Positions 1-64,000 of a stretch of DNA of 64,000 nt are shown piece by piece (position 1 is the stretch's first letter; every line of letters begins with the position of its first letter). The stretch comes from Numidum massiliense. Lineage in GTDB: Bacteria > Bacillota > Bacilli > Thermoactinomycetales > Novibacillaceae. The position numbers were made by a program, and so were the translations under genes. The DNA is taken from contig NZ_CTDZ01000009.1 in assembly GCF_001375555.1 (NCBI RefSeq), positions 737,758 to 801,757 of the forward strand. The letters run 5' to 3'. The notes beneath the pieces are model-generated. The model had not been told where the DNA came from. It did no database searches and was given only the letters and a program-made list of their open reading frames with translations.

Positions 1-224
1 CCGCACTGATGATGCATTTAGGGGCGGACGGCGTATTTGTCGGATCGGGCATTTTTAAAGCGGCCCACCCAGAAAAATTCGCCCGCGCGATCGTACGCGC
101 AGCTACGAATTTCGACGATTACGCCCTCATCGCCCGATTGTCGGCGGATTTAGGTGAGGCGATGCCAGGGATCGACGTGGCACAACTCGCGCCGGAAAAA
201 CAGATGCAAACGCGCGGTTGGTGA
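1..224 (+). CDS. pdxS: Pyridoxal 5'-phosphate synthase lyase subunit PdxS, 3' end
   Basis: Partial gene; the start lies upstream of the window. The last ~73 residues contain the [11 protein letters not shown] phosphate-binding loop and the [16 protein letters not shown] helix typical of PdxS, which makes PLP from ribose 5-phosphate, glyceraldehyde 3-phosphate and ammonia. PdxS normally works in a dodecamer with the glutaminase PdxT, and pdxT usually follows directly; here a terminator-like hairpin and a convergent gene follow instead. The assignment is secure from the conserved C-terminal block. Confidence 0.93.
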
Positions 225-269
225 ACAGGGGACGCGAATCGCATGAGCCAACCAGTTAGCTATGAAAAA

Positions 270-307
270 AACAACGTACCGATGCGAATCTGTGTCGGTA
301 CGTTGTT
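270..307. terminator. Bidirectional terminator between pdxS and ctaG
   Basis: A perfect 13-bp inverted repeat (AACAACGTACCGA and its complement) encloses a 12-nt loop. It is preceded by an A-run, giving a good U-tract for the minus-strand ctaG operon. The plus-strand U-tract is weaker (TTTCCTAATT). It separates two convergent genes. Confidence 0.8.
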
Positions 308-376
308 TCCTAATTAGCCTGTGAGAATAACCTGTGAGTCGATTGTTACAGTAGAGACGTGTTTTTAGCTTGTTTA

Positions 377-1297
377 TTACTTGTTGGTCGCGGCACTGTA
401 GGCGCTCGCGTAAGGACGCTGATATTCTTCGATGTTGGCCACTTTTTTCTCCCGCCGCACCCACTGTGTAAAGATCTTTACCAAGAAGGTCATGAACATC
501 GTCTCTTGGGCTAGTTTCATAATGATACCACCCAATTGTTGATCTTCACCCGGTGAAAACAGGTTGAGCTGCGAGAACAGTTCCGGCGGTACAGATGACC
601 CCGGCGGCAAACAATAGCCTAAAGCGAGTGACCACAAGTTCGGATCGTTATACGTCGCATAGAGTGGCCCCGTGGCAAAAATAATCATCGCACACGCAGG
701 TAACAACAAACCGCTGTTGCCAAACAGATAGGCAATACGCTTCAATTCGGATAGGTTGCTGCGGTCGGGAACAGGGGCGACGATGTGCCACCACATTAAA
801 AGAGCTGTACTAAACAGTAAAAACTGAAAGATGCGGTGCAACGTGTAATTCATCATTAAGAAGTCGAGCAAGCTCGGCAAATGGTAAAACGATAATAAGA
901 CGTTAAACAAGATCAGCCCGATAAACGGGTTCAATACGGCTTTATAGATCCGGTTTAACACGCGTATCTCGTTCATCCACGTAAAAAACCAGCTCGGGCT
1001 ACCGAGTAACAGTAACGGTGGCGCCACGAAAAACAAAACGCCCATTTGCGCCATATGGGCACTGAACATGACGTGGCCGAGAATGTAAAGCGGGCCGCCA
1101 TACGCAAAGTAAAAGACGACGAGTCCGATGAGAAATGTTACTTTTTGCTTTTTTGGTACGGGGGCAGATCCCGGAATATGTTCGCGCGCTGATCCGACGA
1201 TCCATAAGTAAGCGACCCCGAGTGCGATCGTCAAAATCATGAAGCTCGGGTTCCACAACGCGGTAAAGCTGAATTGATCCATAAACATGCTGACCAA
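377..1297 (-). CDS. ctaG: Cytochrome c oxidase assembly factor CtaG
   Basis: Integral membrane protein of about 306 residues with roughly seven hydrophobic segments. It resembles the Bacillus CtaG (caa3_CtaG) family, which is required for maturation of caa3-type oxidase, probably at the CuB centre. Recognisable blocks include a HVMFSAHM-like segment and the MWWHIVAPVPD loop. Start: an AGGAGG lies 8 nt before a TTG at 1297; a GTG at 1306 touches the RBS and the ATG at 1288 is farther away. It is the last gene of a minus-strand run with a YcnK-like regulator, SCO and a YtkA-like lipoprotein, all fitting copper delivery to oxidase. Confidence 0.9.
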   Translation of the reverse strand: MVSMFMDQFSFTALWNPSFMILTIALGVAYLWIVGSAREHIPGSAPVPKKQKVTFLIGLVVFYFAYGGPLYILGHVMFSAHMAQMGVLFFVAPPLLLLGSPSWFFTWMNEIRVLNRIYKAVLNPFIGLILFNVLLSFYHLPSLLDFLMMNYTLHRIFQFLLFSTALLMWWHIVAPVPDRSNLSELKRIAYLFGNSGLLLPACAMIIFATGPLYATYNDPNLWSLALGYCLPPGSSVPPELFSQLNLFSPGEDQQLGGIIMKLAQETMFMTFLVKIFTQWVRREKKVANIEEYQRPYASAYSAATNK

Positions 1298-1492
1298 AAG
1301 AAGCACCTCCTAAACAGGTGGATACGAGTAACGAGTAAGTATAGCTAACGACAAGACAGCGGCTTGACAGTGATAGTATGCGTGATCATCTTAACGACTG
1401 AGCGAAAACAGGACGATGGCTCCCGAGACACACTTAACCGTATTCTGTATATAAATTGTACCGTAAATCGCGACAGTGTCAATTCCATTCAC

Positions 1493-1936
1493 TTATTCGA
1501 CGGTAAAGGGTTGCTTAGGCATATTATGCATCCCGCGTGCCGTAACATGTGCGATCACGTAATACGTCCCTTTCTCCTCAAACGTTTTGTCGATGGCGTA
1601 AACGCCGTCGCCCGTGTGCTTACCTTCGATTTTATCGTGTTTATCCTCGCCGTCGCGCCACACTTCGAACAGCACTTCATCCGCGTCGGTCACTTTTTCC
1701 TCTGCTTGGGTGACGGTCGCTTTAATGGTTGTCGCTTTTCCTTTTGCCACTTTCTCCGGTAAGTCGATCGCGACTTCGATCGGGTCTAACGCTGTCGGTG
1801 TGGAGTCATCTTGCCCGGTATCAGCATGCGCGTCCGACGCGTGATCGTCCGCAGATCCGGCTTGATCGTCCGTACCAGCGGCGCAGCCAGTCGCGACAAG
1901 TAGACAGACAGCGAAAAGCGCTACGATTTTTTTCAA
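1493..1936 (-). CDS. YtkA/FixH-like lipoprotein
   Basis: 147 residues with a lipoprotein signal (KKIVALFAVCLLVATGCAAG, lipobox cysteine near residue 18). A D/H/T-rich acidic linker follows, then a beta-rich domain of about 90 residues resembling the YtkA-like/FixH family (PIEVAIDLPEKVAKGKATTI ... GVYAIDKTF). Such proteins sit on the outer face of the membrane, often near oxidase or copper genes. TTG start with AGGAGG 8 nt upstream. It lies between sco and ctaG, about 12 nt from sco, so co-transcription is likely. The biochemical role is unproven; metal or oxidase-assembly service is inferred from context. Confidence 0.78.
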   Translation of the reverse strand: MKKIVALFAVCLLVATGCAAGTDDQAGSADDHASDAHADTGQDDSTPTALDPIEVAIDLPEKVAKGKATTIKATVTQAEEKVTDADEVLFEVWRDGEDKHDKIEGKHTGDGVYAIDKTFEEKGTYYVIAHVTARGMHNMPKQPFTVE

Positions 1937-1948
1937 CGCGAGTACCTC

Positions 1949-2572
1949 CTATTTTAATGCTTTAATGTCTTTAATAATGTCGTCAACCGGCGGTTTTAAA
2001 CCGTCGTACATTTTGACGACTTTGCCGTTGCCGTCGACTAAGTAAAACTTCGTGCCGTGAATGACTTGGTCGGAATTAGGGTCGTCTTGCACGATCGATT
2101 TAAAGCTCTCTTGGGAAAACTCAGCGATTTCTTCCTGCTTATAGCCTGTTAATAAGTGCCAACTAGCTAAATCCATCTCGTTTTCCTTCGCGTACTTTTG
2201 CAGCGTTTCCGGAGTGTCGACGTCCGGGTCGACACTGAACGAAACGATGGGGATATTAGCGTCGTTATCTTTTAACGCTTTTTGGATTTTAACCATGTTT
2301 GCCGTCATCGGTGGACAAACAGTGACGCAGTTCGTAAAAATAAAATCTGCCAGCCAGACGTCGCCTTTTAAATCCGCGAGACCAAATTTTTTCCCGTCTT
2401 GATCTGTGTACGTAAAGTCAGCAACTTGCCAATTAGCTTCTTGCTCTTCTTGCGACTGTGTGCCGTTACTTTGCGCATTGTCGAGCGGGGAGCCACCCCC
2501 ACAGCCGGCGACGACAAAAACGAATAACGCGACGATTACAGCTACGGGCCATTTTTTAACCAACGGTATCAC
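1949..2572 (-). CDS. SCO1/SenC-family copper chaperone lipoprotein
   Basis: Up to 207 residues. A signal peptide ends in a lipobox (VVAGCGGG), followed by the thioredoxin-like SCO fold. The copper-binding cysteines are visible as TNCVTVCPP (CxxxC) and the distal histidine as VIHGTKFYLVD. SCO proteins deliver copper to the CuA site of cytochrome oxidase subunit II on the outer membrane face; Bacillus YpmQ/BsSCO is the reference. The start is either GTG 2572 or TTG 2563, the latter with better RBS spacing. It lies downstream of a YcnK-like copper regulator and upstream of the YtkA-like and ctaG genes. Confidence 0.92.
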   Translation of the reverse strand: MIPLVKKWPVAVIVALFVFVVAGCGGGSPLDNAQSNGTQSQEEQEANWQVADFTYTDQDGKKFGLADLKGDVWLADFIFTNCVTVCPPMTANMVKIQKALKDNDANIPIVSFSVDPDVDTPETLQKYAKENEMDLASWHLLTGYKQEEIAEFSQESFKSIVQDDPNSDQVIHGTKFYLVDGNGKVVKMYDGLKPPVDDIIKDIKALK

Positions 2573-2663
2573 CTATCCCTAATCGTTTAGTTTAGATTTC
2601 CCCAAACCGTAGCAACGAAAAAAAACAACATGCCTTGAGCAATTGCGCGGTCGAACGCGTGTG

Positions 2664-3233
2664 TTAATGTTTATGGCAACAGCTAGAGGTCGTCAAAAAC
2701 TGTGTGGCGTCCGTAAATGTCAGTACTTTTCCGCCAAATCCTTTGACGAACATTTCCGCGTGTTGCTTGTTCTCGAAGGTGAGTACTTGCGGTTGACAAC
2801 ATTGAATGTGCAAAGCGCTATCAATGACGTACCATGCAATTTCAGCGCCAATCGTCGTATGCATGAGGAAATCGCGGCAAATCGCTTGGATGACAGTGTC
2901 GCCGAGTTGACGGTGCCGGATGAGGCCGCAATGTGCGCAACAGGCTGATTCGATCGCGTTGTCCTCTAAAATAAGCCGATAAGACAGCCGATCGTTTACC
3001 GGGCGGCTGCAAAGGACACACGCACTTTGCGGCACATTTTTTTTCATCGGTTGCTGGCTTAAAGTGATGCCGCCAAACGTTTTTATAATGATGCCTTCTT
3101 CGAGTAGCGGCTTTAAGTCACGGTGCACGGTCATTTCCGACACGCCGAGCTCTCTACTTAGCGCAGAAATCTTCAAGTGTTTTTTTTCCTGGATCAGTTG
3201 TTTAATGCGGCTTTGCCGTTCGATCGGTAACAT
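2664..3233 (-). CDS. YcnK-like copper-responsive DeoR/NosL regulator
   Basis: 189 residues from an ATG with AAAGG upstream; a longer in-frame extension lacks coding character and was rejected. The N-terminal ~55 residues form a DeoR-type winged helix (RQSRIKQLIQ ... LGVSEMTVHRDL). The C-terminal half has two cysteine pairs (CVLC; CCAHC) and a NosL-like ending (FENKQHAEMFVKGFGGKVLTF). Bacillus YcnK has this architecture and length and represses copper uptake. The His-rich tail ends SSCCHKH. It heads the sco-ytkA-ctaG run, implying copper control of oxidase assembly; that link is inference. Confidence 0.82.
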   Translation of the reverse strand: MLPIERQSRIKQLIQEKKHLKISALSRELGVSEMTVHRDLKPLLEEGIIIKTFGGITLSQQPMKKNVPQSACVLCSRPVNDRLSYRLILEDNAIESACCAHCGLIRHRQLGDTVIQAICRDFLMHTTIGAEIAWYVIDSALHIQCCQPQVLTFENKQHAEMFVKGFGGKVLTFTDATQFLTTSSCCHKH

Positions 3234-3571
3234 GGAGCAACCAACCTTTATAGCTTGATGGGTTATCACATAATATAACAACTTAAAAGTATCATATCCA
3301 TCATAGATTATGTAGAAATGCGATTTCAAGCGACAGAGATGGCAATTGTGTGAAGGATACATCGGAAGGATGAAGTGTCGATAATTTTTCACATAAAAAG
3401 TTAAAAAGGTATTGTAACCGTTCACCGACTTCATTACAATTTCGGTTAAGGCTACGTTGTCGTGCATGTTACGGGTACGTACGCAATGAGAAGCCTTTAG
3501 GTAGGGAGTGCAGAGCAGTTTTCGTTTTTCGGTGTACAACGGGCAACAGTTAAATCAAGGAGGAGAACGGA

Positions 3572-3916
3572 GTGCGGAAAAAATTATTGACATGGGTGTT
3601 CGTCGGCCTATTAGTCCTCGCTTTGGCGGCATGCGGGGGTAAAAAAGACGATGCGGCAGACGGCGGGGCGAAAGACGATAGCAATGCGACCGCCGCTTCT
3701 GGCGAAGAGCTTTTTAAAAGTAGCAACTGCATAGCCTGCCACGGGGATCAGTTAAACAACGGCTCGGCGCCAGCCCTCGATAAAATCGGTGCCACGCTGT
3801 CTAAAGACGAGATCGTCGACGTGATTAAAAACGGTAAAGGCGGCATGCAAGCCCAAACGCAAGTGTCTGATGACGACGCAGAAGAACTGGCCGCTTGGTT
3901 AGCGGACAAAAAATAA
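3572..3916 (+). CDS. Small membrane-anchored cytochrome c (CccB/c-551 type)
   Basis: 114 residues with a GTG start and AAGGAGG RBS. The lipoprotein signal (VLALAACGGK) is followed by a D/A/G-rich linker and a minimal class I cytochrome c domain. The haem motif is CIACH, near residue 51-55, and the axial methionine lies in KGGMQAQ. It resembles Bacillus c-551 (CccB), which passes electrons from menaquinol-cytochrome c reductase to caa3 oxidase outside the membrane. It is transcribed divergently from the copper/oxidase assembly run and ends at a strong terminator. Confidence 0.9.
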   Translation: MRKKLLTWVFVGLLVLALAACGGKKDDAADGGAKDDSNATAASGEELFKSSNCIACHGDQLNNGSAPALDKIGATLSKDEIVDVIKNGKGGMQAQTQVSDDDAEELAAWLADKK

Positions 3917-3945
3917 CAGCTTTACATAAACGGTCAGTATCATAA

Positions 3946-3989
3946 AAAAGCGGTGCCCACGATAAACTGTGGGCGCCGCTTTTGTTTTT
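3946..3989. terminator. Bidirectional terminator between cytochrome c and menA
   Basis: An 11-bp stem (GCGGTGCCCAC with one G-U pair) encloses an 8-nt loop. It has an A-run on the left and TTTTGTTTTT on the right, so it works for both convergent genes. Confidence 0.9.
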
Positions 3990-3998
3990 AGCAATACC

Positions 3999-4943
3999 TT
4001 ATGAAAACAGGTGCGCACACACGATGCCGGCAGCGAGTAACAGTCCGAAAAACGTGTGCGTTTGCGACGTCGCTTTCATCGCGGGCATCATTTCGGCCGG
4101 CGTCGTTTTTCCGACGAACGCGAGCGTGGCTAGCCACGCTTTCGGGAGGCTGAGGAGGACGAGGAGTAGCCACGGGGACGCGTAGCCTACGGTGACGAGG
4201 GCGATCATCCATAAGTAGGAGAGGGCAAACATCCCGCCTAAAAAAGAGACCGCGCCTGAATGTCCGAGTAAGATGGCGAGTGTCTTCCGACCGTGTGCTT
4301 TGTCCCCGCGCAAATCGCGAATGTTGTTGGCCATTAAAATGCTGCCAACTAATATGGACATCGGGATGGAAACGAGGACACTGACGGTAGTAATCGTACC
4401 TGTTTGGATAAAGAACGAAAGGAGGATGAGGATTAGTCCCATGAAAATACCCGCTGTCAACTCGCCGAAGGGCGTGTAGGCGACGGGATAAGGGCCACCC
4501 GTGTAAAAATAGCCAGCTGCCATACAGGCTACCCCGATCACGGCGATCCACCAACTACTATTCATACATATATATACGCCGAGTGGGACGGTCGCGGCAA
4601 ACAACGTCACCGCTAAGATAAGTATGACGCGCGGCTCGATTCCGTAGTGGACAGTGGCGCCACCGATGCCGACGGAGTCGGCTGTGTCTAGCCCGCGCTT
4701 ATAGTCGAAATATTCGTTAAACAAGTTGGTCGCTGCTTGAATCATCATGGAAGCGAGTAACATGCATAAAAAAACTGGGACATGGATCGATCCGTGCGGT
4801 AGGGCCAGTACGGTGCCGATAATGACCGGCGTAAAGGAAGCGGTCAACGTGTGTGGCCGCATCTGTTTCCACCATACGCGCCAATTCACCTTTTGGTACG
4901 GTATTTTTTGCAGTTTCTGGTTGCTTTCTAAACGTTGTTGCAT
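3999..4943 (-). CDS. menA: 1,4-dihydroxy-2-naphthoate polyprenyltransferase MenA
   Basis: About 314 residues of a UbiA-family membrane prenyltransferase with eight to nine hydrophobic segments. The first Asp-rich motif is NLFNEYFDYKRGLDT and the second is MANNIRDLRGDKAHGRKT. It attaches the polyprenyl chain to DHNA, giving demethylmenaquinone. The ATG at 4943 follows GGGAGAGG; a further in-frame ATG at 5000 has poor RBS spacing, and the shorter form matches the usual family length. It is divergent from menF, completing most of the menaquinone pathway here. Confidence 0.92.
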   Translation of the reverse strand: MQQRLESNQKLQKIPYQKVNWRVWWKQMRPHTLTASFTPVIIGTVLALPHGSIHVPVFLCMLLASMMIQAATNLFNEYFDYKRGLDTADSVGIGGATVHYGIEPRVILILAVTLFAATVPLGVYICMNSSWWIAVIGVACMAAGYFYTGGPYPVAYTPFGELTAGIFMGLILILLSFFIQTGTITTVSVLVSIPMSILVGSILMANNIRDLRGDKAHGRKTLAILLGHSGAVSFLGGMFALSYLWMIALVTVGYASPWLLLVLLSLPKAWLATLAFVGKTTPAEMMPAMKATSQTHTFFGLLLAAGIVCAHLFS

Positions 4944-5111
4944 TTTCCTCTCCCTCGTCTGTCCCACGTTTGTCGTAGTGCGACTTATCATTTCTAACAT
5001 TCCTTTTATTTAATGGCTGTTCTGTAAGAAAACGCTCTACAGATTAACAGTCAGTTTAAGTTTATGAAATCCAACCCACAGTGTCAATATGGCCCGTATC
5101 GCGATACAGAA

Positions 5112-5144
5112 AGCAATCCGCTAGCAATCCGCTAGCAATCCGCG
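5112..5144. repeat. 11-bp tandem repeat, 3 copies
   Basis: Three head-to-tail copies of AGCAATCCGCT (last base changed in copy 3) lie in the menA-menF divergent intergenic region, upstream of the menF promoter. An 11-bp period is about one helical turn. Confidence 0.85.
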
Positions 5145-5185
5145 GGTATGCGCGTGCAATTGAACAGACGAGCGGGTCTTTTTTT

Positions 5186-5194
5186 TGTTATAAT
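5186..5194 (+). promoter_or_regulatory. Extended -10 promoter of the men operon
   Basis: TGTTATAAT is a perfect extended -10 (TG-N-TATAAT) with no clear -35 at the usual distance. It lies about 105 nt before the menF start and no other gene intervenes. Confidence 0.55.
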
Positions 5195-5298
5195 AAATGC
5201 GTGTTGTCCATGTTTACTATTGAACGTACGCTAGAAGTTGGCTCACTCGAGCACGAGGAAAGTTTGTGTTCGGAGAGTGGGCCAGGAGGGGATATATC

Positions 5299-6723
5299 GT
5301 GGCTATCGTCAAACAGCTGGATCTTTGTGAGCTACTCGTGGAAGGTGCACGTCGTGCACAGCAACTTGGACGCGAGGTGCTCGTCAGCCGCACGGTAAAC
5401 GTTGCAACCGTCGATCCGCTGTCTTTTTTTGTCGCTGCAAGCAGTGATCGCGGCAGCCGAGTATACTTTACTGACCCGGCGCAAGAGGTTGTTCTCGTAG
5501 GGATCGGTAAAGCTTATGAAATAGAAGCGAACGGTGAGGAACGCTTTAGCGATGTCGAACGCGAGTGGGGGCGCTTAGTAGCGGAGGCCGTGGTCGAACT
5601 GCCGGAAGATACAGTAACAGCGATTGGCCCACTGTTGTTAGGTGGGTTTTCGTTTGATCCAGAAAGGCACAAAACGGCACTGTGGCACGGGTTTCCCGAT
5701 GCTGCTTTTCATTTGCCCACTTTTTTACTAACGCGAACGGCGGGGCAGTGTTGGCTGACTGTGAACGAAGTCGTCCATGCGGCAACGGACGCGAACGCGC
5801 GCGCCGACGCCTTGCGAGCGCAGCAAGCAGAACTGTTAGATGCTGTGGGAAAAGGCACTTACTTGCCGCTGTACGAGGCGGACGGCGATCCGACGTACGC
5901 GTCTAAGGAAATTGAGCCCGAGAAATGGAAGGACGCCGTGGCGGAGGCGGCGCGGGATATTCGCGCCGGTCGGATGGATAAAGTTGTGTTGGCGCGCGAA
6001 TTGCGCTTGACTGCGGACCGCGAGATTGCCGTCGAACGCGTGCTGGAGCGGTTGTCGCAGCAGCAACCGAACAGTTTTGTATTTGCCGTCGAGCGCGGGG
6101 AGCAATGCTTCGTCGGAGCGACGCCGGAGAGGCTCGTGAAGCGCGAGGGGGATACGTTTTTTACGATGTCGATGGCTGGTTCGATTGCGCGGGGGGAGAC
6201 GGCAGCGGAAGACACCCGTCTCGGCAATCAGCTATTGCAAGATGAGAAAAATCGGATTGAACACGGCCTCGTCGTCGACATGATCCGCCGAGCAATGGCA
6301 ACAGCGTGCGACGGTGTCGATGTGCCAGCGGTGCCAGAACTACTTAAAGTAAAATACATTCAGCACTTATACACACCTATTTTTGGTCGCGCGCGTGCAG
6401 GTGCAACACTCTTGTCCTTGGTGGAAAAACTGCACCCGACTCCAGCGGTCGGCGGGTATCCGCACGAGTCATTCGCGAATATTCGCGAGTTGGAATGTTT
6501 AGACCGCGGATGGTATGCGGCGCCGCTCGGTTGGCTCGACTGGCGGGGGAACGGCGATTTTGCCGTTGCACTGCGCTCGGGCCTCATTCGTGGCAACGAA
6601 GCGTCACTGTTTGCGGGATGCGGCATCGTCGGCGCTTCGGACCCGCAAAGCGAGTACGAGGAGACGCGTTTGAAATTTCGTCCGATGCTGCAGGCGCTAG
6701 GGCTAGGAGGGACGGACGAGTGA
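5299..6723 (+). CDS. menF: Isochorismate synthase MenF
   Basis: 474 residues from a GTG with AGGAGGGG 7 nt upstream; an upstream in-frame GTG at 5266 has no such site. The C-terminal chorismate-binding domain shows AGRMDKVVLARELRL, GATPERLVKREG, a SMAGSIARG stretch, HLYTPIFGRA and HPTPAVGGYP, all typical of isochorismate synthases. It converts chorismate to isochorismate, the first committed menaquinone step. The menD GTG overlaps its stop, so translation is coupled. Confidence 0.94.
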   Translation: MAIVKQLDLCELLVEGARRAQQLGREVLVSRTVNVATVDPLSFFVAASSDRGSRVYFTDPAQEVVLVGIGKAYEIEANGEERFSDVEREWGRLVAEAVVELPEDTVTAIGPLLLGGFSFDPERHKTALWHGFPDAAFHLPTFLLTRTAGQCWLTVNEVVHAATDANARADALRAQQAELLDAVGKGTYLPLYEADGDPTYASKEIEPEKWKDAVAEAARDIRAGRMDKVVLARELRLTADREIAVERVLERLSQQQPNSFVFAVERGEQCFVGATPERLVKREGDTFFTMSMAGSIARGETAAEDTRLGNQLLQDEKNRIEHGLVVDMIRRAMATACDGVDVPAVPELLKVKYIQHLYTPIFGRARAGATLLSLVEKLHPTPAVGGYPHESFANIRELECLDRGWYAAPLGWLDWRGNGDFAVALRSGLIRGNEASLFAGCGIVGASDPQSEYEETRLKFRPMLQALGLGGTDE

Positions 6724-8687
6724 CTGCTTATGAAGAGGTCGTCACCGCGTACAGCGGGGCGTTTGTCGACGAGCTGGCCCGTTCCGGGATCCGCGATGTC
6801 GTGGTCAGTCCCGGCTCGCGTTCCACGCCGCTTGCCATGCTCGTAGCCGAACATCCAGAGCTTGACGCATGGGTACACGCGGACGAACGGTCGGCCGCTT
6901 TTTTTGCGCTCGGGATGGCGAAAGCAGCGCGTGCGCCGGTCGCTTTGTTGTGCACGTCGGGCACGGCGGCAGCCAATTATTTTCCTGCGGTCGTGGAGGC
7001 GTCGCTCGCACGGGTGCCGCTCGTCGTGCTGACGACGGATCGCCCACACGAGCTGCGCGACGTCGGAGCGCCGCAGGCGATCGACCAGACCGGCTTATTC
7101 GGTTCACATGTGAAGTGGTTTCAAGAGATGGCGTTGCCGGAGATGTCGCCGGCGATGCTCGCGTACGTCCGCGCGACGGCATCGCGCGCGATTGCGACGG
7201 CAGGAGAAGCGCCAGCCGGTCCGGTACACCTGAACTTTCCGTTTCGCGAACCGTTTGTACCCCTTCTCGAAACCGACGACTTGTGGCGCGCGGGCCGGGA
7301 GGAGACAAAGAGCTACGTGCGGGTGACGGGCGGCCGCCGCCAACTTGACCCGCTGCAAGTGGACGAGCTCGCCGCAGTGCTCAGCGGGGCGCGACGTGGG
7401 TTAATCGTCTGCGGGCCTCACGACGATCCCGCCTTTGCGCCCGCAGTCGTTCAGTTAGCGGAACGCCTCTCCTTCCCACTTCTCGCTGATCCGTTGTCAC
7501 AAGTGCGCTACGGTACGCACGACAAGGCGCTCGTCATTGACGGTTACGACGCCTTTCTGCGCGAACAGGCAGTTGTGCGCCGCTTAGCGCCGGACGTCGT
7601 GCTCCGCTTCGGCGCAATGCCCGTCTCTAAGGCGTTGCTGCGCTACTTAGAGGCTCACCCGTCTTGCCGCCAAATCGTCGTCGACGGCGGCGCGGGCTGG
7701 CGCGAGCCGACATTGCTCGCTGCCGATATCGTCTATGCAGACGAAACGCGCTTTTGCGAGGCGATAGCGACGAAAATTGGTGCAGCTGCCGACGGTCCGC
7801 GGAGGGCGCTAGGGGAGGTTCCTTCTTGCGGTAAGCAGGTTAAGGAAGATGGGGGTACGCGTCTTGCGGACGGAAGGGACTGTACGATGTGGGCAAATTG
7901 GTGGGCTGACTGCTGGATCCGTTTGAATGCGATCGCGCAGGCGGAAGTACAGCGACAGGTCGCTCACTTTGCTAACGATCACTTGTTTGAAGGGCGCGTG
8001 TTTTCCGAATTAGCGGCGCTGCTGCCGGACGAGGCTGTCCTTTACGTCGGCAACAGTATGCCTGTGCGCGACCTAGACACGTTCTTTGCGAATAGTGCGC
8101 AGCGGGTGCGCACGCTGGCCAACCGCGGGGCGAACGGGATCGACGGAGTCGTCTCTAGTGCGCTCGGGGCGAGTACAGCTGGCGGGCCACTCGTGCTCGT
8201 CATCGGCGACGTGTCCTTTTACCACGACTTGAACGGGTTGCTTATGGCCAAGCTTTACGGGCTTAAGGCGACGATTATTTTACTGAACAACGACGGCGGC
8301 GGCATTTTTTCTTTCTTACCGCAGGCCGCAAATCCGAAGCATTTCGAGACGCTGTTCGGGACGCCGCTCGGTCTCGATTACGCACACGCCGCCGCGCTGT
8401 ACGGTGCCTCTTACTGCCGGGTAACCGATTGGGAGGCATTTCGTCGCGCGGTCGATGCGGGCGTCGCAGCTGACGGTCTTACGATAATTGAAGTACCGAC
8501 GGCGCGTACGGCGAATGCGGAGGAACACCGGGCGATTTGGCACGAGGTGTCAGATGCGATTAAGGGAGAACTGACAGGAGATGGCACCGCTGCGGTGTAC
8601 CCCCAAGGAGTATCAAATGATTGTGCCACTGCTGACCGCGCCGCTGCCGGGCAGGAGGAGGGCGTTCGCCATGCGCCTCGCGATTAA
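6720..8687 (+). CDS. menD: SEPHCHC synthase MenD
   Basis: 655 residues, longer than the usual ~580. The N-terminal ThDP domain shows VVSPGSRSTPLAM, ALLCTSGTAAANYFPAVVEA and LTTDRPHELRDVGAPQAIDQ. The C-terminal ThDP domain shows VGNSMPVRDLD, NRGANGIDG and LLNNDGGGIFSFLPQ. The extra length is a linker around residues 355-400 and a ~35-residue tail beyond the usual end that runs into menH. It condenses isochorismate and 2-oxoglutarate. The GTG start overlaps the menF stop (GTGA); its end overlaps menH by 17 nt. Confidence 0.93.
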   Translation: MTAYEEVVTAYSGAFVDELARSGIRDVVVSPGSRSTPLAMLVAEHPELDAWVHADERSAAFFALGMAKAARAPVALLCTSGTAAANYFPAVVEASLARVPLVVLTTDRPHELRDVGAPQAIDQTGLFGSHVKWFQEMALPEMSPAMLAYVRATASRAIATAGEAPAGPVHLNFPFREPFVPLLETDDLWRAGREETKSYVRVTGGRRQLDPLQVDELAAVLSGARRGLIVCGPHDDPAFAPAVVQLAERLSFPLLADPLSQVRYGTHDKALVIDGYDAFLREQAVVRRLAPDVVLRFGAMPVSKALLRYLEAHPSCRQIVVDGGAGWREPTLLAADIVYADETRFCEAIATKIGAAADGPRRALGEVPSCGKQVKEDGGTRLADGRDCTMWANWWADCWIRLNAIAQAEVQRQVAHFANDHLFEGRVFSELAALLPDEAVLYVGNSMPVRDLDTFFANSAQRVRTLANRGANGIDGVVSSALGASTAGGPLVLVIGDVSFYHDLNGLLMAKLYGLKATIILLNNDGGGIFSFLPQAANPKHFETLFGTPLGLDYAHAAALYGASYCRVTDWEAFRRAVDAGVAADGLTIIEVPTARTANAEEHRAIWHEVSDAIKGELTGDGTAAVYPQGVSNDCATADRAAAGQEEGVRHAPRD

Positions 8688-9489
8688 CGGTATTCAGTTG
8701 AACGTCGAAACATACGGTGTCGGATCACCGCTCTTGTTATTACATGGGTTCACTGGTTCGGCGGCGACGTGGGAGCCGTTTTTTGCGTCGTGGGGTCGCC
8801 ACTTTCACCTCCTCGCAGTCGACGTCATCGGTCACGGGCGCTCCGACGCGCCGCGGGATGCAGCGAGGTATGATATGGATCTCGCGGCGGCAGACTTGGT
8901 CGCCGTCCTCGACCACTTCGGCTATTCACGCGCACACGTGCTCGGGTATTCAATGGGTGGTCGGTTGGCGTTGACGTTTGCCGTCCGCTATCCGCAGCGG
9001 GTGCAGGCACTCCTGTTGGAAGGCAGTTCGCCCGGCCTTGCAGCCGCGGCAGAGCGAGAAGCGCGCTTCCAGCGCGACGACCGTTTGGCCGCCTCGATTG
9101 AACGAGACGGGATCGAGGCGTTCGTCGACCGCTGGGAGTCGTTGCCGCTGTTTCGCTCGCAGCAGCGCCTACCGGAGGCTGTGCGTGCCCGCTTGCGCGA
9201 ACAACGGCTGCAGAATGATGTCATCGGTCTCGCTGGCAGTTTGCGCGGGATGGGCACGGGGGCGCAGCGTCCGCTGTGGGAGGAGCTACCGCAGTTACAG
9301 ATGCCGCTCAAGTGTGTCGTCGGCGCCTTAGACGACAAGTTCCGGCTGATCGCCGCGGAGATTGCTGCGCGCGTGCTGGGGGCAGAAGTAGAAGTCGTCG
9401 CGGAGGCCGGTCACACGGTGCACGTGGAACAACCGTCTATTTTTGATACAATAGTGTTAGATTTTTTTAGAGAGGTGGAGAAAAAGTGA
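8671..9489 (+). CDS. menH: SHCHC synthase MenH (alpha/beta hydrolase)
   Basis: 272 residues from an ATG with AGGAGGAG upstream; earlier in-frame starts lie deep in menD. Alpha/beta hydrolase features are [16 protein letters not shown] (oxyanion region), the nucleophile elbow GYSMGGR and the terminal [10 protein letters not shown] histidine. MenH eliminates pyruvate from SEPHCHC. It is translationally overlapped with menD and shares GTGA with menB. Confidence 0.9.
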
Positions 9490-10307
9490 CAGTTGCCTGG
9501 GAAAAAGGAGCAAAAGCGTACGAAGATATTTTGTACGAAACATACGGAGGAATGGCCAAAATTACGATAAACCGCCCGGAAGTGCGCAATGCGTTCCGTC
9601 CGAAAACGGTGGTCGAATTGATCGACGCATTTGCGGAGGCGCGGGATGACGCGAGTGTCGGTGTGATCATTTTAACGGGTGCAGGGGATAAGGCGTTTTG
9701 TTCCGGTGGGGACCAAAAAGTGCGCGGTCACGGCGGTTACGTCGGGGAGGACAACATTCCGCGCTTGAATGTGCTCGACTTGCAACGGCTCATTCGCGCC
9801 ATTCCGAAGCCGGTCATCGCCATGGTCGCCGGCTATGCCATCGGCGGCGGGCACGTGTTACATATCGTTTGTGACTTAACGATTGCAGCCGACAACGCCG
9901 TATTCGGACAGACGGGTCCGAAGGTAGGTAGTTTTGACGCTGGCTACGGTGCCGGTTATTTGGCGCGCATCGTCGGACACAAAAAAGCGCGGGAGATTTG
10001 GTATTTGTGCCGCCAGTATTCGGCGCAAGAAGCCCTCGACATGGGACTCGTCAACACGGTCGTACCCCTCGAGCGACTGGAAGTGGAGACGGTGCAGTGG
10101 GCACAAGAAATGTTGGAGAAATCGCCGACCGCCCTTCGCTTTTTGAAAGCGTCGTTTAACGCTGACACAGACGGTCTCGCCGGTCTACAGCAACTCGGCG
10201 GCGACGCGACGCTGTTGTATTACACGACGGAGGAAGCAAAAGAAGGACGCGATGCGTTTAAAGAGAAGCGCCAACCAAACTTCGGGCAGTTTCCGCGCTT
10301 TCCGTAA
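9486..10307 (+). CDS. menB: 1,4-dihydroxy-2-naphthoyl-CoA synthase MenB
   Basis: 273 residues of the crotonase fold. Diagnostic MenB blocks are [35 protein letters not shown] and [16 protein letters not shown]. It cyclises o-succinylbenzoyl-CoA to DHNA-CoA. The GTG start overlaps the menH stop. A terminator-like hairpin follows the gene before menE. Confidence 0.96.
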
Positions 10308-10318
10308 AAAAAACGGCA

Positions 10319-10353
10319 GCAGCTCGGTGGGGAAACTCATCGGGCTGCTTTTT
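10319..10353 (+). terminator. Hairpin between menB and menE, possible attenuating terminator
   Basis: An imperfect ~10-bp stem (GCAGCTCGGT with CGGGCTGC, two G-U pairs) is followed by five Ts, just before the menE RBS. It is weak for a full terminator and could reduce readthrough into menE. Confidence 0.5.
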
Positions 10354-10370
10354 AAGTGAAGGTGAAGTTA

Positions 10371-12140
10371 GTGACTGGACAACAAATGCCGAATTGGCTC
10401 AAAAAAAGGGCTGCACTAACACCGGAGCGGCTCGCCGTCATCGCGGGCGGGGAGCGGCGCACGTTTCGCCAGCTCGACGAAGGAGCAGAGGCGATGGCGT
10501 ACCGCTTGGCGCGCTTAGGCGTACAGGAGGGCGATCGCGTCGCGTTACTACTTAAAAATAGTGTGGCAGCGGTAGAAATAATCCACGGATTGCACGACCT
10601 CGGCGCCGTACTGTTGCCCCTTAACACCCGCTTATCGGTGCGGGAGTGGCAGTGGCAGCTGCATGACGCGGCGGCTCGCCTGCTTATTTACGACGACACG
10701 TTACCGAGCGAGACGGTTGCGCAGATTAAACAGCTGCGCGAAGAGCTTGAACAACCGATTGTGCAAACGCCTGAACAATCGCTCGTACAATTGCAAGAAC
10801 TGCCGCTTGAACAGCTCTATGAGGGACACCCGCAAGAACAGCCATGCGAAGGACAGCAGCAAGAACAGCCATGCGAAGGACAGCAGCAAGAACAGCCATG
10901 TGAAGGACAGCAGCCTGAGCAAGGCCTGGCAGAACAGCGAGCGACAGACGGTCACCGTAACGATCGGTGTGACAGTCGCGATACCGTAACGCTCCTTTCG
11001 TTGCGACAATTTCTCTCCGTGAGTCCCTCCCCAGTCGTCGGGTTAACACTTAAACAGACCGTACAGTTAGAGGCGCTGCAAGCGATTATGTACACGTCGG
11101 GCACGACAGGACACCCGAAAGGGGTCAGGCTCACGTATGGCAACCACTGGTGGAGCGCCGTCGGTTCGGCACTCAACCTCGGCCTTTGTGCTGGGGACCG
11201 CTGGCTCATTAGTGTGCCGCTGTTTCACATGAGCGGGCTCTCTATCGTCATGCGTAGTGTCATCTACGGGATTACGGCTGTCGTGCACGAATCGTTCCAA
11301 CCGGAAGCCGTCCATCGCGCCATCGTTGCCGACGGGATCACACACCTTTCCGTCGTCAGTGCGATGCTGGCGCAACTCGTCGATCGACTTGGCACGGAGG
11401 AGCGCTATCCGGCGTCGTTCCGCTGCATGTTAGTCGGAGGGGGACCCGTGCCGCTGCCGCTGTTACAGCGCTGCCAGCAGCTCTGCATCCCGGTGTACCA
11501 AACGTACGGATTGACAGAAACCGCCTCACAAATCGCGACGCTTGCCCCGGAGTATATGGTGAGCAAAAGCGGTTCCGCTGGCAAGCCCCTCTTTCCCGCC
11601 GAGCTGCGCATCGAGGTAGACGGTGTCCCTGCCGCGGCAGGTGAAGCAGGGGAAATCGTCGTGAAGGGGCCATCGGTCACAAGTGGCTACTGGCAGCGGG
11701 ACGAGGCGACGACACAGGCGATTAAAGACGGTTGGCTGTATACGGGCGACATGGGCTATGTGGACGAAGAGGGGTTTTTATACGTCCTCGACCGGCGTAG
11801 TGACTTGATCATTTCCGGCGGGGAGAATGTGTACCCGGCAGAAATAGAAGCGGTTTTGACGGCGCACCCTGCTGTGGTGGAAGCAGGCGTCACCGGTTTG
11901 CCGCACGACAAGTGGGGACAAGTTCCCGTCGCCTTTGTCGTCGTACGCGCCGGCAGCCGTACAGGTGGTGCCGTCGACGTCGACGAAGAGACGCTGCGCG
12001 ACTTTTGCCGCGAGCGACTAGCGAAATACAAAGTGCCCGTCGCCGTTCATTTCGTCCCATCTTTACCGCGCAATGCGGCGAACAAACTCGTGCGGCGAAA
12101 ACTTTTTGAACTCGCGACAGGTTCGCCGAGTCGGGTATGA
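10371..12140 (+). CDS. menE: o-Succinylbenzoate-CoA ligase MenE with repeat-expanded linker
   Basis: 589 residues from a GTG with AAGGTGA upstream (another GTG at 10356 precedes the RBS). The acyl-CoA synthetase fold shows P-loop YTSGTTGHPKG, YQTYGLTETAS, YTGDMGYVDEEGF and DRRSDLIISGGENVYPAE. It activates o-succinylbenzoate with CoA. The family is normally ~480-490 residues; about 90 extra residues, Q/E/P-rich, lie between roughly 115 and 210. They include three exact-phase copies of a nine-residue repeat (QEQPCEGQQ). The insert sits N-terminal to the P-loop in a poorly conserved linker. No menC follows. Confidence 0.92.
   Translation: MTGQQMPNWLKKRAALTPERLAVIAGGERRTFRQLDEGAEAMAYRLARLGVQEGDRVALLLKNSVAAVEIIHGLHDLGAVLLPLNTRLSVREWQWQLHDAAARLLIYDDTLPSETVAQIKQLREELEQPIVQTPEQSLVQLQELPLEQLYEGHPQEQPCEGQQQEQPCEGQQQEQPCEGQQPEQGLAEQRATDGHRNDRCDSRDTVTLLSLRQFLSVSPSPVVGLTLKQTVQLEALQAIMYTSGTTGHPKGVRLTYGNHWWSAVGSALNLGLCAGDRWLISVPLFHMSGLSIVMRSVIYGITAVVHESFQPEAVHRAIVADGITHLSVVSAMLAQLVDRLGTEERYPASFRCMLVGGGPVPLPLLQRCQQLCIPVYQTYGLTETASQIATLAPEYMVSKSGSAGKPLFPAELRIEVDGVPAAAGEAGEIVVKGPSVTSGYWQRDEATTQAIKDGWLYTGDMGYVDEEGFLYVLDRRSDLIISGGENVYPAEIEAVLTAHPAVVEAGVTGLPHDKWGQVPVAFVVVRAGSRTGGAVDVDEETLRDFCRERLAKYKVPVAVHFVPSLPRNAANKLVRRKLFELATGSPSRV
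10833..10913 (+). repeat. 27-bp tandem repeat inside menE, 3 copies
   Basis: Three consecutive 27-bp units differ by a single C/T and encode QEQPCEGQQ three times. The frame is preserved. A further degenerate copy appears just upstream (EGHPQEQPCEG). Confidence 0.95.
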
Positions 12141-12145
12141 AAACG

Positions 12146-12154
12146 TGATATAAT
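12146..12154 (+). promoter_or_regulatory. Extended -10 promoter for ilvA
   Basis: TGATATAAT is an extended -10 beginning 5 nt after the menE stop and 43 nt before the ilvA ATG. It suggests ilvA is transcribed separately from the men operon. Confidence 0.55.
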
Positions 12155-12196
12155 GAACGGTATGGAATGGTAGGAACGATTTTCCGGGAGGTTTCA

Positions 12197-13405
12197 ATGG
12201 GACACATAGCGCAAATTAAAGCCGCGAGAGAGGCGATCGCCAAGATCGCCCATGAAACGCCACTCGATTATTCGCAAACGTTTAGCGACTTAGCTGCCAA
12301 CGATATGTATCTTAAATTGGAAAACTTGCAAAAGACAGGGTCGTTTAAAGTGCGCGGCGCCTATAACAAAATTCATTCGCTACAGCCGAAAGACAAACAA
12401 AAGGGCGTCATTGCCGCTTCAGCCGGCAACCACGCGCAAGGCGTTGCCTTCGCCGCCACACAGGAAAACATTGCGAGTACGATTGTCATGCCGGAAGGCG
12501 CCCCGCTCGCCAAGCTACAAGCGACGGAAGCGTACGGTGCAGAAATCGTACAGCACGGGTCGACCTTTGACGAGGCGCTCGAGCGGGCGATTGAACTACA
12601 TCGCGAGACAGGAGCGACCTTCATACACGCCTTCGACGACGAAAAAATTATTGCCGGCCAAGGGACGATCGGATTGGAAATCGTAGAGCAACTGCCGGAA
12701 GTAGACGCGATCGTCTGTCCGATCGGCGGTGGCGGCCTCATTTCCGGAATCGCGAAAGCGGTAAAAGAACTAAAGCCGTCGGTAAAAGTGTACGGAGTTG
12801 AAGCGGCGGCTTGCGTCAGCATGGGGGCGTCGCTTAAGGAAGGGAAACCGCTGAAAGTACGGGCGACGAGCACGATCGCTGACGGCATTGCCGTGAAACA
12901 GCCGGGACGACGGACGTTAGATTTGGTGCAAAAATACGTGGACGACGTCTTCGTCGTCGACGATTTGGAAATCTCGCGCACCATGCTGTATTTGCTCGAA
13001 CGCAATAAATTACTCGTCGAAGGTTCGGGCGCAGCTGCACTCGCCGCGATGCTGTATCATAAAATACCGGAGACGGGTAAAAAAGTCGTCTCGATCGTTA
13101 GTGGGGGCAACGTCGACATTTTATTTATTTCGCGCATTATTCAGCACGGCCTCGTCGAAGCGGGACGTTTCGTCACGTTTACGACACTCGTCAACGATAA
13201 GCCCGGCAATTTGAACCGCCTGCTGACGATTGTGGCCAAACATCACGCAAACGTCATCTCGATTCAACACCACCGGATCACGCCGAGAATTATTCCGGGG
13301 CAAACGGAGATTGAGCTCGCGCTAGAGACGAAAAACGACGCACACATCGCTGAAGTCAAGCATGCCCTCAAAGAAGCTGGTTATACGATTACGAAAAAAA
13401 TTTAA
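12197..13405 (+). CDS. ilvA: Threonine ammonia-lyase, medium form with ACT-like C-terminus
   Basis: 402 residues. The ATG follows GGGAGGT; an upstream in-frame ATG lacks an RBS. The PLP lysine is in KTGSFKVRGAYNKI, the phosphate-binding loop is PIGGGGLISGIAKA, and the last ~75 residues form an ACT-type domain (TTLVNDKPGNLNRLLTIVAK). It deaminates threonine to 2-oxobutyrate. The single ACT-like end matches the medium form, so whether it is biosynthetic (isoleucine-inhibited) or catabolic is not decided by sequence. It ends at a strong terminator. Confidence 0.9.
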   Translation: MGHIAQIKAAREAIAKIAHETPLDYSQTFSDLAANDMYLKLENLQKTGSFKVRGAYNKIHSLQPKDKQKGVIAASAGNHAQGVAFAATQENIASTIVMPEGAPLAKLQATEAYGAEIVQHGSTFDEALERAIELHRETGATFIHAFDDEKIIAGQGTIGLEIVEQLPEVDAIVCPIGGGGLISGIAKAVKELKPSVKVYGVEAAACVSMGASLKEGKPLKVRATSTIADGIAVKQPGRRTLDLVQKYVDDVFVVDDLEISRTMLYLLERNKLLVEGSGAAALAAMLYHKIPETGKKVVSIVSGGNVDILFISRIIQHGLVEAGRFVTFTTLVNDKPGNLNRLLTIVAKHHANVISIQHHRITPRIIPGQTEIELALETKNDAHIAEVKHALKEAGYTITKKI

Positions 13406-13467
13406 CTATGCCACCGATTCGGCGGCGCTTAAAGGAAGTGTCGTCTAAAATGCTATTGCGACGTTTG

Positions 13468-13504
13468 CTCTGCACAGTTTCTTTCACCTGTGCAGAGTTT
13501 TTTT
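13468..13504 (+). terminator. ilvA terminator
   Basis: Perfect 10-bp stem CTCTGCACAG / CTGTGCAGAG with a 10-nt loop, followed by seven Ts. Confidence 0.93.
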
Positions 13505-13656
13505 GTGGCATTTGTGGCATTATCGTTGCTGGTAATCGCGATTGCTGTATAAACGGAAGGGAAAAGCGAAAACTACTATATTAAAGGGTAAGGAATGAAG
13601 GCGCGTTAAACGAGCGAATATACGGCTCGTCAAATCTTTTTGGAGGGGGTGTTAAC

Positions 13657-13836
13657 GTGAAAAATGAAGAGCAGCAACGAAAGCAAATAAGTCTACAGCG
13701 AAAGGAGCCGACGATTGCTCCGGGGTTAAATGACCGTGAACTATTGGAGCACAAGGCGACGGAGGCAGAAATTCGCGCCGGCAACAGCACAGAAGTGACG
13801 ACTCTCACATATGACGAAACCGAACCGAGCGATTGA
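13657..13836 (+). CDS. Small acidic hypothetical protein (59 aa)
   Basis: A GTG with a strong TGGAGGGGGTG RBS opens a 59-codon frame beginning KNEEQQRKQISLQRKEPTI and ending ETEPSD. It is hydrophilic and charged, with no membrane segment or known motif. Stand-alone between the ilvA terminator and a lipoprotein gene. The good RBS is the main support; the family is not recognised. Confidence 0.6.
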   Translation: MKNEEQQRKQISLQRKEPTIAPGLNDRELLEHKATEAEIRAGNSTEVTTLTYDETEPSD

Positions 13837-13975
13837 GACGACACGTGACGGTGTAATTAAACCAAATATTACATAAATCGTTCGATTGCGACAACTATTG
13901 ACACGTTTTAACATGTGTATGACAATAGCTGTAACGCTATAACTGATGCAGTCGTTTTAAAGGGGATTCATACAT

Positions 13976-15322
13976 ATGTGGGCTAATAACTGGTTTTCTA
14001 GCTTCCTTCTCGCCTTAAGTGTAATTTTTTTTACAGCTGGTTGTATGACCCTATTGACGCAATCATCACAAGAATCAGGAGGAGGGTATACACCGAGTAA
14101 AAACGATACGGGTGCAGAGGGGCCAGTAACAGACAGAGAGAAAGGGTCCCGCTCCGAAGTAGGGGCTATTTCTACTGGGGCTCGCGGTGCAAAAGCCAAA
14201 ACGGAAGCGCCCTCCGTCCCGACCTTTACGGAACCGGAAGTGGTGCGCGGTATTTACGTCACAGCCCCGTCTGCGGGCGGTCGTAAATTTCCGGAGCTCG
14301 TTGAGCTCGTCGCGAAGAGTAAGCTCAATGCAATGGTCATCGACATAAAAGACGACGACGGCCACATTACATACCCGCTTGCAGACAATGAACTAACGCC
14401 TTTTGTCAAGCCGTACATTAAAAATCCAGAGCAGTTGATGCAGACCTTGTCGGAAAACGACATTTATCCGATTGCGCGCATCGTCGTATTTAAAGATACA
14501 GTTTTAGCGAAAAAAAAGCCGGAGTGGTCGTTTTCGCAAGGTGAAAACGTGTGGCGCAGCGCCAACGGCGAGGCGTTTGTCAACCCTTATTTACGGGAAG
14601 TGTGGGAGCACAACGTCGCAGTGGCCAAACAGGCGGCAGCACTCGGTTTTAAAGAAATCCAATTCGATTATGTCCGTTTTCCGGAAGGCTTTGAAACGTT
14701 CGGCGACAGTCTCACTTTTGAGCGAGGCACGTATGCGTCGGTGCAAGATCCGCTTAAGGCGCGGGTAAAGGCTGTCACTGATTTTGTCGCTTACGCCAAG
14801 AAAGAATTGGCGCCTTACGCTATCGACGTGTCGGTTGACATTTTTGGATATGCGGCGACTGTTCCCGCGGCGTCGGGCATTGGACAAGACTTTTCCGCGA
14901 TTAGCGCGCACGTCGACGTCATTTCGTCGATGATTTACCCTTCCCATTGGGGATTCGGCAATTTTGGTCTCGCTAAACCAGATTTAGAACCGTATGCGTT
15001 AGTGATGCAATACGTCGTGCGGGAAAAAGAAAAACTGTTACTGGTAAAAAACCCGCCGCGCTCCCGCCCGTGGCTGCAAGATTTTACCGCTACTTATTTA
15101 GGTGCGGGCAATTATATACCTTATGGCAAAACAGAAGTCGAAGCGCAGATTCGCGCGTTGAACGAAGCGGGCATAAAGGAGTTTCTCCTTTGGAACGCGG
15201 CGAACGACTATACGCCGGACGTCAATTATACGCCGGCGCTCGACGAGGCGCGGCAACAGGCGATTCGACGGGAAGATCGCGAGCGGTTGGACGAAAACAA
15301 AGGAAAACGTAAAGCCGACTGA
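13976..15322 (+). CDS. Putative glycoside hydrolase lipoprotein (DUF4015 family)
   Basis: 448 residues. The signal ends in lipobox TAGC near residue 23, then a ~50-residue low-complexity linker precedes a TIM-barrel-like domain. The domain shows VVRGIYVTAPSAGG, AMVIDIKDDDGHITYP, IQFDYVRFPEGF, DVSVDIFGYAA and ISSMIYPSHWGFGNF, hallmarks of the DUF4015 putative glycosidase family found in many Bacillales. The Asp residues in DYVRFP and DVSVDIFG are likely active-site candidates. It should sit on the outer membrane face, possibly acting on cell-wall or exopolysaccharide glycans; the substrate is unknown. Confidence 0.85.
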   Translation: MWANNWFSSFLLALSVIFFTAGCMTLLTQSSQESGGGYTPSKNDTGAEGPVTDREKGSRSEVGAISTGARGAKAKTEAPSVPTFTEPEVVRGIYVTAPSAGGRKFPELVELVAKSKLNAMVIDIKDDDGHITYPLADNELTPFVKPYIKNPEQLMQTLSENDIYPIARIVVFKDTVLAKKKPEWSFSQGENVWRSANGEAFVNPYLREVWEHNVAVAKQAAALGFKEIQFDYVRFPEGFETFGDSLTFERGTYASVQDPLKARVKAVTDFVAYAKKELAPYAIDVSVDIFGYAATVPAASGIGQDFSAISAHVDVISSMIYPSHWGFGNFGLAKPDLEPYALVMQYVVREKEKLLLVKNPPRSRPWLQDFTATYLGAGNYIPYGKTEVEAQIRALNEAGIKEFLLWNAANDYTPDVNYTPALDEARQQAIRREDRERLDENKGKRKAD

Positions 15323-15432
15323 GGATGGCGAATAGGCTAGTCGATTAAACCCGTAGAATGTGACGGGGCTTCAGTTTGGGAAAGAGAAGTCGAAGTAAGA
15401 TGATGTATCATGGGAAGGAGATTTTATTAAAA

Positions 15433-15999
15433 ATGGCCGGACATCGTTTTAATCCAGAGCGCGCACACAAATTGCATTCCCCGGAACGGTTGAAGTTGCT
15501 TCCACCGGAGACGGTCGTACAGAAACTAGGCGTTACGCGAGGAGAGACCGTCGCCGATTTAGGGGCGGGTAGCGGCTATTTTACGCTCCCACTGGCGCAA
15601 GCGACCGAACAGACAGTGTATGCCGTCGATATCGAACCGAAAATGTTAGTGCATTTGCAAGAAAGGGCGACTGCCGCACGCGCCGACAACATCGCCTACG
15701 TCGAGAGCGATTTGGAACACATACAACTCGCCACACATGCAGTCGATAAGGTGATCGCGGCGTTCGTCCTACATGAGGTGGCCGACTTAGCGCAGGCTTT
15801 CGCGGAAATAAAGCGCATCATGAAGCCAGACGGGCGCGCACTCGTTTTGGAATGGATGAAAAAAGAAACAGAGTCAGGTCCACCGCTCGGCGAACGCATT
15901 CCGGTAGAAACGTTCGCCGAACGCGCCCAATCTGCCGGTTTTCGTACGGACGTCTTTTATCCGAATGAGCAACATTACGGTCTCGTACTTTCATTGTAG
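15433..15999 (+). CDS. Class I SAM-dependent methyltransferase
   Basis: 188 residues from an ATG preceded by AAGGAG (12 nt). An earlier TTG start at 15376 would add 19 residues. Motif I is VADLGAGSGYFTLP, post-I is VYAVDIEPKML, and motif IV is DKVIAAFVLHEV, followed by EIKRIMKPDGRALVLEWMK. This is the UbiE/YrhH-like small methyltransferase shape. The substrate is unknown. It is possibly co-transcribed with the upstream lipoprotein (about 110-nt gap). Confidence 0.85.
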   Translation: MAGHRFNPERAHKLHSPERLKLLPPETVVQKLGVTRGETVADLGAGSGYFTLPLAQATEQTVYAVDIEPKMLVHLQERATAARADNIAYVESDLEHIQLATHAVDKVIAAFVLHEVADLAQAFAEIKRIMKPDGRALVLEWMKKETESGPPLGERIPVETFAERAQSAGFRTDVFYPNEQHYGLVLSL

Positions 16000-16006
16000 T
16001 TCGTCT

Positions 16007-16099
16007 TCATTTTTTCGTATGGCGGTTTACTAGCTTTTTCATTGCTTGTACGGGGAGTTGAAGCACGAGGACCCAGAAGATCACTTGCAAGTAGTCCAT
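16007..16099 (-). CDS. Possible 30-residue membrane peptide
   Basis: A 30-codon frame beginning MDYLQVIFWVLVLQLPVQAM and ending in basic residues forms one hydrophobic segment plus a positive tail. GTGGGGTG lies ~8 nt before the ATG. It is convergent with the methyltransferase gene. The evidence is only composition, RBS and shape; it could be chance. Confidence 0.35.
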   Translation of the reverse strand: MDYLQVIFWVLVLQLPVQAMKKLVNRHTKK

Positions 16100-16299
16100 C
16101 CGTCACACCCCACTAGATTTAACGTAAGGAAAAACTTTTCCGATCGTACAAATAGTGTATGAGCCGTGTTTGGTTGCGGTGACGACCTGCGTCTTTTTTT
16201 TCGTGTTGTTAGCGTTCCTTGATCCGTTTATGTCATATCTTTCGCGTTCCGCTATTACACATGGTAACAGAGGATGCTCTTAAAGGAGAAGGCGAACGA

Positions 16300-16515
16300 A
16301 TGAAAAGTGGTAACAGCGAACAGCTGTACGAAGTTGCGGCGCGCGTATACGAAGAAGAAAGTTTGCGCGAGGCCGCGCGTTTGGATGAACGGGAGCGCAG
16401 GGAAGACATCGAGGAGGAGAAGGACGAGCGCAAGCAGTTTTGGACCGGGGTGCGCGCGGCAATTTTTATCGGGTGTGCTGGGGTGATTGCTTATTATATT
16501 TTTTTTACAGGTTAA
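16300..16515 (+). CDS. Small membrane protein with charged N-terminus (71 aa)
   Basis: Begins MKSGNSEQLYEVAARVYEEE after AAAGGAGAAGG. Residues 1-47 are highly charged and probably helical (DERERREDIEEEKDERKQF). The last ~22 form one transmembrane helix (GVRAAIFIGCAGVIAYYIFF). Topology is likely cytoplasmic helix with a C-terminal anchor. No known family recognised. It precedes aroA by 49 nt and may share its transcript. Confidence 0.6.
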   Translation: MKSGNSEQLYEVAARVYEEESLREAARLDERERREDIEEEKDERKQFWTGVRAAIFIGCAGVIAYYIFFTG

Positions 16516-16564
16516 ATCGTGTTAAAATGCTAGCAAAAGAAGGAGCCGAGGAGAGGACAACTGC

Positions 16565-17854
16565 ATGGATGTACGCGTAAAACGTATGGAACAGTTAAAA
16601 GGGACACTTAATCCGTTATCGTCAAAAAATTATACGTCACGATATTTGCTCGCTGCGGCGCACGCGGAAGGGACGAGTACGATTCGCCATCCGGCACATA
16701 GTGAAGACGGCGAGGCGATGCGCCGCTGTTTACGCGACCTCGGCGCCCATCTCGTCGAAGACGAAGAAAAAATCGTCCTGACCGGTTTCGGCAAAGAGCC
16801 ACAGCCGGTTAAGCACCTCGATCCGGGCAACGCCGGGGCAGTGGCCCGCTTTTTACTGGCGCCGTGCGCGTTTTTACCCGAGGTGACGCTCGTCAACTCT
16901 TATCCGGAGTCACTCGGCAAGCGTCCCCACGGCGATTTGTTGCGGGCCCTCGCAGAGATCAACGTGCGTACCGAATCGCGGGACGGAAAACTGCCGATAA
17001 CAGTGCATGGCGGGGCGCCGCGCGGCGGAAAGGTACACGTGTCGGGGGCGGTCAGTTCCCAATATTTAAGTACGCTGTTGTTTTTGACGCCTCTACTCGC
17101 TGCGGATTCTCACATCGAAGTGACGGGCGGCCTCAAGTCCAAGGCGGCGGTGCGGCAGACGTTAGACGTGCTGCAGCAAGCGGGGATCGAGATGGAAGCG
17201 TCGCGCGACTTGTTATCGTTCCACGTGCCGGGCGGGCAGCGTTACAAGGCGCGCGAGTATGTCGTTCCCGGCGATTACCCGGGCACGGCAGCGGTAATGG
17301 CAGCGGCAGCAGTCCTTCAATCCGACGTACGCATTGGGCGCATGGACGAGCAGTCGTTGCAAGGGGAGCGCGCCATCGTCGACGTGTTGCGACAGATGGG
17401 CGTTCCGCTCACCCACGCGAACAACGAGGTACACATTCGCGGCAACAGCAGGCTGCGCGCCGTTGAATTTGACGGGGACCGGGCAACAGACGCCGTGTTA
17501 GCGATGGTTGCCGCTGCGGTATTCGCCGAGGGCACGTCGCGGTTTTACAACGTGGAAAACTTGCGTTACAAAGAGTGTGACCGCATCACCGACTTTTGCA
17601 CGGAATTGCGCAAAGCGGGGGCGCGCGTCGAAGAGACGCGTGATGAAATCATCGTGCACGGTTCCCCCGAGGGCGTGCCGGGTGGAGTGGCGATCGACGC
17701 TCACTATGACCACCGCGTCATTATGGCGTTGACGGTAGTCGGTCTGCGTGCCGATCAAGGCCTCACGATTCGCGACGCCCACCACGTGGCGAAGTCGTAC
17801 CCGCAGTTTTTTGCCCATTTACGTTCGCTCGGGGCCGTTATCGAAAAGGAGTAA
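16565..17854 (+). CDS. aroA: EPSP synthase (AroA), divergent
   Basis: 429 residues of the two-domain EPSP synthase fold. It joins shikimate 3-phosphate and PEP. Recognised blocks are SSKNYTSR (catalytic Lys and Arg at the usual spacing), NAGAVARFLL, GKRPHGDLL, SSQYLSTLLFLTPLL, NLRYKECDRI and DHRVIMAL. It is unusual in several places: SKS is SKN, NAGTAxR is NAGAVAR, and the DxSSA block is DYPGTAA. Activity as a normal AroA is likely because K, R, E, D and H residues persist, but a specialised paralogue cannot be excluded. Confidence 0.83.
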   Translation: MDVRVKRMEQLKGTLNPLSSKNYTSRYLLAAAHAEGTSTIRHPAHSEDGEAMRRCLRDLGAHLVEDEEKIVLTGFGKEPQPVKHLDPGNAGAVARFLLAPCAFLPEVTLVNSYPESLGKRPHGDLLRALAEINVRTESRDGKLPITVHGGAPRGGKVHVSGAVSSQYLSTLLFLTPLLAADSHIEVTGGLKSKAAVRQTLDVLQQAGIEMEASRDLLSFHVPGGQRYKAREYVVPGDYPGTAAVMAAAAVLQSDVRIGRMDEQSLQGERAIVDVLRQMGVPLTHANNEVHIRGNSRLRAVEFDGDRATDAVLAMVAAAVFAEGTSRFYNVENLRYKECDRITDFCTELRKAGARVEETRDEIIVHGSPEGVPGGVAIDAHYDHRVIMALTVVGLRADQGLTIRDAHHVAKSYPQFFAHLRSLGAVIEKE

Positions 17855-17865
17855 ACGGGAAAAGA

Positions 17866-17894
17866 AGCCGCATTCACCCGAGGTGAGTGCGGCT
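17866..17894. terminator. Hairpin at the convergent aroA / aminotransferase ends
   Basis: A 13-bp stem (AGCCGCATTCACC, one G-U) with a 3-nt loop spans the stop codon of the minus-strand aminotransferase. Minus-strand flanking TCTTTTCCC gives a short U-tract; the plus side is poor. Confidence 0.65.
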
Positions 17895-19058
17895 GTGTTG
17901 CTTCGCGTAGCGGGCGACGAACCGTTCCATGCGCGCCATTGCTTCGCGCAGTTTTTCGATTGACGTCGCATATGAACAGCGGACGTGGCCTTCGCCGGAG
18001 GAGCCAAAGACGTGGCCGGGAACGACAGCGACTTTTTCTTCTAGAATTAGCCTTTCTGCAAATTGGTCCGACGAGAGGCCAGTGGCACTAATATCGGGAA
18101 AGGCGTAAAACGCGCCTTCTGGTTCAAAACTGTCTAAACCGATCTCGCGCAAAGCGTGTGTGACGTAGTTGCGGCGCTGTGCGTAGCTGTCGACCATGCG
18201 CCGCATATCGGAAAAACCGTGTTGCAGCGCTTCGAGCGCCGCCATTTGCGCGTTGATCGGCGCACAGAGCATCGTGTATTGGTGAATTTTCGTCATCGCC
18301 TGCACGATGTCGCGCGGACCGGCAGCATAGCCGATGCGCCAGCCCGTCATGGCGAATGCTTTGGAAAAACCGGAGAGGAGCACTGTACGATCTTTCATCC
18401 CCGGCAGCGAGGCGAAGCTTACCGGATGTCCGGTATACGTCAGTTCAGCGTAAATTTCATCCGATATGACGAGTAAGTCGAGTTGCTGCACGACCTTGGC
18501 GATTTCCAGCAGTTCTTTACGCGTCATGATCGCCCCGGTCGGGTTGTTTGGATAAGAAAAAATGATTGCTTTCGTTTTTGCCGTCACCTTCTCGCGAATG
18601 TGCTGCGGAGTCAGTTTAAAGTTTGTCGCTTGCGTCGTCGCGATTTTGACCGGTACGCCGCCCGCGAGGCGGATAATCGGCTCGTACGACACGTAGCACG
18701 GCTCAACGAGTAAAATTTCGTCGCCCGGGTCTGTGATGGCGCGGATGGCGAGGTCGATCCCTTCACTCGCCCCGACGGTGACGAGAATTTCCTCTTCCGG
18801 ATCGGTTACGACGGCGAACCGCTTAGACAAATAGCGAGAAATCTCGCGGCATAGCGCGGGTAACCCACTGTTCGGCGTATAACTCGTATAGCCGTCTTCG
18901 AGGGCCGAGATCGCTGCCTCGCGGACGTGCCACGGGGTGATGAAGTCTGGTTCACCGACGCCGAGCGAAATAACCCCTTCCATTTGCGCAGCCAAATCGA
19001 AGTACTTGCGAATACCAGACGGGGGAATAGCCTGTACGGCCTGCGCTAAACGGGTCAC
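17874..19058 (-). CDS. PLP-dependent class I/II aminotransferase (YugH/PatA-like)
   Basis: 394 residues. Fold-type I signatures are GVGEPDFITPWHV, YTPNSGLPALCREISRYL, SYPNNPTGAIMTRKEL, ISDEIYAEL and the PLP lysine in SGFSKAFAMTGWRIGY. The terminal Arg is in GHVRCSYATS. It resembles Bacillus YugH/PatA aminotransferases acting on aspartate/aromatic-type substrates; the substrate is not determined. Its GTG start overlaps the upstream Lrp-family gene by 4 nt, the same pairing as yugG-yugH. Confidence 0.88.
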   Translation of the reverse strand: MTRLAQAVQAIPPSGIRKYFDLAAQMEGVISLGVGEPDFITPWHVREAAISALEDGYTSYTPNSGLPALCREISRYLSKRFAVVTDPEEEILVTVGASEGIDLAIRAITDPGDEILLVEPCYVSYEPIIRLAGGVPVKIATTQATNFKLTPQHIREKVTAKTKAIIFSYPNNPTGAIMTRKELLEIAKVVQQLDLLVISDEIYAELTYTGHPVSFASLPGMKDRTVLLSGFSKAFAMTGWRIGYAAGPRDIVQAMTKIHQYTMLCAPINAQMAALEALQHGFSDMRRMVDSYAQRRNYVTHALREIGLDSFEPEGAFYAFPDISATGLSSDQFAERLILEEKVAVVPGHVFGSSGEGHVRCSYATSIEKLREAMARMERFVARYAKQHSRTHLG

Positions 19059-19573
19059 GGCGCCATCACCATCCGCTGGTCGTCGTCCGCTTCATCGAGG
19101 ACGATGCCGTCGTGTTTGTATTTTTTCAATAAAAAGTGAGTGGCGGTTGCGTTCACCGAATCGATCGTCGCTAGTTTTTGCGAGACGAAGGAGGCGACTT
19201 CTTTTACCGTTTTTCCTTCGACGATGACACACAAATCGAATGCGCCGGACACGAGGTACACCGAGGTGACTTCCGGAAAGCGGTAAATGCGCTTGGCGAC
19301 GTGGTCGAAACCGACGTCGCGCTTCGGTGTCACTTTCACTTCGATAAGCGCAGTGACGCGATCGTTCTCGGAGAATTTTTCCCAATTGACGAGAGTGGGA
19401 TATTTGACGATGATCCGTTCTTGTTCTAACGTGGTGATACTCTCTTTTATTTCGTTAATAGATACGTTTAACATGGCGGCAAGTGTTTCATAGTCGTAAC
19501 GGCTGTTCTCTTCCAGTAGCTTTAATAGCTCTCTCTGTTTTGATGCGTTCAACACATACCATCTCCAAAGCAA
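19055..19573 (-). CDS. Lrp/AsnC-family transcriptional regulator (YugG-like)
   Basis: 172 residues. The N-terminal winged helix (LKLLEENSRYDYETLAAML) is followed by an AsnC ligand domain (ALIEVKVTPKRDVGFDHVAKRIYRFPEVTSVYLVSGAFD). Residues after ~150 form a short tail (KYKHDGIVLDEADDDQRM). It is translationally coupled to the aminotransferase it precedes and probably controls it in response to an amino acid; the effector is unknown. Confidence 0.87.
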   Translation of the reverse strand: MLWRWYVLNASKQRELLKLLEENSRYDYETLAAMLNVSINEIKESITTLEQERIIVKYPTLVNWEKFSENDRVTALIEVKVTPKRDVGFDHVAKRIYRFPEVTSVYLVSGAFDLCVIVEGKTVKEVASFVSQKLATIDSVNATATHFLLKKYKHDGIVLDEADDDQRMVMAP

Positions 19574-19748
19574 ATTTTAAGCAGCTAATCATAACTATTG
19601 TATAATCTTACCTTAAACGTTTCCGTTGCACAAGTTACAATTGCCGTAGCATTTGCTGTTCATAGTAAAGATCGTCGAACGCTTAGAAGGTGTTTTTCGG
19701 CTGTCGGCGCTAAAACAGCGCATATATACTATAATATAGTAGTGTCGC

Positions 19749-20078
19749 CTACGTAGCTGTTTCGCGTCTTTCGTATGCCGTATGTAAATACAATTCGCTC
19801 AAGCCGATCGCGACAGCGGCGAGTACCGGGGTGAGTGCGCTGATGTTTTTAAAAAGGATGGCGACGAGTATCCACACGAACAGCGCGTCAATGACGGCCG
19901 AGGCGACTTTTCCGGTTCGGGGAAAGACCATTAAGTCGCCGACAAAATAACCGATGACCGTAAAAATGACCGCAGCGAGCAAAATGTTCGGGAATGTGGC
20001 GGCGTGTTTTACAAAAATGACGAGAGCGGCTGTCGAGACGGCGAGTTTAATGCCGAGTGCACGGAGATGTCGTTGCAA
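19749..20078 (-). CDS. YndM-like membrane protein (DUF2512)
   Basis: 109 residues with four hydrophobic segments, including LAVSTAALVIFV, NILLAAVIFTVIGYFVGDL and AVIDALFVWILVAILF. The FPRTGKVASAVIDA segment matches the DUF2512/YndM family of Bacillus. Function unknown. It stands alone, with reading direction opposite to the next operon. Confidence 0.72.
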   Translation of the reverse strand: MQRHLRALGIKLAVSTAALVIFVKHAATFPNILLAAVIFTVIGYFVGDLMVFPRTGKVASAVIDALFVWILVAILFKNISALTPVLAAVAIGLSELYLHTAYERRETAT

Positions 20079-20215
20079 GCAGGCTCATTCCTTTCATGTC
20101 GTTCATCGTTTTGCTATTATAGTGGCACAATGTTGTCGTTTTTATGTGATATTATGGATGGGCATCTTTATAAATTCTTAACAATCACCGGATATACTCA
20201 CTACTAACTACCGGT

Positions 20216-20281
20216 GGTAGGGCATGCGCTGCTGCGTCAGGTAGGGCATGCGTTGCATTAGGTAAGGTATGCGCTTTGAGT
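20216..20281. repeat. Imperfect 21-24 bp tandem repeat upstream of the response regulator
   Basis: Three units start with GGTAGGGCATGCG (third GGTAAGGTATGCG) with lengths 24, 21 and 21. They end 32 nt before the response regulator start. Confidence 0.8.
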
Positions 20282-20313
20282 GGTGGGGCAGCGATGGAGG
20301 CTAAGAGGCTGAC

Positions 20314-21006
20314 ATGAATACGACGGGCAAATCGATTTTAGTCGTAGAGGACGATGCAAAAATACGCGAGCTCATTAAAGTTTATTTAGAACAGGCCGGG
20401 TTCGAAGTCATCGAAGCGGGCGACGGGCGCGAGGCGAAGCAACTGTTCCAGCGGGAAGACCCGTGCTTCGTCATTATCGACCTCATGCTGCCCGAAACGA
20501 GTGGGGAGTCGGTTTGTGAGTGGATTCGCACGGAATTGAAAAGCGACGTGCCACTCATGATGGTGACGGCGAAAGTGGCGGAACAAGACCGGGTGCGCGG
20601 CTTGCAAATGGGGGCCGACGACTACATGACAAAACCGTTCAGCCCGCGAGAACTCGTCGCGCGCGTGGAAACCGTGTTGCGTCGCACGGCCCACCGCTGC
20701 AATAAGCTCACGTACCGCGGAATCGTCCTCAAACCGCAGAAGCGCGAGGTGAAGTTTCACGGCCACCCTGTCGCGCTCACGCCGCACGAGTTTCAGTTGT
20801 TGCACTTTTTCATGCGCCACCCGAACCAAATTTTAACGCGTAGTCAATTGTTGGACGAACTTTATCCGCACGACGACAAAGTGGTGAGCGAGCGAACGAT
20901 TGACGTGCACATCGGCAAAGTACGGGAAAAACTCGGGCGTATCGAGGCAGAGGTGGAATTGATTGAAACGGTTCGAGGGATGGGGTACCGTTTTGTCGCT
21001 TATTAA
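20314..21006 (+). CDS. OmpR-family response regulator
   Basis: 230 residues. The receiver domain shows VVEDDAKIREL, phosphoacceptor Asp in VIIDLMLPE, the TAKV threonine/lysine region and YMTKPFSP lysine. The C-terminal winged helix shows ALTPHEFQLLHFF and VSERTIDVHIGKVREKLG. It is paired with the overlapping histidine kinase. The following genes (thiol-disulfide protein, CcdA) hint at a redox or envelope role, but no target site was identified. Confidence 0.93.
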   Translation: MNTTGKSILVVEDDAKIRELIKVYLEQAGFEVIEAGDGREAKQLFQREDPCFVIIDLMLPETSGESVCEWIRTELKSDVPLMMVTAKVAEQDRVRGLQMGADDYMTKPFSPRELVARVETVLRRTAHRCNKLTYRGIVLKPQKREVKFHGHPVALTPHEFQLLHFFMRHPNQILTRSQLLDELYPHDDKVVSERTIDVHIGKVREKLGRIEAEVELIETVRGMGYRFVAY

Positions 21007-22255
21007 GGGAAAATTAGGTGCTCTACTAGCGTCGCGAAGGGACAAGGTTCAGGCCGTGGAACAAAACGGCAGTGGCCAAGGGCGTCATAGGGCCAGTTGC
21101 AGTAGCGAACAGCAAGCGGAACAGAGTAACAGCGCGTCGCAAGTTCAGCGGGTAGGTGACGCTCGTTCCATAAAGGGCGATCCCCCCGCCAAGCGAAACG
21201 GCAAGGTTTTGTGGAAGCTTATCGCACTGAACAGTGTCGTCATCGGCATCGTCGTTTGGCTCGCTGCCTTCTCCGTGAAAGAATTTGCCTGTTACCTCGT
21301 CGCACAGTACCCACTACTCGATACGGAAAAAAGTGCCGCGTTCAGTCGTACGATGCAGTCGTATTTAGTCGACGTCAGTCTGTTCGCGATTAGCATTGCT
21401 GCCGTCTTTCACTACTTATTCGTACGCAAACTATTAAAACCGCTGCAGCAATTAACGGCGGCAGCCCAGCAAATGACTACGGGAGCTTATCCCGCGCCGC
21501 TGCCGCGCGTCTCCCGTGACGAAATTGGGCAATTGACCGATACGTTTAACCGTATGATTGCGCAGTTAAAGCGAGTCGACAGGGAGCGGAGCGAGTTATT
21601 GCAAAACGTCGCGCACGAGCTGCGCACGCCGCTAACGAACGTAAGTGGCTACTTAGAGGCGTTAAGTAGCGGCGTACTCGAGGGTAACCGCCAGTTGTAC
21701 GAGTCGCTTTACGACGAAGCGACTCGACTGACGCAGTTGGTCGATCAATTGCAGCAGTTAAACGTTTGGGAAGGCCAAGCTGCGGTCCGCACGTTTGGCG
21801 AGGTGTCTATTGAGGACGTCGTGACGCAAAGCGAGCAGTCGTTTGCGCTCGAGTTTGCCGCTAACGAGATCGCGTGCGACATACGCGTGGAGGAGGCGCA
21901 AGTTTGGGGCGATGCGGCTGGACTAAAGCAAGTGGTCGACAATTTACTGCGGAACGCGCTCACGTTTGACGAAGGCGGTTGGCTGCGCGTAACGGGAGAG
22001 CAGCGGGGCAGCGAATATTGCGTCACGGTGACGAACCGCGGACAGGCGATTCCACCGGAGCAGGCCGAAACAATTTTTACTCGCTTCAGTCGCGTAGAGG
22101 AATCGCGCAGCCGCGATACAGGTGGCGCGGGTCTCGGGTTAGCCATCGTCAAGGAGATTGTGACTCAGCACGGCGGACGCGTCGGCCTGCGCACAGGCGC
22201 TGGGCAGCGGCACGCGTTTTGGTTTACGGTTCCGCTCGCCGAACAGGTGAAATAA
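20963..22255 (+). CDS. Sensor histidine kinase (HAMP, HisKA, HATPase)
   Basis: Up to 430 residues. TTG 20963 has AGGTGG six nt upstream and overlaps the regulator by 44 nt; TTG 20993 is an alternative. An unusual ~60-residue Gln/Ser-rich N-terminus precedes TM1 (WKLIALNSVVIGIVVWLAAF). A short extracytoplasmic loop and TM2 follow, then HAMP, HisKA with LLQNVAHELRTPLTNVSGYL (His phosphoacceptor), N-box VVDNLLRNALTF and G-box GGAGLGLAIVKEIV. The signal is unknown; the small outer loop suggests sensing in or near the membrane. Confidence 0.9.
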   Translation: MKRFEGWGTVLSLIKGKLGALLASRRDKVQAVEQNGSGQGRHRASCSSEQQAEQSNSASQVQRVGDARSIKGDPPAKRNGKVLWKLIALNSVVIGIVVWLAAFSVKEFACYLVAQYPLLDTEKSAAFSRTMQSYLVDVSLFAISIAAVFHYLFVRKLLKPLQQLTAAAQQMTTGAYPAPLPRVSRDEIGQLTDTFNRMIAQLKRVDRERSELLQNVAHELRTPLTNVSGYLEALSSGVLEGNRQLYESLYDEATRLTQLVDQLQQLNVWEGQAAVRTFGEVSIEDVVTQSEQSFALEFAANEIACDIRVEEAQVWGDAAGLKQVVDNLLRNALTFDEGGWLRVTGEQRGSEYCVTVTNRGQAIPPEQAETIFTRFSRVEESRSRDTGGAGLGLAIVKEIVTQHGGRVGLRTGAGQRHAFWFTVPLAEQVK

Positions 22256-22286
22256 ACGGCCGAGCGCTTAAGTAAGTGGCTACCTA

Positions 22287-22334
22287 AGTTAGCGGTAGGA
22301 CACGTACCATAGTTAGCGGTAGGACACGTACCAT
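22287..22334. repeat. Perfect 24-bp tandem duplication
   Basis: Two identical head-to-tail units beginning AGTTAGCGGTAGGACACGTA lie between the kinase and the ResA-like gene. The second unit may contribute a TTGACA -35-like sequence at its end. Confidence 0.93.
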
Positions 22335-22369
22335 TGACAACAAACTGAACGTTGAATAGGGGTGATCGT

Positions 22370-23056
22370 ATGCGTTGGGGAAATATTTTGATCGGATTGG
22401 CGCTCGCCGCGTTGGCGATCGGGGCGATCGTGATGAACTTGCCGAGCGACGACAACAAAAAAAAGACAGCCGAGGAGAACAAACAAGAAGCGACGGCGAC
22501 GAACGGCGGTGCGCAAGAGGACAAGAACGCACCGCAGGCGCAAACGCCAGAGGAAAAAGGCGACGGCAAAGAAGATAAGAGCGAGAAAGGTGCCGATAAA
22601 CAAGGAAAACCGAAGCGGGACGTTAAGCCGCAAAAAGGCTTCGTCGCACCTGAGTTCGCCTTAGCCAAAATGGGGGGCGGCGAAACAGTTTCCTTATCGG
22701 CTAACAACGGCAAGCCGACGCTCGTCAATTTTTGGGCTTCGTGGTGTGGGCCGTGTCGCATCGAAATGCCCGACATGCAGGAAGCGTACGAAAAGTACGG
22801 CGACAAGTTGAATTTTCTAATGGTCAACATGACTTTTACGGAAAAGTCTGATAGCGATGCGCCGAATTACATTAAAGAAGAAGGCTACACGTTTCCGGTT
22901 TTAATGGACGAAAACGGCGATGTGGCGGAGCAGTACGCCGTGTTGGCTGTCCCGTCGACGTTTATGATCGATGAAAACGGAGTCGTCGTGGAAAGAGTCC
23001 AAGGCTTAGTGCCAGCGGAGACGTTGCAAGCGTTAATTGAACAATTGGTCGACTAA
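22370..23056 (+). CDS. TlpA/ResA-like thiol-disulfide oxidoreductase
   Basis: 228 residues from an ATG after GGGGTGATC. There is an uncleaved-looking N-terminal anchor (GNILIGLALAALAIGAIVM), a ~75-residue charged linker (K/E/D/Q-rich), then a thioredoxin fold with NFWASWCGPCRIEMPDM (CGPC active site) and cis-Pro in VLAVPSTFMID. Such proteins reduce apocytochrome c cysteines or other outer-face disulfides using electrons from CcdA, which is encoded next. The linker is longer than in Bacillus ResA. Confidence 0.88.
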   Translation: MRWGNILIGLALAALAIGAIVMNLPSDDNKKKTAEENKQEATATNGGAQEDKNAPQAQTPEEKGDGKEDKSEKGADKQGKPKRDVKPQKGFVAPEFALAKMGGGETVSLSANNGKPTLVNFWASWCGPCRIEMPDMQEAYEKYGDKLNFLMVNMTFTEKSDSDAPNYIKEEGYTFPVLMDENGDVAEQYAVLAVPSTFMIDENGVVVERVQGLVPAETLQALIEQLVD

Positions 23057-23129
23057 CAAACACGATCAACTAACATGGTTAACCAACACGATCAATTAAC
23101 ACGATCAATGACTAACTTGAGGTGATAAC

Positions 23130-23846
23130 ATGCAAGCCGATGTGTCCATCTGGTTGGCGTTCGGCGCTGGATTCCTCTCCTTTATTTCGCCGTGTTGCTT
23201 GCCGCTGTACCCGTCGTACATTTCCTATATAACTGGTGTGTCGGTCACGCAATTGCAAGAGAAGGGGCAGTCGTTTACGATGCGTAAACTGACCATGCTA
23301 CACACGCTCTTTTTCATCATCGGATTTTCGATCATATTTTTCGCCATGGGCTATACCGCTTCTTGGATCGGCGACTTTTTCGTCGCCAATCAAAGAATGA
23401 TTCGCATGTTGGGCGGGGTTTTGATCATCTTAATGGGGATTTTCTTGATGGGCATCTTTACGCCAAAATTTTTAATGCGCGAGAAACGGCTCACGATCAA
23501 GAATAAACCAGCGGGCTTTTTAGGTTCGATTTTAGTAGGGATCGTCTTTGCCGCGGGGTGGACGCCGTGTAACGGACCGATTTTGGCGATGGTGCTTTCG
23601 CTCGCAGCGAGCTATCCGACGCAAGGGTTCGTCTTTATTTTCGCTTACATCCTCGGGTTTGCGATTCCTTTCTTTGTCATGGCCTTTTTCATCGGAGAGA
23701 CGAAGTGGATTTTGCGTCACTCTAGTAAAATAATGAAGGTTGGCGGTGGCATCATGGTGCTCGTCGGGATCTTGCTATATACCGATAAAATGACGCTCAT
23801 TACGACGTCGTTAGTCGACCTATTCGGGGGTTTCCAAGGGTTTTAG
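23130..23846 (+). CDS. ccdA: Cytochrome c biogenesis protein CcdA
   Basis: 238 residues with six membrane helices. The two redox cysteines lie in FISPCCLPLYPSY and GWTPCNGPIL. CcdA carries reducing equivalents from cytoplasmic thioredoxin across the membrane. It sits between the ResA-like gene and an Lgt-like membrane gene, 12 nt from the latter, consistent with one operon for extracytoplasmic thiol reduction. Confidence 0.93.
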   Translation: MQADVSIWLAFGAGFLSFISPCCLPLYPSYISYITGVSVTQLQEKGQSFTMRKLTMLHTLFFIIGFSIIFFAMGYTASWIGDFFVANQRMIRMLGGVLIILMGIFLMGIFTPKFLMREKRLTIKNKPAGFLGSILVGIVFAAGWTPCNGPILAMVLSLAASYPTQGFVFIFAYILGFAIPFFVMAFFIGETKWILRHSSKIMKVGGGIMVLVGILLYTDKMTLITTSLVDLFGGFQGF

Positions 23847-23858
23847 GAGGTTGACACG

Positions 23859-24578
23859 ATGTTTGAACCACAAGCGATTAGCATCGGCGGCTTTTTCTTT
23901 GTTCCCGCGACGTGGCTGGCGCTGGCGATTCTCGTCTATGTAGGAGTACGAATGAGTGAAAGGCTGTCTCCAGTGCGAGGGGAAGTTGCGCGCACGGTGA
24001 GCGATTGGCTGCCGACGGCGCTGCTCATTTACTTACTCGTCTACAAGTTTGGTTCAGCGCTGCTCAACCCGTTGGCGGCAGTGAAAAATCCCACGACGCT
24101 GTTGTTTACGACTGGTAGTCCCGCGTCGGCAGTGGCGGCGCTCGTCGTTGTGTGCGTTTGGCTCGGGTGGAAACTGTGGCGTTCACCGCATCCGTGGGCG
24201 CTCCTCGACGTCATTGCCGTTGCCGGCTTAGGAGTGGCGACGGGTTACAATATATTGTTCATCGATCTGGGAGAGACGACGGCGGTGTGGTGGGGCTGGC
24301 GCGGCGAACTGTACCGCTACCACCCGTTACACCTTTACCGCGTCGCCTTACTCTTGCCACTACTCGTATGGATCGTCCGTCAGTGGCGGCGGTTTGACCG
24401 TGGCACGGCCTTTTACTGGGCAGCACTCGGCGGTGGAATTGCGACAGTGCTCGTCTCGTTTGCCGCTTTTTCTGTCGCGCCTCCGACACTCGGTTTAACG
24501 AATACGCAATGGCTCGGGATTGCGCTGGCGGTGCTCGGATGGGGTGTGAAGGTAGTTAGAGAAAAAACGGCCACATAG
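23859..24578 (+). CDS. Lgt-like polytopic membrane protein of unknown function
   Basis: 239 residues with seven predicted hydrophobic segments. The order and one motif resemble prolipoprotein diacylglyceryl transferase: a loop GYNILFIDLGETTAVWWGW followed by YHPLHLYRVALLL, echoing Lgt's HPxxLYE. The key Lgt catalytic blocks are not apparent, so enzymatic Lgt activity is doubtful. Immediately downstream of ccdA with AGGAGG, probably co-translated. A role beside the thiol-redox pair is inferred only from position. Confidence 0.65.
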   Translation: MFEPQAISIGGFFFVPATWLALAILVYVGVRMSERLSPVRGEVARTVSDWLPTALLIYLLVYKFGSALLNPLAAVKNPTTLLFTTGSPASAVAALVVVCVWLGWKLWRSPHPWALLDVIAVAGLGVATGYNILFIDLGETTAVWWGWRGELYRYHPLHLYRVALLLPLLVWIVRQWRRFDRGTAFYWAALGGGIATVLVSFAAFSVAPPTLGLTNTQWLGIALAVLGWGVKVVREKTAT

Positions 24579-24626
24579 AGGCGTTTGTTCGCTACGAACA
24601 GCTTTGCAGACATTATTCCTTAAAAA

Positions 24627-24657
24627 AGATGCAAAGGGGGTTGCGTCTCTTTTTTTT
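24627..24657 (+). terminator. Terminator of the ccdA operon
   Basis: 8-bp stem AGATGCAA / TTGCGTCT (one G-U), loop AGGGGG, followed by eight Ts. Confidence 0.85.
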
Positions 24658-24667
24658 ATCTGTTAAT

Positions 24668-24683
24668 ATACCCCTAGGGGTAC
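24668..24683. promoter_or_regulatory. CstR/CsoR-type operator 1
   Basis: ATACCCCTAGGGGTAC is a near-perfect palindrome of the CsoR-family class. It lies 66 nt before the TusA-rhodanese start. A second similar site precedes the rhodanese-cstR pair, making autoregulation of the locus likely. Confidence 0.75.
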
Positions 24684-24749
24684 GGGTATGAAATAATTTC
24701 ATCATACGTTATTCCGATGATTCTATCGCTAATAGGAGGAAAGACAACA

Positions 24750-25325
24750 ATGCAACTTACAGTTGATAAAGTGCTCGACGCAACGGGATTGTCTTGCCCG
24801 ATGCCGATCGTGAAGACGAAACGAGCGATTGACGGTATGGCGGCGGGCGAAGTGTTAGAAGTTCACGCCACAGATCAAGGTTCCACTGCTGACATTAAGG
24901 CGTGGGCAAAAAGCACCGGGGTGCAATATTTAGGGACGATCACCGCCGGTGACGTACTCAAACATTACGTGCGCAAGCCGAGTGTCAGTGAGGTGGAAGA
25001 CCGTAGAGAAAGTGACGCGGTCGTCGCGCTAGACCAGTTGCAGGAAAAAGTCGCAGCTGGTGAAAAATTGACGATTATCGATGTGCGCGAACAGGCGGAA
25101 TACGCCTTCGGGCACATTCCAGGAGCGAAAAATATTCCGCTCGGGGAACTGGAAGAGCGGTTAAGTGAAATAGATCGTAATGACGACATTTACGTCATTT
25201 GTCGTAGCGGTAACCGCAGTGATTTGGCCGTACACACAATGAAGCAAGCAGGATTGACAAAAGTAAAAAACGTCGTTCCTGGGATGAACACGTGGACTGG
25301 TCCTACGGAGACATCCCACGCGTAA
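24750..25325 (+). CDS. TusA-rhodanese fusion protein (YrkF-like)
   Basis: 191 residues from an ATG with AGGAGG. Residues 1-~75 are a TusA/SirA domain with the sulfur-carrier motif ATGLSCPMPIVKTK. Residues ~95-190 are a rhodanese domain with catalytic loop VICRSGNRSD. It can accept a persulfide and relay it between two cysteines. Bacillus YrkF and staphylococcal CstA use related fusions. First gene of the sulfide/persulfide locus, directly after a CstR-type operator. Confidence 0.9.
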   Translation: MQLTVDKVLDATGLSCPMPIVKTKRAIDGMAAGEVLEVHATDQGSTADIKAWAKSTGVQYLGTITAGDVLKHYVRKPSVSEVEDRRESDAVVALDQLQEKVAAGEKLTIIDVREQAEYAFGHIPGAKNIPLGELEERLSEIDRNDDIYVICRSGNRSDLAVHTMKQAGLTKVKNVVPGMNTWTGPTETSHA

Positions 25326-25550
25326 GTGCGTAAGGCATCGCATGCGAAGGGATCGTATGTGATACAGCATCATTGTCGCGCATCGTCGTCGACACAACGC
25401 ATTTCTAGCGTCGTGACGCACTTCACGCACGGTGACGCACTTCACGGATAGTGATGTAACGAAGTAGCAGGAACGAGAATCGATGGACCACATGTTGCTT
25501 TACGACAAGCTTTTAGACTATATGTGCCAATTTGAGGAGGATGTTTAAAG

Positions 25551-25946
25551 ATGGGTAAAAAAGTTGCGATTATCGCTGCGAACGGCAGCTTGTTCGATGC
25601 GTACAAAGTGTTTAACATTGCGACGGCTGCCGCAGCGTCGGACGCTGAGGTAAAAATATTTTTTACGTTCGAAGGACTGAACCTCATTCATAAAGAGGGT
25701 TATAAACAGTTGCCGATTCCGGAAGGCCGCGAACAGATCGCCGCTGGATTCAAGAAGGCGAACGTGCCGTCAATGGAAGAAATGATTCCGCTGGCGCAAG
25801 AGATGGGCGTGACGTTTATCGCCTGTCAAATGACGATGGACGTGATGGACTTGCAAAAAGACGCCTTTATCGACGGAGTAGAAGTTGGCGGAGCAGCGAC
25901 GTTTTTACAGTTTGCGCAAGACGCCGACGTCAGTCTGACGTTTTAA
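25551..25946 (+). CDS. DsrE/DsrF-like sulfur-relay protein (YrkE-like)
   Basis: 131 residues. The DsrE fold shows KKVAIIAANGSLFDAYKVFN, FFTFEGLNLIHK and a candidate sulfur cysteine in GVTFIACQMTMDVM. The AGGAGG is 9 nt from the ATG. It likely passes sulfane sulfur among TusA/rhodanese partners in the cytoplasm. Gene order tusA-rhodanese, dsrE, rhodanese-MBL matches the Bacillus yrk cluster in content. Confidence 0.87.
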   Translation: MGKKVAIIAANGSLFDAYKVFNIATAAAASDAEVKIFFTFEGLNLIHKEGYKQLPIPEGREQIAAGFKKANVPSMEEMIPLAQEMGVTFIACQMTMDVMDLQKDAFIDGVEVGGAATFLQFAQDADVSLTF

Positions 25947-26007
25947 CGAAAATGCTTTAACGAGGATATCGAAAACATTCAGTTAAAATTGGTGGAGGGG
26001 GAACATT

Positions 26008-27162
26008 ATGTCTGTGCAAAAAATGTCGGCCAGGCAACTGGCACGGCTCATTATGAAACAGGAATCGTTGTTTATTTTAGACGTCCGGAATGAAGACGAC
26101 TATGCGGATTGGAAAATCGAAGGCGTCAATGTGCGCTCGATCAACAAGCCGTACTTCGAGCTATTGGACGGTGTCGAAGAAATCGCCGCACAGTTGCCTA
26201 AGGACGAAAACATTTTGGTCGTCTGTGCGAAGGAAGGCTCGTCAAAATTTGTCGCCGAACAACTGGCGGAAGCAGGTTTTGACCGCGTGTCGTATTTAGA
26301 AGACGGGATGGCATCGTGGAGCGAACATTTAGAGCCAGTAAAAATCGGTACGCTTCCCAGTGGGGGAGAGGTTTACCAGTTCGTACGGCTCGGTAAGGGA
26401 TGTCTCTCTTACGCCGTCGTCGCCGATGGAGAGGCGCTCATCGTCGACGCGAACAGGATGATCGGCGTGTATGAGACGTTTGCTGCCGAAAAAAAGGTCA
26501 TGATTACGCACGTCGTCGACACCCACTTGCACGCCGACCACGTCTCCGGCGGGCGCCATTTAGCCGAGCGGGCCGGAGCGACGTACTGGTTGCCGGCGCC
26601 AGATGCGGGGGATGTGACGTATGCGTATAAACCGTTGCAAGATGGTGGAGTACTTGAAATCGGCGCGGGTGTCGGTGCAGAAGCGGTGAAAAAAGTGACA
26701 GTAGAAGCGATACACACGCCGGGGCACACGATTGGCAGTACGTCCCTCATCGTCGGCGGTAAATACTTGCTGACAGGGGATACGTTGTTCGTCGCTTCGA
26801 TCGGGCGCCCAGACTTGGCGGGGCAAGCAACCGCCTGGGCGGACGACTTGCGCGCGACGCTGTACGACCGCTTCAAGGCGTTGCCGCACGAACTCGTCGT
26901 GTTACCTGGACACTTCGCCGAAGTGAGTGAGTTAAACGAAGACGGGAGTGTGCAGGAGACGCTCGGACAGCTTTACGCCCACAACAAAGGGCTCACGATC
27001 ACGGACGACGCACAGTTTCGCCGTGCCGTAACGGAAAACTTGCCGCCGCAACCGCACGCGTACGAACAAATTCGTATGACGAATAAGGGACAAACGCATC
27101 CCGATGCCGCGGAACAACGGGAAATGGAAATTGGACCGAACCGTTGTGCCATTCACGGGTAA
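26008..27162 (+). CDS. Rhodanese-metallo-beta-lactamase persulfide dioxygenase-like protein (YrkH-like)
   Basis: 384 residues. The N-terminal rhodanese domain (~1-110) has loop VVCAKEGSSK. The C-terminal metallo-beta-lactamase fold of the ETHE1 type has THLHADHVSGGRHLA, HTPGHTIGSTSL, LTGDTLFVASIGRPDL and VVLPGHFAE. ETHE1/CstB enzymes use Fe(II) to oxidise low-molecular-weight persulfides to sulfite. The rhodanese is at the N-terminus, the reverse of staphylococcal CstB order. Good RBS (GGAGGGGG). Confidence 0.9.
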   Translation: MSVQKMSARQLARLIMKQESLFILDVRNEDDYADWKIEGVNVRSINKPYFELLDGVEEIAAQLPKDENILVVCAKEGSSKFVAEQLAEAGFDRVSYLEDGMASWSEHLEPVKIGTLPSGGEVYQFVRLGKGCLSYAVVADGEALIVDANRMIGVYETFAAEKKVMITHVVDTHLHADHVSGGRHLAERAGATYWLPAPDAGDVTYAYKPLQDGGVLEIGAGVGAEAVKKVTVEAIHTPGHTIGSTSLIVGGKYLLTGDTLFVASIGRPDLAGQATAWADDLRATLYDRFKALPHELVVLPGHFAEVSELNEDGSVQETLGQLYAHNKGLTITDDAQFRRAVTENLPPQPHAYEQIRMTNKGQTHPDAAEQREMEIGPNRCAIHG

Positions 27163-27171
27163 GTCTAGGGG

Positions 27172-27199
27172 AGAACGGTCGGTCGTACGCGACCGTTCT
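27172..27199. repeat. Inverted repeat after the rhodanese-MBL gene
   Basis: A perfect 10-bp stem AGAACGGTCG / CGACCGTTCT with an 8-nt loop and no T-run. It could stabilise mRNA 3' ends or partly attenuate transcription into the exporter gene 199 nt downstream. Confidence 0.6.
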
Positions 27200-27397
27200 G
27201 GAAAGGGTGCGAGTGCGGCGCGCTGGACGAAGGCGTGCCGCTACTTACGCTACCGTACCGCCGCATGCGCTATTGTGCTCCCACTTGCACTACCATGCCA
27301 CTTGCTACGTCCCCGTGTCGGGTTTGGGGGCAGGGGTATACGTGCAGACAAACATGTGGCGGTGCGTCCGCCTGTGACGAGGAAAGGGTGAGCCCAG

Positions 27398-28180
27398 ATG
27401 ACCATTGACTTCGCCGTGACACTGTTCGCGATCGGCTTTGTCGGCTCATTCGTTTCGGGGATGCTCGGCATCGGCGGTTCGATCGTTAATTACCCGCTCC
27501 TGTTATACGTTCCCCCTTTGGTCGGTGTGACGGCGCTAACGGCCCACGACGTGACCGGTATTAACGCGGTACAAGTTTTTTTTGCAACGCTCAGTGGGTT
27601 ATTCGTTTTCCGCAAAGGCGGTTATTTAAATAAGGCACTCATCGGGTATATGGGTGTGAGTATCGTGGCAGGTAGCTTTATCGGCGGTTACGGCTCCAAT
27701 GTTGCAAGTGCCGCCGCCATTAATACGACGTACGCGGTGTTGGCGACACTTGCCGCACTGCTTATGATCGTCCCGCAAAAAGAGAGCGACGATGTACCGC
27801 TGACCGAAGTGACGTTTCATAAACCGGCTGCGGTCGCCATCGGCTTTGCTGTCGGGTTGGCGGCTGGCGTCGTCGGTGCGGGAGGGGCCTTTATTCTCGT
27901 TCCGCTCATGTTGGTCGTTTTAAAAATACCGACGCGAATGACAATCGCGACCTCACTCGCGGTAACGTTTCTCTCGTCGATCGGTACGACGGCGGGAAAA
28001 CTACTCACCGGTCAAGTGTTGTTTGCGCCTGCTGCGGTTGTCGTCGTCGCCAGTTTGCTCGCCGCGCCACTCGGTGCTACGGTGAGCAAGAAAGTGAATG
28101 TCAAGTGGTTGCAGGCACTATTAGTCGTGTTAATCGTGGTAACGTCACTAAAAATTTGGGTCGACGTGTTAGGAGGATAA
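27398..28180 (+). CDS. TauE/SafE-family sulfite/organosulfonate exporter (YrkJ-like)
   Basis: 260 residues with seven to eight hydrophobic segments and the duplicated TauE/SafE glycine motifs GMLGIGGSIVNYPLLLY and GVVGAGGAFILVPLM. In this context it most plausibly exports sulfite made by the persulfide dioxygenase. Preceded by a 235-nt spacer and an RBS-like GGGTGAG. Function by family and neighbours, not by direct evidence. Confidence 0.87.
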   Translation: MTIDFAVTLFAIGFVGSFVSGMLGIGGSIVNYPLLLYVPPLVGVTALTAHDVTGINAVQVFFATLSGLFVFRKGGYLNKALIGYMGVSIVAGSFIGGYGSNVASAAAINTTYAVLATLAALLMIVPQKESDDVPLTEVTFHKPAAVAIGFAVGLAAGVVGAGGAFILVPLMLVVLKIPTRMTIATSLAVTFLSSIGTTAGKLLTGQVLFAPAAVVVVASLLAAPLGATVSKKVNVKWLQALLVVLIVVTSLKIWVDVLGG

Positions 28181-28303
28181 CTTGGCGGCTATTGTCGTAC
28201 GTTTTTCTTCTGTGTTGTTCTTACTTCTGCGTTGTTCTTATTCGTCGCCTTCGTTGCCGCACCGTTACTAAGACGTTGTTTCTTTTGCACGGTTGTGTTA
28301 TTT

Positions 28304-28318
28304 TACCCTTAGGGGTAT
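28304..28318. promoter_or_regulatory. CstR/CsoR-type operator 2
   Basis: TACCCTTAGGGGTAT matches operator 1 except for one T in the left arm. It sits about 70 nt before the membrane rhodanese start, upstream of cstR itself. Confidence 0.7.
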
Positions 28319-28389
28319 ATTAATAGTCGTATCGCCCGTTCGTCTTGTCGCAAGTGAGGCACGGTTGTATGCTGGAGGGAGGGTTCAGC

Positions 28390-28773
28390 GTGTCTGCAAG
28401 TATATTTTTTCTGCTCGTTGTCGTGGCGCTCGTCGGGTGGATGCTTTGGCAGAAGTTTGTGCCACCGAAAGGGGTCACGAACATTAATGTGCAAGAGCTG
28501 GAACAATTGTTAGCCAAGCGTGAGGACTGTTATTTTATCGATGTGCGCGAAACGCACGAGTACAAAGCTGGACATATCCGCGGGATGAAGAATATCCCGC
28601 TGTTAGAGTTGCACAATAGACGTAACCGCATCCCACAGCAGAAACAAATTGTCCTCATTTGCCGCAGCGGCAGGCGAAGTCGGATCGCGGCGAGAATGTT
28701 GGCGAAGCAGGGCTTTTCGCGCATAGCCAACGTTCGAGGTGGGATGCTCGCGTGGAAGGGAAGGGTATCATGA
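28390..28773 (+). CDS. Membrane-anchored rhodanese
   Basis: 127 residues from a GTG with GGAGGGAGGG 6 nt upstream. One N-terminal transmembrane helix (SIFFLLVVVALVGWMLW) is followed by a single rhodanese domain with DVRETHEYKAGHIRG and catalytic CRSGRRSRIA. Similar single-TM rhodaneses (YqhL-like) occur in Bacillus. The stop overlaps the cstR start (ATGA), so expression is coupled to the sensor. Confidence 0.87.
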   Translation: MSASIFFLLVVVALVGWMLWQKFVPPKGVTNINVQELEQLLAKREDCYFIDVRETHEYKAGHIRGMKNIPLLELHNRRNRIPQQKQIVLICRSGRRSRIAARMLAKQGFSRIANVRGGMLAWKGRVS

Positions 28774-29030
28774 AATACGAGAACGATGTAAAAAACCGCC
28801 TAAAACGGATTGAAGGTCAAGCGCGCGGCGTGCTGCGGATGATGGACGAGGAAAAAGACTGCCGCGAGGTGATCACGCAGCTGTCGGCTGTGCGCGCAGC
28901 TGTCGACCGCGCCATTTTGTACATCGTCGGGACGAATATGGAGCAGTGTTTGCGCGAGAACATTGCCAATGGCGAGGAGACAGACGACGTCATTAAGGAA
29001 GCAGTGCAAATGCTCGTCAAAAGCCGCTGA
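28770..29030 (+). CDS. cstR: Persulfide-sensing CsoR-family repressor CstR
   Basis: 86 residues of the all-helical CsoR/DUF156 fold. Cysteines fall exactly at positions 31 (EEKDC) and 60 (TNMEQC), the pair that forms interprotein tetrasulfides in CstR. The histidine that copper sensors place in the second helix is Asn56 here, arguing against a copper CsoR. It should derepress the two palindromic operators when sulfane sulfur accumulates. It overlaps the rhodanese gene. Confidence 0.9.
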   Translation: MKYENDVKNRLKRIEGQARGVLRMMDEEKDCREVITQLSAVRAAVDRAILYIVGTNMEQCLRENIANGEETDDVIKEAVQMLVKSR

Positions 29031-29067
29031 TGCCGCTGACGTGACGTTGACTGCTGCCGACGATCGG

Positions 29068-29139
29068 CATACGGAATTTAGACAAGATGAGCTTATCTCC
29101 TGACATACGGAATATTGACGAGTTGAGCCCATCTCCTGA
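29068..29139. repeat. 36-bp imperfect tandem duplication
   Basis: Two 36-bp units beginning CATACGGAAT and ending ATCTCCTGA are ~80% alike by eye. They lie between cstR and the HesB-like gene. Confidence 0.8.
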
Positions 29140-29278
29140 GTTAACGGGATTAAGCTAAAGACAAGCCCAATATACGAAGGCTAGCGGATACAGACAAAAA
29201 TGAGTCCATTGTATAAGGTAAATGCGGGGTAAGGAATTTGTGAACACGCACGTAGATCATTCGATGGAGGTGATAACG

Positions 29279-29569
29279 TTGTTAAAGGTGACACCGGCAG
29301 CAATTGCCCAATTAAAAAAGGAAGCTGAAAATCATCTCGAAAATAATGAGGAAATGTTTATTCGCGTGTCGATGGGCATTGGGTGAGGCGGTCCACGTTT
29401 ACAACTGACTCTGGAAGAGTCAGCCCAGCCTAACGATCAAGTGATCGACCTCGAAGAGAATTTAAAAGTGTTAGTTGGCAGTAACGATGCGGTGTATTTC
29501 GACGACAGTAAATTGGACTACACGAAGTCGCTGTTCGGCTTTGGACAGTACAAGCTCTTGCGCGTGTAG
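29279..29569 (+). CDS. HesB/IscA-like selenoprotein candidate (in-frame TGA)
   Basis: A TTG with GGAGG 8 nt upstream opens a 96-codon frame with one internal TGA at codon 36 (29384-29386). Before it the product reads LKVTPAAIAQLKKEAENHLE ... RVSMGIG; after it GGPRLQLTLEESAQPNDQ ... FGQYKLLRV up to TAG. This aligns with the IscA/HesB fold. The TGA falls on the first conserved cysteine (GGCSG in IscA), and the C-terminal CGC cysteines are absent. Sixty further codons remain open, and a SECIS-like hairpin begins 18 nt after the TGA. Selenocysteine is the favoured reading; HesB-like selenoproteins are a known family. A recent nonsense mutation is the alternative. Confidence 0.8.
29405..29423 (+). 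promoter_or_regulatory. Bacterial SECIS-like hairpin
   Basis: A perfect 7-bp stem CTGACTC / GAGTCAG with loop TGGAA. The loop starts 25 nt after the TGA and carries G in its first positions, as expected for SelB-recognised bacterial SECIS elements. It lies inside the reading frame. Confidence 0.72.
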
Positions 29570-29681
29570 TACGGTATGTGTGCGAGCCTTTATGCGAGCT
29601 TTCATAAGATAAGATTGGCCTTCTTCTATCTGTTACACTGTTATGTGTTGCCGGTATAGGGGAGCCTTTCGCACGAAGGAA

Positions 29682-29728
29682 AAGACCTCCTACTGAGTAA
29701 GTACTTTACTCTAGGGAGGCCTTTTTGT
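29682..29728. terminator. Bidirectional terminator after the selenoprotein candidate
   Basis: A long imperfect hairpin (CCTCC ... GAGTAA-GTAC-TTTACTC ... GGAGG) with CTTTTTG on the right and AAAAG on the left. It serves the plus-strand locus and the convergent bmrD. Confidence 0.75.
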
Positions 29729-29826
29729 TTACAACTGATCGCTATTTACAAGCGTCATTTACAAGTGTCATTGACAAGCGTCGAACATCGTCACGACTTC
29801 GAGCACCACATACCGTCTGCCCAATG

Positions 29827-31794
29827 TTAACCGATCTTACTCGTTTCCTTTGCGCTAGCGGCACTAGTGCCTTGCTGTAACAGGTACATTTTGTGGTACA
29901 ACCCTTCCGCAGCCAACAGTTGTTGGTGTGTGCCGCGTTCGACGATTTCTCCTTTGTGTAGCACTAAAATTTGATCGGCGTCTTGAATGGTCGATAAGCG
30001 GTGGGCGATGGCGATCGTCGTTCGCCCGGCGCGCATTTTTTCTAAGGCGACTTGGATCGCTTCTTCTGTTTCCGTATCGACACTCGCTGTCGCTTCGTCG
30101 AGGACGAGAATTTTCGGGTTGAGTGCCATCGTGCGGGCGAAGGAGAGCAATTGGCGCTGGCCGCTGGAAAATGTCGCGCCGCGTTCGCCGATCGATTCCT
30201 CGTACTGTTGTGGTAACTTGCGAATGAACGCATCGGCTTGCACGAACTCAGCCGCTTTAACGACGTCTTCGTCGCTAATTGACGGGTTGTTCAAGCGGAT
30301 ATTTTGCTTTACATCGCCGACGAACAAGAACGAATCTTGCAACACGAGCCCGACCTTGCGGCGCAGTTCGTCGTTGTCGTACGCCTCTAGCGGTACGCCG
30401 TCGATCGTAATTTTCCCTGATTGCAAGTGGTAAAAGCGCATGAGCAAATTAATGATCGAGCTTTTGCCGCTACCCGTATGCCCGACGAGCGCCACAGTTT
30501 CACCAGGGTTGGCAACGAAGGAGATGTTCTTTAACACGTCAACCTTGCCGTCGTAGGAAAAAGTGACGTCGTTAAACGCGATCCGCCCGTCGCGGATGAC
30601 CGGTGCTTGATTGGTGATCGAACCTTTACCGGTGACCGGACTTCCATTGACAACCGGACTTTCACCTGTAACCGGCGTGCCAACGCTGCTGACTGACGCC
30701 CTTTCGCTTCTCGGTTGTGTGGGACGGTTCGCCTCTTCAGCCCCCGCCACACCAACTAGTTCCTTATTCGGCGCTAGGCGGTCGTCGTCGAGCAAACCGA
30801 AGACGCGCTCAGCGGAGACGATCGCCTGCTGGTATTGGTTAAGGCGAATCATCATCGCGTTAATCGGTTCAAAAAAGCGATCCAAATAACTAATGAACGC
30901 GTACAGCACGCCGATTTCGATCGGACTGTTCAATGAGTTAATGCCGAAGAAACTGAGGACGAGGAGCAGCGCCAGCAAATAAATGATGTCGACTGCCGGT
31001 CGCAACAGTAACGCATTGAGGCGAATGTTGCCCATGATGGCGTCATAGTGCTCTCGGTTCGTACGGCCGAATTCGCGGCGCAACCGTTTTTCTTGCCGCA
31101 TCGCCTGAATGACGCTCATCCCTTGCAACGACTCGTTCAGTTTCGCGTTCAGTTGGCTGAGTTTACTGCGCGCTGTGCGGTACACTTTCGAACTAAAGTG
31201 GCGGTAAGTGAACATAAGCGCGATGACGAGTGGCATGAGCGCAAGACAGAGCGCGGCCAACTTCGCATCGAGGGCGAACATCCCGATAAAGACGCCGACT
31301 AAAAACACCGAGTTTTGCACGAACGTCGACAGTACGTGCACGAACAAGTCTTTGATCGCTTCCGTGTCGTTCGTAATGCGCGAAACGAGACTGCCCCCCG
31401 GTGTCTTATCGAAAAAGCTCAGTCCTAAGTGCTGTACTTTGCTAAAGACATCGATGCGCAGTTGCTGCACGATGTTGAGCGCGACCTTTTGAAACGTGAG
31501 CAACTGAAAGTAGTTCATGACGACCGAGAGCAAGTACAGGAGGAAAAAACCGACGCCGAGCAACGTGAGCGGTTGCCAGTGCAAGTTGCGCGGCGTCAAA
31601 TAGTCGTCGATAAATATTTTCGCCAAAATCGGTCCGAGCACGTCGGCAGCGGTGCCGATTAGCAGCACGGTGAAGGCGAAAAACAACATTTTTTTGTGCG
31701 GTTTGGCGTAGCTGAGCAGACGGCGCAAGACGTTGCCCCGCGCTAACCGTTCATTCGCCTGCCCGTCGTTTAAATGTGTATCTGTACCGTTCAT
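29827..31794 (-). CDS. bmrD: Heterodimeric multidrug ABC exporter subunit BmrD (YheH)
   Basis: 655 residues: six-helix ABC membrane domain then nucleotide-binding domain with Walker A GHTGSGKSS, signature FSSGQRQLL, Walker B ILVLDEATASVD and H-loop IAIAHRLST. Gene pairing and lengths match Bacillus BmrC/BmrD. Between the domains is an unusual Pro/Val/Thr/Gly-rich tract of repeated VTG/SPV elements (about residues 355-400). The start ATG overlaps the bmrC stop. Confidence 0.9.
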   Translation of the reverse strand: MNGTDTHLNDGQANERLARGNVLRRLLSYAKPHKKMLFFAFTVLLIGTAADVLGPILAKIFIDDYLTPRNLHWQPLTLLGVGFFLLYLLSVVMNYFQLLTFQKVALNIVQQLRIDVFSKVQHLGLSFFDKTPGGSLVSRITNDTEAIKDLFVHVLSTFVQNSVFLVGVFIGMFALDAKLAALCLALMPLVIALMFTYRHFSSKVYRTARSKLSQLNAKLNESLQGMSVIQAMRQEKRLRREFGRTNREHYDAIMGNIRLNALLLRPAVDIIYLLALLLVLSFFGINSLNSPIEIGVLYAFISYLDRFFEPINAMMIRLNQYQQAIVSAERVFGLLDDDRLAPNKELVGVAGAEEANRPTQPRSERASVSSVGTPVTGESPVVNGSPVTGKGSITNQAPVIRDGRIAFNDVTFSYDGKVDVLKNISFVANPGETVALVGHTGSGKSSIINLLMRFYHLQSGKITIDGVPLEAYDNDELRRKVGLVLQDSFLFVGDVKQNIRLNNPSISDEDVVKAAEFVQADAFIRKLPQQYEESIGERGATFSSGQRQLLSFARTMALNPKILVLDEATASVDTETEEAIQVALEKMRAGRTTIAIAHRLSTIQDADQILVLHKGEIVERGTHQQLLAAEGLYHKMYLLQQGTSAASAKETSKIG

Positions 31795-33551
31795 CACGAA
31801 CGAATCCCCCCTTGAGCGACGAGTGCCTCGAGTTGCTGGCTGCGATAAGTGGCGGCATACCAGCCATCTAAAGCCATCAGCGTGTCGTGCGAGCCGCGTT
31901 CGACGATGCGGCCCTCTTCACAGACGAGGATGAGGTCCGCGTGCTTGATCGCACTTAAGCGGTGCGCGGAGATGATTGTCGTCTTTTGCGCCCGATTGTG
32001 CTTTAAAGCTGCTAAAATCGCCTCTTCCGTGTTGGCGTCGACGGCAGAAAGCGAGTCGTCGAGAATCAAAATTTCCGGATTGATGAGCAAGGCGCGGGCG
32101 ATCGAGATACGCTGTTTTTGCCCCCCGGACAAGGTGACACCGCGTTCGCCGACGACCGTTTCATAGCCGTCTTTAAACCCGATAATGTCGTTGTGCACGT
32201 GCGTCAGCTTCGCTGCGGCGACGATTTCCTCGCGCGTCGCTTCCGGTTTGCCGAAGGCGATGTTTTCCGCGACGTTTGCCGAGAAGAGGAAGTGGTCTTG
32301 CGGTACATAGCCGACCGCCGCGCGCAGCGACCCGAGTTTGTAATCGTAAATCGACGTGCCGCCGATCGTAATATCGCCGTCTTTGCAGTCAAACTCGCGC
32401 AACAGCAGCTTGAGCAAGGTTGTCTTGCTGCTGCCCGTCTTGCCGACGATACCGAGCGTTTGCCCCTGCGCCAGCGTAAAGTGGATATCCTTAAGGGCCG
32501 GTGTCTCCGTATCCGGATAGTGAAACGTATCGACGGCGTAGACGAGGTCGCCGCTCGGTACCTCATCGATGGCGCCTTCTTTGTCCACGATGTCCGGTTT
32601 GACGCTTAAGAGCGACTGAATCCGGTCGTACGAGGCGCGGCCGCGCTCGACGATGTTGAATAAAAAGCCGAGAGCGAGCATTGGCCAAATGAGGCGCCCT
32701 AAGTAAATCGTGAAGGCGGTCAACTGTCCGAGCGTCATTTCTTCTTGCACGACGTAGACAGCGCCAAAGGCGATCGCTAGGAAAAAGGACATCCCCACGA
32801 CGAATATGATCGTCGGTTCGAACAGGGCATCAATTTTGGCCACGGCGACGTTTTTTTGCACGACGTCCTCCGATTTTTGGCGGAACGATTCCTTTTCCGC
32901 TTCTTCCAGTCCGAATGCCTTCACGACGCGCACGCCGGACACGTTCTCCTGCACTTTGTCGTTTAAGTCAGCGAACGCCGCTTGCGCTTTATGGAACCGC
33001 TCGTGCAGCTTGGAGCCGTAATAGCTCGTCGCTACAGCCATAATCGGCATCGGGATGAGGCAGATGAGCGTCAGCTTCCAACTAATCGTCGACGCCATCG
33101 TCAAAATGACGAGTCCACCCATCGCAATCGAGTCGACTAACGTTAAAATCCCTTCCCCAGCCGTACCTTCGATCGCTTGAATGTCGTTCGTCGCGTGTGC
33201 CATTAAATCGCCGATGCGTCGCTTTTGGTAAAAGCGGGGTGACATTTTTGTAAAGTGGGCGAACAACTGGTCGCGGAGCTGCCGTTGTAATTTTACGGCG
33301 GATCCGAAAATAAGCAAGCGCCACACATAGCTCAAGACGTAAATAATGCCGCCGCTAAGCAGCAATAGCCCGACCCATTTGCCCAATTGTTGCATCGTGA
33401 ACGTTTCTTGCTGGATGCTGTCCACGACGACCCCGACGACGTACGGGGGAAACAAAATGAGCAAATTGACGCAAATGAGGACGAGGATCCCTAAGATATA
33501 GCTCTTTTTTTCCTGTTTGAAGAACCACCACAAGTCGCGAAACACTTTCAT
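31794..33551 (-). CDS. bmrC: Heterodimeric multidrug ABC exporter subunit BmrC (YheI)
   Basis: 585 residues from the ATG after GGAGG, the same length as Bacillus YheI. Walker A is KTGSSKTTLL (Ser instead of Gly before Lys), signature LSGGQKQRIS, and the Walker B region ILILDDSLSAVD carries Asp in place of the catalytic Glu. Such degenerate residues mark the non-catalytic half of heterodimeric exporters. It exports drugs with BmrD. Upstream lie an attenuator hairpin and a leader ORF. Confidence 0.92.
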   Translation of the reverse strand: MKVFRDLWWFFKQEKKSYILGILVLICVNLLILFPPYVVGVVVDSIQQETFTMQQLGKWVGLLLLSGGIIYVLSYVWRLLIFGSAVKLQRQLRDQLFAHFTKMSPRFYQKRRIGDLMAHATNDIQAIEGTAGEGILTLVDSIAMGGLVILTMASTISWKLTLICLIPMPIMAVATSYYGSKLHERFHKAQAAFADLNDKVQENVSGVRVVKAFGLEEAEKESFRQKSEDVVQKNVAVAKIDALFEPTIIFVVGMSFFLAIAFGAVYVVQEEMTLGQLTAFTIYLGRLIWPMLALGFLFNIVERGRASYDRIQSLLSVKPDIVDKEGAIDEVPSGDLVYAVDTFHYPDTETPALKDIHFTLAQGQTLGIVGKTGSSKTTLLKLLLREFDCKDGDITIGGTSIYDYKLGSLRAAVGYVPQDHFLFSANVAENIAFGKPEATREEIVAAAKLTHVHNDIIGFKDGYETVVGERGVTLSGGQKQRISIARALLINPEILILDDSLSAVDANTEEAILAALKHNRAQKTTIISAHRLSAIKHADLILVCEEGRIVERGSHDTLMALDGWYAATYRSQQLEALVAQGGIRS

Positions 33552-33617
33552 GACATACTTTTCCTCCAAACTGCCTGTAGTTCTTACTCGGTACAACCTT
33601 CAGCACTTTTTTTGCAT

Positions 33618-33650
33618 AAAAAAACCATGGGATGACCACACCCCATGGTT
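33618..33650 (-). terminator. Attenuator terminator upstream of bmrC
   Basis: On the minus strand, a perfect 9-bp stem AACCATGGG / CCCATGGTT with a 10-nt loop is followed by seven Ts. It lies between the leader ORF and bmrC, so transcription must read through it to express the exporter. Confidence 0.85.
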
Positions 33651-33703
33651 GATGTATGTACAAAAAAAACGACGCCTGCGACGCATTGGTAAACTTGCGG
33701 CAG

Positions 33704-33805
33704 CTATTCGTGTATACACACTTCGCGCTGAGGTTGTGTCATGCAAATTGCAGAATGTGCATTTTGGCAATCTAGTGTATTGACGTGATCGTTATGTTTA
33801 AGCAT
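33704..33805 (-). CDS. BmrB-like leader peptide
   Basis: A 33-codon ORF beginning MLKHNDHVNTLDCQNAHSAI with a strong GAGGAGG RBS. It is followed by an intrinsic terminator and then bmrC. In Bacillus, ribosome stalling on the BmrB leader by translation inhibitors prevents terminator formation and induces bmrCD. The same layout is seen here; the peptide sequence itself need not be conserved. Homology to BmrB was not established. Confidence 0.65.
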   Translation of the reverse strand: MLKHNDHVNTLDCQNAHSAICMTQPQREVCIHE

Positions 33806-33915
33806 GACAAACAGCCTCCTCGAATTCATAAATGTCGTGTAAAAGTGAAGAAAATACTTACATACTTGTGTATTATAGCAAATTATTTAGCGGAAGTAAA
33901 GGGTTTTTTTGTTGT

Positions 33916-35829
33916 TTAAATGTGCGTCATTTGCCGTAAATACGTCCGGCGGCTTAACATGAAATATACGAGTTGCATCACAAAGTAAATACCGAAAACG
34001 ACTGTCCCGTAATACCAAACGTCGATCCCCAAAATATTTCCGAGCACTTTTAGCGCGAAGCTAGCGTGTAGTGCTCCGATCAGAAAAGGTAAGAAGAACA
34101 TAAGGCTAATTTGCGTTGTCGCGATTTTATTCATTTCTCGTGCGCTTACGCCGATCCGTGCCAACGCTTTATATAGGTCGTGGTCTTCTTGCAGTTCCGT
34201 AAACAGTTTGAAGTATAGAAAGCTGCCAGCAGCAATAAAGAACAGCAAACTTATGAACAAGCCGATAAACAAGAGCAGTGCCGCCCCTTCTTTTTTCTGC
34301 AAATAGTTGCCAACTCTTGAGCTAAGGATGACGTTTTGCGGAAGAGTCTTCTTTAACTGTTGAATTGCCTGCTCGCTATTTTCCCAGTTGCTCAGCTCGT
34401 AACCGTAGTAAGTGATCATTTTGTTATTTGCGACGAAGGGCCGCATCGCTTCATAATCGTCGTCGTTCACAACGAGCAATTCCATAGAGGAGAGCGAGGG
34501 GACGACCGAAGCGTCGCGTTGATTGAGGACAGGTATATGGCGTCGCTCGCCGACGTTTAGCGAAAACGTTTGTTCGCCGATCGATACATTTAGGTCCACT
34601 GCTTTTTTTTGTTCTATCTTCTCAAGCTCGGGATAAGGAGTAACGATGATCGCTTCGTTTTTTTCTAACATCAGAGGATCGACACGTGCCATTTTGTTCG
34701 CACGCTCATTGTAATGCGCCGCCGGAATGAGAAACAACGGCTGATCTTCTCCTTCGACAGAGACGAGCCAGCCACTCACTTTATCTTGATCGGCGATGCG
34801 AAACCTCTGTTCCGAGAGGAACGGTTCAACCGTTCGCGAGACAGACTCGTTAGGCGGCACTTGTCCACTTTCGACAATGCTAAACGTATGCGGATAGCGA
34901 AGCACGGTGGAGTCCTTCATCCCTTGGTAATAAATGTAGAACGCCCCTGACGCCGTCAAGACGACGGCGGCCAATACAGTTACGGCATAAAACGTGCGCG
35001 CATTGTCTTTTAAGCGAAAAACGAGTTGCGAAATAACGAGTAAATTCGTCCGCTTATAATAAACGGCAGGTAAGCGCGTCAGCTTCTGCAAAACAGCGAT
35101 ACTGCTCTGTGTGAAAAAATAGTACGTCCCAATGAGGACGAGGATCAAAATCGGAGTCATGACGATTTGGTCCCCGCGATTCCAAGCTAAATAATAGCCG
35201 GCAGCGAGACAGACGACGGCCATCATGCCAAGCCAAACGGAATAGGCCGGTAACGTCTTCGGTTTTTTGGCTGCTTGAAACAACTCGACGATCTCGCTTT
35301 TACCCACTTGAAACAAGCTGACCGCCGTCAACAGTTCAAACAGGATAAAAAAACTAACGAACGTAACAAATACGGCTTGTGGTGCGATGACGAATGGCAG
35401 TGGGGCACTCACTCCTAATAAAAGGCCAATGGCCATAAAAAACAGTTTGGACAGCAACATGCCTGCCAACAAGCCGCTGCCGATGGCTAAGAGTGAAATA
35501 ACCGTATTTTCGTACAGCACAAGTCGGTGAACTTGTCTTTTCGTCATCCCAAATAAAAAGAGGAGCCCGAATTCCTTTTTGCGAGACTTTAAGAAGGCGC
35601 TGTTGGAATACAGAACGAAAAAAAACGAAAAAATAATGATGATGACTTCGCAGAAAATCAATTGCTTGCGAATATGATCGGCAACCCCGCCGTTTGCGAT
35701 GTCGGGATGAAAAACAAATAGGGCGAAAATAAAATAGATCGTCACGGCGAACGAACTACTCAAGTAGTATGCCGTGTACCGCTGCCAGTTGCCCCGAATA
35801 TTACTAAGCGCGAACGTGCGAAAATTCAC
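33916..35829 (-). CDS. bceB: BceB-type ABC permease
   Basis: 637 residues with ten hydrophobic segments of the FtsX/MacB type. A ~200-residue extracellular domain sits between TM7 and TM8 (from about YYQGMKDSTVLRYPHTF to LQKKEGAALLLF). This is the hallmark of peptide-antibiotic detoxification permeases (BceB/PsdB/YxdM), which both relieve and report bacitracin-like drugs. It overlaps bceA by 26 nt. The exact antibiotic is not predictable. Confidence 0.87.
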   Translation of the reverse strand: MNFRTFALSNIRGNWQRYTAYYLSSSFAVTIYFIFALFVFHPDIANGGVADHIRKQLIFCEVIIIIFSFFFVLYSNSAFLKSRKKEFGLLFLFGMTKRQVHRLVLYENTVISLLAIGSGLLAGMLLSKLFFMAIGLLLGVSAPLPFVIAPQAVFVTFVSFFILFELLTAVSLFQVGKSEIVELFQAAKKPKTLPAYSVWLGMMAVVCLAAGYYLAWNRGDQIVMTPILILVLIGTYYFFTQSSIAVLQKLTRLPAVYYKRTNLLVISQLVFRLKDNARTFYAVTVLAAVVLTASGAFYIYYQGMKDSTVLRYPHTFSIVESGQVPPNESVSRTVEPFLSEQRFRIADQDKVSGWLVSVEGEDQPLFLIPAAHYNERANKMARVDPLMLEKNEAIIVTPYPELEKIEQKKAVDLNVSIGEQTFSLNVGERRHIPVLNQRDASVVPSLSSMELLVVNDDDYEAMRPFVANNKMITYYGYELSNWENSEQAIQQLKKTLPQNVILSSRVGNYLQKKEGAALLLFIGLFISLLFFIAAGSFLYFKLFTELQEDHDLYKALARIGVSAREMNKIATTQISLMFFLPFLIGALHASFALKVLGNILGIDVWYYGTVVFGIYFVMQLVYFMLSRRTYLRQMTHI

Positions 35830-36583
35830 TGTGATCCCCCCCTAACAGAGCCAGACTGTCCAGAATGTGCTCTAAAAACGCTTGTCGTTTTCCTCCCTTG
35901 CGAATTTCCGCAAAAAAAGAGCCATCTTTAATAAACACGATACGTTCACAAAAACTTGCCGCAAACGGGTCGTGCGTCACCATTAAAATCGTGGTACGCT
36001 GTTTTTTATTCAAGTTTTTTAGCGCCTCCATTAAGTCTTTCGACGACTTCGAGTCGAGGTTACCGGTCGGTTCATCTGCTAGCACGATCGACGGTTCGTG
36101 AATAATCGCGCGCGCGGCGGCGGTCCGCTGCTGTTGACCGCCAGAAACTTCGTACGTCCGTTTATTCAATATGGATTCGATGTCCAGTAGCCTAGCCACA
36201 TATGTTACTCGCCGTTCAATCTCGCGTACCTTCATGTTATCTAAGACGAGCGGCAGGACGATGTTTTCCTTGATCGACAGCGTGTCCAACAGGTTGAAGT
36301 CTTGGAAGATGAAACCTAATTGGCGGCGTCTAAACAATGCGAGATCCTTTTCCGGCAATTGCAGCAGGTCGACCCCGTTAATTTCGACTGTGCCCGCTGT
36401 CGGTTGGGCGATCGTCGCTAATAGGTTCAGAAGCGTCGTCTTGCCGCTGCCTGACGGGCCCATGACGCCGACGAATTCGCCGGCGTCAACCGAGATGGAA
36501 AGGTCGTTTAGCGCCTTGTGGATCCCGCCCCCTTTTTTTGATCCGTACACTTTCTGTAGTGATTCAGCGCGTAAAACTGTCAT
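35804..36583 (-). CDS. bceA: BceA-type ABC ATPase
   Basis: 259 residues. Walker A is MGPSGSGKTTLL, signature VSGGQQQRTAAARA, Walker B IVLADEPTGNLDSKSS and H-loop MVTHDPFAA. It matches MacB/LolD-type ATPases that drive BceB. It lies downstream of an intergenic BceR-type operator and is co-translated with bceB. Confidence 0.9.
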   Translation of the reverse strand: MTVLRAESLQKVYGSKKGGGIHKALNDLSISVDAGEFVGVMGPSGSGKTTLLNLLATIAQPTAGTVEINGVDLLQLPEKDLALFRRRQLGFIFQDFNLLDTLSIKENIVLPLVLDNMKVREIERRVTYVARLLDIESILNKRTYEVSGGQQQRTAAARAIIHEPSIVLADEPTGNLDSKSSKDLMEALKNLNKKQRTTILMVTHDPFAASFCERIVFIKDGSFFAEIRKGGKRQAFLEHILDSLALLGGDHSEFSHVRA

Positions 36584-36705
36584 CTGTCTGTTTCCCCCTT
36601 AAGCTTGCGATACGGTTCACACGGTGTGTTCACCAGCTTACTTTTACAATAACGGATGTCGGGAAAGTGTGGTATCGATTTACCTTTCGTTTGGACGATC
36701 CAAGC

Positions 36706-36719
36706 TTACAGTTTTGTCA
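36706..36719. promoter_or_regulatory. BceR-type operator upstream of bceAB
   Basis: TTACAGTTTTGTCA fits the TNACA-N4-TGTNA pattern bound by BceR-like regulators. It lies 123 bp upstream of bceA and downstream of the bceRS genes. The rest of the 329-bp gap shows no gene. Confidence 0.65.
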
Positions 36720-36912
36720 CCTTACGCAGTTGGTCTTACGTGGTCAATACCGTTTTTTTACGATACTTGAAAGTCGCTCACCGCTACTCGCTTGTTCTTG
36801 CCGAGCTCCTTACGTCATTATTCGAGTGTTGCAACTGACGAGGCGACGGTGCTCGGGGAGCTCACGATGACATCGTTCCTAGCAGAGAGCACTTAGTATC
36901 ACAATTTGGGTG

Positions 36913-38121
36913 TTACATCTGATGCAAGTGGCGGTGTCCGGGAAAGGTAACGGTAACAGTCGTTCCTACACCGACTTCTGATTGAATGTCTAGCTGATGA
37001 TCCAACCGCTCACACAGTTGTTTCGCCAAGTACAGACCCATCCCTGTCGATTCCGCATAGCGCCGCCCATTTTCCCCGGTAAAAAAAGGGTCGAACAGAC
37101 GTGGCACATCTTGTGGTGGGATGCCGACCCCTTCGTCTTTTAGGCGCACATGCCAACCAATGGCATCTCTGTACACATCGATCCAGAGAGTCTTGCTGGC
37201 TTGCTCGCGTTTGGAATATTTAATCGCATTCGTCAGAAGCTGACGAAAGACGAGGCGAATCCATTTCGCATCCGTCTGTACGACGGCTGTTTCTTGTGGT
37301 GCCTGCAGTTTCGGAAATACTGACTGGCGGATACACGCTTTTTTATATTCGTTGACGACTGCCCGCAACGTCTCGACGAGGTCGATCGACTCCGCTTTCA
37401 CGTCGAAGGAAAAGGAGTCTAGCCGCGCCGTGTTCAGCATCATATCTAACCCGTGAGCCAACTTCTCTTTTTCTTCTGCGATACTGTTGAAAGTAACCGT
37501 CATTTCTTCCGTCGATGGGACGTCCTTCGTTTGCTGTAAGAGCAGGTCGATCACAGCGACAGGGGTTTTCATTTGATGTACCCACTGGTTGACGAACGTG
37601 AGGTGTCGTTGCTGCTCGTTACGTAATTGAACCAGTTCTTTTGTATAATGGCGGTACTGCTTGGCTAGGATTGCTTGGTAGGCGCGTTGTTCTGCTGTTA
37701 CGGCGCCTTGTAACACTAAGGTGTCATCGAGCGTCCCCGTTTTTTGCAACAGCTGATTCATCTGTTTATACAGATGGCGCTGCCTACCGTAGTCGACGAG
37801 GAAATACACGCATAACACGGCTGCCGATAACAGCAGTAAATAAGATACATTTTCTATGCGCAATGCGGTGCCGTTTTCCAGTAACCCGAGTTGGACGACG
37901 AGCAGTGTCAACGCGACGCTAACACTATAGGCGACGATGTAACGGATGCGATCTTTGAAAAACGTCGTAAGGCGCAGCGAATGCATGTGTCGCTGTGCCA
38001 TCTGCTCTGGACGTTCCATCTGTAGCTTCTGCTTAGGTTGCTCGGTCTGTTCCGGCTTCACCTTAGTTGGATTGTTCTCTGACAGCTTCTCCTGTGATAG
38101 CTTCCCCTGTGGCGGTGTCAT
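36913..38121 (-). CDS. bceS: BceS-type intramembrane-sensing histidine kinase
   Basis: 402 residues, longer than usual by an N-terminal ~50-residue Q/E/K/P-rich cytoplasmic tract. Two closely spaced membrane helices (YIVAYSVSVALTLLVVQLGL and SYLLLLSAAVLCVYFLV) with almost no outer loop are diagnostic. The kinase shows WVHQMKTPVAVIDLL (His phosphoacceptor), FRQLLTNAIKYSK and GMGLYLAKQL. These kinases sense drug flux through the BceAB transporter. Overlaps bceR by 4 nt. Confidence 0.88.
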   Translation of the reverse strand: MTPPQGKLSQEKLSENNPTKVKPEQTEQPKQKLQMERPEQMAQRHMHSLRLTTFFKDRIRYIVAYSVSVALTLLVVQLGLLENGTALRIENVSYLLLLSAAVLCVYFLVDYGRQRHLYKQMNQLLQKTGTLDDTLVLQGAVTAEQRAYQAILAKQYRHYTKELVQLRNEQQRHLTFVNQWVHQMKTPVAVIDLLLQQTKDVPSTEEMTVTFNSIAEEKEKLAHGLDMMLNTARLDSFSFDVKAESIDLVETLRAVVNEYKKACIRQSVFPKLQAPQETAVVQTDAKWIRLVFRQLLTNAIKYSKREQASKTLWIDVYRDAIGWHVRLKDEGVGIPPQDVPRLFDPFFTGENGRRYAESTGMGLYLAKQLCERLDHQLDIQSEVGVGTTVTVTFPGHRHLHQM

Positions 38122-38825
38122 TCGCTACTCCCCCCGCTGTACACGAGACGGTAACCGGCACCGCGTTTCGTTTCGATGGCGTGATGAGCGCCTAACTGGG
38201 CTAATTTTTTTCTAACGCGGGCGACATTTACCGATAGTGTGTTGTCGTCGACAAAATCGATCGCGTCCCACAGTGTCTCTAGCAATGTGTCCCGGGGGAC
38301 GTAACTGTTGACACGTTGTGCTAAGCAATCCAATAGGAGGAACTCTTTTTTACTTAATTCTAATCGTTTCCCGTCCCACTCCATTGCGTGTTCGCCGCGC
38401 AGTAAGTAAAGGCCGCCGACGTCGTATACGTCGCGGGTCGTTGCGGCGTGTCCGGCGTACTCGCCATACGTCCGCCTTAGCACGCTTTTAATTTTTGCTA
38501 GCACGACTTCAAAGTGAAACGGCTTCGTGATGTAGTCATCGCCGCCGTTTTCGATCGCCATCACTTGATCCATCTCCCCCGCCCGCGCAGAAATAAACAC
38601 GATCGGCACGTTAGAAATGGTACGGATTTGTCTGCACCAATAAAAGCCGTCATAACGTGGCAAGTTGATGTCTAGCAGGACGACATGAGGTTCGGCGCTC
38701 CTAACTTCTTCTTTTATACAGCTGTAATCAGTAGCAGTCACGACATCATAGCCGTATTTTTGCAAAAATTGCTTGAGAATCGTACGGATTTTTTCATCGT
38801 CTTCTACGAGAAAAATGCGGTACAC
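38118..38825 (-). CDS. bceR: BceR-type OmpR-family response regulator
   Basis: 235 residues. The receiver has LVEDDEKIR, phosphoacceptor in VVLLDINLPRYDGFYWCRQIR (a BceR-like block), FISARAGEMD and YITKPFHFEVVLAKI. The DNA-binding domain has LSKKEFLLLDCL and VNVARVRKKLAQLG. It should activate bceAB via the site at 36706. Confidence 0.9.
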   Translation of the reverse strand: MYRIFLVEDDEKIRTILKQFLQKYGYDVVTATDYSCIKEEVRSAEPHVVLLDINLPRYDGFYWCRQIRTISNVPIVFISARAGEMDQVMAIENGGDDYITKPFHFEVVLAKIKSVLRRTYGEYAGHAATTRDVYDVGGLYLLRGEHAMEWDGKRLELSKKEFLLLDCLAQRVNSYVPRDTLLETLWDAIDFVDDNTLSVNVARVRKKLAQLGAHHAIETKRGAGYRLVYSGGSSE

Positions 38826-39030
38826 GTCTTTTTGCCTCCTAATTACGTATGGTCAAGGACGCTCTTGTTCTTGCTTTCGTCATCTTACTTCCGTTCTCTT
38901 CATTCGTCATCTTGCTTTCGTTCTCTTATTGTACATCTTTAGAGTTCAAAGGGATGATGTTTTTTCTACTCGTACGATGTGTCATAATATAGGTATCACG
39001 CTTAAAAGAACATGCAAGGGGGATTACGGA

Positions 39031-40032
39031 GTGAAAAAAATCGTTAACCGCCCGGAAGATGTCGTCCAAGAAATGTTAGCGGGGTTAGTGGAGGCAAACC
39101 GGAAGCAGTTGCGGCTGATCGAAGGTACCGGGGTGATCGTCCGCGCCGATGCCCCCGTAAAAGGAAAAGTCGGCCTCGTCAGTGGCGGAGGTAGCGGTCA
39201 CGAGCCGGCACACGCTGGTTTCGTTGGCAAAGGGATGCTCGATGCCGCCGTCGCTGGCGCCGTCTTTACTTCGCCGACGCCGGACCAAATCCTTGAAGCG
39301 ATTAAGGCGGTCGACAGTGGCGAAGGTGTCCTCTGTATCGTCAAAAACTACACTGGCGATGTGCTAAATTTTGAAATGGCCGCAGAATTAGCCGCAGCGG
39401 AGGGAATCGAGGTCACACAAGTCGTTGTGAACGACGATGTCGCCGTCGAAGACTCCACCCATACGACAGGGCGGCGCGGCATTGCCGGCACCGTATTCGT
39501 GCACAAAATCGCCGGGGCTGCCGCTGAAGCAGGGGCGTCGTTACAAGAAGTGACCGCCGCCGCGGAAACCGTAATTGCCAACGTGCGCAGTATGGGGGTC
39601 GCTTTGACACCGTGTACACTGCCCGAAGCAGGGAAACCTGGTTTTCAACTAGGAGACAACGAGATCGAAATCGGGATCGGCATCCACGGCGAACCCGGTG
39701 TCGAACGCACACACGTACAGACGGCAGCTGAATTGACACAGACTCTCGCCGCGCGCGTACTCGTCGACTTGCCATTTGCGGCACACGATCGGGTTGCGGT
39801 GATGGTTAACGGGATGGGGGCGACACCGCTCATGGAACTGCACATCGTCAACAACGAATTGCAGCAACTGCTCAAAGAGCGGGAAATAGACGTCGTCGAC
39901 ACGTGGGTCGGCGAATACATGACGTCGCTAGAAATGGCTGGTTGCTCGATTACGCTGTTAAAACTGACACCAGACTTAGAGAAATGGTTACTCGCGCCTG
40001 CGGATACAGATGCTTTTACGCGTATCGGTTAA
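39031..40032 (+). CDS. dhaK: Dihydroxyacetone kinase subunit DhaK
   Basis: 333 residues from a GTG with AAGGGGGA. It shows LVSGGGSGHEPAHAGFVGKGMLD, NYTGDVLNFEMAAE and IGIGIHGEPG, where the His covalently binds dihydroxyacetone. It heads a dhaK-dhaL-dhaM run, so the PTS-dependent kinase is complete. No dhaR activator or glycerol dehydrogenase is nearby. Confidence 0.94.
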   Translation: MKKIVNRPEDVVQEMLAGLVEANRKQLRLIEGTGVIVRADAPVKGKVGLVSGGGSGHEPAHAGFVGKGMLDAAVAGAVFTSPTPDQILEAIKAVDSGEGVLCIVKNYTGDVLNFEMAAELAAAEGIEVTQVVVNDDVAVEDSTHTTGRRGIAGTVFVHKIAGAAAEAGASLQEVTAAAETVIANVRSMGVALTPCTLPEAGKPGFQLGDNEIEIGIGIHGEPGVERTHVQTAAELTQTLAARVLVDLPFAAHDRVAVMVNGMGATPLMELHIVNNELQQLLKEREIDVVDTWVGEYMTSLEMAGCSITLLKLTPDLEKWLLAPADTDAFTRIG

Positions 40033-40096
40033 GGTAGGCAAAAAGTTGATGTGATTGATTTTAACGTATATAACGTAAGGCAGGAGGAAAAGGGCA

Positions 40097-40720
40097 ATGG
40101 ATGTGACACAAACAGTCGCTTGGCTCCAGCATTACGCTGACGTCATCGCCGAGAACAAAACGTATTTGACCGAGCTCGACGCGGCGATCGGCGACGGGGA
40201 CCACGGTGCGAACATGGCGCGGGGCTGGCAAGCAGCGAAAGAAGCACTCGACGGGTTTGAAGGGGACATCGGGCAATGTTTCATGCTCGTCAGTAAGACG
40301 CTCATCGCCAAAGTCGGTGGGGCGTCGGGGCCGTTGTACGGGACGGTTTTCTTGCGCATGGGCATTGCCTGTAAAGGGAAGCAGTCGATTGCGCGGGAAG
40401 ACTGGCCCGGGCTACTCAAAGCGGCGTGTGAAGGGATTCAGCAGCGCGGCAAAGTGACGGGTGGCGAAAAAACAATGTTCGATGTGTGGAAACCGTTGCT
40501 CGATGCGGTGGAGGCGCCCGACGCATCCGATGCTGCGGATGACGTATCGCTCGCGCAGTTGATGCGTGAAACGGCGGAAGCTAGAGCGGAAGAGACGAAA
40601 AACTTGCGTGCCACAAAAGGGCGCGCGGCATACGTCGGCGAGCGCAGCGTCGGACATCCAGACCCAGGCGCCGTGTCGACGAGCCTACTATTCAAAAGCT
40701 TGCACGAGACGCTCCGTTAG
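40097..40720 (+). CDS. dhaL: Dihydroxyacetone kinase ADP-binding subunit DhaL
   Basis: 207 residues. The ADP/Mg-binding DAAIGDGDHGANMARG block and the VGGASGPLYGT and GRAAYVGERSVGHPDPGA blocks are characteristic. DhaL holds ADP as a fixed cofactor rephosphorylated by DhaM and phosphorylates substrate on DhaK. Good AGGAGG RBS, 64 nt after dhaK. Confidence 0.94.
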   Translation: MDVTQTVAWLQHYADVIAENKTYLTELDAAIGDGDHGANMARGWQAAKEALDGFEGDIGQCFMLVSKTLIAKVGGASGPLYGTVFLRMGIACKGKQSIAREDWPGLLKAACEGIQQRGKVTGGEKTMFDVWKPLLDAVEAPDASDAADDVSLAQLMRETAEARAEETKNLRATKGRAAYVGERSVGHPDPGAVSTSLLFKSLHETLR

Positions 40721-40869
40721 TCGGAACAGAAGCCTAAGAATGTAACAACAGTACCTTAAGAGTACCTCAAGAGCACCGCAACAGGATCTTAACGGGCCTT
40801 AATCGAACGTCAATTGAACCTCAGTATCTCGGTTAGGCCCTCAGTCGCAAGGTTTCAGAGGAGGATTTC

Positions 40870-41358
40870 ATGACAGCAGCAAACGACACAGCTACCCGGG
40901 ACATGGCAACGGATCAAGCGACAGGTCAAGCAACAGAAGGGGCTAGTCGTGAACAGCAACAACAGCGGCGCCAAGCGGCACTCGTGCTCGTTTCCCACAG
41001 TGAACAACTAGCGACGGGCTTACAGGCGCTCATTAAAGAAATGGCGACAGACGTCACCGTGTTAACGGCCGCGGGTGACGGGGAGGGTGGTTTAGGCACA
41101 CAAGTAGACGCGATCGAGGAAGCGATTCGCGCGACAGAGGCGGCACACGTCCTGCTCTTTTTTGACTTAGGCAGTGCGCTCATGAATGCCGAAATGGCTA
41201 CAGAAATGCTAGCTGGAGAAGCGGTCGACGTGACGATTGTCGATGCGCCCCTCGTCGAAGGTGCATTTGCGGCGGCGATGGCCCTGCAAACGGGAAGAGA
41301 CGCCGAGGAAGCCGTGCGCGCTGCTGAGAAGGCGCGGCGCGAACCGAAAGTGCTATGA
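40870..41358 (+). CDS. dhaM: PTS-linked dihydroxyacetone kinase phosphotransferase DhaM (EIIA-Man type)
   Basis: 162 residues. An EIIA-Man-like domain begins at about residue 38 with LVLVSHSEQLATGLQALI (phosphorylatable His) and GEGGLGTQVDAIEEAI. It takes phosphate from HPr to regenerate ADP on DhaL. The first ~37 residues are an added A/T/D/Q-rich tract (TATRDMATDQATGQAT), unlike normal DhaM, which starts close to the His motif. Single EIIA domain only, as in Gram-positives. Confidence 0.87.
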   Translation: MTAANDTATRDMATDQATGQATEGASREQQQQRRQAALVLVSHSEQLATGLQALIKEMATDVTVLTAAGDGEGGLGTQVDAIEEAIRATEAAHVLLFFDLGSALMNAEMATEMLAGEAVDVTIVDAPLVEGAFAAAMALQTGRDAEEAVRAAEKARREPKVL

Positions 41359-41490
41359 ACTGTTGGTAAAAATTGTGCCGCCTCACAGTTCACAGTTTCT
41401 ATCGTAAAATGGGTGGCTGAGGAAGGGGCTGCAAGGTCCGTTTCGGAATGATGAATCGTGGCTGGCAGTCCCATCGTGGCACAAATGGTG

Positions 41491-41572
41491 GGTACTCGTT
41501 GCATGTTACTGGGTACTCGTCGCATGTTATTAGGTACTCGTGCATGTTACTGGGTTCTCGTCACATGTTACG
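41491..41572. repeat. 21-bp tandem repeat, 4 imperfect copies
   Basis: Units start GGTACTCGT and end GCATGTTACTG (variants in each) with lengths 21, 21, 20 and about 20. They fill much of the dhaM to 41694 gap. Confidence 0.9.
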
Positions 41573-41693
41573 TTGTGGGGCGGAATCGTGGCTACCCGTC
41601 GTATACTCCTTAGTGGGAAGCAAATTTATTGTCTTGTGCGGTTTTTGCGGCTATTATATTATTAGGGTAAAGTCGCGAGTGGGGTGACGACAT

Positions 41694-42023
41694 ATGCGAG
41701 AAGCGCCGTACGCATGGCAATTCGATGCGCGGCTCGACCTAGAGCGGCCCGTGTTGCACGTCCCTGATGACGAGTTAACGGAAGCGGATCGGCAGGCGTT
41801 CGCTGCGATGTGCCAACAAGTGTGCGCGAAGATTCCCGAGCGGATCAAAACACTTGAACAGGAGTACATGGAACGATTTACCCGTTTGGAAGACGTGGAA
41901 CAAGACGCGGAGTTTCACGAGCTGTTAGATGAGATGAACGAAATATCAGGTTGCATTAGTGAACTGAACGTGTTGTATTTGCAGCTCGAGGGTAAATATT
42001 TAACCTCGTATGTCCATGCGTAA
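41694..42023 (+). CDS. Hypothetical acidic protein (109 aa)
   Basis: Begins MREAPYAWQFDARLDLERPV after GGGGTGA. It is acidic and helical, with a likely coiled coil at residues 45-100 (EQEYMERFTRLEDVEQDAEF...). No signal or membrane segment, no motif I recognise. It is preceded by a repeat array and a TATATT -10-like sequence and followed by an RNA-like locus. Confidence 0.65.
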   Translation: MREAPYAWQFDARLDLERPVLHVPDDELTEADRQAFAAMCQQVCAKIPERIKTLEQEYMERFTRLEDVEQDAEFHELLDEMNEISGCISELNVLYLQLEGKYLTSYVHA

Positions 42024-42065
42024 CTGCATAAGTGACTGGCAAGGGCACGCAGGCGTCATTTTATC

Positions 42066-42094
42066 TTGAATGATGCGTGGGACGGTTGTATAAT
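42066..42094 (+). promoter_or_regulatory. Sigma-A promoter reading into a structured region
   Basis: -35 TTGAAT, exactly 17-bp spacer, -10 TATAAT. No convincing protein gene follows for ~490 nt; instead strong RNA secondary structures and a terminator do. Confidence 0.75.
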
Positions 42095-42277
42095 AATAGT
42101 GAGATATGAGTATATTAATAAAGGCTACCAGTGCTGGAACACTGGCAGCCTAGTAATAAACGGGTTCCCTGTAAAGGGGATCGGCCTGATGTGGTAAATT
42201 AACATAATCCACCCAATTGAGCCTCCCTTCATTAGGGAGTGCCGATCCACCGTTGAGGTTACCCGCCTATTGGACGT

Positions 42278-42286
42278 ATTATAGCA
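42278..42286 (-). promoter_or_regulatory. Minus-strand extended -10 facing the plus-strand promoter
   Basis: On the minus strand the sequence is TGC-TATAAT. A transcript from here would run ~150 nt to the GGCTGCCAGTG hairpin (42123-42150) followed by TTTATTAAT, overlapping the plus-strand RNA completely. Confidence 0.5.
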
Positions 42287-42362
42287 TATTTGACAATTGT
42301 GCGGACATTATTTTGCACTTTAACCAAATAAAAAAGGGAATGCACTATGCACTTATATTAGT

Positions 42363-42397
42363 AAAAAAACCGCTTGGTACATTTAGAGCGGTTTTTT
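42363..42397. terminator. Terminator downstream of the structured region
   Basis: 9-bp stem AAAAACCGC / GCGGTTTTT with a 14-nt loop and T-tracts on both strands. Confidence 0.88.
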
Positions 42398-42587
42398 GCT
42401 GCTCATTTTAATTAAAAACATATGTTCGCTGACAAGAATGCACACCATCTATATGGTATAACCTAACTATATACGTTGGCCGACCTTCCATTTCTAGCGA
42501 ATGTTTGCTAAATTAGAGAGAGTAATTAGCCATTGCTAACATAGTTTACATAATAATCCATGACATAGGCTTGCACACCATTAATAA

Positions 42588-43020
42588 ATGTTCATGGCAC
42601 ATAACCGGTTACACATAATCGATGAACACGTCCATGACACATACGCGCTTGGAGAACAAGCAGAAGCGGCGTTCAGAGATAATAAGTTGGAAGACTATCA
42701 AACGTTTACCCAACTTTATGGGTTACAATTGTTGAAAGGTAAAGACACCAGAACCAGAAACAAAGGTACATATCGCGACCGTGCAAGGGATGATGCGGCG
42801 CATTTTTTACAGTGAGAAAGGGGAAGATACGCCGCCCGTTGACCGCTACGATTGTATCATTGTCGACGAGGCGCACCGAGGCTACACGTTAGAGTTAGAC
42901 CGCGAATACGTCAGTAAATATCGGCAAGTCCTCGATTACTTCGATGCCGCACGCATCGGCTTAATCGCGACGCCCGCGTGCCATACGACAGAAATATTCG
43001 GCAAACCGGTGTATACTTAG
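42588..43020 (+). pseudogene. Relic of a type I restriction enzyme R subunit (hsdR)
   Basis: Two fragments in different frames match the HsdR helicase region: NRLHIIDEHVHDTYALGEQAEAAFR ... YQTFTQLYGLQLL (42588-42750 frame), then VQGMMRRIFYSEKGEDTPPV, the DEAD-box segment DCIIVDEAHRG and ARIGLIATPACHTTEIFGKPVY in another frame. Here ATVQGMMRRIFYS continues across the frameshift. It ends abruptly at a stop. No hsdM or hsdS is present. It is clearly non-functional. Confidence 0.8.
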
Positions 43021-43559
43021 CGGTGTGTCATTTTACATCGCCCAAGCGACCCGAAGGGCTCCATGTCAAGCCGCCATCGGCGCTCATTCTAGTCGAGGTT
43101 ACTTTTACACAAATTAGGGCTTGATCACGTCACGGTCCCAACCCATACATAAAGGTCTCGACTGATGATCAAGGCATTATTAAGGTGGATTTCTTAATTT
43201 GTTATGAAGTGAAAAATGAGGTGGATTTATGGTTCAATGTGATGAATGGAAAGCTATATCAATTAACAGCCTTGGGAAAAATATAAGGGTCTGCTTTTCA
43301 ATCAAATTCACATTGGTATGCATATTGATTATGTGTTAAAAATGGAGCCTTCCTTTCTCGGACAGGCAATATCGTCAGCTTTTGGGCGTTTTAGATAAGC
43401 TATAACAGTATATCTATTATTCTACTAAGCTACCTCAATCAAGACAAAAAATTTTGACCTGACAAGCAGGAATTAGCCGACTTTCGTCGAATACACTGAC
43501 ATAGCAGACAATCTAGGCATCGTAGATCATAAACTATGCGACGATAGGAGGTAGATGAA
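43021..43559. other. 539-bp region without an intact gene; possible IS scar
   Basis: Near 43060 the sequence GGCTCCATGTCAAGCCG nearly matches GGCTCCGTGTCAAGCCG just inside the IS3 right end at ~52900, suggesting a remnant of a related element. A 50-60 codon open stretch around 43170-43340 (KVDFLICYEVKNEVDLWFN) has no recognised product and no RBS. The AGGAGG of the following regulator ends the region. Confidence 0.4.
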
Positions 43560-44879
43560 ATGGAAATCGATTCGATAACCCTCGGATCACTCATGCGGAA
43601 ACGCCGCAAGGAAATGGGGCTGACGTTAAGCGACTTAGCCGATGAAAGCGTCTCCGTTCCGACAATTAGCAACATCGAACGCGGCATTACCCACAACCTG
43701 AGCAGCGATAAAGTTGCCTACATACGGGAAAAACTCGGTTTAACGGATGACGTGCTAATGCAAATGCAGCAAAAAACGGAAGTTGAAGAACAGCAGTTTA
43801 AGCGGAAATTGTCCATTATTAGGAACTTGCTCGAGGTAAAGCAGTTCGATGAAGCGCGCAGGAGAATAAGTGATTTAGAGAAAGAAGAGCGGTTAGCAGA
43901 GTTCCCGCAGTTGGCCGTAGATGTGCAATTGCAGAAAGGATCTGTCTTGTGGCGGCAAGGCCACTATGACCGCGCAAAAAATGCGTTGCAACAAGTGTTT
44001 CGCTTGCACAAGGAAACTGGTGTTGATACGAACGCAAACCTTGAAGCCGAAGCGTATTTTAACTTGTCATTGACGGTATTTTATGGCGACCAAGATTATG
44101 AGAAAGCGATTGAGTATGCCGACTTAGGTTTGGAAGCCATTCGTAAGGAGGACAGTCAGCTTAAGGGGCGTCTATTGTACCAGAAGGCGAACTGTTACTA
44201 CCATTTTGAACGAGATACCGAGGCATACAGGTATGCGATGGAGTCACGTGCACTATGTGAGCAGACACACGACATCAAGATTTTCCTGCTAACGTACAAC
44301 ATGGAAGGTCTGGTTCTTTCTAACCAACGGCTTTACAAACAGGCGATCAAAGTGTTTGAACAGGCACTGGATCGGGCTACGTTGTATTATAATGAGCCGC
44401 GTTTAGTAAGTGTCCTCTATCTCAATATGGGTGATTCGTATTATCGGAAAAAAGAGTACGATAAGGCTTTGGAGTATTACGATATTGCCTTTGACTTAAT
44501 TCGGCACAGTCCAGAACATACGCTAGTAGTTGTGTATTATTCGTATGGGGAAGTGTATTACGAGTTAGAGGAATACGATAAGGCGATCGAATATGTGAAT
44601 AAGGCTAGTGCACTCGCGGAGAAACTTCGGATTAGTTCGGAGTACTTACCGCTTCTGATCCTTAAAGCGAAAATTGCTATGGGTAAGAATGAGTCCGAAG
44701 TAGAAAGGGTCTGTCAAGAAGGCATTAAACTGGCCAAGAAAAGTAAGTTGTACAACAAAATGAAGGAGTTTCACTTCGTTTTAGCGAATTATTTTGAGCG
44801 AGCGGGTAATCGCGAAGCATTTAGGCAGGAGGCCGAAAATATGTATCATATTGAGGCTTTACTGCAAAGGAGGGAATGA
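43560..44879 (+). CDS. RRNPP-family peptide-responsive regulator (HTH + TPR)
   Basis: 439 residues. An XRE-type HTH (SLMRKRRKEMGLTLSDLADE, PTISNIERGI) covers residues 8-60. About eight TPR-like repeats follow (e.g. AEAYFNLSLTVFYGDQDYEK, LVSVLYLNMGDSYYRKKEYD, VVVYYSYGEVYYELEEYD). This is the plan of PlcR/NprR/PrgX-like receptors, which bind re-imported signalling peptides. A tiny secreted-peptide gene starts one base after its stop. Good RBS (AGGAGGTAGATGAA). Target genes unknown. Confidence 0.88.
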   Translation: MEIDSITLGSLMRKRRKEMGLTLSDLADESVSVPTISNIERGITHNLSSDKVAYIREKLGLTDDVLMQMQQKTEVEEQQFKRKLSIIRNLLEVKQFDEARRRISDLEKEERLAEFPQLAVDVQLQKGSVLWRQGHYDRAKNALQQVFRLHKETGVDTNANLEAEAYFNLSLTVFYGDQDYEKAIEYADLGLEAIRKEDSQLKGRLLYQKANCYYHFERDTEAYRYAMESRALCEQTHDIKIFLLTYNMEGLVLSNQRLYKQAIKVFEQALDRATLYYNEPRLVSVLYLNMGDSYYRKKEYDKALEYYDIAFDLIRHSPEHTLVVVYYSYGEVYYELEEYDKAIEYVNKASALAEKLRISSEYLPLLILKAKIAMGKNESEVERVCQEGIKLAKKSKLYNKMKEFHFVLANYFERAGNREAFRQEAENMYHIEALLQRRE

Positions 44880-44880
44880 A

Positions 44881-45012
44881 TTGAAAAAAATTGTCGCATC
44901 ACTTACTATCATTGCACTATTACTGATGCCGTTTACTGCTTTTGCCAGTCCCACGGGACCTGGCCCTGATTTAGGTGCATTAAAAGTTAAACAAAAACAG
45001 ATTGTGAAGTAA
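44881..45012 (+). CDS. Secreted signalling propeptide of the RRNPP pair
   Basis: 43 residues from a TTG with AAGGAGG 7 nt upstream, beginning 1 nt after the receptor stop. It has a classical signal peptide (KKIVASLTIIALLLMPFTAF, likely cleavage after AFA). The mature part is SPTGPGPDLGALKVKQKQ plus IVK. This is the shape of Phr/NprX/PapR precursors; the active peptide would be cut from the C-terminal 20 residues. The sequence is unlike the pheromones I know (e.g. SKPDIVG). A terminator follows. Confidence 0.8.
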   Translation: MKKIVASLTIIALLLMPFTAFASPTGPGPDLGALKVKQKQIVK

Positions 45013-45051
45013 AAGGGTGTTCATGCGTTAAGTTCATCGCCTAAGGGTTTC

Positions 45052-45079
45052 GGGGATAGTGAGTACACTGTCCCCTTTT
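45052..45079 (+). terminator. Terminator of the RRNPP receptor-peptide operon
   Basis: 10-bp stem GGGGATAGTG / CACTGTCCCC (one G-U), loop AGTA, followed by TTTT. Confidence 0.82.
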
Positions 45080-45185
45080 ATAATTTGTCTCTTTCATATG
45101 GACTGCTTTTTGCGGTTTCTTGGCGGAAACCCTCATTTCGAAACTATTTGTATGTTTTATCTAAATCCCCTTAATACCCTTGTAA

Positions 45186-45344
45186 CTATTCGTTTTCCTC
45201 GCACTGCACCTTTATGAATTCCCACATTTTAATGAGCTTCTTCACCTTGTGTTCCGGATCGGCTGCTAAGTCATGAAGCATATCGTGAAACAAAGAGTGT
45301 TTTTTCATCTCGATAAAAACGGTGTACTCAACGTTACTTACTTT
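45186..45344 (-). pseudogene. Truncated duplicate of the adjacent XRE gene's C-terminus
   Basis: The minus strand encodes VEYTVFIEMKKHSLFHDMLH then DLAADPEHKVKKLIKMWEFI and ends in a stop. This parallels the neighbour's AEFIIFNEMKRNPQFASMIH and DLMKDPERNVKKMIRVWHAM. An in-frame stop precedes the block and the HTH part is missing. It is therefore a paralogue remnant, or conceivably a ~40-residue peptide from an internal ATG. Confidence 0.65.
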
Positions 45345-45379
45345 TCAAGTGTACTTAAATCACTGGATTCACCAACTGA

Positions 45380-45769
45380 TTAATCGTGTTCGTGATCCTG
45401 CATGGCATGCCATACTCTAATCATTTTTTTAACATTGCGTTCGGGATCTTTCATAAGATCATGGATCATTGAGGCGAACTGCGGGTTTCTCTTCATTTCA
45501 TTGAAGATGATAAATTCAGCTTCTGTAAGTTCAATCGTTTGCCCAGCAAATATGAGCATTGGTTGCGTTTGATTATCCGTACGTCCCACATGGTAGTCAA
45601 TGCTGACATCAAAGAAATTTGCAAAGGCGATGATAAGATCCATTTCAGGTTTTCTAAATCCATTTTCATAACCTGAAATAGTGGATTCGGCAAGGTTAAA
45701 TTTCATCCCTAATTCCTTCATAGTCAAATTGTTTTGCTTTCGAAGTTCTCGTAGACGATTGCTGAGCAT
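45380..45769 (-). CDS. XRE-family regulator (129 aa)
   Basis: The second ATG (45769) has GAGAGGAG at ideal distance, giving MLSNRLRELRKQNNLTMKEL. HTH residues 1-60 include STISGYENGFRKPEMDLIIA. The C-terminal ~60 residues carry the FNEMKRNPQFASMIHDL helix shared with the remnant next door. It resembles phage/ICE-type repressors. It is divergent from another HTH gene, with a repeated operator-like motif between them, so it probably represses its own promoter. Confidence 0.85.
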   Translation of the reverse strand: MLSNRLRELRKQNNLTMKELGMKFNLAESTISGYENGFRKPEMDLIIAFANFFDVSIDYHVGRTDNQTQPMLIFAGQTIELTEAEFIIFNEMKRNPQFASMIHDLMKDPERNVKKMIRVWHAMQDHEHD

Positions 45770-45796
45770 GCTCATACTCCTCTCGGTTTCATTATA

Positions 45797-45847
45797 CTTT
45801 GCACATTGCAAACGTGCAGTTTTTTTAACTTAACTTTGCAAAATGCA
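45797..45847. promoter_or_regulatory. Repeated operator motif in the divergent XRE promoter region
   Basis: CTTTGCACATTGCA (45797-45810) and CTTTGCAAAATGCA (45834-45847) are the same 14-bp motif with an internal TGCA...TGCA symmetry. They are 37 bp apart and lie between divergent XRE genes. They are likely repressor sites. Confidence 0.6.
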
Positions 45848-45918
45848 TTGACAAGGCGATTGAAACAGATTATTATTAACCAAAACAATTCGAAACGAGA
45901 AGTTTAGGGGGTGATTAA

Positions 45919-46149
45919 TTGGATAGTTTATTGAAACGGACGCGATTCGCACATGGGTTGAGCATTGAAGAAGCTGCAAAAAAGCTTGGTATCCCTAGCG
46001 GTTATTTATCACAAATTGAAAATGGACATCGCTTAATTAGTGCTGAGCGTGCTACACAGATCGCCAAGATATACGACCAAAAACGAATCGACTTATTCAA
46101 ACCTATTCGCTACGCAACGCGAGAAGCCGGAACGTTATCTCTTGATTAA
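45919..46149 (+). CDS. Small XRE-family HTH protein (76 aa)
   Basis: TTG start with GGGGGTG upstream. Almost the whole protein is an HTH: KRTRFAHGLSIEEAAKKLGI then PSGYLSQIENGHRL. No ligand or oligomerisation domain. Divergent from the 45380 regulator; forms a small HTH cluster of the kind found in integrated elements. Confidence 0.82.
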   Translation: MDSLLKRTRFAHGLSIEEAAKKLGIPSGYLSQIENGHRLISAERATQIAKIYDQKRIDLFKPIRYATREAGTLSLD

Positions 46150-46272
46150 GGTAAATATGGCCATCTTTCAGGTCGTACAGAAAAACGATTTAGTAAGGAA
46201 CTGTAATGGTAGTATAACCAGTTTTTGGTCATTGGATTCTATGTAACTTAGCGAAGATAAGGAGGTTTCGCC

Positions 46273-46536
46273 ATGCGCCAATGGCTCATCGACACCCGCC
46301 AGTCCAAAGGTCTAACCCAACAACACGTCGCTTGCCTTGCCGGAATCTCCCGCAGTTACTACTCACAAATTGAAAGCGGCGCCAAAACACCGGGTAAGGA
46401 AACGGCAAAAAAGGTGGCACACGCGTTACAGTGCCACGTCGCGCTTTTTTACTTAACAAAAGTCGACGATTGGTGTGTCGCTGAACTGAACAAACTGGTG
46501 CGTTCGTCACAGCAGTCTGTCGTGAGAAACGAATGA
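46273..46536 (+). CDS. Small XRE-family HTH protein (87 aa)
   Basis: ATG with AAGGAGG. HTH visible as TRQSKGLTQQHVACLAGISR and SYYSQIESGAKTPGKETAKK. The tail (LYLTKVDDWCVAELNKLVRS-like) is short. This resembles phage-type Cro/CI regulators. Third HTH gene in 1.2 kb. The 386 bp that follow to gltS show no gene. Confidence 0.84.
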   Translation: MRQWLIDTRQSKGLTQQHVACLAGISRSYYSQIESGAKTPGKETAKKVAHALQCHVALFYLTKVDDWCVAELNKLVRSSQQSVVRNE

Positions 46537-46922
46537 CTCATTGGCAATGGTTGGTCATGGATCAAGGGAAAGGGGGGATGAGATGGGTAGAGCGATAAGT
46601 AGCAAATCGGAAATCACAAATTAAAGCAGTGATCTGTGGGCATGATCTGTCATAGCGATGTGTCACGATAATGAGTCACTGCAATCGGTAAGGTCAGAAA
46701 GGCAAAGCGTTTGTTGCATATTGCAGGTCAACCTATCAACGGGTTAACGGTTTATAAAGTTTGGTAACGGGGTTGAAAACAGCGTGCAAGCAAAGGCTGC
46801 AACGTCCAAGGATCGGTAACAAAACCACGATCTATAAAGGGGTCTATAAACAGAGACATGGGGACGTTCAGGTGGCGCGCTCAATTTAAGAAAACATCAT
46901 CACTTATTGGGAGGAATCTTTC

Positions 46923-48311
46923 GTGTTTCCATCGGAAAAAATCACGTCTGCCAACGTAGAGACACTGTTGTTTTACGTGGCGGTGTTAGGGGTGTTGTTG
47001 CTCGTCGGGGTGTTTTTGCGCGTGAAGGTGAAGCTGTTTCAGAAGTTTTTCATTTCCGCTGCCCTCATCGCAGGGGCGTTAGGGCTCGCGCTCGGGTCGT
47101 ACGGATTAGGGGTGTTGCCGGCCGAGATGACGGAAAGTTGGGGCGCACTACCGGGGGCGCTCATCACCGTCGTGTTTGCGCCGATGTTGATGGGGATGAC
47201 GGTGCCTAATCCGAAGAAAGTCGGCAATATCATTATGCCACAGCTTTATTTCGGGTATATCGGTGAGTGTCTGCAAGTGTCGCTCCCGTTTATCCTTACG
47301 GCGCTACTACTCACGCCGTTGTGGGACGTGAATGGGATGTTTGGGTCCATTGTGGAAATCGGGTTTTCCGGCGGGCACGGGACGGCCGGTGGGATGGTCG
47401 ACGTGTTCGACACGCTCGGTTGGTCGGACGGGGGACCGCTCGGGATGACGTCGGCGACGGTTGGCCTACTCGTCGGTATTGTCGTCGGGATGATCCTCAT
47501 TAACTACGGGGTGCGTAAAGGGTACACGTCGGTCGTAAAGAATGTGCAGGAGCTGAAGGTGACACAAACGGGGGATCTCCTGCCGCGGGACAAGCAGGCT
47601 GTCGGGGCGAAGGTGACGCTCAATAAAGATGCCATTGAGTCATTTGCGTTTCATGCGGCACTCATCTCGCTAGCGATCTTGATCGGTTGGGGGATGCAAG
47701 TTGTGATCGGCCAGTGGATTGCGGGGATGCCGTTGTTCCCGCTGGCGATGGTCGGTGGCTTAGTCGTGCAGCTGTTGATCGGAAAGACGCGCTGGGCAGA
47801 GGCCGTCGATCGAGCGACGTTTCAGCGCATTCAAGGGTTGGCGCTTGAATTTCTCATCGTCGGGGCGATCGCTTCGATTAAAGTACCCGTCGTCGTCGCC
47901 TATGCGGTGCCGCTACTCGTCTTGATGGTCGTGACGGCCGCGCTAATGGTTTGGTACGTGTTTTGGGCAGGGCCGCGCTTGTTTTCCCGCCACTGGTTTG
48001 AAAGCGCCATCGTCAATTACGGGTCATTGACGGGCGTGGCGGCGGTCGGGTTGATGCTGCTGCGCACGGTGGATCCGGAGATGGAAACGGAGGCAGGACC
48101 GGGGTATGCGCTTCGTTCGCCCTTCATTAGCCCGTTTATTGGAGGCGGATTGGTCACGTCGATGCTACCGTCACTGGCGTTCACGTACGGGGCGTTGCCG
48201 GTTGGCCTCGTGTTTTTGGCGGTGGGGATCGGGTTATGTGTGTTGGCGCGGCTGACAGGGTATTGGGTGAGTCCGGTCGTACGGAAGGTGAGTCGTACAG
48301 TCGCTAACTGA
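46923..48311 (+). CDS. GltS-like Na+/glutamate-family symporter
   Basis: 462 residues with about ten to twelve membrane segments. The reentrant-loop motif GFSGGHGTAGGMVD matches the GltS family (glutamate:Na+ symporter). GGAGG-type RBS with an ATG-equivalent GTG start. Downstream (305 bp) is an ornithine cyclodeaminase-family gene; joint amino acid use is plausible. The exact substrate is uncertain. Confidence 0.85.
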   Translation: MFPSEKITSANVETLLFYVAVLGVLLLVGVFLRVKVKLFQKFFISAALIAGALGLALGSYGLGVLPAEMTESWGALPGALITVVFAPMLMGMTVPNPKKVGNIIMPQLYFGYIGECLQVSLPFILTALLLTPLWDVNGMFGSIVEIGFSGGHGTAGGMVDVFDTLGWSDGGPLGMTSATVGLLVGIVVGMILINYGVRKGYTSVVKNVQELKVTQTGDLLPRDKQAVGAKVTLNKDAIESFAFHAALISLAILIGWGMQVVIGQWIAGMPLFPLAMVGGLVVQLLIGKTRWAEAVDRATFQRIQGLALEFLIVGAIASIKVPVVVAYAVPLLVLMVVTAALMVWYVFWAGPRLFSRHWFESAIVNYGSLTGVAAVGLMLLRTVDPEMETEAGPGYALRSPFISPFIGGGLVTSMLPSLAFTYGALPVGLVFLAVGIGLCVLARLTGYWVSPVVRKVSRTVAN

Positions 48312-48616
48312 ACGAAGGTACTGGGTGAGTTTTGGCTGTCGGCAACGGTAGCCCGATTATAACGGACGTCATGCAGTCGAAAGTTGTTGTGGCGCATCAG
48401 TTGCTATGTCATCGACAGGTGTTGCGGTGCATACATGTGACGCATACATGCAACACACAGTTGGTGGACTAATTAGGGTTAAGCAGCCGCCCATATTTCG
48501 AAAGATTCCCTAAGTATACCCTAAATATAGTCGACGTTCGTCAGGAGAGTTGTTGATCCGGGAGTAGAGAGTCGTTCGTCACCAGAATTATAAGGTTCAT
48601 ACGAGGAGGAAGATCA

Positions 48617-49651
48617 ATGTTTGCCCATGAGTTATTGTACTTATCGCAAAGCGACGTCATCCGCTGTGGCGGTATGTCGATGCGTGCGGTAATGGCTGAT
48701 TTGGCACACGTGTTGGCACTGCATGCGGCGGGGGATTACGTGCTTCCGCCGAAGGTGGTGCTTCGTTGGGGAGATTTGGACAGTGAAGGGGAGCGAGGAC
48801 GTATTAACGGCATGCCCGGGTATGTCGGCGGTAGCGTCAACATCGCTGGCATGAAGTGGGTCGGCAGTGCGCCCCACAACCCGGCTAAATACGGGTTGCC
48901 ACGCGCGTCGGCGCTCATCGTGTTGAACGATCCAGAGACGATGTTACCGCTTGCGGTCATGGACGGGACGGTCATTAGCGCGATGCGCACGGGCGGGGTG
49001 ACGGGTGTGGCGGCGAGGTACTTGGCGCGCCCCGATGCGACGCTCGCCGGGATTATCGGCGCCGGGACGCAAAACCGCACCCAACTGATGGCGCTCAAAA
49101 CGGCGTTACCGCAACTTGCGACGGTGCGCGTGTACGATTTGTCAGCGGAACGGGCGGCGGCGTTTGCGGAAGCGGTTAGTGCACAATTAGCTCTTGATGT
49201 GATACCGGTGACGAGCGGGGAAGAAGCGGTGCGCGGCGCTGATGTCGTCGTGACCGCCACGACAGCTAAACGACCGGTCGTAGAGGCGCCGTGGTTCGGG
49301 GCAGGCTGCTTTTATGCACACGTCGGCGGGTTTGAAGCGGAATACGAGGTAGTGGAACGTGCGGATCAGATCGTCGTCGACCATTGGGAAGGGATTAAGC
49401 ACCGCGGCGCACAGACGCTCGCCTTGATGCACCGCGAGGGGCGTTTTTCCGACGACCAAATTGACGCGGAGCTGGGGGAGATCGTTACTGGCGACAAGTG
49501 TGGACGTACGGACGAGGAGGCGTTCATTTATTTTAATGCGGTCGGAATGGCGCTCGACGATTTGGTCGTCGCTAAGCGCGTGTATGACTGTGCGAAGACG
49601 CGTGGGGTTGGGACGTCGGTTCGTTTGTGGGAAGAGCCGGCGTTTGTGTAA
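48617..49651 (+). CDS. Ornithine cyclodeaminase / mu-crystallin family enzyme
   Basis: 344 residues. The Rossmann signature is GIIGAGTQNRTQLMAL. The substrate-side residues KYGLPRASALIVLND and the TVISAMRTGGVTGVAARYLA block are typical of the OCD family. RBS GAGGAGGAAG. Members cyclise ornithine to proline, or act as alanine dehydrogenases or in diaminopropionate synthesis; sequence alone does not choose. Ends before a strong terminator, probably forming a unit with the GltS-like gene. Confidence 0.85.
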   Translation: MFAHELLYLSQSDVIRCGGMSMRAVMADLAHVLALHAAGDYVLPPKVVLRWGDLDSEGERGRINGMPGYVGGSVNIAGMKWVGSAPHNPAKYGLPRASALIVLNDPETMLPLAVMDGTVISAMRTGGVTGVAARYLARPDATLAGIIGAGTQNRTQLMALKTALPQLATVRVYDLSAERAAAFAEAVSAQLALDVIPVTSGEEAVRGADVVVTATTAKRPVVEAPWFGAGCFYAHVGGFEAEYEVVERADQIVVDHWEGIKHRGAQTLALMHREGRFSDDQIDAELGEIVTGDKCGRTDEEAFIYFNAVGMALDDLVVAKRVYDCAKTRGVGTSVRLWEEPAFV

Positions 49652-49773
49652 GTGGTTGTACGTATATAAGGGTTGCGGATGGAACGAGTGAACGAGTCAT
49701 CGCCTAGTGGTTCGGTGGGTGGTGGTTCATGTCAACCGCCGTTGCGAGGCGCTAGCCTCAGTCAATTGAGGGA

Positions 49774-49819
49774 TCCGTTAGGCGGGCTGTTGTTATGTTT
49801 CCGCCTAACGGATTTTTTT
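49774..49819 (+). terminator. Strong terminator after the OCD-family gene
   Basis: Perfect 12-bp stem TCCGTTAGGCGG / CCGCCTAACGGA with a 15-nt loop and seven Ts. Confidence 0.95.
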
Positions 49820-50086
49820 AGGCTTGATGAATGCGAGTGGGGTTTAAATGCAAGGAACATCATTCCATGTTTCATTTGTAAACGTTTTATAACTATAGTA
49901 AAATGTACTGCATAATCGTGAGACTAGCAAATATAATAGAAAATGTTTTTGAGGGGGCCCATGAATGGTGGAATATTCATCCGGCGAGATTTCCAGATCA
50001 ACATCAACGTGGCCTTCATTCTAAAAAGTGGCTCTTCGCTCTTTCTCATGGGTAAACCATGGGAGCCTTTTCGCGCTTAAAAGGTT

Positions 50087-50143
50087 CTCATAGACGAAAG
50101 CAGCCGTCAAGAAAAGCGCTTGACTCCTGCTTTCGTCTATGAG
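50087..50143. repeat. Long hairpin between transposase stop and left IS end
   Basis: 17-bp perfect arms (CTCATAGACGAAAGCAG and complement) with a further 6-bp inner pairing GTCAAG/CTTGAC. It lies downstream of the minus-strand transposase and could terminate or block incoming transcription. Confidence 0.8.
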
Positions 50144-50169
50144 ATGGGGCAGCTAAGCGGAAAGGCTAG

Positions 50170-51423
50170 TTATGCTTGCCTCGACGCGCAAGCCCGAATG
50201 TACAACTTGTTTGCAGTCATGTACACCATATGAATGAGATTTTGGGGATTACGGTAACCACGTGCCCTTCGCTTTGCCGCCTGTATAAGGCTATTGAGAC
50301 CTTCTAAAAGACCGTTAGTCATACGTGTTGTAAACCAGCGCAAAATACCCTCCTTATGTTTCTTTATCGTCTTTGAGACACGTATAAATGGGGGTAATTG
50401 CGAGCGTGTTGCCCAGCCTAACCATTCATCTAAGAAAATGTCGGCAAAGAGTTGGTTAACCTGCCATAAATCCTGTAAAGCCAGTTTCATTCGATACGCC
50501 CGCCCCGTTTTAAGGTTACCATCTTTTAATCGCTCGAGTGTTTTCTTTTGATCGTTGGTTAACATATCTTCGTTCTTAAGCCAAATATATTTGGTTTTAT
50601 GTAACTCCGGCGTCTGTTTTTGCTCTTCCTTTCGGACGTCGTCGACTGCCTCGTTAACCATTTTCATCACATGAAACTTGTCGAATGTGATCTGGGCGTG
50701 CGGAAAGGCGTCCTGAATCCCCCTAATAAAAGCGGGGGACATGTCACAGCACATTTCAGCGATTTGATCTGCATCTACCCCGTTGCTGGATAAGTGCTCT
50801 CGAAAGCGATGGATCGTCTCCGAGCCCTTTCCTTCGACAGCAAATAGAACCAGTTTACGATCCGCATCCACAAACAAGGTGATGTACTGGTGACCTTTAC
50901 GAGAGGACGTTTCGTCTATCGCGACACGCTTTACATTAGACAGGTCAAGTTCCTCCATGGCTCTTTCCACGTAATGGCGAAAAATGCGCCATAACCGCGT
51001 GTCATGTTCACGTAGTTCACGAGAGGCAGCCTTCACTGGCATTTCCGACATTAGGCGCATCGCGTAGGATTCGAAATGCCAGGTAAAATGGGATGAGGGT
51101 CGAGACCAGCTGACGTGTACAGTGATGACCTTATGACATTGACGACAGGTTACACGAGGGACACGGGCATGGACATACGTTTTCCACTCCCAAAAATCTA
51201 AGTGCCGCCATGATTTTGAAGAAACATCGTATGCTTTGGAGGGGGTTCCACACGTTGGACATGGAAATTCGGCACCACGAGGGAAATCGAGATACAGGTT
51301 CCATTGTTCCTGTTCTTCGTCGTACGCCATGACTGTTAATTCCCAAGGTTTTTCGATTAAGAGCGCCGACTGCAATAGCTTAATTAACGTGGTATTCTCT
51401 GATGTGATCCACATAGTAACCAT
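50170..51423 (-). CDS. tnp: ISL3-family transposase
   Basis: About 417 residues from 51423 (or 414 from 51414); an earlier in-frame ATG falls inside the terminal repeat. The N-terminal zinc finger (CPTCGT ... CRQCH), the DDE catalytic domain (VAIDETSSRKGHQYITLFVD, CCDMSPAFIRGI, DKFHVMKMVNEAVD) and the terminal ...NGLLEGLNSLIQAAKRRARG with Glu are typical. No frameshift or stop is seen, so it may be active. Confidence 0.93.
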   Translation of the reverse strand: MVTMWITSENTTLIKLLQSALLIEKPWELTVMAYDEEQEQWNLYLDFPRGAEFPCPTCGTPSKAYDVSSKSWRHLDFWEWKTYVHARVPRVTCRQCHKVITVHVSWSRPSSHFTWHFESYAMRLMSEMPVKAASRELREHDTRLWRIFRHYVERAMEELDLSNVKRVAIDETSSRKGHQYITLFVDADRKLVLFAVEGKGSETIHRFREHLSSNGVDADQIAEMCCDMSPAFIRGIQDAFPHAQITFDKFHVMKMVNEAVDDVRKEEQKQTPELHKTKYIWLKNEDMLTNDQKKTLERLKDGNLKTGRAYRMKLALQDLWQVNQLFADIFLDEWLGWATRSQLPPFIRVSKTIKKHKEGILRWFTTRMTNGLLEGLNSLIQAAKRRARGYRNPQNLIHMVYMTANKLYIRACASRQA

Positions 51424-51627
51424 ACCGCCTTTTCTATCTTTTTTAGCAGTATGGACAACTTTGGAATCAGCAATACCCATCAGCTATAGCGAGGAGGCTA
51501 AAAAGTCTACTTCTCGAAAACTATTTCCAAGGGGGAAAAAGTAATGAGTGATTTTAGTGCTAGACTAAAAAGTAGACACACCGAATCGGGGGATTATAAT
51601 AAAACTAAATGATTCGAGGTGTTCTAC

Positions 51628-51921
51628 ATGAAACGTCGAAAGAATTACAATCGTGAATTCAAGCGTCAAACTGTCGAATACGTATTGGAACAAGGTAAAG
51701 CCGTGGCACAAGTTGCTCGCGAATTAAGCATATCGGAAAACACACTGTATCGCTGGGTCAATGAGTATAAACAAGACCCAGAAAATGCTTTTGTCGGAAG
51801 TGGCAACTTAAAGCCTGAAGATCAAACGATGCGTGACATGCAAAAGCGTATTCGGGATCTAGAGGAGGAAAACGCCATTCTAAAAAAGGCCATGCACATC
51901 TTCGCCAAAGACCGGCGCTAA
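51628..51921 (+). CDS. IS3-family transposase OrfA
   Basis: 97 residues from the ATG with GAGGTG six nt upstream. HTH KRQTVEYVLEQGKAVAQVAR and NTLYRWVNEYK, followed by a leucine-zipper region (MQKRIRDLEEENAILKKAMH). It carries an A AAA AAG slippery heptamer near its end for -1 frameshifting into OrfB. Confidence 0.92.
   Translation: MKRRKNYNREFKRQTVEYVLEQGKAVAQVARELSISENTLYRWVNEYKQDPENAFVGSGNLKPEDQTMRDMQKRIRDLEEENAILKKAMHIFAKDRR
51882..51888 (+). promoter_or_regulatory. Programmed -1 frameshift heptamer (A AAA AAG)
   Basis: In the orfA frame it reads ctA AAA AAG. The -1 frame is open from here through orfB, so an OrfAB fusion transposase can be made as in other IS3-family elements. Confidence 0.8.
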
Positions 51922-51968
51922 TATATTCCTTTATTTACAAACACCGCTTCAAGTTCCGTGTCGAGAAG

Positions 51969-52796
51969 ATGTGCCAGGTGTTCAAGGTTTCCCGAAGCGG
52001 TTATTATCGTTGGTTAAAACGACCCGAAAGTGCGCGTGACAAACGGCGAAAGAAACTCGTTAAGCGCATTCATCACTATTACTTTCATTCGCGAAGATTA
52101 TACGGTGCCCCAAAAATCACCGCATTGTTGCGAAAGGAAGGAGAACAAGTGTCCCAGCGAACGGTTTCCCGCTTAATGAGCCAACATCATTTACGGTCCC
52201 GAACGGTTAAGAAATACAAGGCGACGACGAATTCCAAGCATTCGTTTCCTGTTCACGCGAATACGTTAAATCAACAGTTTAGTGCGGAAACACCTAATCG
52301 CGTATGGGTCGCGGATATTACCTACGTGCCTACAGATGAAGGTTGGCTTTATCTCGCGAGTGTTATGGATTTATATTCACGTAAAATCGTTGGCTGGCAT
52401 GTCGCCAAGCGAATGACCACGCACCTCGTATTAAAAGCGCTCGACAAAGCTTATCGTGTACGACGTCCTCAGCCATCACTGCTTCATCATTCGGATCGAG
52501 GTAGTCAATACGCGTCACACGACTATCAAGCGCGATTAGCCAAGTACGGTATGCAGTGCAGCATGAGTCGAAAAGGTAACTGCTTTGATAATGCGTGCAT
52601 CGAATCGTTTCATAGTGTCATTAAACGGGAATTGGTGCACCTAACGTCATTTAGAACCCGTAAAGAAGCTGGGGTGGCTATCTTTGAATATATCGAGCTC
52701 TTTTATAACCGCCAAAGAATCCATTCGGCTATTGGCTATGTGTCACCTTGTCAGTTTGAACAAATGTATGATGGCCGCATGGAAGCGATCGCGTAG
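51969..52796 (+). CDS. IS3-family transposase OrfB (DDE integrase domain)
   Basis: 275 residues from an internal ATG, but the frame is open upstream to the slippery site, reading RQRPALIYSFIYKHRFKFRV, so OrfAB is the likely enzyme. It contains the HTH_21 segment LYGAPKITALLRKEGEQVSQ and the rve catalytic residues VWVADITYV (D), LLHHSDRGSQY (D) and NACIESFHSVIKREL (E). Intact. Confidence 0.93.
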   Translation: MCQVFKVSRSGYYRWLKRPESARDKRRKKLVKRIHHYYFHSRRLYGAPKITALLRKEGEQVSQRTVSRLMSQHHLRSRTVKKYKATTNSKHSFPVHANTLNQQFSAETPNRVWVADITYVPTDEGWLYLASVMDLYSRKIVGWHVAKRMTTHLVLKALDKAYRVRRPQPSLLHHSDRGSQYASHDYQARLAKYGMQCSMSRKGNCFDNACIESFHSVIKRELVHLTSFRTRKEAGVAIFEYIELFYNRQRIHSAIGYVSPCQFEQMYDGRMEAIA

Positions 52797-53012
52797 ACGG
52801 CTTTATATGGAGAGGCGGGCATGATAGGCTTGTCTGCCAAGCGATCACTCGATACGAGGAGATCGCCCGATCGCTAACAGTCATACCCACGGAGGCTCCG
52901 TGTCAAGCCGTCACCTTAACCCGTAGGTGGTTGCATATTTCTCGATTTAATATGTCTACTTTATTGACATAGTACCACCTTTTATCAAAGAATTGATTGG
53001 GAAAAGGTAAAA

Positions 53013-53303
53013 GTGAAAAGGAAGATCAAGTATTACGGTGATATACTGACTTGGTTGGATGAATTGGGAATTAGCGAAATGGAAGTTGTTTTATTGTGGA
53101 ACTATATTGACGATCCAGCCGTGAAAACAGATATAGTTTCTGCCGTAAAGGTAATTGATGACGTTACTGCAGTTGCGTCGGATACCTTCATACTATCTCC
53201 ATCAACCGGCTATGTCATAGAATTTTACCATGAAGGAGAAGTTACGATAGGTTTACCGAATAGTAAAATAAAAGATGTGATTGATCACAATAGTCGTGAT
53301 TAG
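53013..53303 (+). CDS. Hypothetical protein (96 aa)
   Basis: GTG start with AAAAGG upstream. Begins KRKIKYYGDILTWLDELGIS; hydrophilic, AT-richer than the neighbourhood. No motif recognised; size and setting (next to another orphan gene and IS elements) resemble immunity-type accessory genes, but this is speculative. A 30-bp piece of its 5' end is duplicated at ~59405. Confidence 0.6.
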   Translation: MKRKIKYYGDILTWLDELGISEMEVVLLWNYIDDPAVKTDIVSAVKVIDDVTAVASDTFILSPSTGYVIEFYHEGEVTIGLPNSKIKDVIDHNSRD

Positions 53304-53348
53304 CCAACTGTGTCTTCCCCGTTGCTAACTGTTTAAGGAGTGAAGTTC

Positions 53349-53801
53349 ATGTGGGATATAAAAGGTCAAATTTTTGCCGCTTCGAATAAACTTGAAATTA
53401 AAGTAAAGGAGATCCCATATACGAGAACTGCAGAAATGAAAAACCTAATAGCAGCCAAGTTTACGGGTGGAATGAATGTTGAACCTATATGGGAAAGAAT
53501 TAATGACGATGTAGCAGTACAGAATCCAGATGCATGGCAATGGGTTTCAGAGTTTGTAAATGATAATGAGGCTATTGTTTTTTTCAATACGTCGGATGAA
53601 AAGTCCTCGTTCATAATTTCGGGTGGCGAAAATATAGTGAATATCTTAGCTGAAACCTTTAATGTAGAGTTTTATCTTACCAACAAAGAGTTCGATTACT
53701 TGATTTGTTTTAATCATCACGACGTGCTAATAGCGAGTGGAACAGCCAAAAGGTGGCTGAGAAGGTACAAAACTGGCGAACTCGATAATTATCCCCAGTA
53801 A
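53349..53801 (+). CDS. Hypothetical protein (150 aa)
   Basis: ATG with AAGGAG 8 nt upstream. Begins MWDIKGQIFAASNKLEIKVK; soluble, mixed alpha/beta, rich in aromatic residues (DAWQWVSEFVNDNEAIVFFN, FDYLICFNHHDVLIASG). No known family recognised. The FDYLICFNHHDVLIASG style ending is seen in small SMI1/immunity-like proteins, an uncertain analogy. 45 nt after the 96-aa gene, likely one operon. Confidence 0.6.
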   Translation: MWDIKGQIFAASNKLEIKVKEIPYTRTAEMKNLIAAKFTGGMNVEPIWERINDDVAVQNPDAWQWVSEFVNDNEAIVFFNTSDEKSSFIISGGENIVNILAETFNVEFYLTNKEFDYLICFNHHDVLIASGTAKRWLRRYKTGELDNYPQ

Positions 53802-53981
53802 TTTTGTAGGATCAGCAAAGCTGAACGTGAATATTACGACGCTTGCAATCGATGCTTCCGTCATTTCGGAAGATTATAGACGTGAAACAGAAATCAACCC
53901 CATGAATCGACCATTCGGTTGATTCGGCGCGCGAACTGCGGTGGTAAGATAGAAATAGATGGGGAGAAAGGGGATAACAGT

Positions 53982-54929
53982 ATGAGTGCCAATCCGCCGA
54001 TGATCGAAGTAAACAGTTTGTGTAAAAGCTTTGGCAATCGAAAAGCGCTAAACAATGTCAGCTTCCATGTACATTCGGGGGAAATTTTATGCTTTCTCGG
54101 CCCGAATGGCGCAGGAAAAAGTACGACGATCAATATTTTATCGACAACCTTGCGCGGCGATCAAGGGGAAATCCGCTTTCGCGGTGAGCCGTTCGACCGA
54201 CTGACGAGACAATACAAGCGAGAGCTAGGAATTGTGCCTCAGGACGTAGCTGTATATGAAGATATTTCGGCAGAGGAAAACGTTCGGTTTTTTGCTTCGC
54301 TCTACGGACTGCGCGGCAAAGAACTGTCACAGAGGACGGATGAAGCACTGGAGATTGTCGGGCTTTCTGATCGGCGCAAGGACAAACCAAAGACATTCTC
54401 CGGCGGTATGAAGCGGAGGTTAAATATGGCCTGTGCGATTGCCCATCGGCCCCCATTGATCATCATGGATGAACCGACAGCGGGAATCGATCCACAATCC
54501 CGCAAGCATATCCTAGAATCAATCTGCAGGCTGCGAGACGAGGGAGCGACGATCATCTACACCACACACTATATGGAAGAGGTCGAGGAAATATCGACCC
54601 GCATTCTGATCATTGATCACGGAGAAGTGATTGCCTCAGGTACCAAAGAGGAATTAAAAGAACGTTTTGCTGATGAGAAGCGGTTTAAGGTGGAGGTAGA
54701 AGAAACAGATGAGATGCCGAAGCTGCATCTGTTTCGAATCGACGGGGTTAAGCGAGTGGACGTCAACGGCAATGTGATACGCATTTCAACGTTGAAGGGC
54801 ATCGACAATCTGGATCAGATTATTGCCTACCTATCGTCTAGTGGTCTGAAAATCGTAAACCTGACCAGTTTCTCGCCCAGCCTGGAGATGGTGTTTCTCA
54901 ATCTCACGGGTCGCACGCTGCGGAATTAA
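53982..54929 (+). CDS. ABC exporter ATPase (DrrA/YadG type)
   Basis: 315 residues from the ATG after GAAAGGGGATAAC. Walker A is GPNGAGKST, signature FSGGMKRRLN, Walker B LIIMDEPTAGIDPQ and H-loop TTHYMEEVE. A ~95-residue C-terminal extension follows the NBD, as in DrrA-like drug/antibiotic exporters. It heads an operon with two permeases and a MalT-like regulator. Confidence 0.9.
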   Translation: MSANPPMIEVNSLCKSFGNRKALNNVSFHVHSGEILCFLGPNGAGKSTTINILSTTLRGDQGEIRFRGEPFDRLTRQYKRELGIVPQDVAVYEDISAEENVRFFASLYGLRGKELSQRTDEALEIVGLSDRRKDKPKTFSGGMKRRLNMACAIAHRPPLIIMDEPTAGIDPQSRKHILESICRLRDEGATIIYTTHYMEEVEEISTRILIIDHGEVIASGTKEELKERFADEKRFKVEVEETDEMPKLHLFRIDGVKRVDVNGNVIRISTLKGIDNLDQIIAYLSSSGLKIVNLTSFSPSLEMVFLNLTGRTLRN

Positions 54930-54942
54930 GGAGGCAAAGATC

Positions 54943-55725
54943 ATGGCCGAACTGGAAAAAAGCATGGGCCCGGCGAACCCGAACTTGTTTGCGATCATGT
55001 TCAAAAGAGACCTGTTTAACCTGCTAACGGATGGGGGACTCCTGATCTACCATACCTTGTTTCCACTGCTGTTGATCATGACACTTGGCTACCTGGGCAG
55101 CGGCATTTACGGTGGTAGCGGTGTCACCGCATACGATTATTACAGTGTGACAATTATGATCTACAGCGCGTTGAATGTGTCCATCACAGCGGCAAACAGT
55201 TTTATGGAAAACAATCTGAAGCGAAGCAATTTGCGTGTTCTGTATGCACCCGTACCCAAATCTTTTGTATACCTGTCCAAAATCGCAGCGGCTTTTCTCT
55301 TTACCAGCGTCTGTTCTGTCGCACTTGTCCTCTTGCTCCAAACGGTGTTTGGTCTGGCTTTGGGTGGCAGCAATGTGATTTACACGATTGCCGTGTTACT
55401 CGGCCTCCATTTGTTCTCGGCATCACTGGGGGTTCTGCTCTGTTGCGTGTTTAAAAGTGAAGAGATGACGAACAAAATTCTCAGTATGGTAAACAATGTT
55501 CTCGCGATACTGGGTGGGTTATTTTTCCAGTTAGACAGCCTTGGGCGCTGGGCAGAAAATATTTCCTATCTGTCTCCGGCCAAGTGGGTAGCCGAAACGG
55601 TACTGCGTATCGTCTACGATGACGATTTTAGCTTTTTTTTACCAACGATGGCTACCTTTGTCGTTGCGTCGCTGCTCATCTTGTGGGGCTGTAAACGAAC
55701 GTTTAAAACGGAGGATTACGTATGA
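54943..55725 (+). CDS. ABC-2 type permease subunit 1
   Basis: 260 residues with six hydrophobic segments (e.g. LLIYHTLFPLLLIMTLGYLG, FLFTSVCSVALVLLLQTVFG). The FFQLDSLGRWAENISYLSPAKWVAETVL block is typical of ABC-2 membrane proteins near the last helix. The start follows AAGGAGG 13 nt after the ATPase stop, and it overlaps the second permease by 4 nt. Substrate unknown. Confidence 0.85.
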   Translation: MAELEKSMGPANPNLFAIMFKRDLFNLLTDGGLLIYHTLFPLLLIMTLGYLGSGIYGGSGVTAYDYYSVTIMIYSALNVSITAANSFMENNLKRSNLRVLYAPVPKSFVYLSKIAAAFLFTSVCSVALVLLLQTVFGLALGGSNVIYTIAVLLGLHLFSASLGVLLCCVFKSEEMTNKILSMVNNVLAILGGLFFQLDSLGRWAENISYLSPAKWVAETVLRIVYDDDFSFFLPTMATFVVASLLILWGCKRTFKTEDYV

Positions 55726-56708
55726 GGATGACCTTTCGCATTTTTAGCAATCATGTGCTTCGGATGTGGAATCGCCGGAATGTCATTGTCATCACGTTGT
55801 TAATGACGATGGCCGCGGTTGCGTTTGCTGTCTTTTTTACGAGCCAGATCGAATTGAAGGGTAACGTCGCAGTCGTGGCCAGTACGACAGCCAGCCTGCC
55901 ACTCGATGAAAAAAACTACAGCGTTCACTACCTAGAGCAGGCGCCCTTACAGTCCGAGTTGGTGCGCAACAAATACGATGCGGTCGTTACGCTTGAAAGA
56001 GACGGCTCGTATCAGATCGAGACGTTAAAAACCGATCGGTTCAAGGAGGAACTGGAGCAGGCGATCGCCGGGTCAGATTCTGCAGTCCCGACGAAAAAGA
56101 AACGGAGTTTGCAAAACAGCATCCTGGGCTTTCTCAGCATGTTATTGTTAGTCCAAGCTTTATTTTACTTTCAGTTGTTCTCAGACGACAAAAAAACAGG
56201 TACACTTCGCCGAACGGCTGTATCCCCGGCAGGCATTGCCCCCTATTTGATAGCCCAGTGCCTATTTGGATTTTTAGGCGTTTATGCTCCGGCGTGGCTC
56301 GTACTGGCGATAACCAAGGGAATCGGGCTCGACATCGGTTTCAGCCTCGGGATGTACGCGCTCTTGTTGATCTTCCCTGCGCTCTTGGCCGTCTCCTTCG
56401 CTTTGTTCATAGCGGCCTGGATCGAAAATGCCGACACGGGACTATCACTCGCATCAGGGATCATTATCATCAGCTCCTTGCTATCGGGCAGTTTTTACAA
56501 GATCGATCACCAAAATGGAGTCATGGAGGCAATCTCCAATGTTTTACCGCAGAAGCAATTTATCCTGCTGGTGGATGGAGTGGAAGCGCATGGAACTTTG
56601 TTGCAGAATATGGGGAATGGCCTTTATGTGATTGCTGTTTCACTAGCTTTGGGGGTAGCTGGCTGGTTTATCTGCCGCCATCGTCTGTACAAAGGATGGT
56701 ACGGATGA
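55722..56708 (+). CDS. ABC-2 type permease subunit 2
   Basis: 328 residues. One N-terminal helix (VIVITLLMTMAAVAFAVFFT), a ~100-residue extracytoplasmic loop (ELKGNVAVVASTTASLPLDE...), then five helices. The plan is that of YhgE/Pip or NatB-like ABC-2 subunits. With the upstream gene it forms a heterodimeric channel. Four-nt overlap indicates coupled translation. Confidence 0.83.
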   Translation: MRMTFRIFSNHVLRMWNRRNVIVITLLMTMAAVAFAVFFTSQIELKGNVAVVASTTASLPLDEKNYSVHYLEQAPLQSELVRNKYDAVVTLERDGSYQIETLKTDRFKEELEQAIAGSDSAVPTKKKRSLQNSILGFLSMLLLVQALFYFQLFSDDKKTGTLRRTAVSPAGIAPYLIAQCLFGFLGVYAPAWLVLAITKGIGLDIGFSLGMYALLLIFPALLAVSFALFIAAWIENADTGLSLASGIIIISSLLSGSFYKIDHQNGVMEAISNVLPQKQFILLVDGVEAHGTLLQNMGNGLYVIAVSLALGVAGWFICRHRLYKGWYG

Positions 56709-56775
56709 GAGCCGCATTCGTGGTACTATAGGAGTAAAACAGCATGCATGCGAATGAGGCAGGTGAACACGGAAG

Positions 56776-59397
56776 ATGGGCAGATTTCAACTGCTTGCTG
56801 CCAAATTAAAAGCACCCGCGCCACGGAAGCGATATATTCCACGTCCCCGTTTGTACCAAAAGCTTGACAGGCTGCTCGATCACAAGGTGACAGTCGTACA
56901 AGGCTCGGCGGGAAGCGGAAAAACGACATTACTGACTACATATATGAGAGAGCGGCCCAACCTGGAGTGGCGCTGGATTACCCTTGACGAAACAAATAAC
57001 GATGTGCGTTCCTTTTGGGCTTATATGCTCAAAGCCTTACAGGATCAACTCGGTCAAGAGCCGGAGCAATTGGAGCCACTGTTTGATGCGTTGTCACAAC
57101 AACCAAATGTCGAACATTTACTCGTCCTTTTCGTAAATCGGCTGGAGGAATGCGGTGCATCGGGGATCATCGTGCTGGATGATTTTCATGTGTTGCATCA
57201 CCCGCTCTTGTTGGAAAGTTTGACCTTCTTTATCAAATACAGTCCCGATGCCATCCGGCTGGTGCTGCTGACGAGAGAAACGCCGACCCTCTACCTCGGG
57301 GAGCTGGTGATGGCTGGAAAGTATCTGGAGATCGGAGAACAAGAGCTTGTGTTCTCCCGTGCAGAAGCGGATGTCTTTTTATCGCAAACGCTTGGCCTGA
57401 CGCTTACATCTTCTGCGACGGATCGGTTGTACGCATGGTCAGAAGGCTGGGTAGGCGGCTTGCAGTTGTCGGCGATTGCGCTTGGGCAGCGGACCCAAAC
57501 ATGGTCAGGGTCGACTAGCGCTTTGAATAAATACATGACCGACTATTTATCAAATGAAATTTTGCTGTCTGTATCGGGGCGAGAAAAACAATTCATGTTG
57601 CAAACATCGGTGCTTACCTATTTCCATGAAACGATTTGTAACCGCATGCTCGGAATCAACGATGCGGGAGACGTGATTGCCCAGTTGGTGAAAAAGCATT
57701 TGTTCGTGATCACAGTGGACGAAGATGAGGGAATTTATCGCTATCACCAGGCATTTGGAGAGTTTTTACGGGCAAAGCTACGCGAGCAGGGCGAGGATGC
57801 AGTGCGCTCGCTTCATCTGAAGGCAGCTAAAGCTTACGAAGCGTTTGGCAGTGGTGAAGAAAGTCTGCAGCATTATTTGAGCGCAAAAGCGTTTGAAGAT
57901 GCCATCCGACTATTGACCGCGAAAGAGTATCGCTTCCACAGCTGGACGTATTTGCGGCAAATCCCTCTGGACGTATTATCACAGTGTAGGCCGCTTTTGT
58001 TTCAGCGGTTGTTTTATCATGTAGGCAACTTGGAGATAGAGGACATTCGCGAGATCATCCGTTTGACACTGCCACACCGAGACGACGACGGTCTGTGGAG
58101 TTTGTTTCAGTTGTACCGCTTCCTGCTCGGCGATGACATCGCCGATTTACCAACTGGATTGGATTGGATTGACGATCTGGAGCTGCTCGAATTGGATGCC
58201 GTCACCCGCGCGATTGTACTCGTTACGGGCGCGACGATTTTGTCGCTAAAAGATCACTATGCGACAGCGATGGATTGGCTCGGTCAAGCGATGCGCTTGG
58301 AGCGACAGGCGCCCAATCCGTATTTGCGCTATTTCATTTTGAGCAACCAGGCCCAGGTACTGGAAGCGATGGGTCTGCTATCGGATTGTCTGCCGCTGTA
58401 CGAGGAAATGTTCCGGCTGTGCGAGCAACAGCCGATGCTTCATTCTGCGAGGGTATTCACCTGGATTGGTCTGATCGGCATCCAGTTGAAGAAAATGCAA
58501 CTTGATCAGGCAGAAGAGGCTTTCACTGCGATTAGGCCGCTCTTGGAAAGCGGTAAACATCAGCTGCAAAGCGCCTACTTATACAACAAAATGGAGTTGT
58601 GCGCACTAAACGGCGATCGGGAGGGGGCGATCGCGTTGCTCCATGAACTGGATGCCTATCCACTCTTCCAAAACCCCACGTATCTCGCCTCTACGTTAAA
58701 GTATCTGCTCAGGTACAGTTTGCGCAATGTCGAGAGGGAAAACGCCGTATTGGAGCGGGTGGAAGGAGAGCATTCGGCGTCTACGGCTCGTTTGGAAGAC
58801 CATCTAGTGTGCGCGCGGATTTGGGCCGCAAGAGGGGAACATCTGCGAGCGCTTGAACATCTTGACCAGTTATTACCCTACGCCCGAAAGTACGGGATTC
58901 GCACGATACTGGTAGAAGGGCTGCTGCTCAAGCTAACTGTTTTGTTAACTAATTCACGTCTTTCCGGAAAAGGGATTTTGCATGCCTTGCGGGAAGCGAT
59001 TCACTACGGGTACGAGCACGAGCATCTAGCTCCGTTTTTTCTGGAAGCCGAGAAGATCCGACCTTATATTGGCGCACTGATAGAGGACCCCGACCAGGAG
59101 TTGAATTCGGGAGAAAAGCGATTTGCACAACGCATTCAGTCGATGATTGAATCTCAAGCAAGTTCGTGTACATCTGCATCGAGAGACACCGCCGGGCAAG
59201 AGACGACGGTACTCAGTGAGCGCGAGCTCGAGGTATTGCAGGTGCTGGCAACCGGTCGGACGAACAAAGAGATTGGGGCAGAGCTTTGCATCTCGCTGGG
59301 AACAGTGAAGTCCCATATCATTAATATTTATGCAAAGCTAGAGGTGTCCAATCGTGTATCAGCAGTTGAAAGAGGCAGAGAACTGGGGTTGCTGTGA
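56776..59397 (+). CDS. MalT-type LuxR-family transcriptional activator (LAL)
   Basis: 873 residues. The STAND NTPase has Walker A VVQGSAGSGKTTLL near residue 38 and IIVLDDFHVLHHP. Long helical TPR-like repeats fill ~350-780, then a LuxR HTH at the end (LSERELEVLQVLATGRTNKE and GTVKSHIINIYAKLEVSNR). It binds a small ligand and ATP to activate transcription; here it presumably controls the adjacent exporter, starting 67 nt after it. Confidence 0.9.
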   Translation: MGRFQLLAAKLKAPAPRKRYIPRPRLYQKLDRLLDHKVTVVQGSAGSGKTTLLTTYMRERPNLEWRWITLDETNNDVRSFWAYMLKALQDQLGQEPEQLEPLFDALSQQPNVEHLLVLFVNRLEECGASGIIVLDDFHVLHHPLLLESLTFFIKYSPDAIRLVLLTRETPTLYLGELVMAGKYLEIGEQELVFSRAEADVFLSQTLGLTLTSSATDRLYAWSEGWVGGLQLSAIALGQRTQTWSGSTSALNKYMTDYLSNEILLSVSGREKQFMLQTSVLTYFHETICNRMLGINDAGDVIAQLVKKHLFVITVDEDEGIYRYHQAFGEFLRAKLREQGEDAVRSLHLKAAKAYEAFGSGEESLQHYLSAKAFEDAIRLLTAKEYRFHSWTYLRQIPLDVLSQCRPLLFQRLFYHVGNLEIEDIREIIRLTLPHRDDDGLWSLFQLYRFLLGDDIADLPTGLDWIDDLELLELDAVTRAIVLVTGATILSLKDHYATAMDWLGQAMRLERQAPNPYLRYFILSNQAQVLEAMGLLSDCLPLYEEMFRLCEQQPMLHSARVFTWIGLIGIQLKKMQLDQAEEAFTAIRPLLESGKHQLQSAYLYNKMELCALNGDREGAIALLHELDAYPLFQNPTYLASTLKYLLRYSLRNVERENAVLERVEGEHSASTARLEDHLVCARIWAARGEHLRALEHLDQLLPYARKYGIRTILVEGLLLKLTVLLTNSRLSGKGILHALREAIHYGYEHEHLAPFFLEAEKIRPYIGALIEDPDQELNSGEKRFAQRIQSMIESQASSCTSASRDTAGQETTVLSERELEVLQVLATGRTNKEIGAELCISLGTVKSHIINIYAKLEVSNRVSAVERGRELGLL

Positions 59398-59448
59398 AGA
59401 TGATGGTGATATACTGGCTTGGTTAGATGGAATTGGAAACCAGCAGTA
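59396..59448 (+). pseudogene. Fragment resembling the 5' part of the 53013 gene
   Basis: GGTGATATACTGGCTTGG at 59405 matches 53037 with few changes over ~31 bp. Read in frame it gives DDGDILAWLDGIGNQQ then stop, against YYGDILTWLDELGIS in the intact gene. It directly follows the LuxR gene stop. Confidence 0.55.
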
Positions 59449-59464
59449 ACCCAACATAGGCACA

Positions 59465-59489
59465 AGAGGACAGAATAACACTGTCCTCT
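59465..59489. terminator. Inverted repeat between convergent luxR and agcS
   Basis: Perfect 9-bp stem AGAGGACAG / CTGTCCTCT with a 7-nt loop; no T-run on either strand, so termination is uncertain. Confidence 0.5.
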
Positions 59490-59548
59490 CAGAACTTCGA
59501 TTCTCGATATCCCGCATTAATTGTTTTCAAATCCCACGTTTACACCAA

Positions 59549-61141
59549 CTACTCCCGCGTTGTCCCGGCCGCAACTTCCATATCCGTAAGATCTGCGATA
59601 GTTCCACTGCCTGCTGCAACAATGGAACCTTCCACATCCGCCTCACGCGACGGTGCCCCCGATGTGTCTCCGCCACTTCCCGGTGTGCCCCAACACTCTA
59701 CGTTTTTCAGCCCGGGGATGTTGTCGACGTGGAAGACGGGGTCTTTTCCTGCTTTGCGTTGCCGCGTGTAATCTTGTAGGGCGGCGAAGGCGATTTTTCC
59801 GAGTAGCGCAATGGCGATTAAGTTCGTGACCGCCATCAACCCCATGAACAAGTCGGCCATGTTCCACACGAGCTCCACTTTCGCCACGGCGCCGAAAACG
59901 ACCATGCCGATCGCGATGAAGCGATACAGAAACACCCACGTTTTGTCCTGCGTAATAAACTCGATATTCGTTTCCCCGTAATAGTAGTTTCCAATTAGTG
60001 AACTAAAGGCAAACAGCAGAATAGCGATCGCGACAAAGCTCGTCGCCCAAGAACCGACTTGTGCACTTAGCGCTTCTTGTGTCACGACGATGCCGTTCGT
60101 GGCCTCAACATCAAACTGTTGCCCGGAAAAAAGAATAATAAACGCCGTCGCACTACAAATTAACAAAGTATCTGCAAATACGCCAAGCGCCTGAATCAAG
60201 CCTTGCTTGACCGGGTGCGAAACTTCCGCTGTCGCCGCGGCGTTCGGGGCACTCCCCATCCCGCCTTCGTTGGAAAACAGCCCGCGTTTAATGCCGTTCA
60301 TCAAGGCAGCGCCGACCGCTCCCCCAGCGACCTGTTCAAAACCGAAGGCGTGTTTGACAATCGTCGCAATGACGTCCGGAATGAGCGTAAAGTTTTTCAT
60401 CATGACGTAAAGGGCGACGAGTACATAGCCGGTGGCCATAATCGGTACGATGACGCTGGACACTTTAGCGATCCGCTGCACCCCGCCGAAAATGATCAAT
60501 CCGAAAAGCGCGGCGACGATGAGTCCCATCGTGAGCATGTCCGTATCGAACGCGTGTTGGAAGGCGTTCGTCATCGTGTTCGTCTGCACGGCGTTAAAGA
60601 CGAAGCCGAAACACAAGGTAATCAATACGGCAAAAAGGATGCCCATCCAACGTGCATTTAACGCTTTTTCCATGTAATAGGCAGGACCACCGCGGTAACT
60701 GCTGCCGTCTTTTACTTTATAAATTTGTGCCAGCGTGCTTTCGACAAAACTGGAGGCCGCCCCGATCAGCGCGATAAGCCACATCCAAAAAACAGCCCCT
60801 GGTCCGCCGGCAGTAATTGCCAGGGCGACACCGCTTAGATTACCTGTGCCAACCCGTGAAGCAGTACTAATACAGAACGCTTGAAAAGAGGAAACACCCT
60901 TTTTCCCCTTTTTTCCTTTGGAAGGGCTATCACCTAATAACCGAAACATTTCCCCTAAGTATCTAAACTGAACAAATTTTGTTCGAATGGTAAAGTAAAC
61001 ACCTAGTACGAGCAGTAAACCGATCAACACATAAGTCCATAAGATCGTATTTCCGACGTCGGTGACGTTTTCCAGCACGGAAATGGCGCCTACTCCGAAT
61101 CCTATAAAGAAATCGCTAATCCTTGTAATAACCTCTTCCAT
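59549..61141 (-). CDS. AgcS-family Na+:alanine/amino acid symporter
   Basis: 530 residues with eleven membrane segments. Family blocks are SSFQAFCISTASRVGTGNLSGVA, WMWLIALIGAASSFVESTLAQ, GGPAYYMEKAL and FSNEGGMGSAPNAAATA. It resembles Bacillus AlsT/AgcS carriers for alanine, glycine or glutamine. A ~50-residue acidic Ser/Gly-rich cytoplasmic tail (SGAPSREADVEG... AAGTTRE) extends beyond the usual end. GGAGTG-type RBS. Confidence 0.92.
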   Translation of the reverse strand: MEEVITRISDFFIGFGVGAISVLENVTDVGNTILWTYVLIGLLLVLGVYFTIRTKFVQFRYLGEMFRLLGDSPSKGKKGKKGVSSFQAFCISTASRVGTGNLSGVALAITAGGPGAVFWMWLIALIGAASSFVESTLAQIYKVKDGSSYRGGPAYYMEKALNARWMGILFAVLITLCFGFVFNAVQTNTMTNAFQHAFDTDMLTMGLIVAALFGLIIFGGVQRIAKVSSVIVPIMATGYVLVALYVMMKNFTLIPDVIATIVKHAFGFEQVAGGAVGAALMNGIKRGLFSNEGGMGSAPNAAATAEVSHPVKQGLIQALGVFADTLLICSATAFIILFSGQQFDVEATNGIVVTQEALSAQVGSWATSFVAIAILLFAFSSLIGNYYYGETNIEFITQDKTWVFLYRFIAIGMVVFGAVAKVELVWNMADLFMGLMAVTNLIAIALLGKIAFAALQDYTRQRKAGKDPVFHVDNIPGLKNVECWGTPGSGGDTSGAPSREADVEGSIVAAGSGTIADLTDMEVAAGTTRE

Positions 61142-61209
61142 AACAACACTCCTTACTTAGAGAATTATCAAAAATTGCCTTAGTTAATGCGCGCTATTTA
61201 CGTTCGCTA

Positions 61210-61242
61210 ACAAGACATAGGGGACCACAAGACATAGGGGAC
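61210..61242. repeat. 16-bp direct repeat upstream of agcS
   Basis: ACAAGACATAGGGGAC occurs twice at 17-bp period (61210-61225, 61227-61242), 69 bp upstream of the agcS start. Confidence 0.85.
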
Positions 61243-61438
61243 TTTTTACATTAAGATTACTTTATCATACTTATTACAAAACGTTCAATAGGAGAATGCG
61301 ATTCGCTTGGAATAGTGGATAAAAATATTAAATGTAGGAATGTTATTATATACTTGTTTAACGCTAAACGTTCTTAATGAATTTGTAACAGAGAATCCGT
61401 TGACGAGAGCTTGTATATGTAATAAATTGAGTGAGGAA

Positions 61439-61454
61439 AAACTATATATTGTGT
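61439..61454. promoter_or_regulatory. NrdR box 1
   Basis: AAACTATATATTGTGT matches the NrdR consensus acaCwAtATaTwGtgt at all core positions and 15 of 16 overall. It lies upstream of nrdD, an expected NrdR target. Confidence 0.75.
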
Positions 61455-61470
61455 TTGTATCGTAGTTTAC

Positions 61471-61486
61471 CATCTATATATAGGGG
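61471..61486. promoter_or_regulatory. NrdR box 2
   Basis: CATCTATATATAGGGG contains the CTATATATAG core. Its core starts 32 bp (three helical turns) after that of box 1, the spacing NrdR tandem boxes usually have. Confidence 0.7.
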
Positions 61487-61589
61487 TATTATCTTCCGAT
61501 TTTTGTTGATCGCTTTGTGCGTTTCGGGCAATTTTATGCGTTTCGAAAAAATAATATATCAAAGCGTGTAAAGGATTTACTTACATCAC

Positions 61590-61644
61590 GAGTTAATAGT
61601 GAATTAATAGTGGGTTAATAGTGAGTTAATAGTGAGTTAAACGG
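61590..61644. repeat. 11-bp tandem repeat array in the nrdD leader, 5 copies
   Basis: Units GAGTTAATAGT, GAATTAATAGT, GGGTTAATAGT, GAGTTAATAGT and a degenerate GAGTTAAACGG lie 62 bp before the nrdD start. Confidence 0.93.
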
Positions 61645-61706
61645 TGTGTGGTTAATGAGTTTAATAAGTGATATAGAGTGTGCTTTAACACGAGGGAGAG
61701 TGTCCA

Positions 61707-63905
61707 ATGATGAATCAGACAGAGATCGCAACTGGCGATGAAAAAGTAGGGGTAGGAGTAGGAAAAAAAACTTATCGCACGTCAAGCATTCCCGCTTCAA
61801 GAAGACCTGTGACAAGTGGACCTGCGTCAAGTGAACCTATGACAAGTGGATCTGCGTCAAGTGAATCCGTGTCAAGTAGACCCACGTCAAATGGATCCGT
61901 GTTAGGTATTTCCGTCTCAAGTAGGCCCGCATCAAATAGATCTACGTCAAATTTTCCGGCGAAAATGGGCGCTGTGGCCAGTCGTCTAGTGCCGAGCGCG
62001 CAAGCTGAAGAAGTGTCAGCGTTAGAAACCGAAGGGGAAATGCCAACAGCCGAGAGTAGGGCTGACAGCCGTTTACTCGGTGCGTTTCGCGACATTTTGT
62101 TCGGCGGGAGCCACGATTTATTGCAGGAAAATGCCAACGTCGACGGACGTTCGCCGATGGGATTGATGGCGAAGCTGGCCGGGGAAGGGAGTAAGTTTTT
62201 TACGGAGGAGTACTTACTCAGTGACAACGTGCGGCGGGCGGTCGAAGACAACTTAATTTACATACATGACGCCGATTTTTTAGCGACGGGGACGACGACG
62301 TGCTGTCAAATCCCGCTCGGAAAACTGCTAGAGAACGGTTTTAATACAGGGCACGGGTTTATGCGTACGCCGCAAGATATAAAAAGCGCGCTGGCACTTG
62401 CGGCGATTATTTTACAAGCGAACCAAAACATGCAACACGGGGGACAGGCGTTCCCGATGTTTGATTACGATTTGGCGCCGTACGTCGAGCGGACGTTTCA
62501 AAAAAATTTGCGGCGCATCCAAAGCTACCCGACGACGTACACCGCAGAACAGGAAGTGGCCCGCGCGTGGGAGGAGACGGATCGCGACACATACCAGGCG
62601 TGTGAGGCGTTCATCCACAACGCGAACAGTATGCATTCCCGCGGTGGGGGACAAGTGCCGTTTATTTCCGTCAATTACGGGACGGATACGTCGCGGGAAG
62701 GGCGTATGCTCATAAAAAATTTGCTCTTGGCGACGCAAGCGGGGCTCGGAAAAGGGGAGACGCCGATCTTCCCGATTCAAGTGTTTAAACTGAAGGAAGG
62801 AGTCAATTTCAACCCGGGCGATCCGAATCACGATTTGTACGAGCTGGCGCTAGAGACGACGAGTCGTCGCCTCTTTCCGAACTTCAGTTTTTTAGATGCG
62901 CCGTTTAATGCGGCCTATAACGACGGGACACCGGAAAGTGAAGTAGCGTACATGGGTTGTCGCACGCGCGTGATGGGTAACTTGCACGGGGCAGAGACGA
63001 GCATCGGGCGTGGGAACTTATCCTTCACGTCGGTGAACTTAGTGAAAATCGCGCTCTTGAGCGACGATGTGCCGCAGTTTTTTGCCCGTTTGGACGAGGT
63101 GATCGCGGTCGTCGTGGAACAACTATTGGCGCGGTATAAGTTTCAATGCGCGAAGCGCGCCGCTAATTTCTCCTTTTTGTATTCGCAAGGTGTGTGGCGT
63201 GGTGGGGAAACGCTGGCGCCGGAGGAGACACTAGAAGAGGTGTTGAAGCAAGGGACACTTAGCATGGGCTTTATCGGGTTGGCCGAGGCGCTCGTAGCCC
63301 TGACGGGGGAACATCACGGTGAAAGCGAGGCGGCGTGGCAACTCGGGCAACAAATCGTACGGCACATGCGGCAGGCGATGGATGAAGCGACCGCTCGTTA
63401 TCAGCTGAACTTTACGCTGTTAGCGACGCCAGCGGAAGGGCTGTCGGGGAAGTTTGTCGCGAAAGACAGGGAGGCGTTCGGCGACGTTCCGCGGGTGACG
63501 GATCGGAACTATTACACGAACAGCTTTCATATCCCGGTGTATTACCGCGTGAAGGCAATCGACAAGATCGAGCGGGAAGCGCCGTTTCACGCGTTGTGCA
63601 ATGCCGGGCACATTACGTACATCGAATGTGACGGCAATTTGCGCCACAATACGGCGGCCGTCGACGCACTCGTGCGGGCGATGCACCGCACCGGGATCGG
63701 TTACGGTTCGATCAACCACCCGGTTGACCGCTGTAAACAGTGTGGGTATGACGGGACGATCGATAGTGCCTGTCCGGTTTGTCATACGTCTGACGAAGGG
63801 CAAATCGAGCGCATTCGCCGCATTACCGGTTACCTCGTCGGCGACCTTACCCGCTGGAACAATGCGAAGCGGAGCGAAGAACGAGAAAGGGTTAAGCATT
63901 CGTGA
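61707..63905 (+). CDS. nrdD: Anaerobic ribonucleoside-triphosphate reductase NrdD with repeat-rich N-terminus
   Basis: 732 residues of the class III glycyl-radical reductase. Catalytic blocks are ENANVDGRSP, HDADFLATGTTTCCQIPL, NTGHGFM, GGGQVPFISVNYG, VTDRNYYTNSFHIPV, zinc ribbon CKQCGYDGTIDSACPVC and the radical loop RITGYL (Gly ~708). Residues ~25-90 are repetitive Ser/Pro/Arg/Thr-rich (SSRPASN, SGPASSEP). No ATP-cone is recognisable at the N-terminus. It needs NrdG, encoded next with GTGA overlap. Regulated by two NrdR boxes. Confidence 0.93.
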   Translation: MMNQTEIATGDEKVGVGVGKKTYRTSSIPASRRPVTSGPASSEPMTSGSASSESVSSRPTSNGSVLGISVSSRPASNRSTSNFPAKMGAVASRLVPSAQAEEVSALETEGEMPTAESRADSRLLGAFRDILFGGSHDLLQENANVDGRSPMGLMAKLAGEGSKFFTEEYLLSDNVRRAVEDNLIYIHDADFLATGTTTCCQIPLGKLLENGFNTGHGFMRTPQDIKSALALAAIILQANQNMQHGGQAFPMFDYDLAPYVERTFQKNLRRIQSYPTTYTAEQEVARAWEETDRDTYQACEAFIHNANSMHSRGGGQVPFISVNYGTDTSREGRMLIKNLLLATQAGLGKGETPIFPIQVFKLKEGVNFNPGDPNHDLYELALETTSRRLFPNFSFLDAPFNAAYNDGTPESEVAYMGCRTRVMGNLHGAETSIGRGNLSFTSVNLVKIALLSDDVPQFFARLDEVIAVVVEQLLARYKFQCAKRAANFSFLYSQGVWRGGETLAPEETLEEVLKQGTLSMGFIGLAEALVALTGEHHGESEAAWQLGQQIVRHMRQAMDEATARYQLNFTLLATPAEGLSGKFVAKDREAFGDVPRVTDRNYYTNSFHIPVYYRVKAIDKIEREAPFHALCNAGHITYIECDGNLRHNTAAVDALVRAMHRTGIGYGSINHPVDRCKQCGYDGTIDSACPVCHTSDEGQIERIRRITGYLVGDLTRWNNAKRSEERERVKHS
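61810..61950 (+). repeat. Degenerate ~15-bp repeats in the 5' part of nrdD
   Basis: Units of the form GGA-CCT-GCG-TCA-AGT recur about nine times with substitutions, encoding the SGPAS/SSRPT/SNRST pattern. Confidence 0.8.
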
Positions 63906-64000
63906 GAGTACTCGACATTTTACACGACTCGGTCGTTGACGGCACGGGCCTGCGGACAGTCGTCTTTTTCGCTGGCTGTCCGCACCATTGTCCCGGTTGC
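63902..64000 (+). CDS. nrdG: Anaerobic ribonucleotide reductase-activating protein NrdG, 5' end
   Basis: Partial; 33 codons before the window ends. The radical SAM cluster motif CPHHCPGC (CxxxCxxC) follows DSVVDGTGLRTVVFFAGC, typical of NrdG, which makes the glycyl radical on NrdD. GTG start overlapping the nrdD stop. Confidence 0.92.
   Translation, partial: MRVLDILHDSVVDGTGLRTVVFFAGCPHHCPGC

Follow-up and report, generated by a model that had tools for sequence, protein, structure and literature searches.

The gene at positions 29279-29569 of the window, by which we mean the whole 64,000-nucleotide stretch analysed (C9:737758-801757 in a genome of 3.76 Mb on 9 contigs), almost certainly encodes a 96-residue selenoprotein of the HesB/IscA fold with selenocysteine (Sec) predicted at residue 36. 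We make this assignment because the genome carries a complete Sec machinery, the in-frame TGA is conserved among relatives, SelA co-occurs with it, and the hairpin behind it covaries. During translation SelB carrying Sec-tRNA-Sec would bind this hairpin, which starts 18 nt beyond the UGA. The comparative evidence strongly suggests that selenocysteine is inserted at residue 36.

The TGA-bearing gene and the selenocysteine machinery

The elements of the gene, all on the forward strand, are as follows.

29266-29272, + strand: ribosome binding site GGAGGTG, 6 nt 5' of the TTG, recognized from sequence
29279-29569, + strand: predicted HesB-like selenoprotein gene with TTG start, 96 codons (29279-29566) plus TAG; PF01521 match of 39.6 bits; IscA/SufA fold predicted, pLDDT 92
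29384-29386, + strand: in-frame TGA, codon 36, predicted Sec at the position of the first cysteine conserved in IscA/HesB (GIGUGGPR); same-site TGA in 20 other Bacilli loci
29405-29423, + strand: predicted bacterial SECIS hairpin, 8-bp stem, GGA loop; based on covariation, synonymous resampling and fit to the published bSECIS model

The sequence-only reading described a 96-codon frame with a strong ribosome binding site and a lone TGA at the position of the first IscA/HesB cysteine. This description was confirmed: the frame contains exactly one TGA and is otherwise intact. With the TGA translated as Sec (U) the product is LLKVTPAAIAQLKKEAENHLENNEEMFIRVSMGIGUGGPRLQLTLEESAQPNDQVIDLEENLKVLVGSNDAVYFDDSKLDYTKSLFGFGQYKLLRV. 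Sec36 is the sole Cys or Sec in this protein, the C-terminal C-x-C of IscA-type proteins is missing, and the UxGP motif that PMC13188914 gives for HesB-like selenoproteins is present as U36-G-G-P39. The claim that family-like sequence continues beyond the TGA also held, with the read-through protein scoring above the gathering cut-off of Pfam PF01521 (Fe-S_biosyn; 39.6 vs 26.3 bits, E 7e-10). Ordinary gene-calling software would cut the gene at the TGA, and it was missing from the hits when the genome was searched with PF01521, presumably because of the TGA.

A genome lacking Sec machinery had been named as an observation that would speak against a selenoprotein. All four components searched for are present: selA (C9:947504-948865, 596 bits), selB (C9:924114-925982, 355 bits), a tRNA-Sec with UCA anticodon (C9:938211-938303) and selD (C5:695-1624, 418 bits). 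The selD gene is itself a selenoprotein gene, with one in-frame TGA and a hairpin downstream. The sole formate dehydrogenase alpha subunit above the cut-off in the genome has no TGA.

Relatives of the protein and their residue at codon 36

The corresponding codon is also TGA in 20 other Bacilli loci (two on plasmids), all of which read U-G-G-P. The strain is thus not alone in carrying the TGA; a TGA in this strain only, with other decay and with intact Cys codons in close relatives, had been regarded by the sequence-only reading as fatal to its proposal. When 399 genomes of the class were searched by profile, 17 more loci with an internal TGA emerged, and in all 15 that were fetched it lies at the same codon. 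Sampling genomes by profile was more productive than scanning contigs with the single protein, by which one distant Cys relative only was obtained. Within the same order three genomes have the TGA at this codon and three have a Cys relative. Alignment of homologues, which had been proposed as a check, shows Sec or Cys at codon 36: Cys occurs in L026, L083, L084 and L054 and TGA in 21 loci, indicating Cys/Sec exchange among homologues. SelA was found above the cut-off in 21 of 21 TGA-bearing genomes (this one included; the TGA position was read in all but G209 and G071) and was absent from all three genomes with a Cys relative. In a phylogenetic tree the window protein clusters with nine further Sec proteins at 99/97 support, which is shown for this group rather than for the Sec proteins as a whole, and ordinary IscA of the same order forms a separate clade.

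The gene was also found by tblastn on plasmids of Mesobacillus foraminis and Cytobacillus, with the TGA at the site in all three cases read. TGA-bearing HesB genes L047, L048 and L049 lie on Mesobacillus and Cytobacillus plasmids of 377-551 kb. No selB was found on the plasmids carrying relatives, which means that the UGA would have to be decoded by machinery from another location in the cell. In four plasmid records no annotated feature lies under the match, which is suggestive only since the gene table used (PLSDB) is incomplete.

HesB-like selenoproteins were listed in 2005 (PMC1088965) and in 2006 (PMC1794560), and they count among the commoner bacterial selenoproteins with 90 proteins in 86 organisms (PMC5029168). 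As the class dates back to 2005 or earlier, the window gene is an addition to it. The sequence-only reading was correct in calling such proteins known, but its statement that they are not common in Bacillales has to be corrected, given TGA relatives in 20 other Bacilli genomes of the 399 sampled and on plasmids of Mesobacillus and Cytobacillus. Three Bacillales selenoproteins had already been counted in 2006 in a passage that leaves their families unnamed (PMC1794560).

Against the two NCBIfam selenoprotein models the read-through protein gave significant E-values with scores far under the curated cut-offs: 23.7 bits for TIGR01911 (HesB_rel_seleno, cut-off 66.35) and 31.2 bits for NF038090 (IscA_HesB_Se, cut-off 85). 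It is therefore a relative of these families and not a member by their rule. Eight other TGA-bearing proteins that were scanned likewise scored below both cut-offs, and the Bacilli branch falls below both models. Together with the missing annotation in the four plasmid records, these scores indicate that the branch is probably under-counted. Like established HesB-like selenoproteins, the window protein belongs to the IscA/HesB family and has UxGP, with Sec in the place of the first conserved Cys and a downstream bSECIS; it differs in its low scores and in belonging to a Bacilli branch that is partly located beside sulfane-sulfur genes.

Among solved structures the AlphaFold2 model (pLDDT 92) best resembles IscA (1x0g, TM 0.79) and SufA (2d2a, 0.77), and DsrR (2k4z, 0.76) is also a clear match. 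The protein has the fold and the first Cys/Sec position in common with IscA/SufA/ErpA (PF01521, TIGR00049), whereas it lies outside the IscA clade of the same order and has one Sec, no Cys and no C-terminal C-x-C. It thus lacks the three conserved cysteines, including C-x-C, of A-type Fe-S carriers.

The hairpin downstream of the TGA

The perfect 7-bp hairpin with a G-containing loop reported from sequence, CTGACTC/GAGTCAG, does start at 29405, 18 nt past the TGA. Its stem extends to 8 bp if the U-A closing pair is counted (29405-29412 with 29416-29423), leaving the loop GGA at 29413-29415. The loop is located 26 nt from the TGA, or 25 nt if it is counted as UGGAA. Hairpins of this kind, defined as a Watson-Crick stem of at least 7 bp with a G-bearing loop 16-37 nt from the TGA, follow only 6 of the 1746 TGA triplets that the two strands of the window contain (0.34%). 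A check against bacterial SECIS rules had been suggested, and the element fits them and covaries. The published bSECIS model has a loop of 3-9 nt, a stem of 4-16 bp, a G in the first two loop positions, a distance of 16-37 nt from the UGA and a minimum free energy of at most −7.5 kcal/mol (PMC13188914); the 8-bp stem, the GGA loop, the 26-nt distance and an energy of −9.5 kcal/mol for the hairpin alone all lie within these bounds.

The 55 nt from the TGA onward align without gaps across 21 loci. In this alignment 91.7% of the SECIS cells are paired, while column shuffles gave 82.6% and slid controls 35-64%. Changes on both sides of the stem occur in four of the eight pairs (e.g., C-G to G-C or A-U, and G-C to U-A), and the covariation score was 0.335 as compared to 0.195 for shuffled alignments (0/500) and 0.014-0.082 when the element was slid. 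When codons of the same proteins were resampled synonymously (n = 2000), on average 102 and at most 119 pairs were formed, vs 154 of 168 in the actual sequences. At the loop, leucine is encoded by CTG in 20 of 21 loci, yet CTG accounts for only 4-42% of nearby Leu codons. The pairing is not explained by coding constraint. Folding energy by itself was unremarkable at the hairpin (z −1.14), and an Rfam search of the region matched no family; it is the comparative evidence, not folding energy, that decides in favor of the predicted SECIS element.

These results bear on the possibility that the gene is a decayed IscA/HesB gene in which the TGA is a nonsense mutation or a sequencing error. The interrupted frame, the scores under the curated NCBIfam cut-offs and the presence of an ordinary IscA encoded elsewhere in the same genome would agree with decay, but the TGA shared by many genera, the covarying SECIS, the full set of Sec genes and a frame that is intact apart from the TGA and preceded by a good ribosome binding site make this explanation extremely improbable. 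A pseudogene or sequencing error was rejected on the conserved TGA and the SECIS covariation.

Sulfur genes upstream and the possible role of the selenoprotein

Upstream of the predicted selenoprotein gene lies an array of sulfur genes with the same orientation, on which the sequence-only reading had made no remark.

24717-25325, + strand: TusA-rhodanese fusion (PF01206, PF00581)
25551-25946, + strand: DsrE-family protein (PF13686, PF02635)
26008-27162, + strand: rhodanese plus metallo-beta-lactamase fold, persulfide-dioxygenase-like (PF00753, PF00581)
27398-28180, + strand: TauE/SafE sulfite exporter family (PF01925)
28345-28773, + strand: rhodanese with hydrophobic N-terminus (PF00581)
28770-29030, + strand: CsoR-family repressor, CsoR/CstR/YrkD type (PF02583)

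The array resembles in outline, rather than by gene-to-gene comparison, the yrkD cluster of Bacillus licheniformis, of which the YrkD repressor senses sulfane sulfur (PMC9918477). In two related genomes these sulfur genes are accompanied by a further paralogue with a HesB domain (L086 ~11691 and L091 ~13178, both − strand). It likewise has a TGA in frame (DSUAGG / DTUVGG), followed by a stretch resembling a hairpin; this paralogue was not found in the window.

The IscA/SufA fold and the location of Sec at the first cluster ligand position would be compatible with a true selenoprotein acting as an IscA-like Fe-S scaffold or carrier, with Sec as a cluster ligand shared, for example, between subunits or partners. 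We consider this unlikely, as the window protein has neither the C-terminal C-x-C nor any other cysteine and DsrR is a protein of the same fold that does not bind Fe-S, as indicated by the title of Grimm et al. 2010 cited in PMC11406059. With Sec36 as the only thiol or selenol and C-x-C absent, IscA-style cluster building is unlikely, and the protein probably does not hold an IscA-like Fe-S cluster by itself. DsrR of Allochromatium vinosum is IscA-like and has a part in sulfur oxidation. It is similar in fold and in being encoded with sulfur-oxidation genes, whereas it comes from another phylum and another operon type; the likeness concerns fold and context, not orthology or Sec.

For the selenoprotein a role in sulfane-sulfur handling is a reasonable candidate, to which we assign slightly less than even chances. 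The CsoR-family-regulated array suggests that this small protein would most likely use its selenol to accept, carry or reduce sulfane sulfur, or else bind a thiophilic metal, with DsrR comparable in outline. Sulfur genes (at least three types within ~7 kb) occur at 8 of 20 other Sec loci, as compared to 0 of 20 for ordinary IscA (Fisher p 0.003, a value that overstates independence because the eight loci stem from about four lineages).

A somewhat less probable explanation is that the neighborhood is incidental and that the selenoprotein has, for example, a general role in selenol redox chemistry or metal binding. Most relatives lie beside unrelated genes: 11 or 12 of the 20 Sec loci have no sulfur genes next to them, and other Sec loci that were examined have neighbors such as a helicase, a glycosylase, an MFS transporter and gyrase. 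A sulfur role may thus be lineage-specific or accidental. Furthermore, the 248 bases between the end of the repressor gene and the selenoprotein gene would allow a separate transcript; a simple scan of this region revealed neither a promoter-like nor a terminator-like site in the forward direction, although this falls short of proving co-transcription. The enrichment of sulfur genes argues against an incidental neighborhood, as does the Cys relative in SelA-lacking genomes (L083, L084), which is also located between two rhodanese genes.

The open-access literature gave no report linking HesB-like selenoproteins to yrk/cst-type gene clusters, which is weak evidence of absence. We tentatively propose, as a minority expectation, that a distinct and largely unannotated Bacilli branch of HesB-like selenoproteins uses its selenol to carry or reduce sulfane sulfur in persulfide gene clusters of the yrk/cst type, with Sec36 replacing the cluster chemistry of IscA. 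The recurrent position beside persulfide-handling genes provides a testable functional hypothesis for this branch.

Follow-up and report, generated by a model that had tools for sequence, protein, structure and literature searches.

The receptor gene and the small gene behind it

Within the window, a 64,000-nucleotide stretch of the 3.76 Mb Numidum massiliense genome (C9:737758-801757), a gene encoding a 439-aa protein with HTH and TPR regions is separated by one base from a 43-codon gene that starts with TTG. The two genes, together with the elements and neighbors considered below, are as follows:

42588..43020, + strand: type I restriction R-subunit relic, including a ResIII fragment (42781-43017; Pfam E 7e-8)
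43466..43494, + strand: match to a sigma-H-type promoter, GCAGGAATT, 11-nt spacer, GTCGAATAC (core 43468-43492)
43560..44879, + strand: RRNPP-type receptor gene, 439 aa, with N-terminal HTH_3 and C-terminal TPR superhelix (Pfam, AlphaFold2 model)
44881..45012, + strand: predicted pheromone precursor gene, 43 codons, TTG start, with Sec signal peptide MKKIVASLTIIALLLMPFTAFA and tail SPTGPGPDLGALKVKQKQIVK
44947..44976, + strand: putative pheromone-containing segment SPTGPGPDLG around a conserved proline (from the proline column and the L016/L097 comparison; ends approximate)
45052..45075, + strand: intrinsic terminator closing the two-gene unit (stem and fold energy)
45380-45787, - strand: XRE-type HTH gene (HTH_3)
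45919-46149, + strand: XRE-type HTH gene (HTH_3)
46273-46536, + strand: XRE-type HTH gene (HTH_3)
46259..49662, + strand: block of a GltS-type symporter and an ornithine cyclodeaminase (blastn, OCD_Mu_crystall)

The receptor gene has a strong ribosome-binding site, AGGAGG, ahead of it, and GGAGGG stands before the TTG of the precursor gene. The precursor reading frame has an alternative in-frame TTG upstream, at 44794, and the start at 44881 was chosen because of the ribosome-binding site GGAGGG and the paralogues. The terminator consists of a 10-pair stem (GGGGATAGTG/CACTGTCCCC) followed by TTTTATAA, and the segment 45040-45090 folds with -18.3 kcal/mol (z -3.0). The layout given in the original prediction (an HTH-TPR receptor, a one-base gap, a 43-codon TTG gene with signal peptide and short tail, then a terminator) was borne out by the coordinates and the sequence, and the hsdR relic and XRE genes that it placed beside the pair were recovered as ResIII/REase_I and HTH_3 matches.

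The receptor model resembles NprR and Rap proteins

The Pfam search placed HTH_3 at residues 12-61 of the receptor (E 1.8e-8) and several TPR families, the best being TPR_12 (E 1.8e-25, on four stretches); in NCBIfam, no model scored above its cut-off. A structural model was built with AlphaFold2 from a 41-row alignment of relatives (pLDDT 92.5, pTM 0.86). Since a Foldseek ranking by E-value alone puts generic TPR proteins first, an aligner reporting Z scores, VIA-align, was used instead. The top match was NprR (5dbk; Z 32.6, 3.9 A over 351 residues), with which the receptor shares about 17% identity in the structural alignment, followed by the Rap proteins RapJ, RapF and Rap-phi3T at Z about 31, several of them peptide-bound. 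The NprX-bound structure of NprR scored Z 30.5 and AimR Z 24, and for the best matches, which are NprR in peptide-free and NprX-bound form and the Raps, about 342-355 residues were aligned.

The helices at residues 63 to 438 align with NprR over 351 residues, giving the model an HTH plus nine-TPR architecture and the NprR/Rap/AimR-type superhelix by which RRNPP/RRNPPA receptors are recognised. Because NprR and then Rap were the best matches, the RRNPP reading is supported, and the fold goes with these proteins rather than with a non-peptide TPR family. Judged by its modelled fold, the receptor groups with NprR, QssR and Rap in the clan of non-degenerate nine-TPR proteins (PMC12700828). Unrelated, generic TPR proteins follow closely at Z 25-30, so the fold alone is insufficient for assigning function, and the case is completed by the linkage to a precursor that bears a signal peptide. 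Generic TPR proteins also made up most of the results in two further searches, being mainly viral ones in BFVD, and accompanied by a few Raps in a PDB profile search with the middle part of the receptor.

The pair is one of a lineage-specific family

The genome holds about 15 receptor loci, some of them broken, and the near-full-length paralogues are 29-58% identical to the window receptor. An intact receptor is accompanied by an intact precursor at eight loci (the window, L002, L003, L006, L007, L008, L009 and L013), and a precursor follows a broken or truncated receptor at four others (L004, L005, L014 and L017). L016 has a probable shorter precursor. Because L010, L011 and L015 show no clear precursor, some receptors may act without one of their own or may be decaying.

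When a profile of the small proteins was run against the whole genome, exactly 12 matches were obtained (E 3.6e-19 to 1.3e-13), the next one having E 0.07. All 12 lie directly behind a receptor or a receptor relic and none is an orphan, far more than chance pairing would give. With about 15 receptor loci and 12 precursors, the pairs constitute a lineage-specific family, in which receptor and small gene stay together in the paralogues as well as in the related genome G001. Together with the NprR/Rap fold, this linkage supports the receptor/propeptide operon of NprR-NprX layout proposed for the window. The original prediction of a new RRNPP pair holds as to its RRNPP nature; the pair is not a lone one, being among about a dozen in the genome, and a multi-pair organisation is known from AloR/AloP.

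In the receptor tree, two lineages are common to this genome and its sister G001 (L016/L097 and L011/L096), and the lineage that includes the window receptor, with L066 of G001 as its sister, expanded solely in this genome. AimR of the arbitrium system is carried by temperate phages; for the receptor family here, plasmid and phage records gave no match, and a scan of viral contigs gave six weak relatives.

The precursor and its candidate signal

An alignment of the 12 homologous precursors divides the protein into a conserved signal sequence, comprising the first 22 residues and ending in AFA, and a tail of 21 residues. The window gene therefore has the signal sequence, from which secretion is predicted, and the short tail expected of the small adjacent gene in RRNPP/RRNPPA systems. 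Within the tail, a proline near position 5 is nearly invariant and a final lysine is common, and the other positions vary. Compared pairwise, the tails show about 1.5 to 5 times more non-synonymous difference than the signals, and by pairwise counts amino-acid change in the tail also exceeds that in the TPR region. In every comparison where dS could be estimated, dN was lower than dS, and a Mantel test showed no significant tracking between receptor and tail divergence (r 0.21, p 0.18, n = 10).

The orthologous precursors of L016 and L097 carry GEAYPIVM and GESYPIGSHQ, respectively. Their common part, GE[AS]YPI, stands at the very C-terminus in L016, which suggests that the signal comes from the residues near the proline. 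For the window precursor, SPTGPGPDLG, the stretch surrounding the conserved proline, probably contains the mature signal, and the C-terminal residues KQKQIVK could be an alternative. We also considered the window tail as a relative of NprX (PGPDLG versus SKPDIVG) and dropped this idea, as the likeness amounts to two or three residues.

That the small reading frame instead encodes a secreted or membrane peptide, such as a toxin or leader, standing behind the receptor by chance is in our judgement very unlikely. The small protein matches no curated family above its cut-off, which would suit such a peptide, but it is linked one-to-one with an NprR/Rap-fold receptor in 12 cases and has a signal ending in AFA with a hydrophilic, variable tail. 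Precursors downstream of receptors in distant Thermoactinomycetales relatives, moreover, carry C-terminal repeats: four copies of QSEPGGL (L079), four of NPGEY (L071) and two of SEPAH (L070). Pheromone precursors can carry repeated peptides. We therefore retain the pheromone precursor reading, and the pair very probably forms an RRNPP-type operon through which cells sense their own peptide.

Two observations concern other loci. The multi-copy peptides 3' of the receptors at L079:2700-3050, L071 and L070 are probable mature pheromones of those loci. In G001, a gene for a 366-aa TPR protein is followed by a 170-aa reading frame built from 13-residue units resembling ETAKIMVPGPHGI, immediately 5' of the receptor L096 (L152:7786-9533); this frame has the appearance of another pheromone precursor, a highly repetitive one.

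A sigma-H-type element upstream of the receptors

The element upstream of the window receptor resembles the sigma-H consensus RNAGGAWWW ... RNNGAATWW (PMC8510167). With slightly relaxed boxes, sequences like GCAGGAATT and GTCGAAT at sigma-H spacing occur in 15 of the 16 receptor upstream regions from the same genome. One of these 15, L019, was accepted on visual inspection or on a match lying further away, so the number to rely on is the strict count, in which 11 of 19 regions carry the element against 0.08 expected in shuffles. Genome-wide, the pattern AGGAWTTN11-15CGAAT has 17 matches, seven of them just upstream of receptors of this family. As a consensus match, the element is a putative sigma-H promoter. 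The sequence TGTCGAA also resembles a Spo0A box. The genome contains sigH and eight matches to Opp-type binding proteins.

Receptor loci and the neighboring defence genes

The R-subunit relic beside the window pair is also matched by the PADLOC REase_I model PDLC03047 (E 9e-5, genome 780514-780738), and several other receptor loci adjoin defence genes. According to PADLOC, brxA, brxB, brxC, pglX and pglZ lie around the pairs L002/L005, a type III restriction pair adjoins L007/L009, and type I restriction remnants adjoin L006 and L017. In the BREX locus (G000:C9:2265488-2285982; L129, L117, L130), brxA-brxB-brxC-pglX is split from pglZ by an insert of about 9 kb, which contains two receptor/precursor pairs, an IS3-like transposase and lipase-like genes. 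One of the pairs sits between pglX and pglZ on the strand of the BREX operon.

Each of the five restriction or BREX loci found in the genome has a receptor gene or receptor relic close by, at gaps of 242, 579, 1520, 129 and 284 bases; the gaps of 242 and 1520 bases are measured to receptor relics, and about 5 kb separate intact L006 from its restriction remnant. Under random placement, at least four of five loci would lie within 2 kb with p about 2e-5 in this post hoc test. A genome-wide search with the models N6_Mtase, N6_N4_Mtase, ResIII and two REase_I found no further restriction or BREX locus, the remaining ResIII matches being taken as ordinary helicases.

Given this proximity, the defence genes may possibly be under the control of the adjacent receptors, which gives the original prediction's suggestion of a controlled accessory element a footing in the genome. 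In the stronger form of this idea, the pheromone switch would act mainly on the defence genes next to it, so that restriction-modification or BREX would be turned up or down by cell density. The five of five linked loci, the pair on the BREX operon's own strand and the two pairs beside the type III system speak for it. The arguments on the other side lead us to consider it unlikely. Receptors in G001 and other relatives are generally not beside such genes, the link there being absent or loose, and two further BREX operons that were read have no receptor inside. Across the order, receptor linkage with N6 methylases follows no rule, the nearest lying about 3, 14 and 15 kb away in G027, G021 and G006. 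The restriction genes are relics in the window and at L128 and L120, yet both genes of the window pair are intact; no such neighbor appears in the stretches read around several receptors (L003, L013 and L016, for example), and defence islands draw in many kinds of genes. A further proposal, that these are private peptide channels tied to anti-phage systems, each cassette travelling with the neighboring restriction or BREX genes and setting their expression by density, seems to us quite improbable. Our literature search found no paper tying RRNPP pairs to restriction or BREX loci. Judging by the title of one cited work, a second communication system of phage phi3T reportedly may regulate host defence.

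The surroundings of the pairs point to another explanation. The GltS-cyclodeaminase block, in which the symporter was named by reading the sequence and has no Pfam match, is found next to three separate receptor loci (window 46259-49662, L120 and L121/L132; blastn), its copies sharing 87-99% of their DNA sequence, which suggests recent segmental duplication or conversion. The receptor pairs next to these copies are only about 65% identical in DNA. A block up to 95-99% identical beside such divergent pairs suggests cassette exchange at duplicated hot spots. We accordingly lean towards a pheromone switch that acts on other targets, such as its own operon or genes for sporulation and other post-exponential functions, the defence setting reflecting a shared insertion hot spot that swaps cassettes of receptor pairs, XRE genes and restriction genes. 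The three block copies flank three different restriction loci, and transposase-like and LXG genes occur within those stretches. This reading is compatible with the RRNPP operon and differs on the targets alone.

Two further features were recorded in these regions. LXG-domain (toxin-type) genes occur at L128:6967-8568 and L129:11260-12738, in islands with receptor loci. At 50024-51499 of the window, 1476 bases are 99.8% identical to G000:C9 2725.1-2726.6 kb (L131:8636-10111).

Discussion

We propose that the pair works as a switch of NprR-like design. Sigma-H would transcribe receptor and precursor together in post-exponential growth, the precursor would be exported by Sec and cleaved by signal peptidase after AFA, and further proteolysis of SPTGPGPDLG would release a short peptide with the conserved proline in it. 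This processing is proposed by analogy with NprX, which derives from a central part of the C-terminal region in a precursor of 43 aa. At high cell density an oligopeptide permease would take the peptide back up, and its binding in the concave TPR groove would alter the DNA-binding state of the receptor and switch target genes. The divergent tails of the paralogues would create separate signalling channels. The non-significant Mantel result and the three receptors lacking a clear precursor weigh against this proposal.

Among characterised systems, NprR-NprX is close in its HTH and TPR superhelix (Z 32.6), in the precursor gene directly behind the receptor and in precursor length. The NprX precursor has 43 aa, its active SKPDIVG is central in the C-terminal region, and nprX is also read from a SigH promoter (PMC4147580); a proline-containing active part in that position is what we infer for the window precursor. 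The window pair differs in its tail, SPTGPGPDLGALKVKQKQIVK instead of SKPDIVG, in a sigma-H-type match 5' of the receptor versus the promoter of nprX, in having no nprA or protease gene recognised among the reading frames beside the pair, in about 15 paralogous loci within one genome, and in the structural-alignment identity of about 17%. With Rap-Phr the window pair shares the superhelix (Z about 31), a precursor gene for a predicted secreted peptide behind the receptor and a putative sigma-H promoter, of the type that most phr genes have (PMC4147580), but its receptor carries an HTH DNA-binding domain (HTH_3, residues 12-61).

By published description, AloR/AloP of the Paenibacillaceae likewise comprises many pairs of HTH-TPR receptor and short secreted precursor per genome, with 16 to 40 receptors (PMC7425212). 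The TPRs of AloR are mostly divergent and were missed by a TPR detector, a different program from the Pfam search in which those of the window receptor are strong (PMC7425212); the host family also differs, and no Spo0E-like neighbor was noticed at the loci read here. RRNPP_detector likewise gives computationally predicted receptor/propeptide pairs, including four BGC-linked candidates in Thermoactinomycetaceae (PMC10075063). Multi-pair RRNPP families are already known from Paenibacillus (PMC7425212), and the present one appears to add a new case in this lineage, with an interesting genomic setting.

Most likely, the family consists of post-exponential, self-sensing transcription switches of NprR-like design that expanded as AloR/AloP did in Paenibacillus. 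Large multi-channel RRNPP signalling, known in Paenibacillaceae, is hereby extended to a Thermoactinomycetales lineage, and the uniform sigma-H-type promoter suggests that all channels would open in one growth phase. With their divergent tails, the eight paralogous pairs that are intact lend themselves to studying how the specificity of pheromones changes once their genes have duplicated. Should the linkage with defence genes prove regulatory, a peptide would directly connect population density with restriction and BREX.
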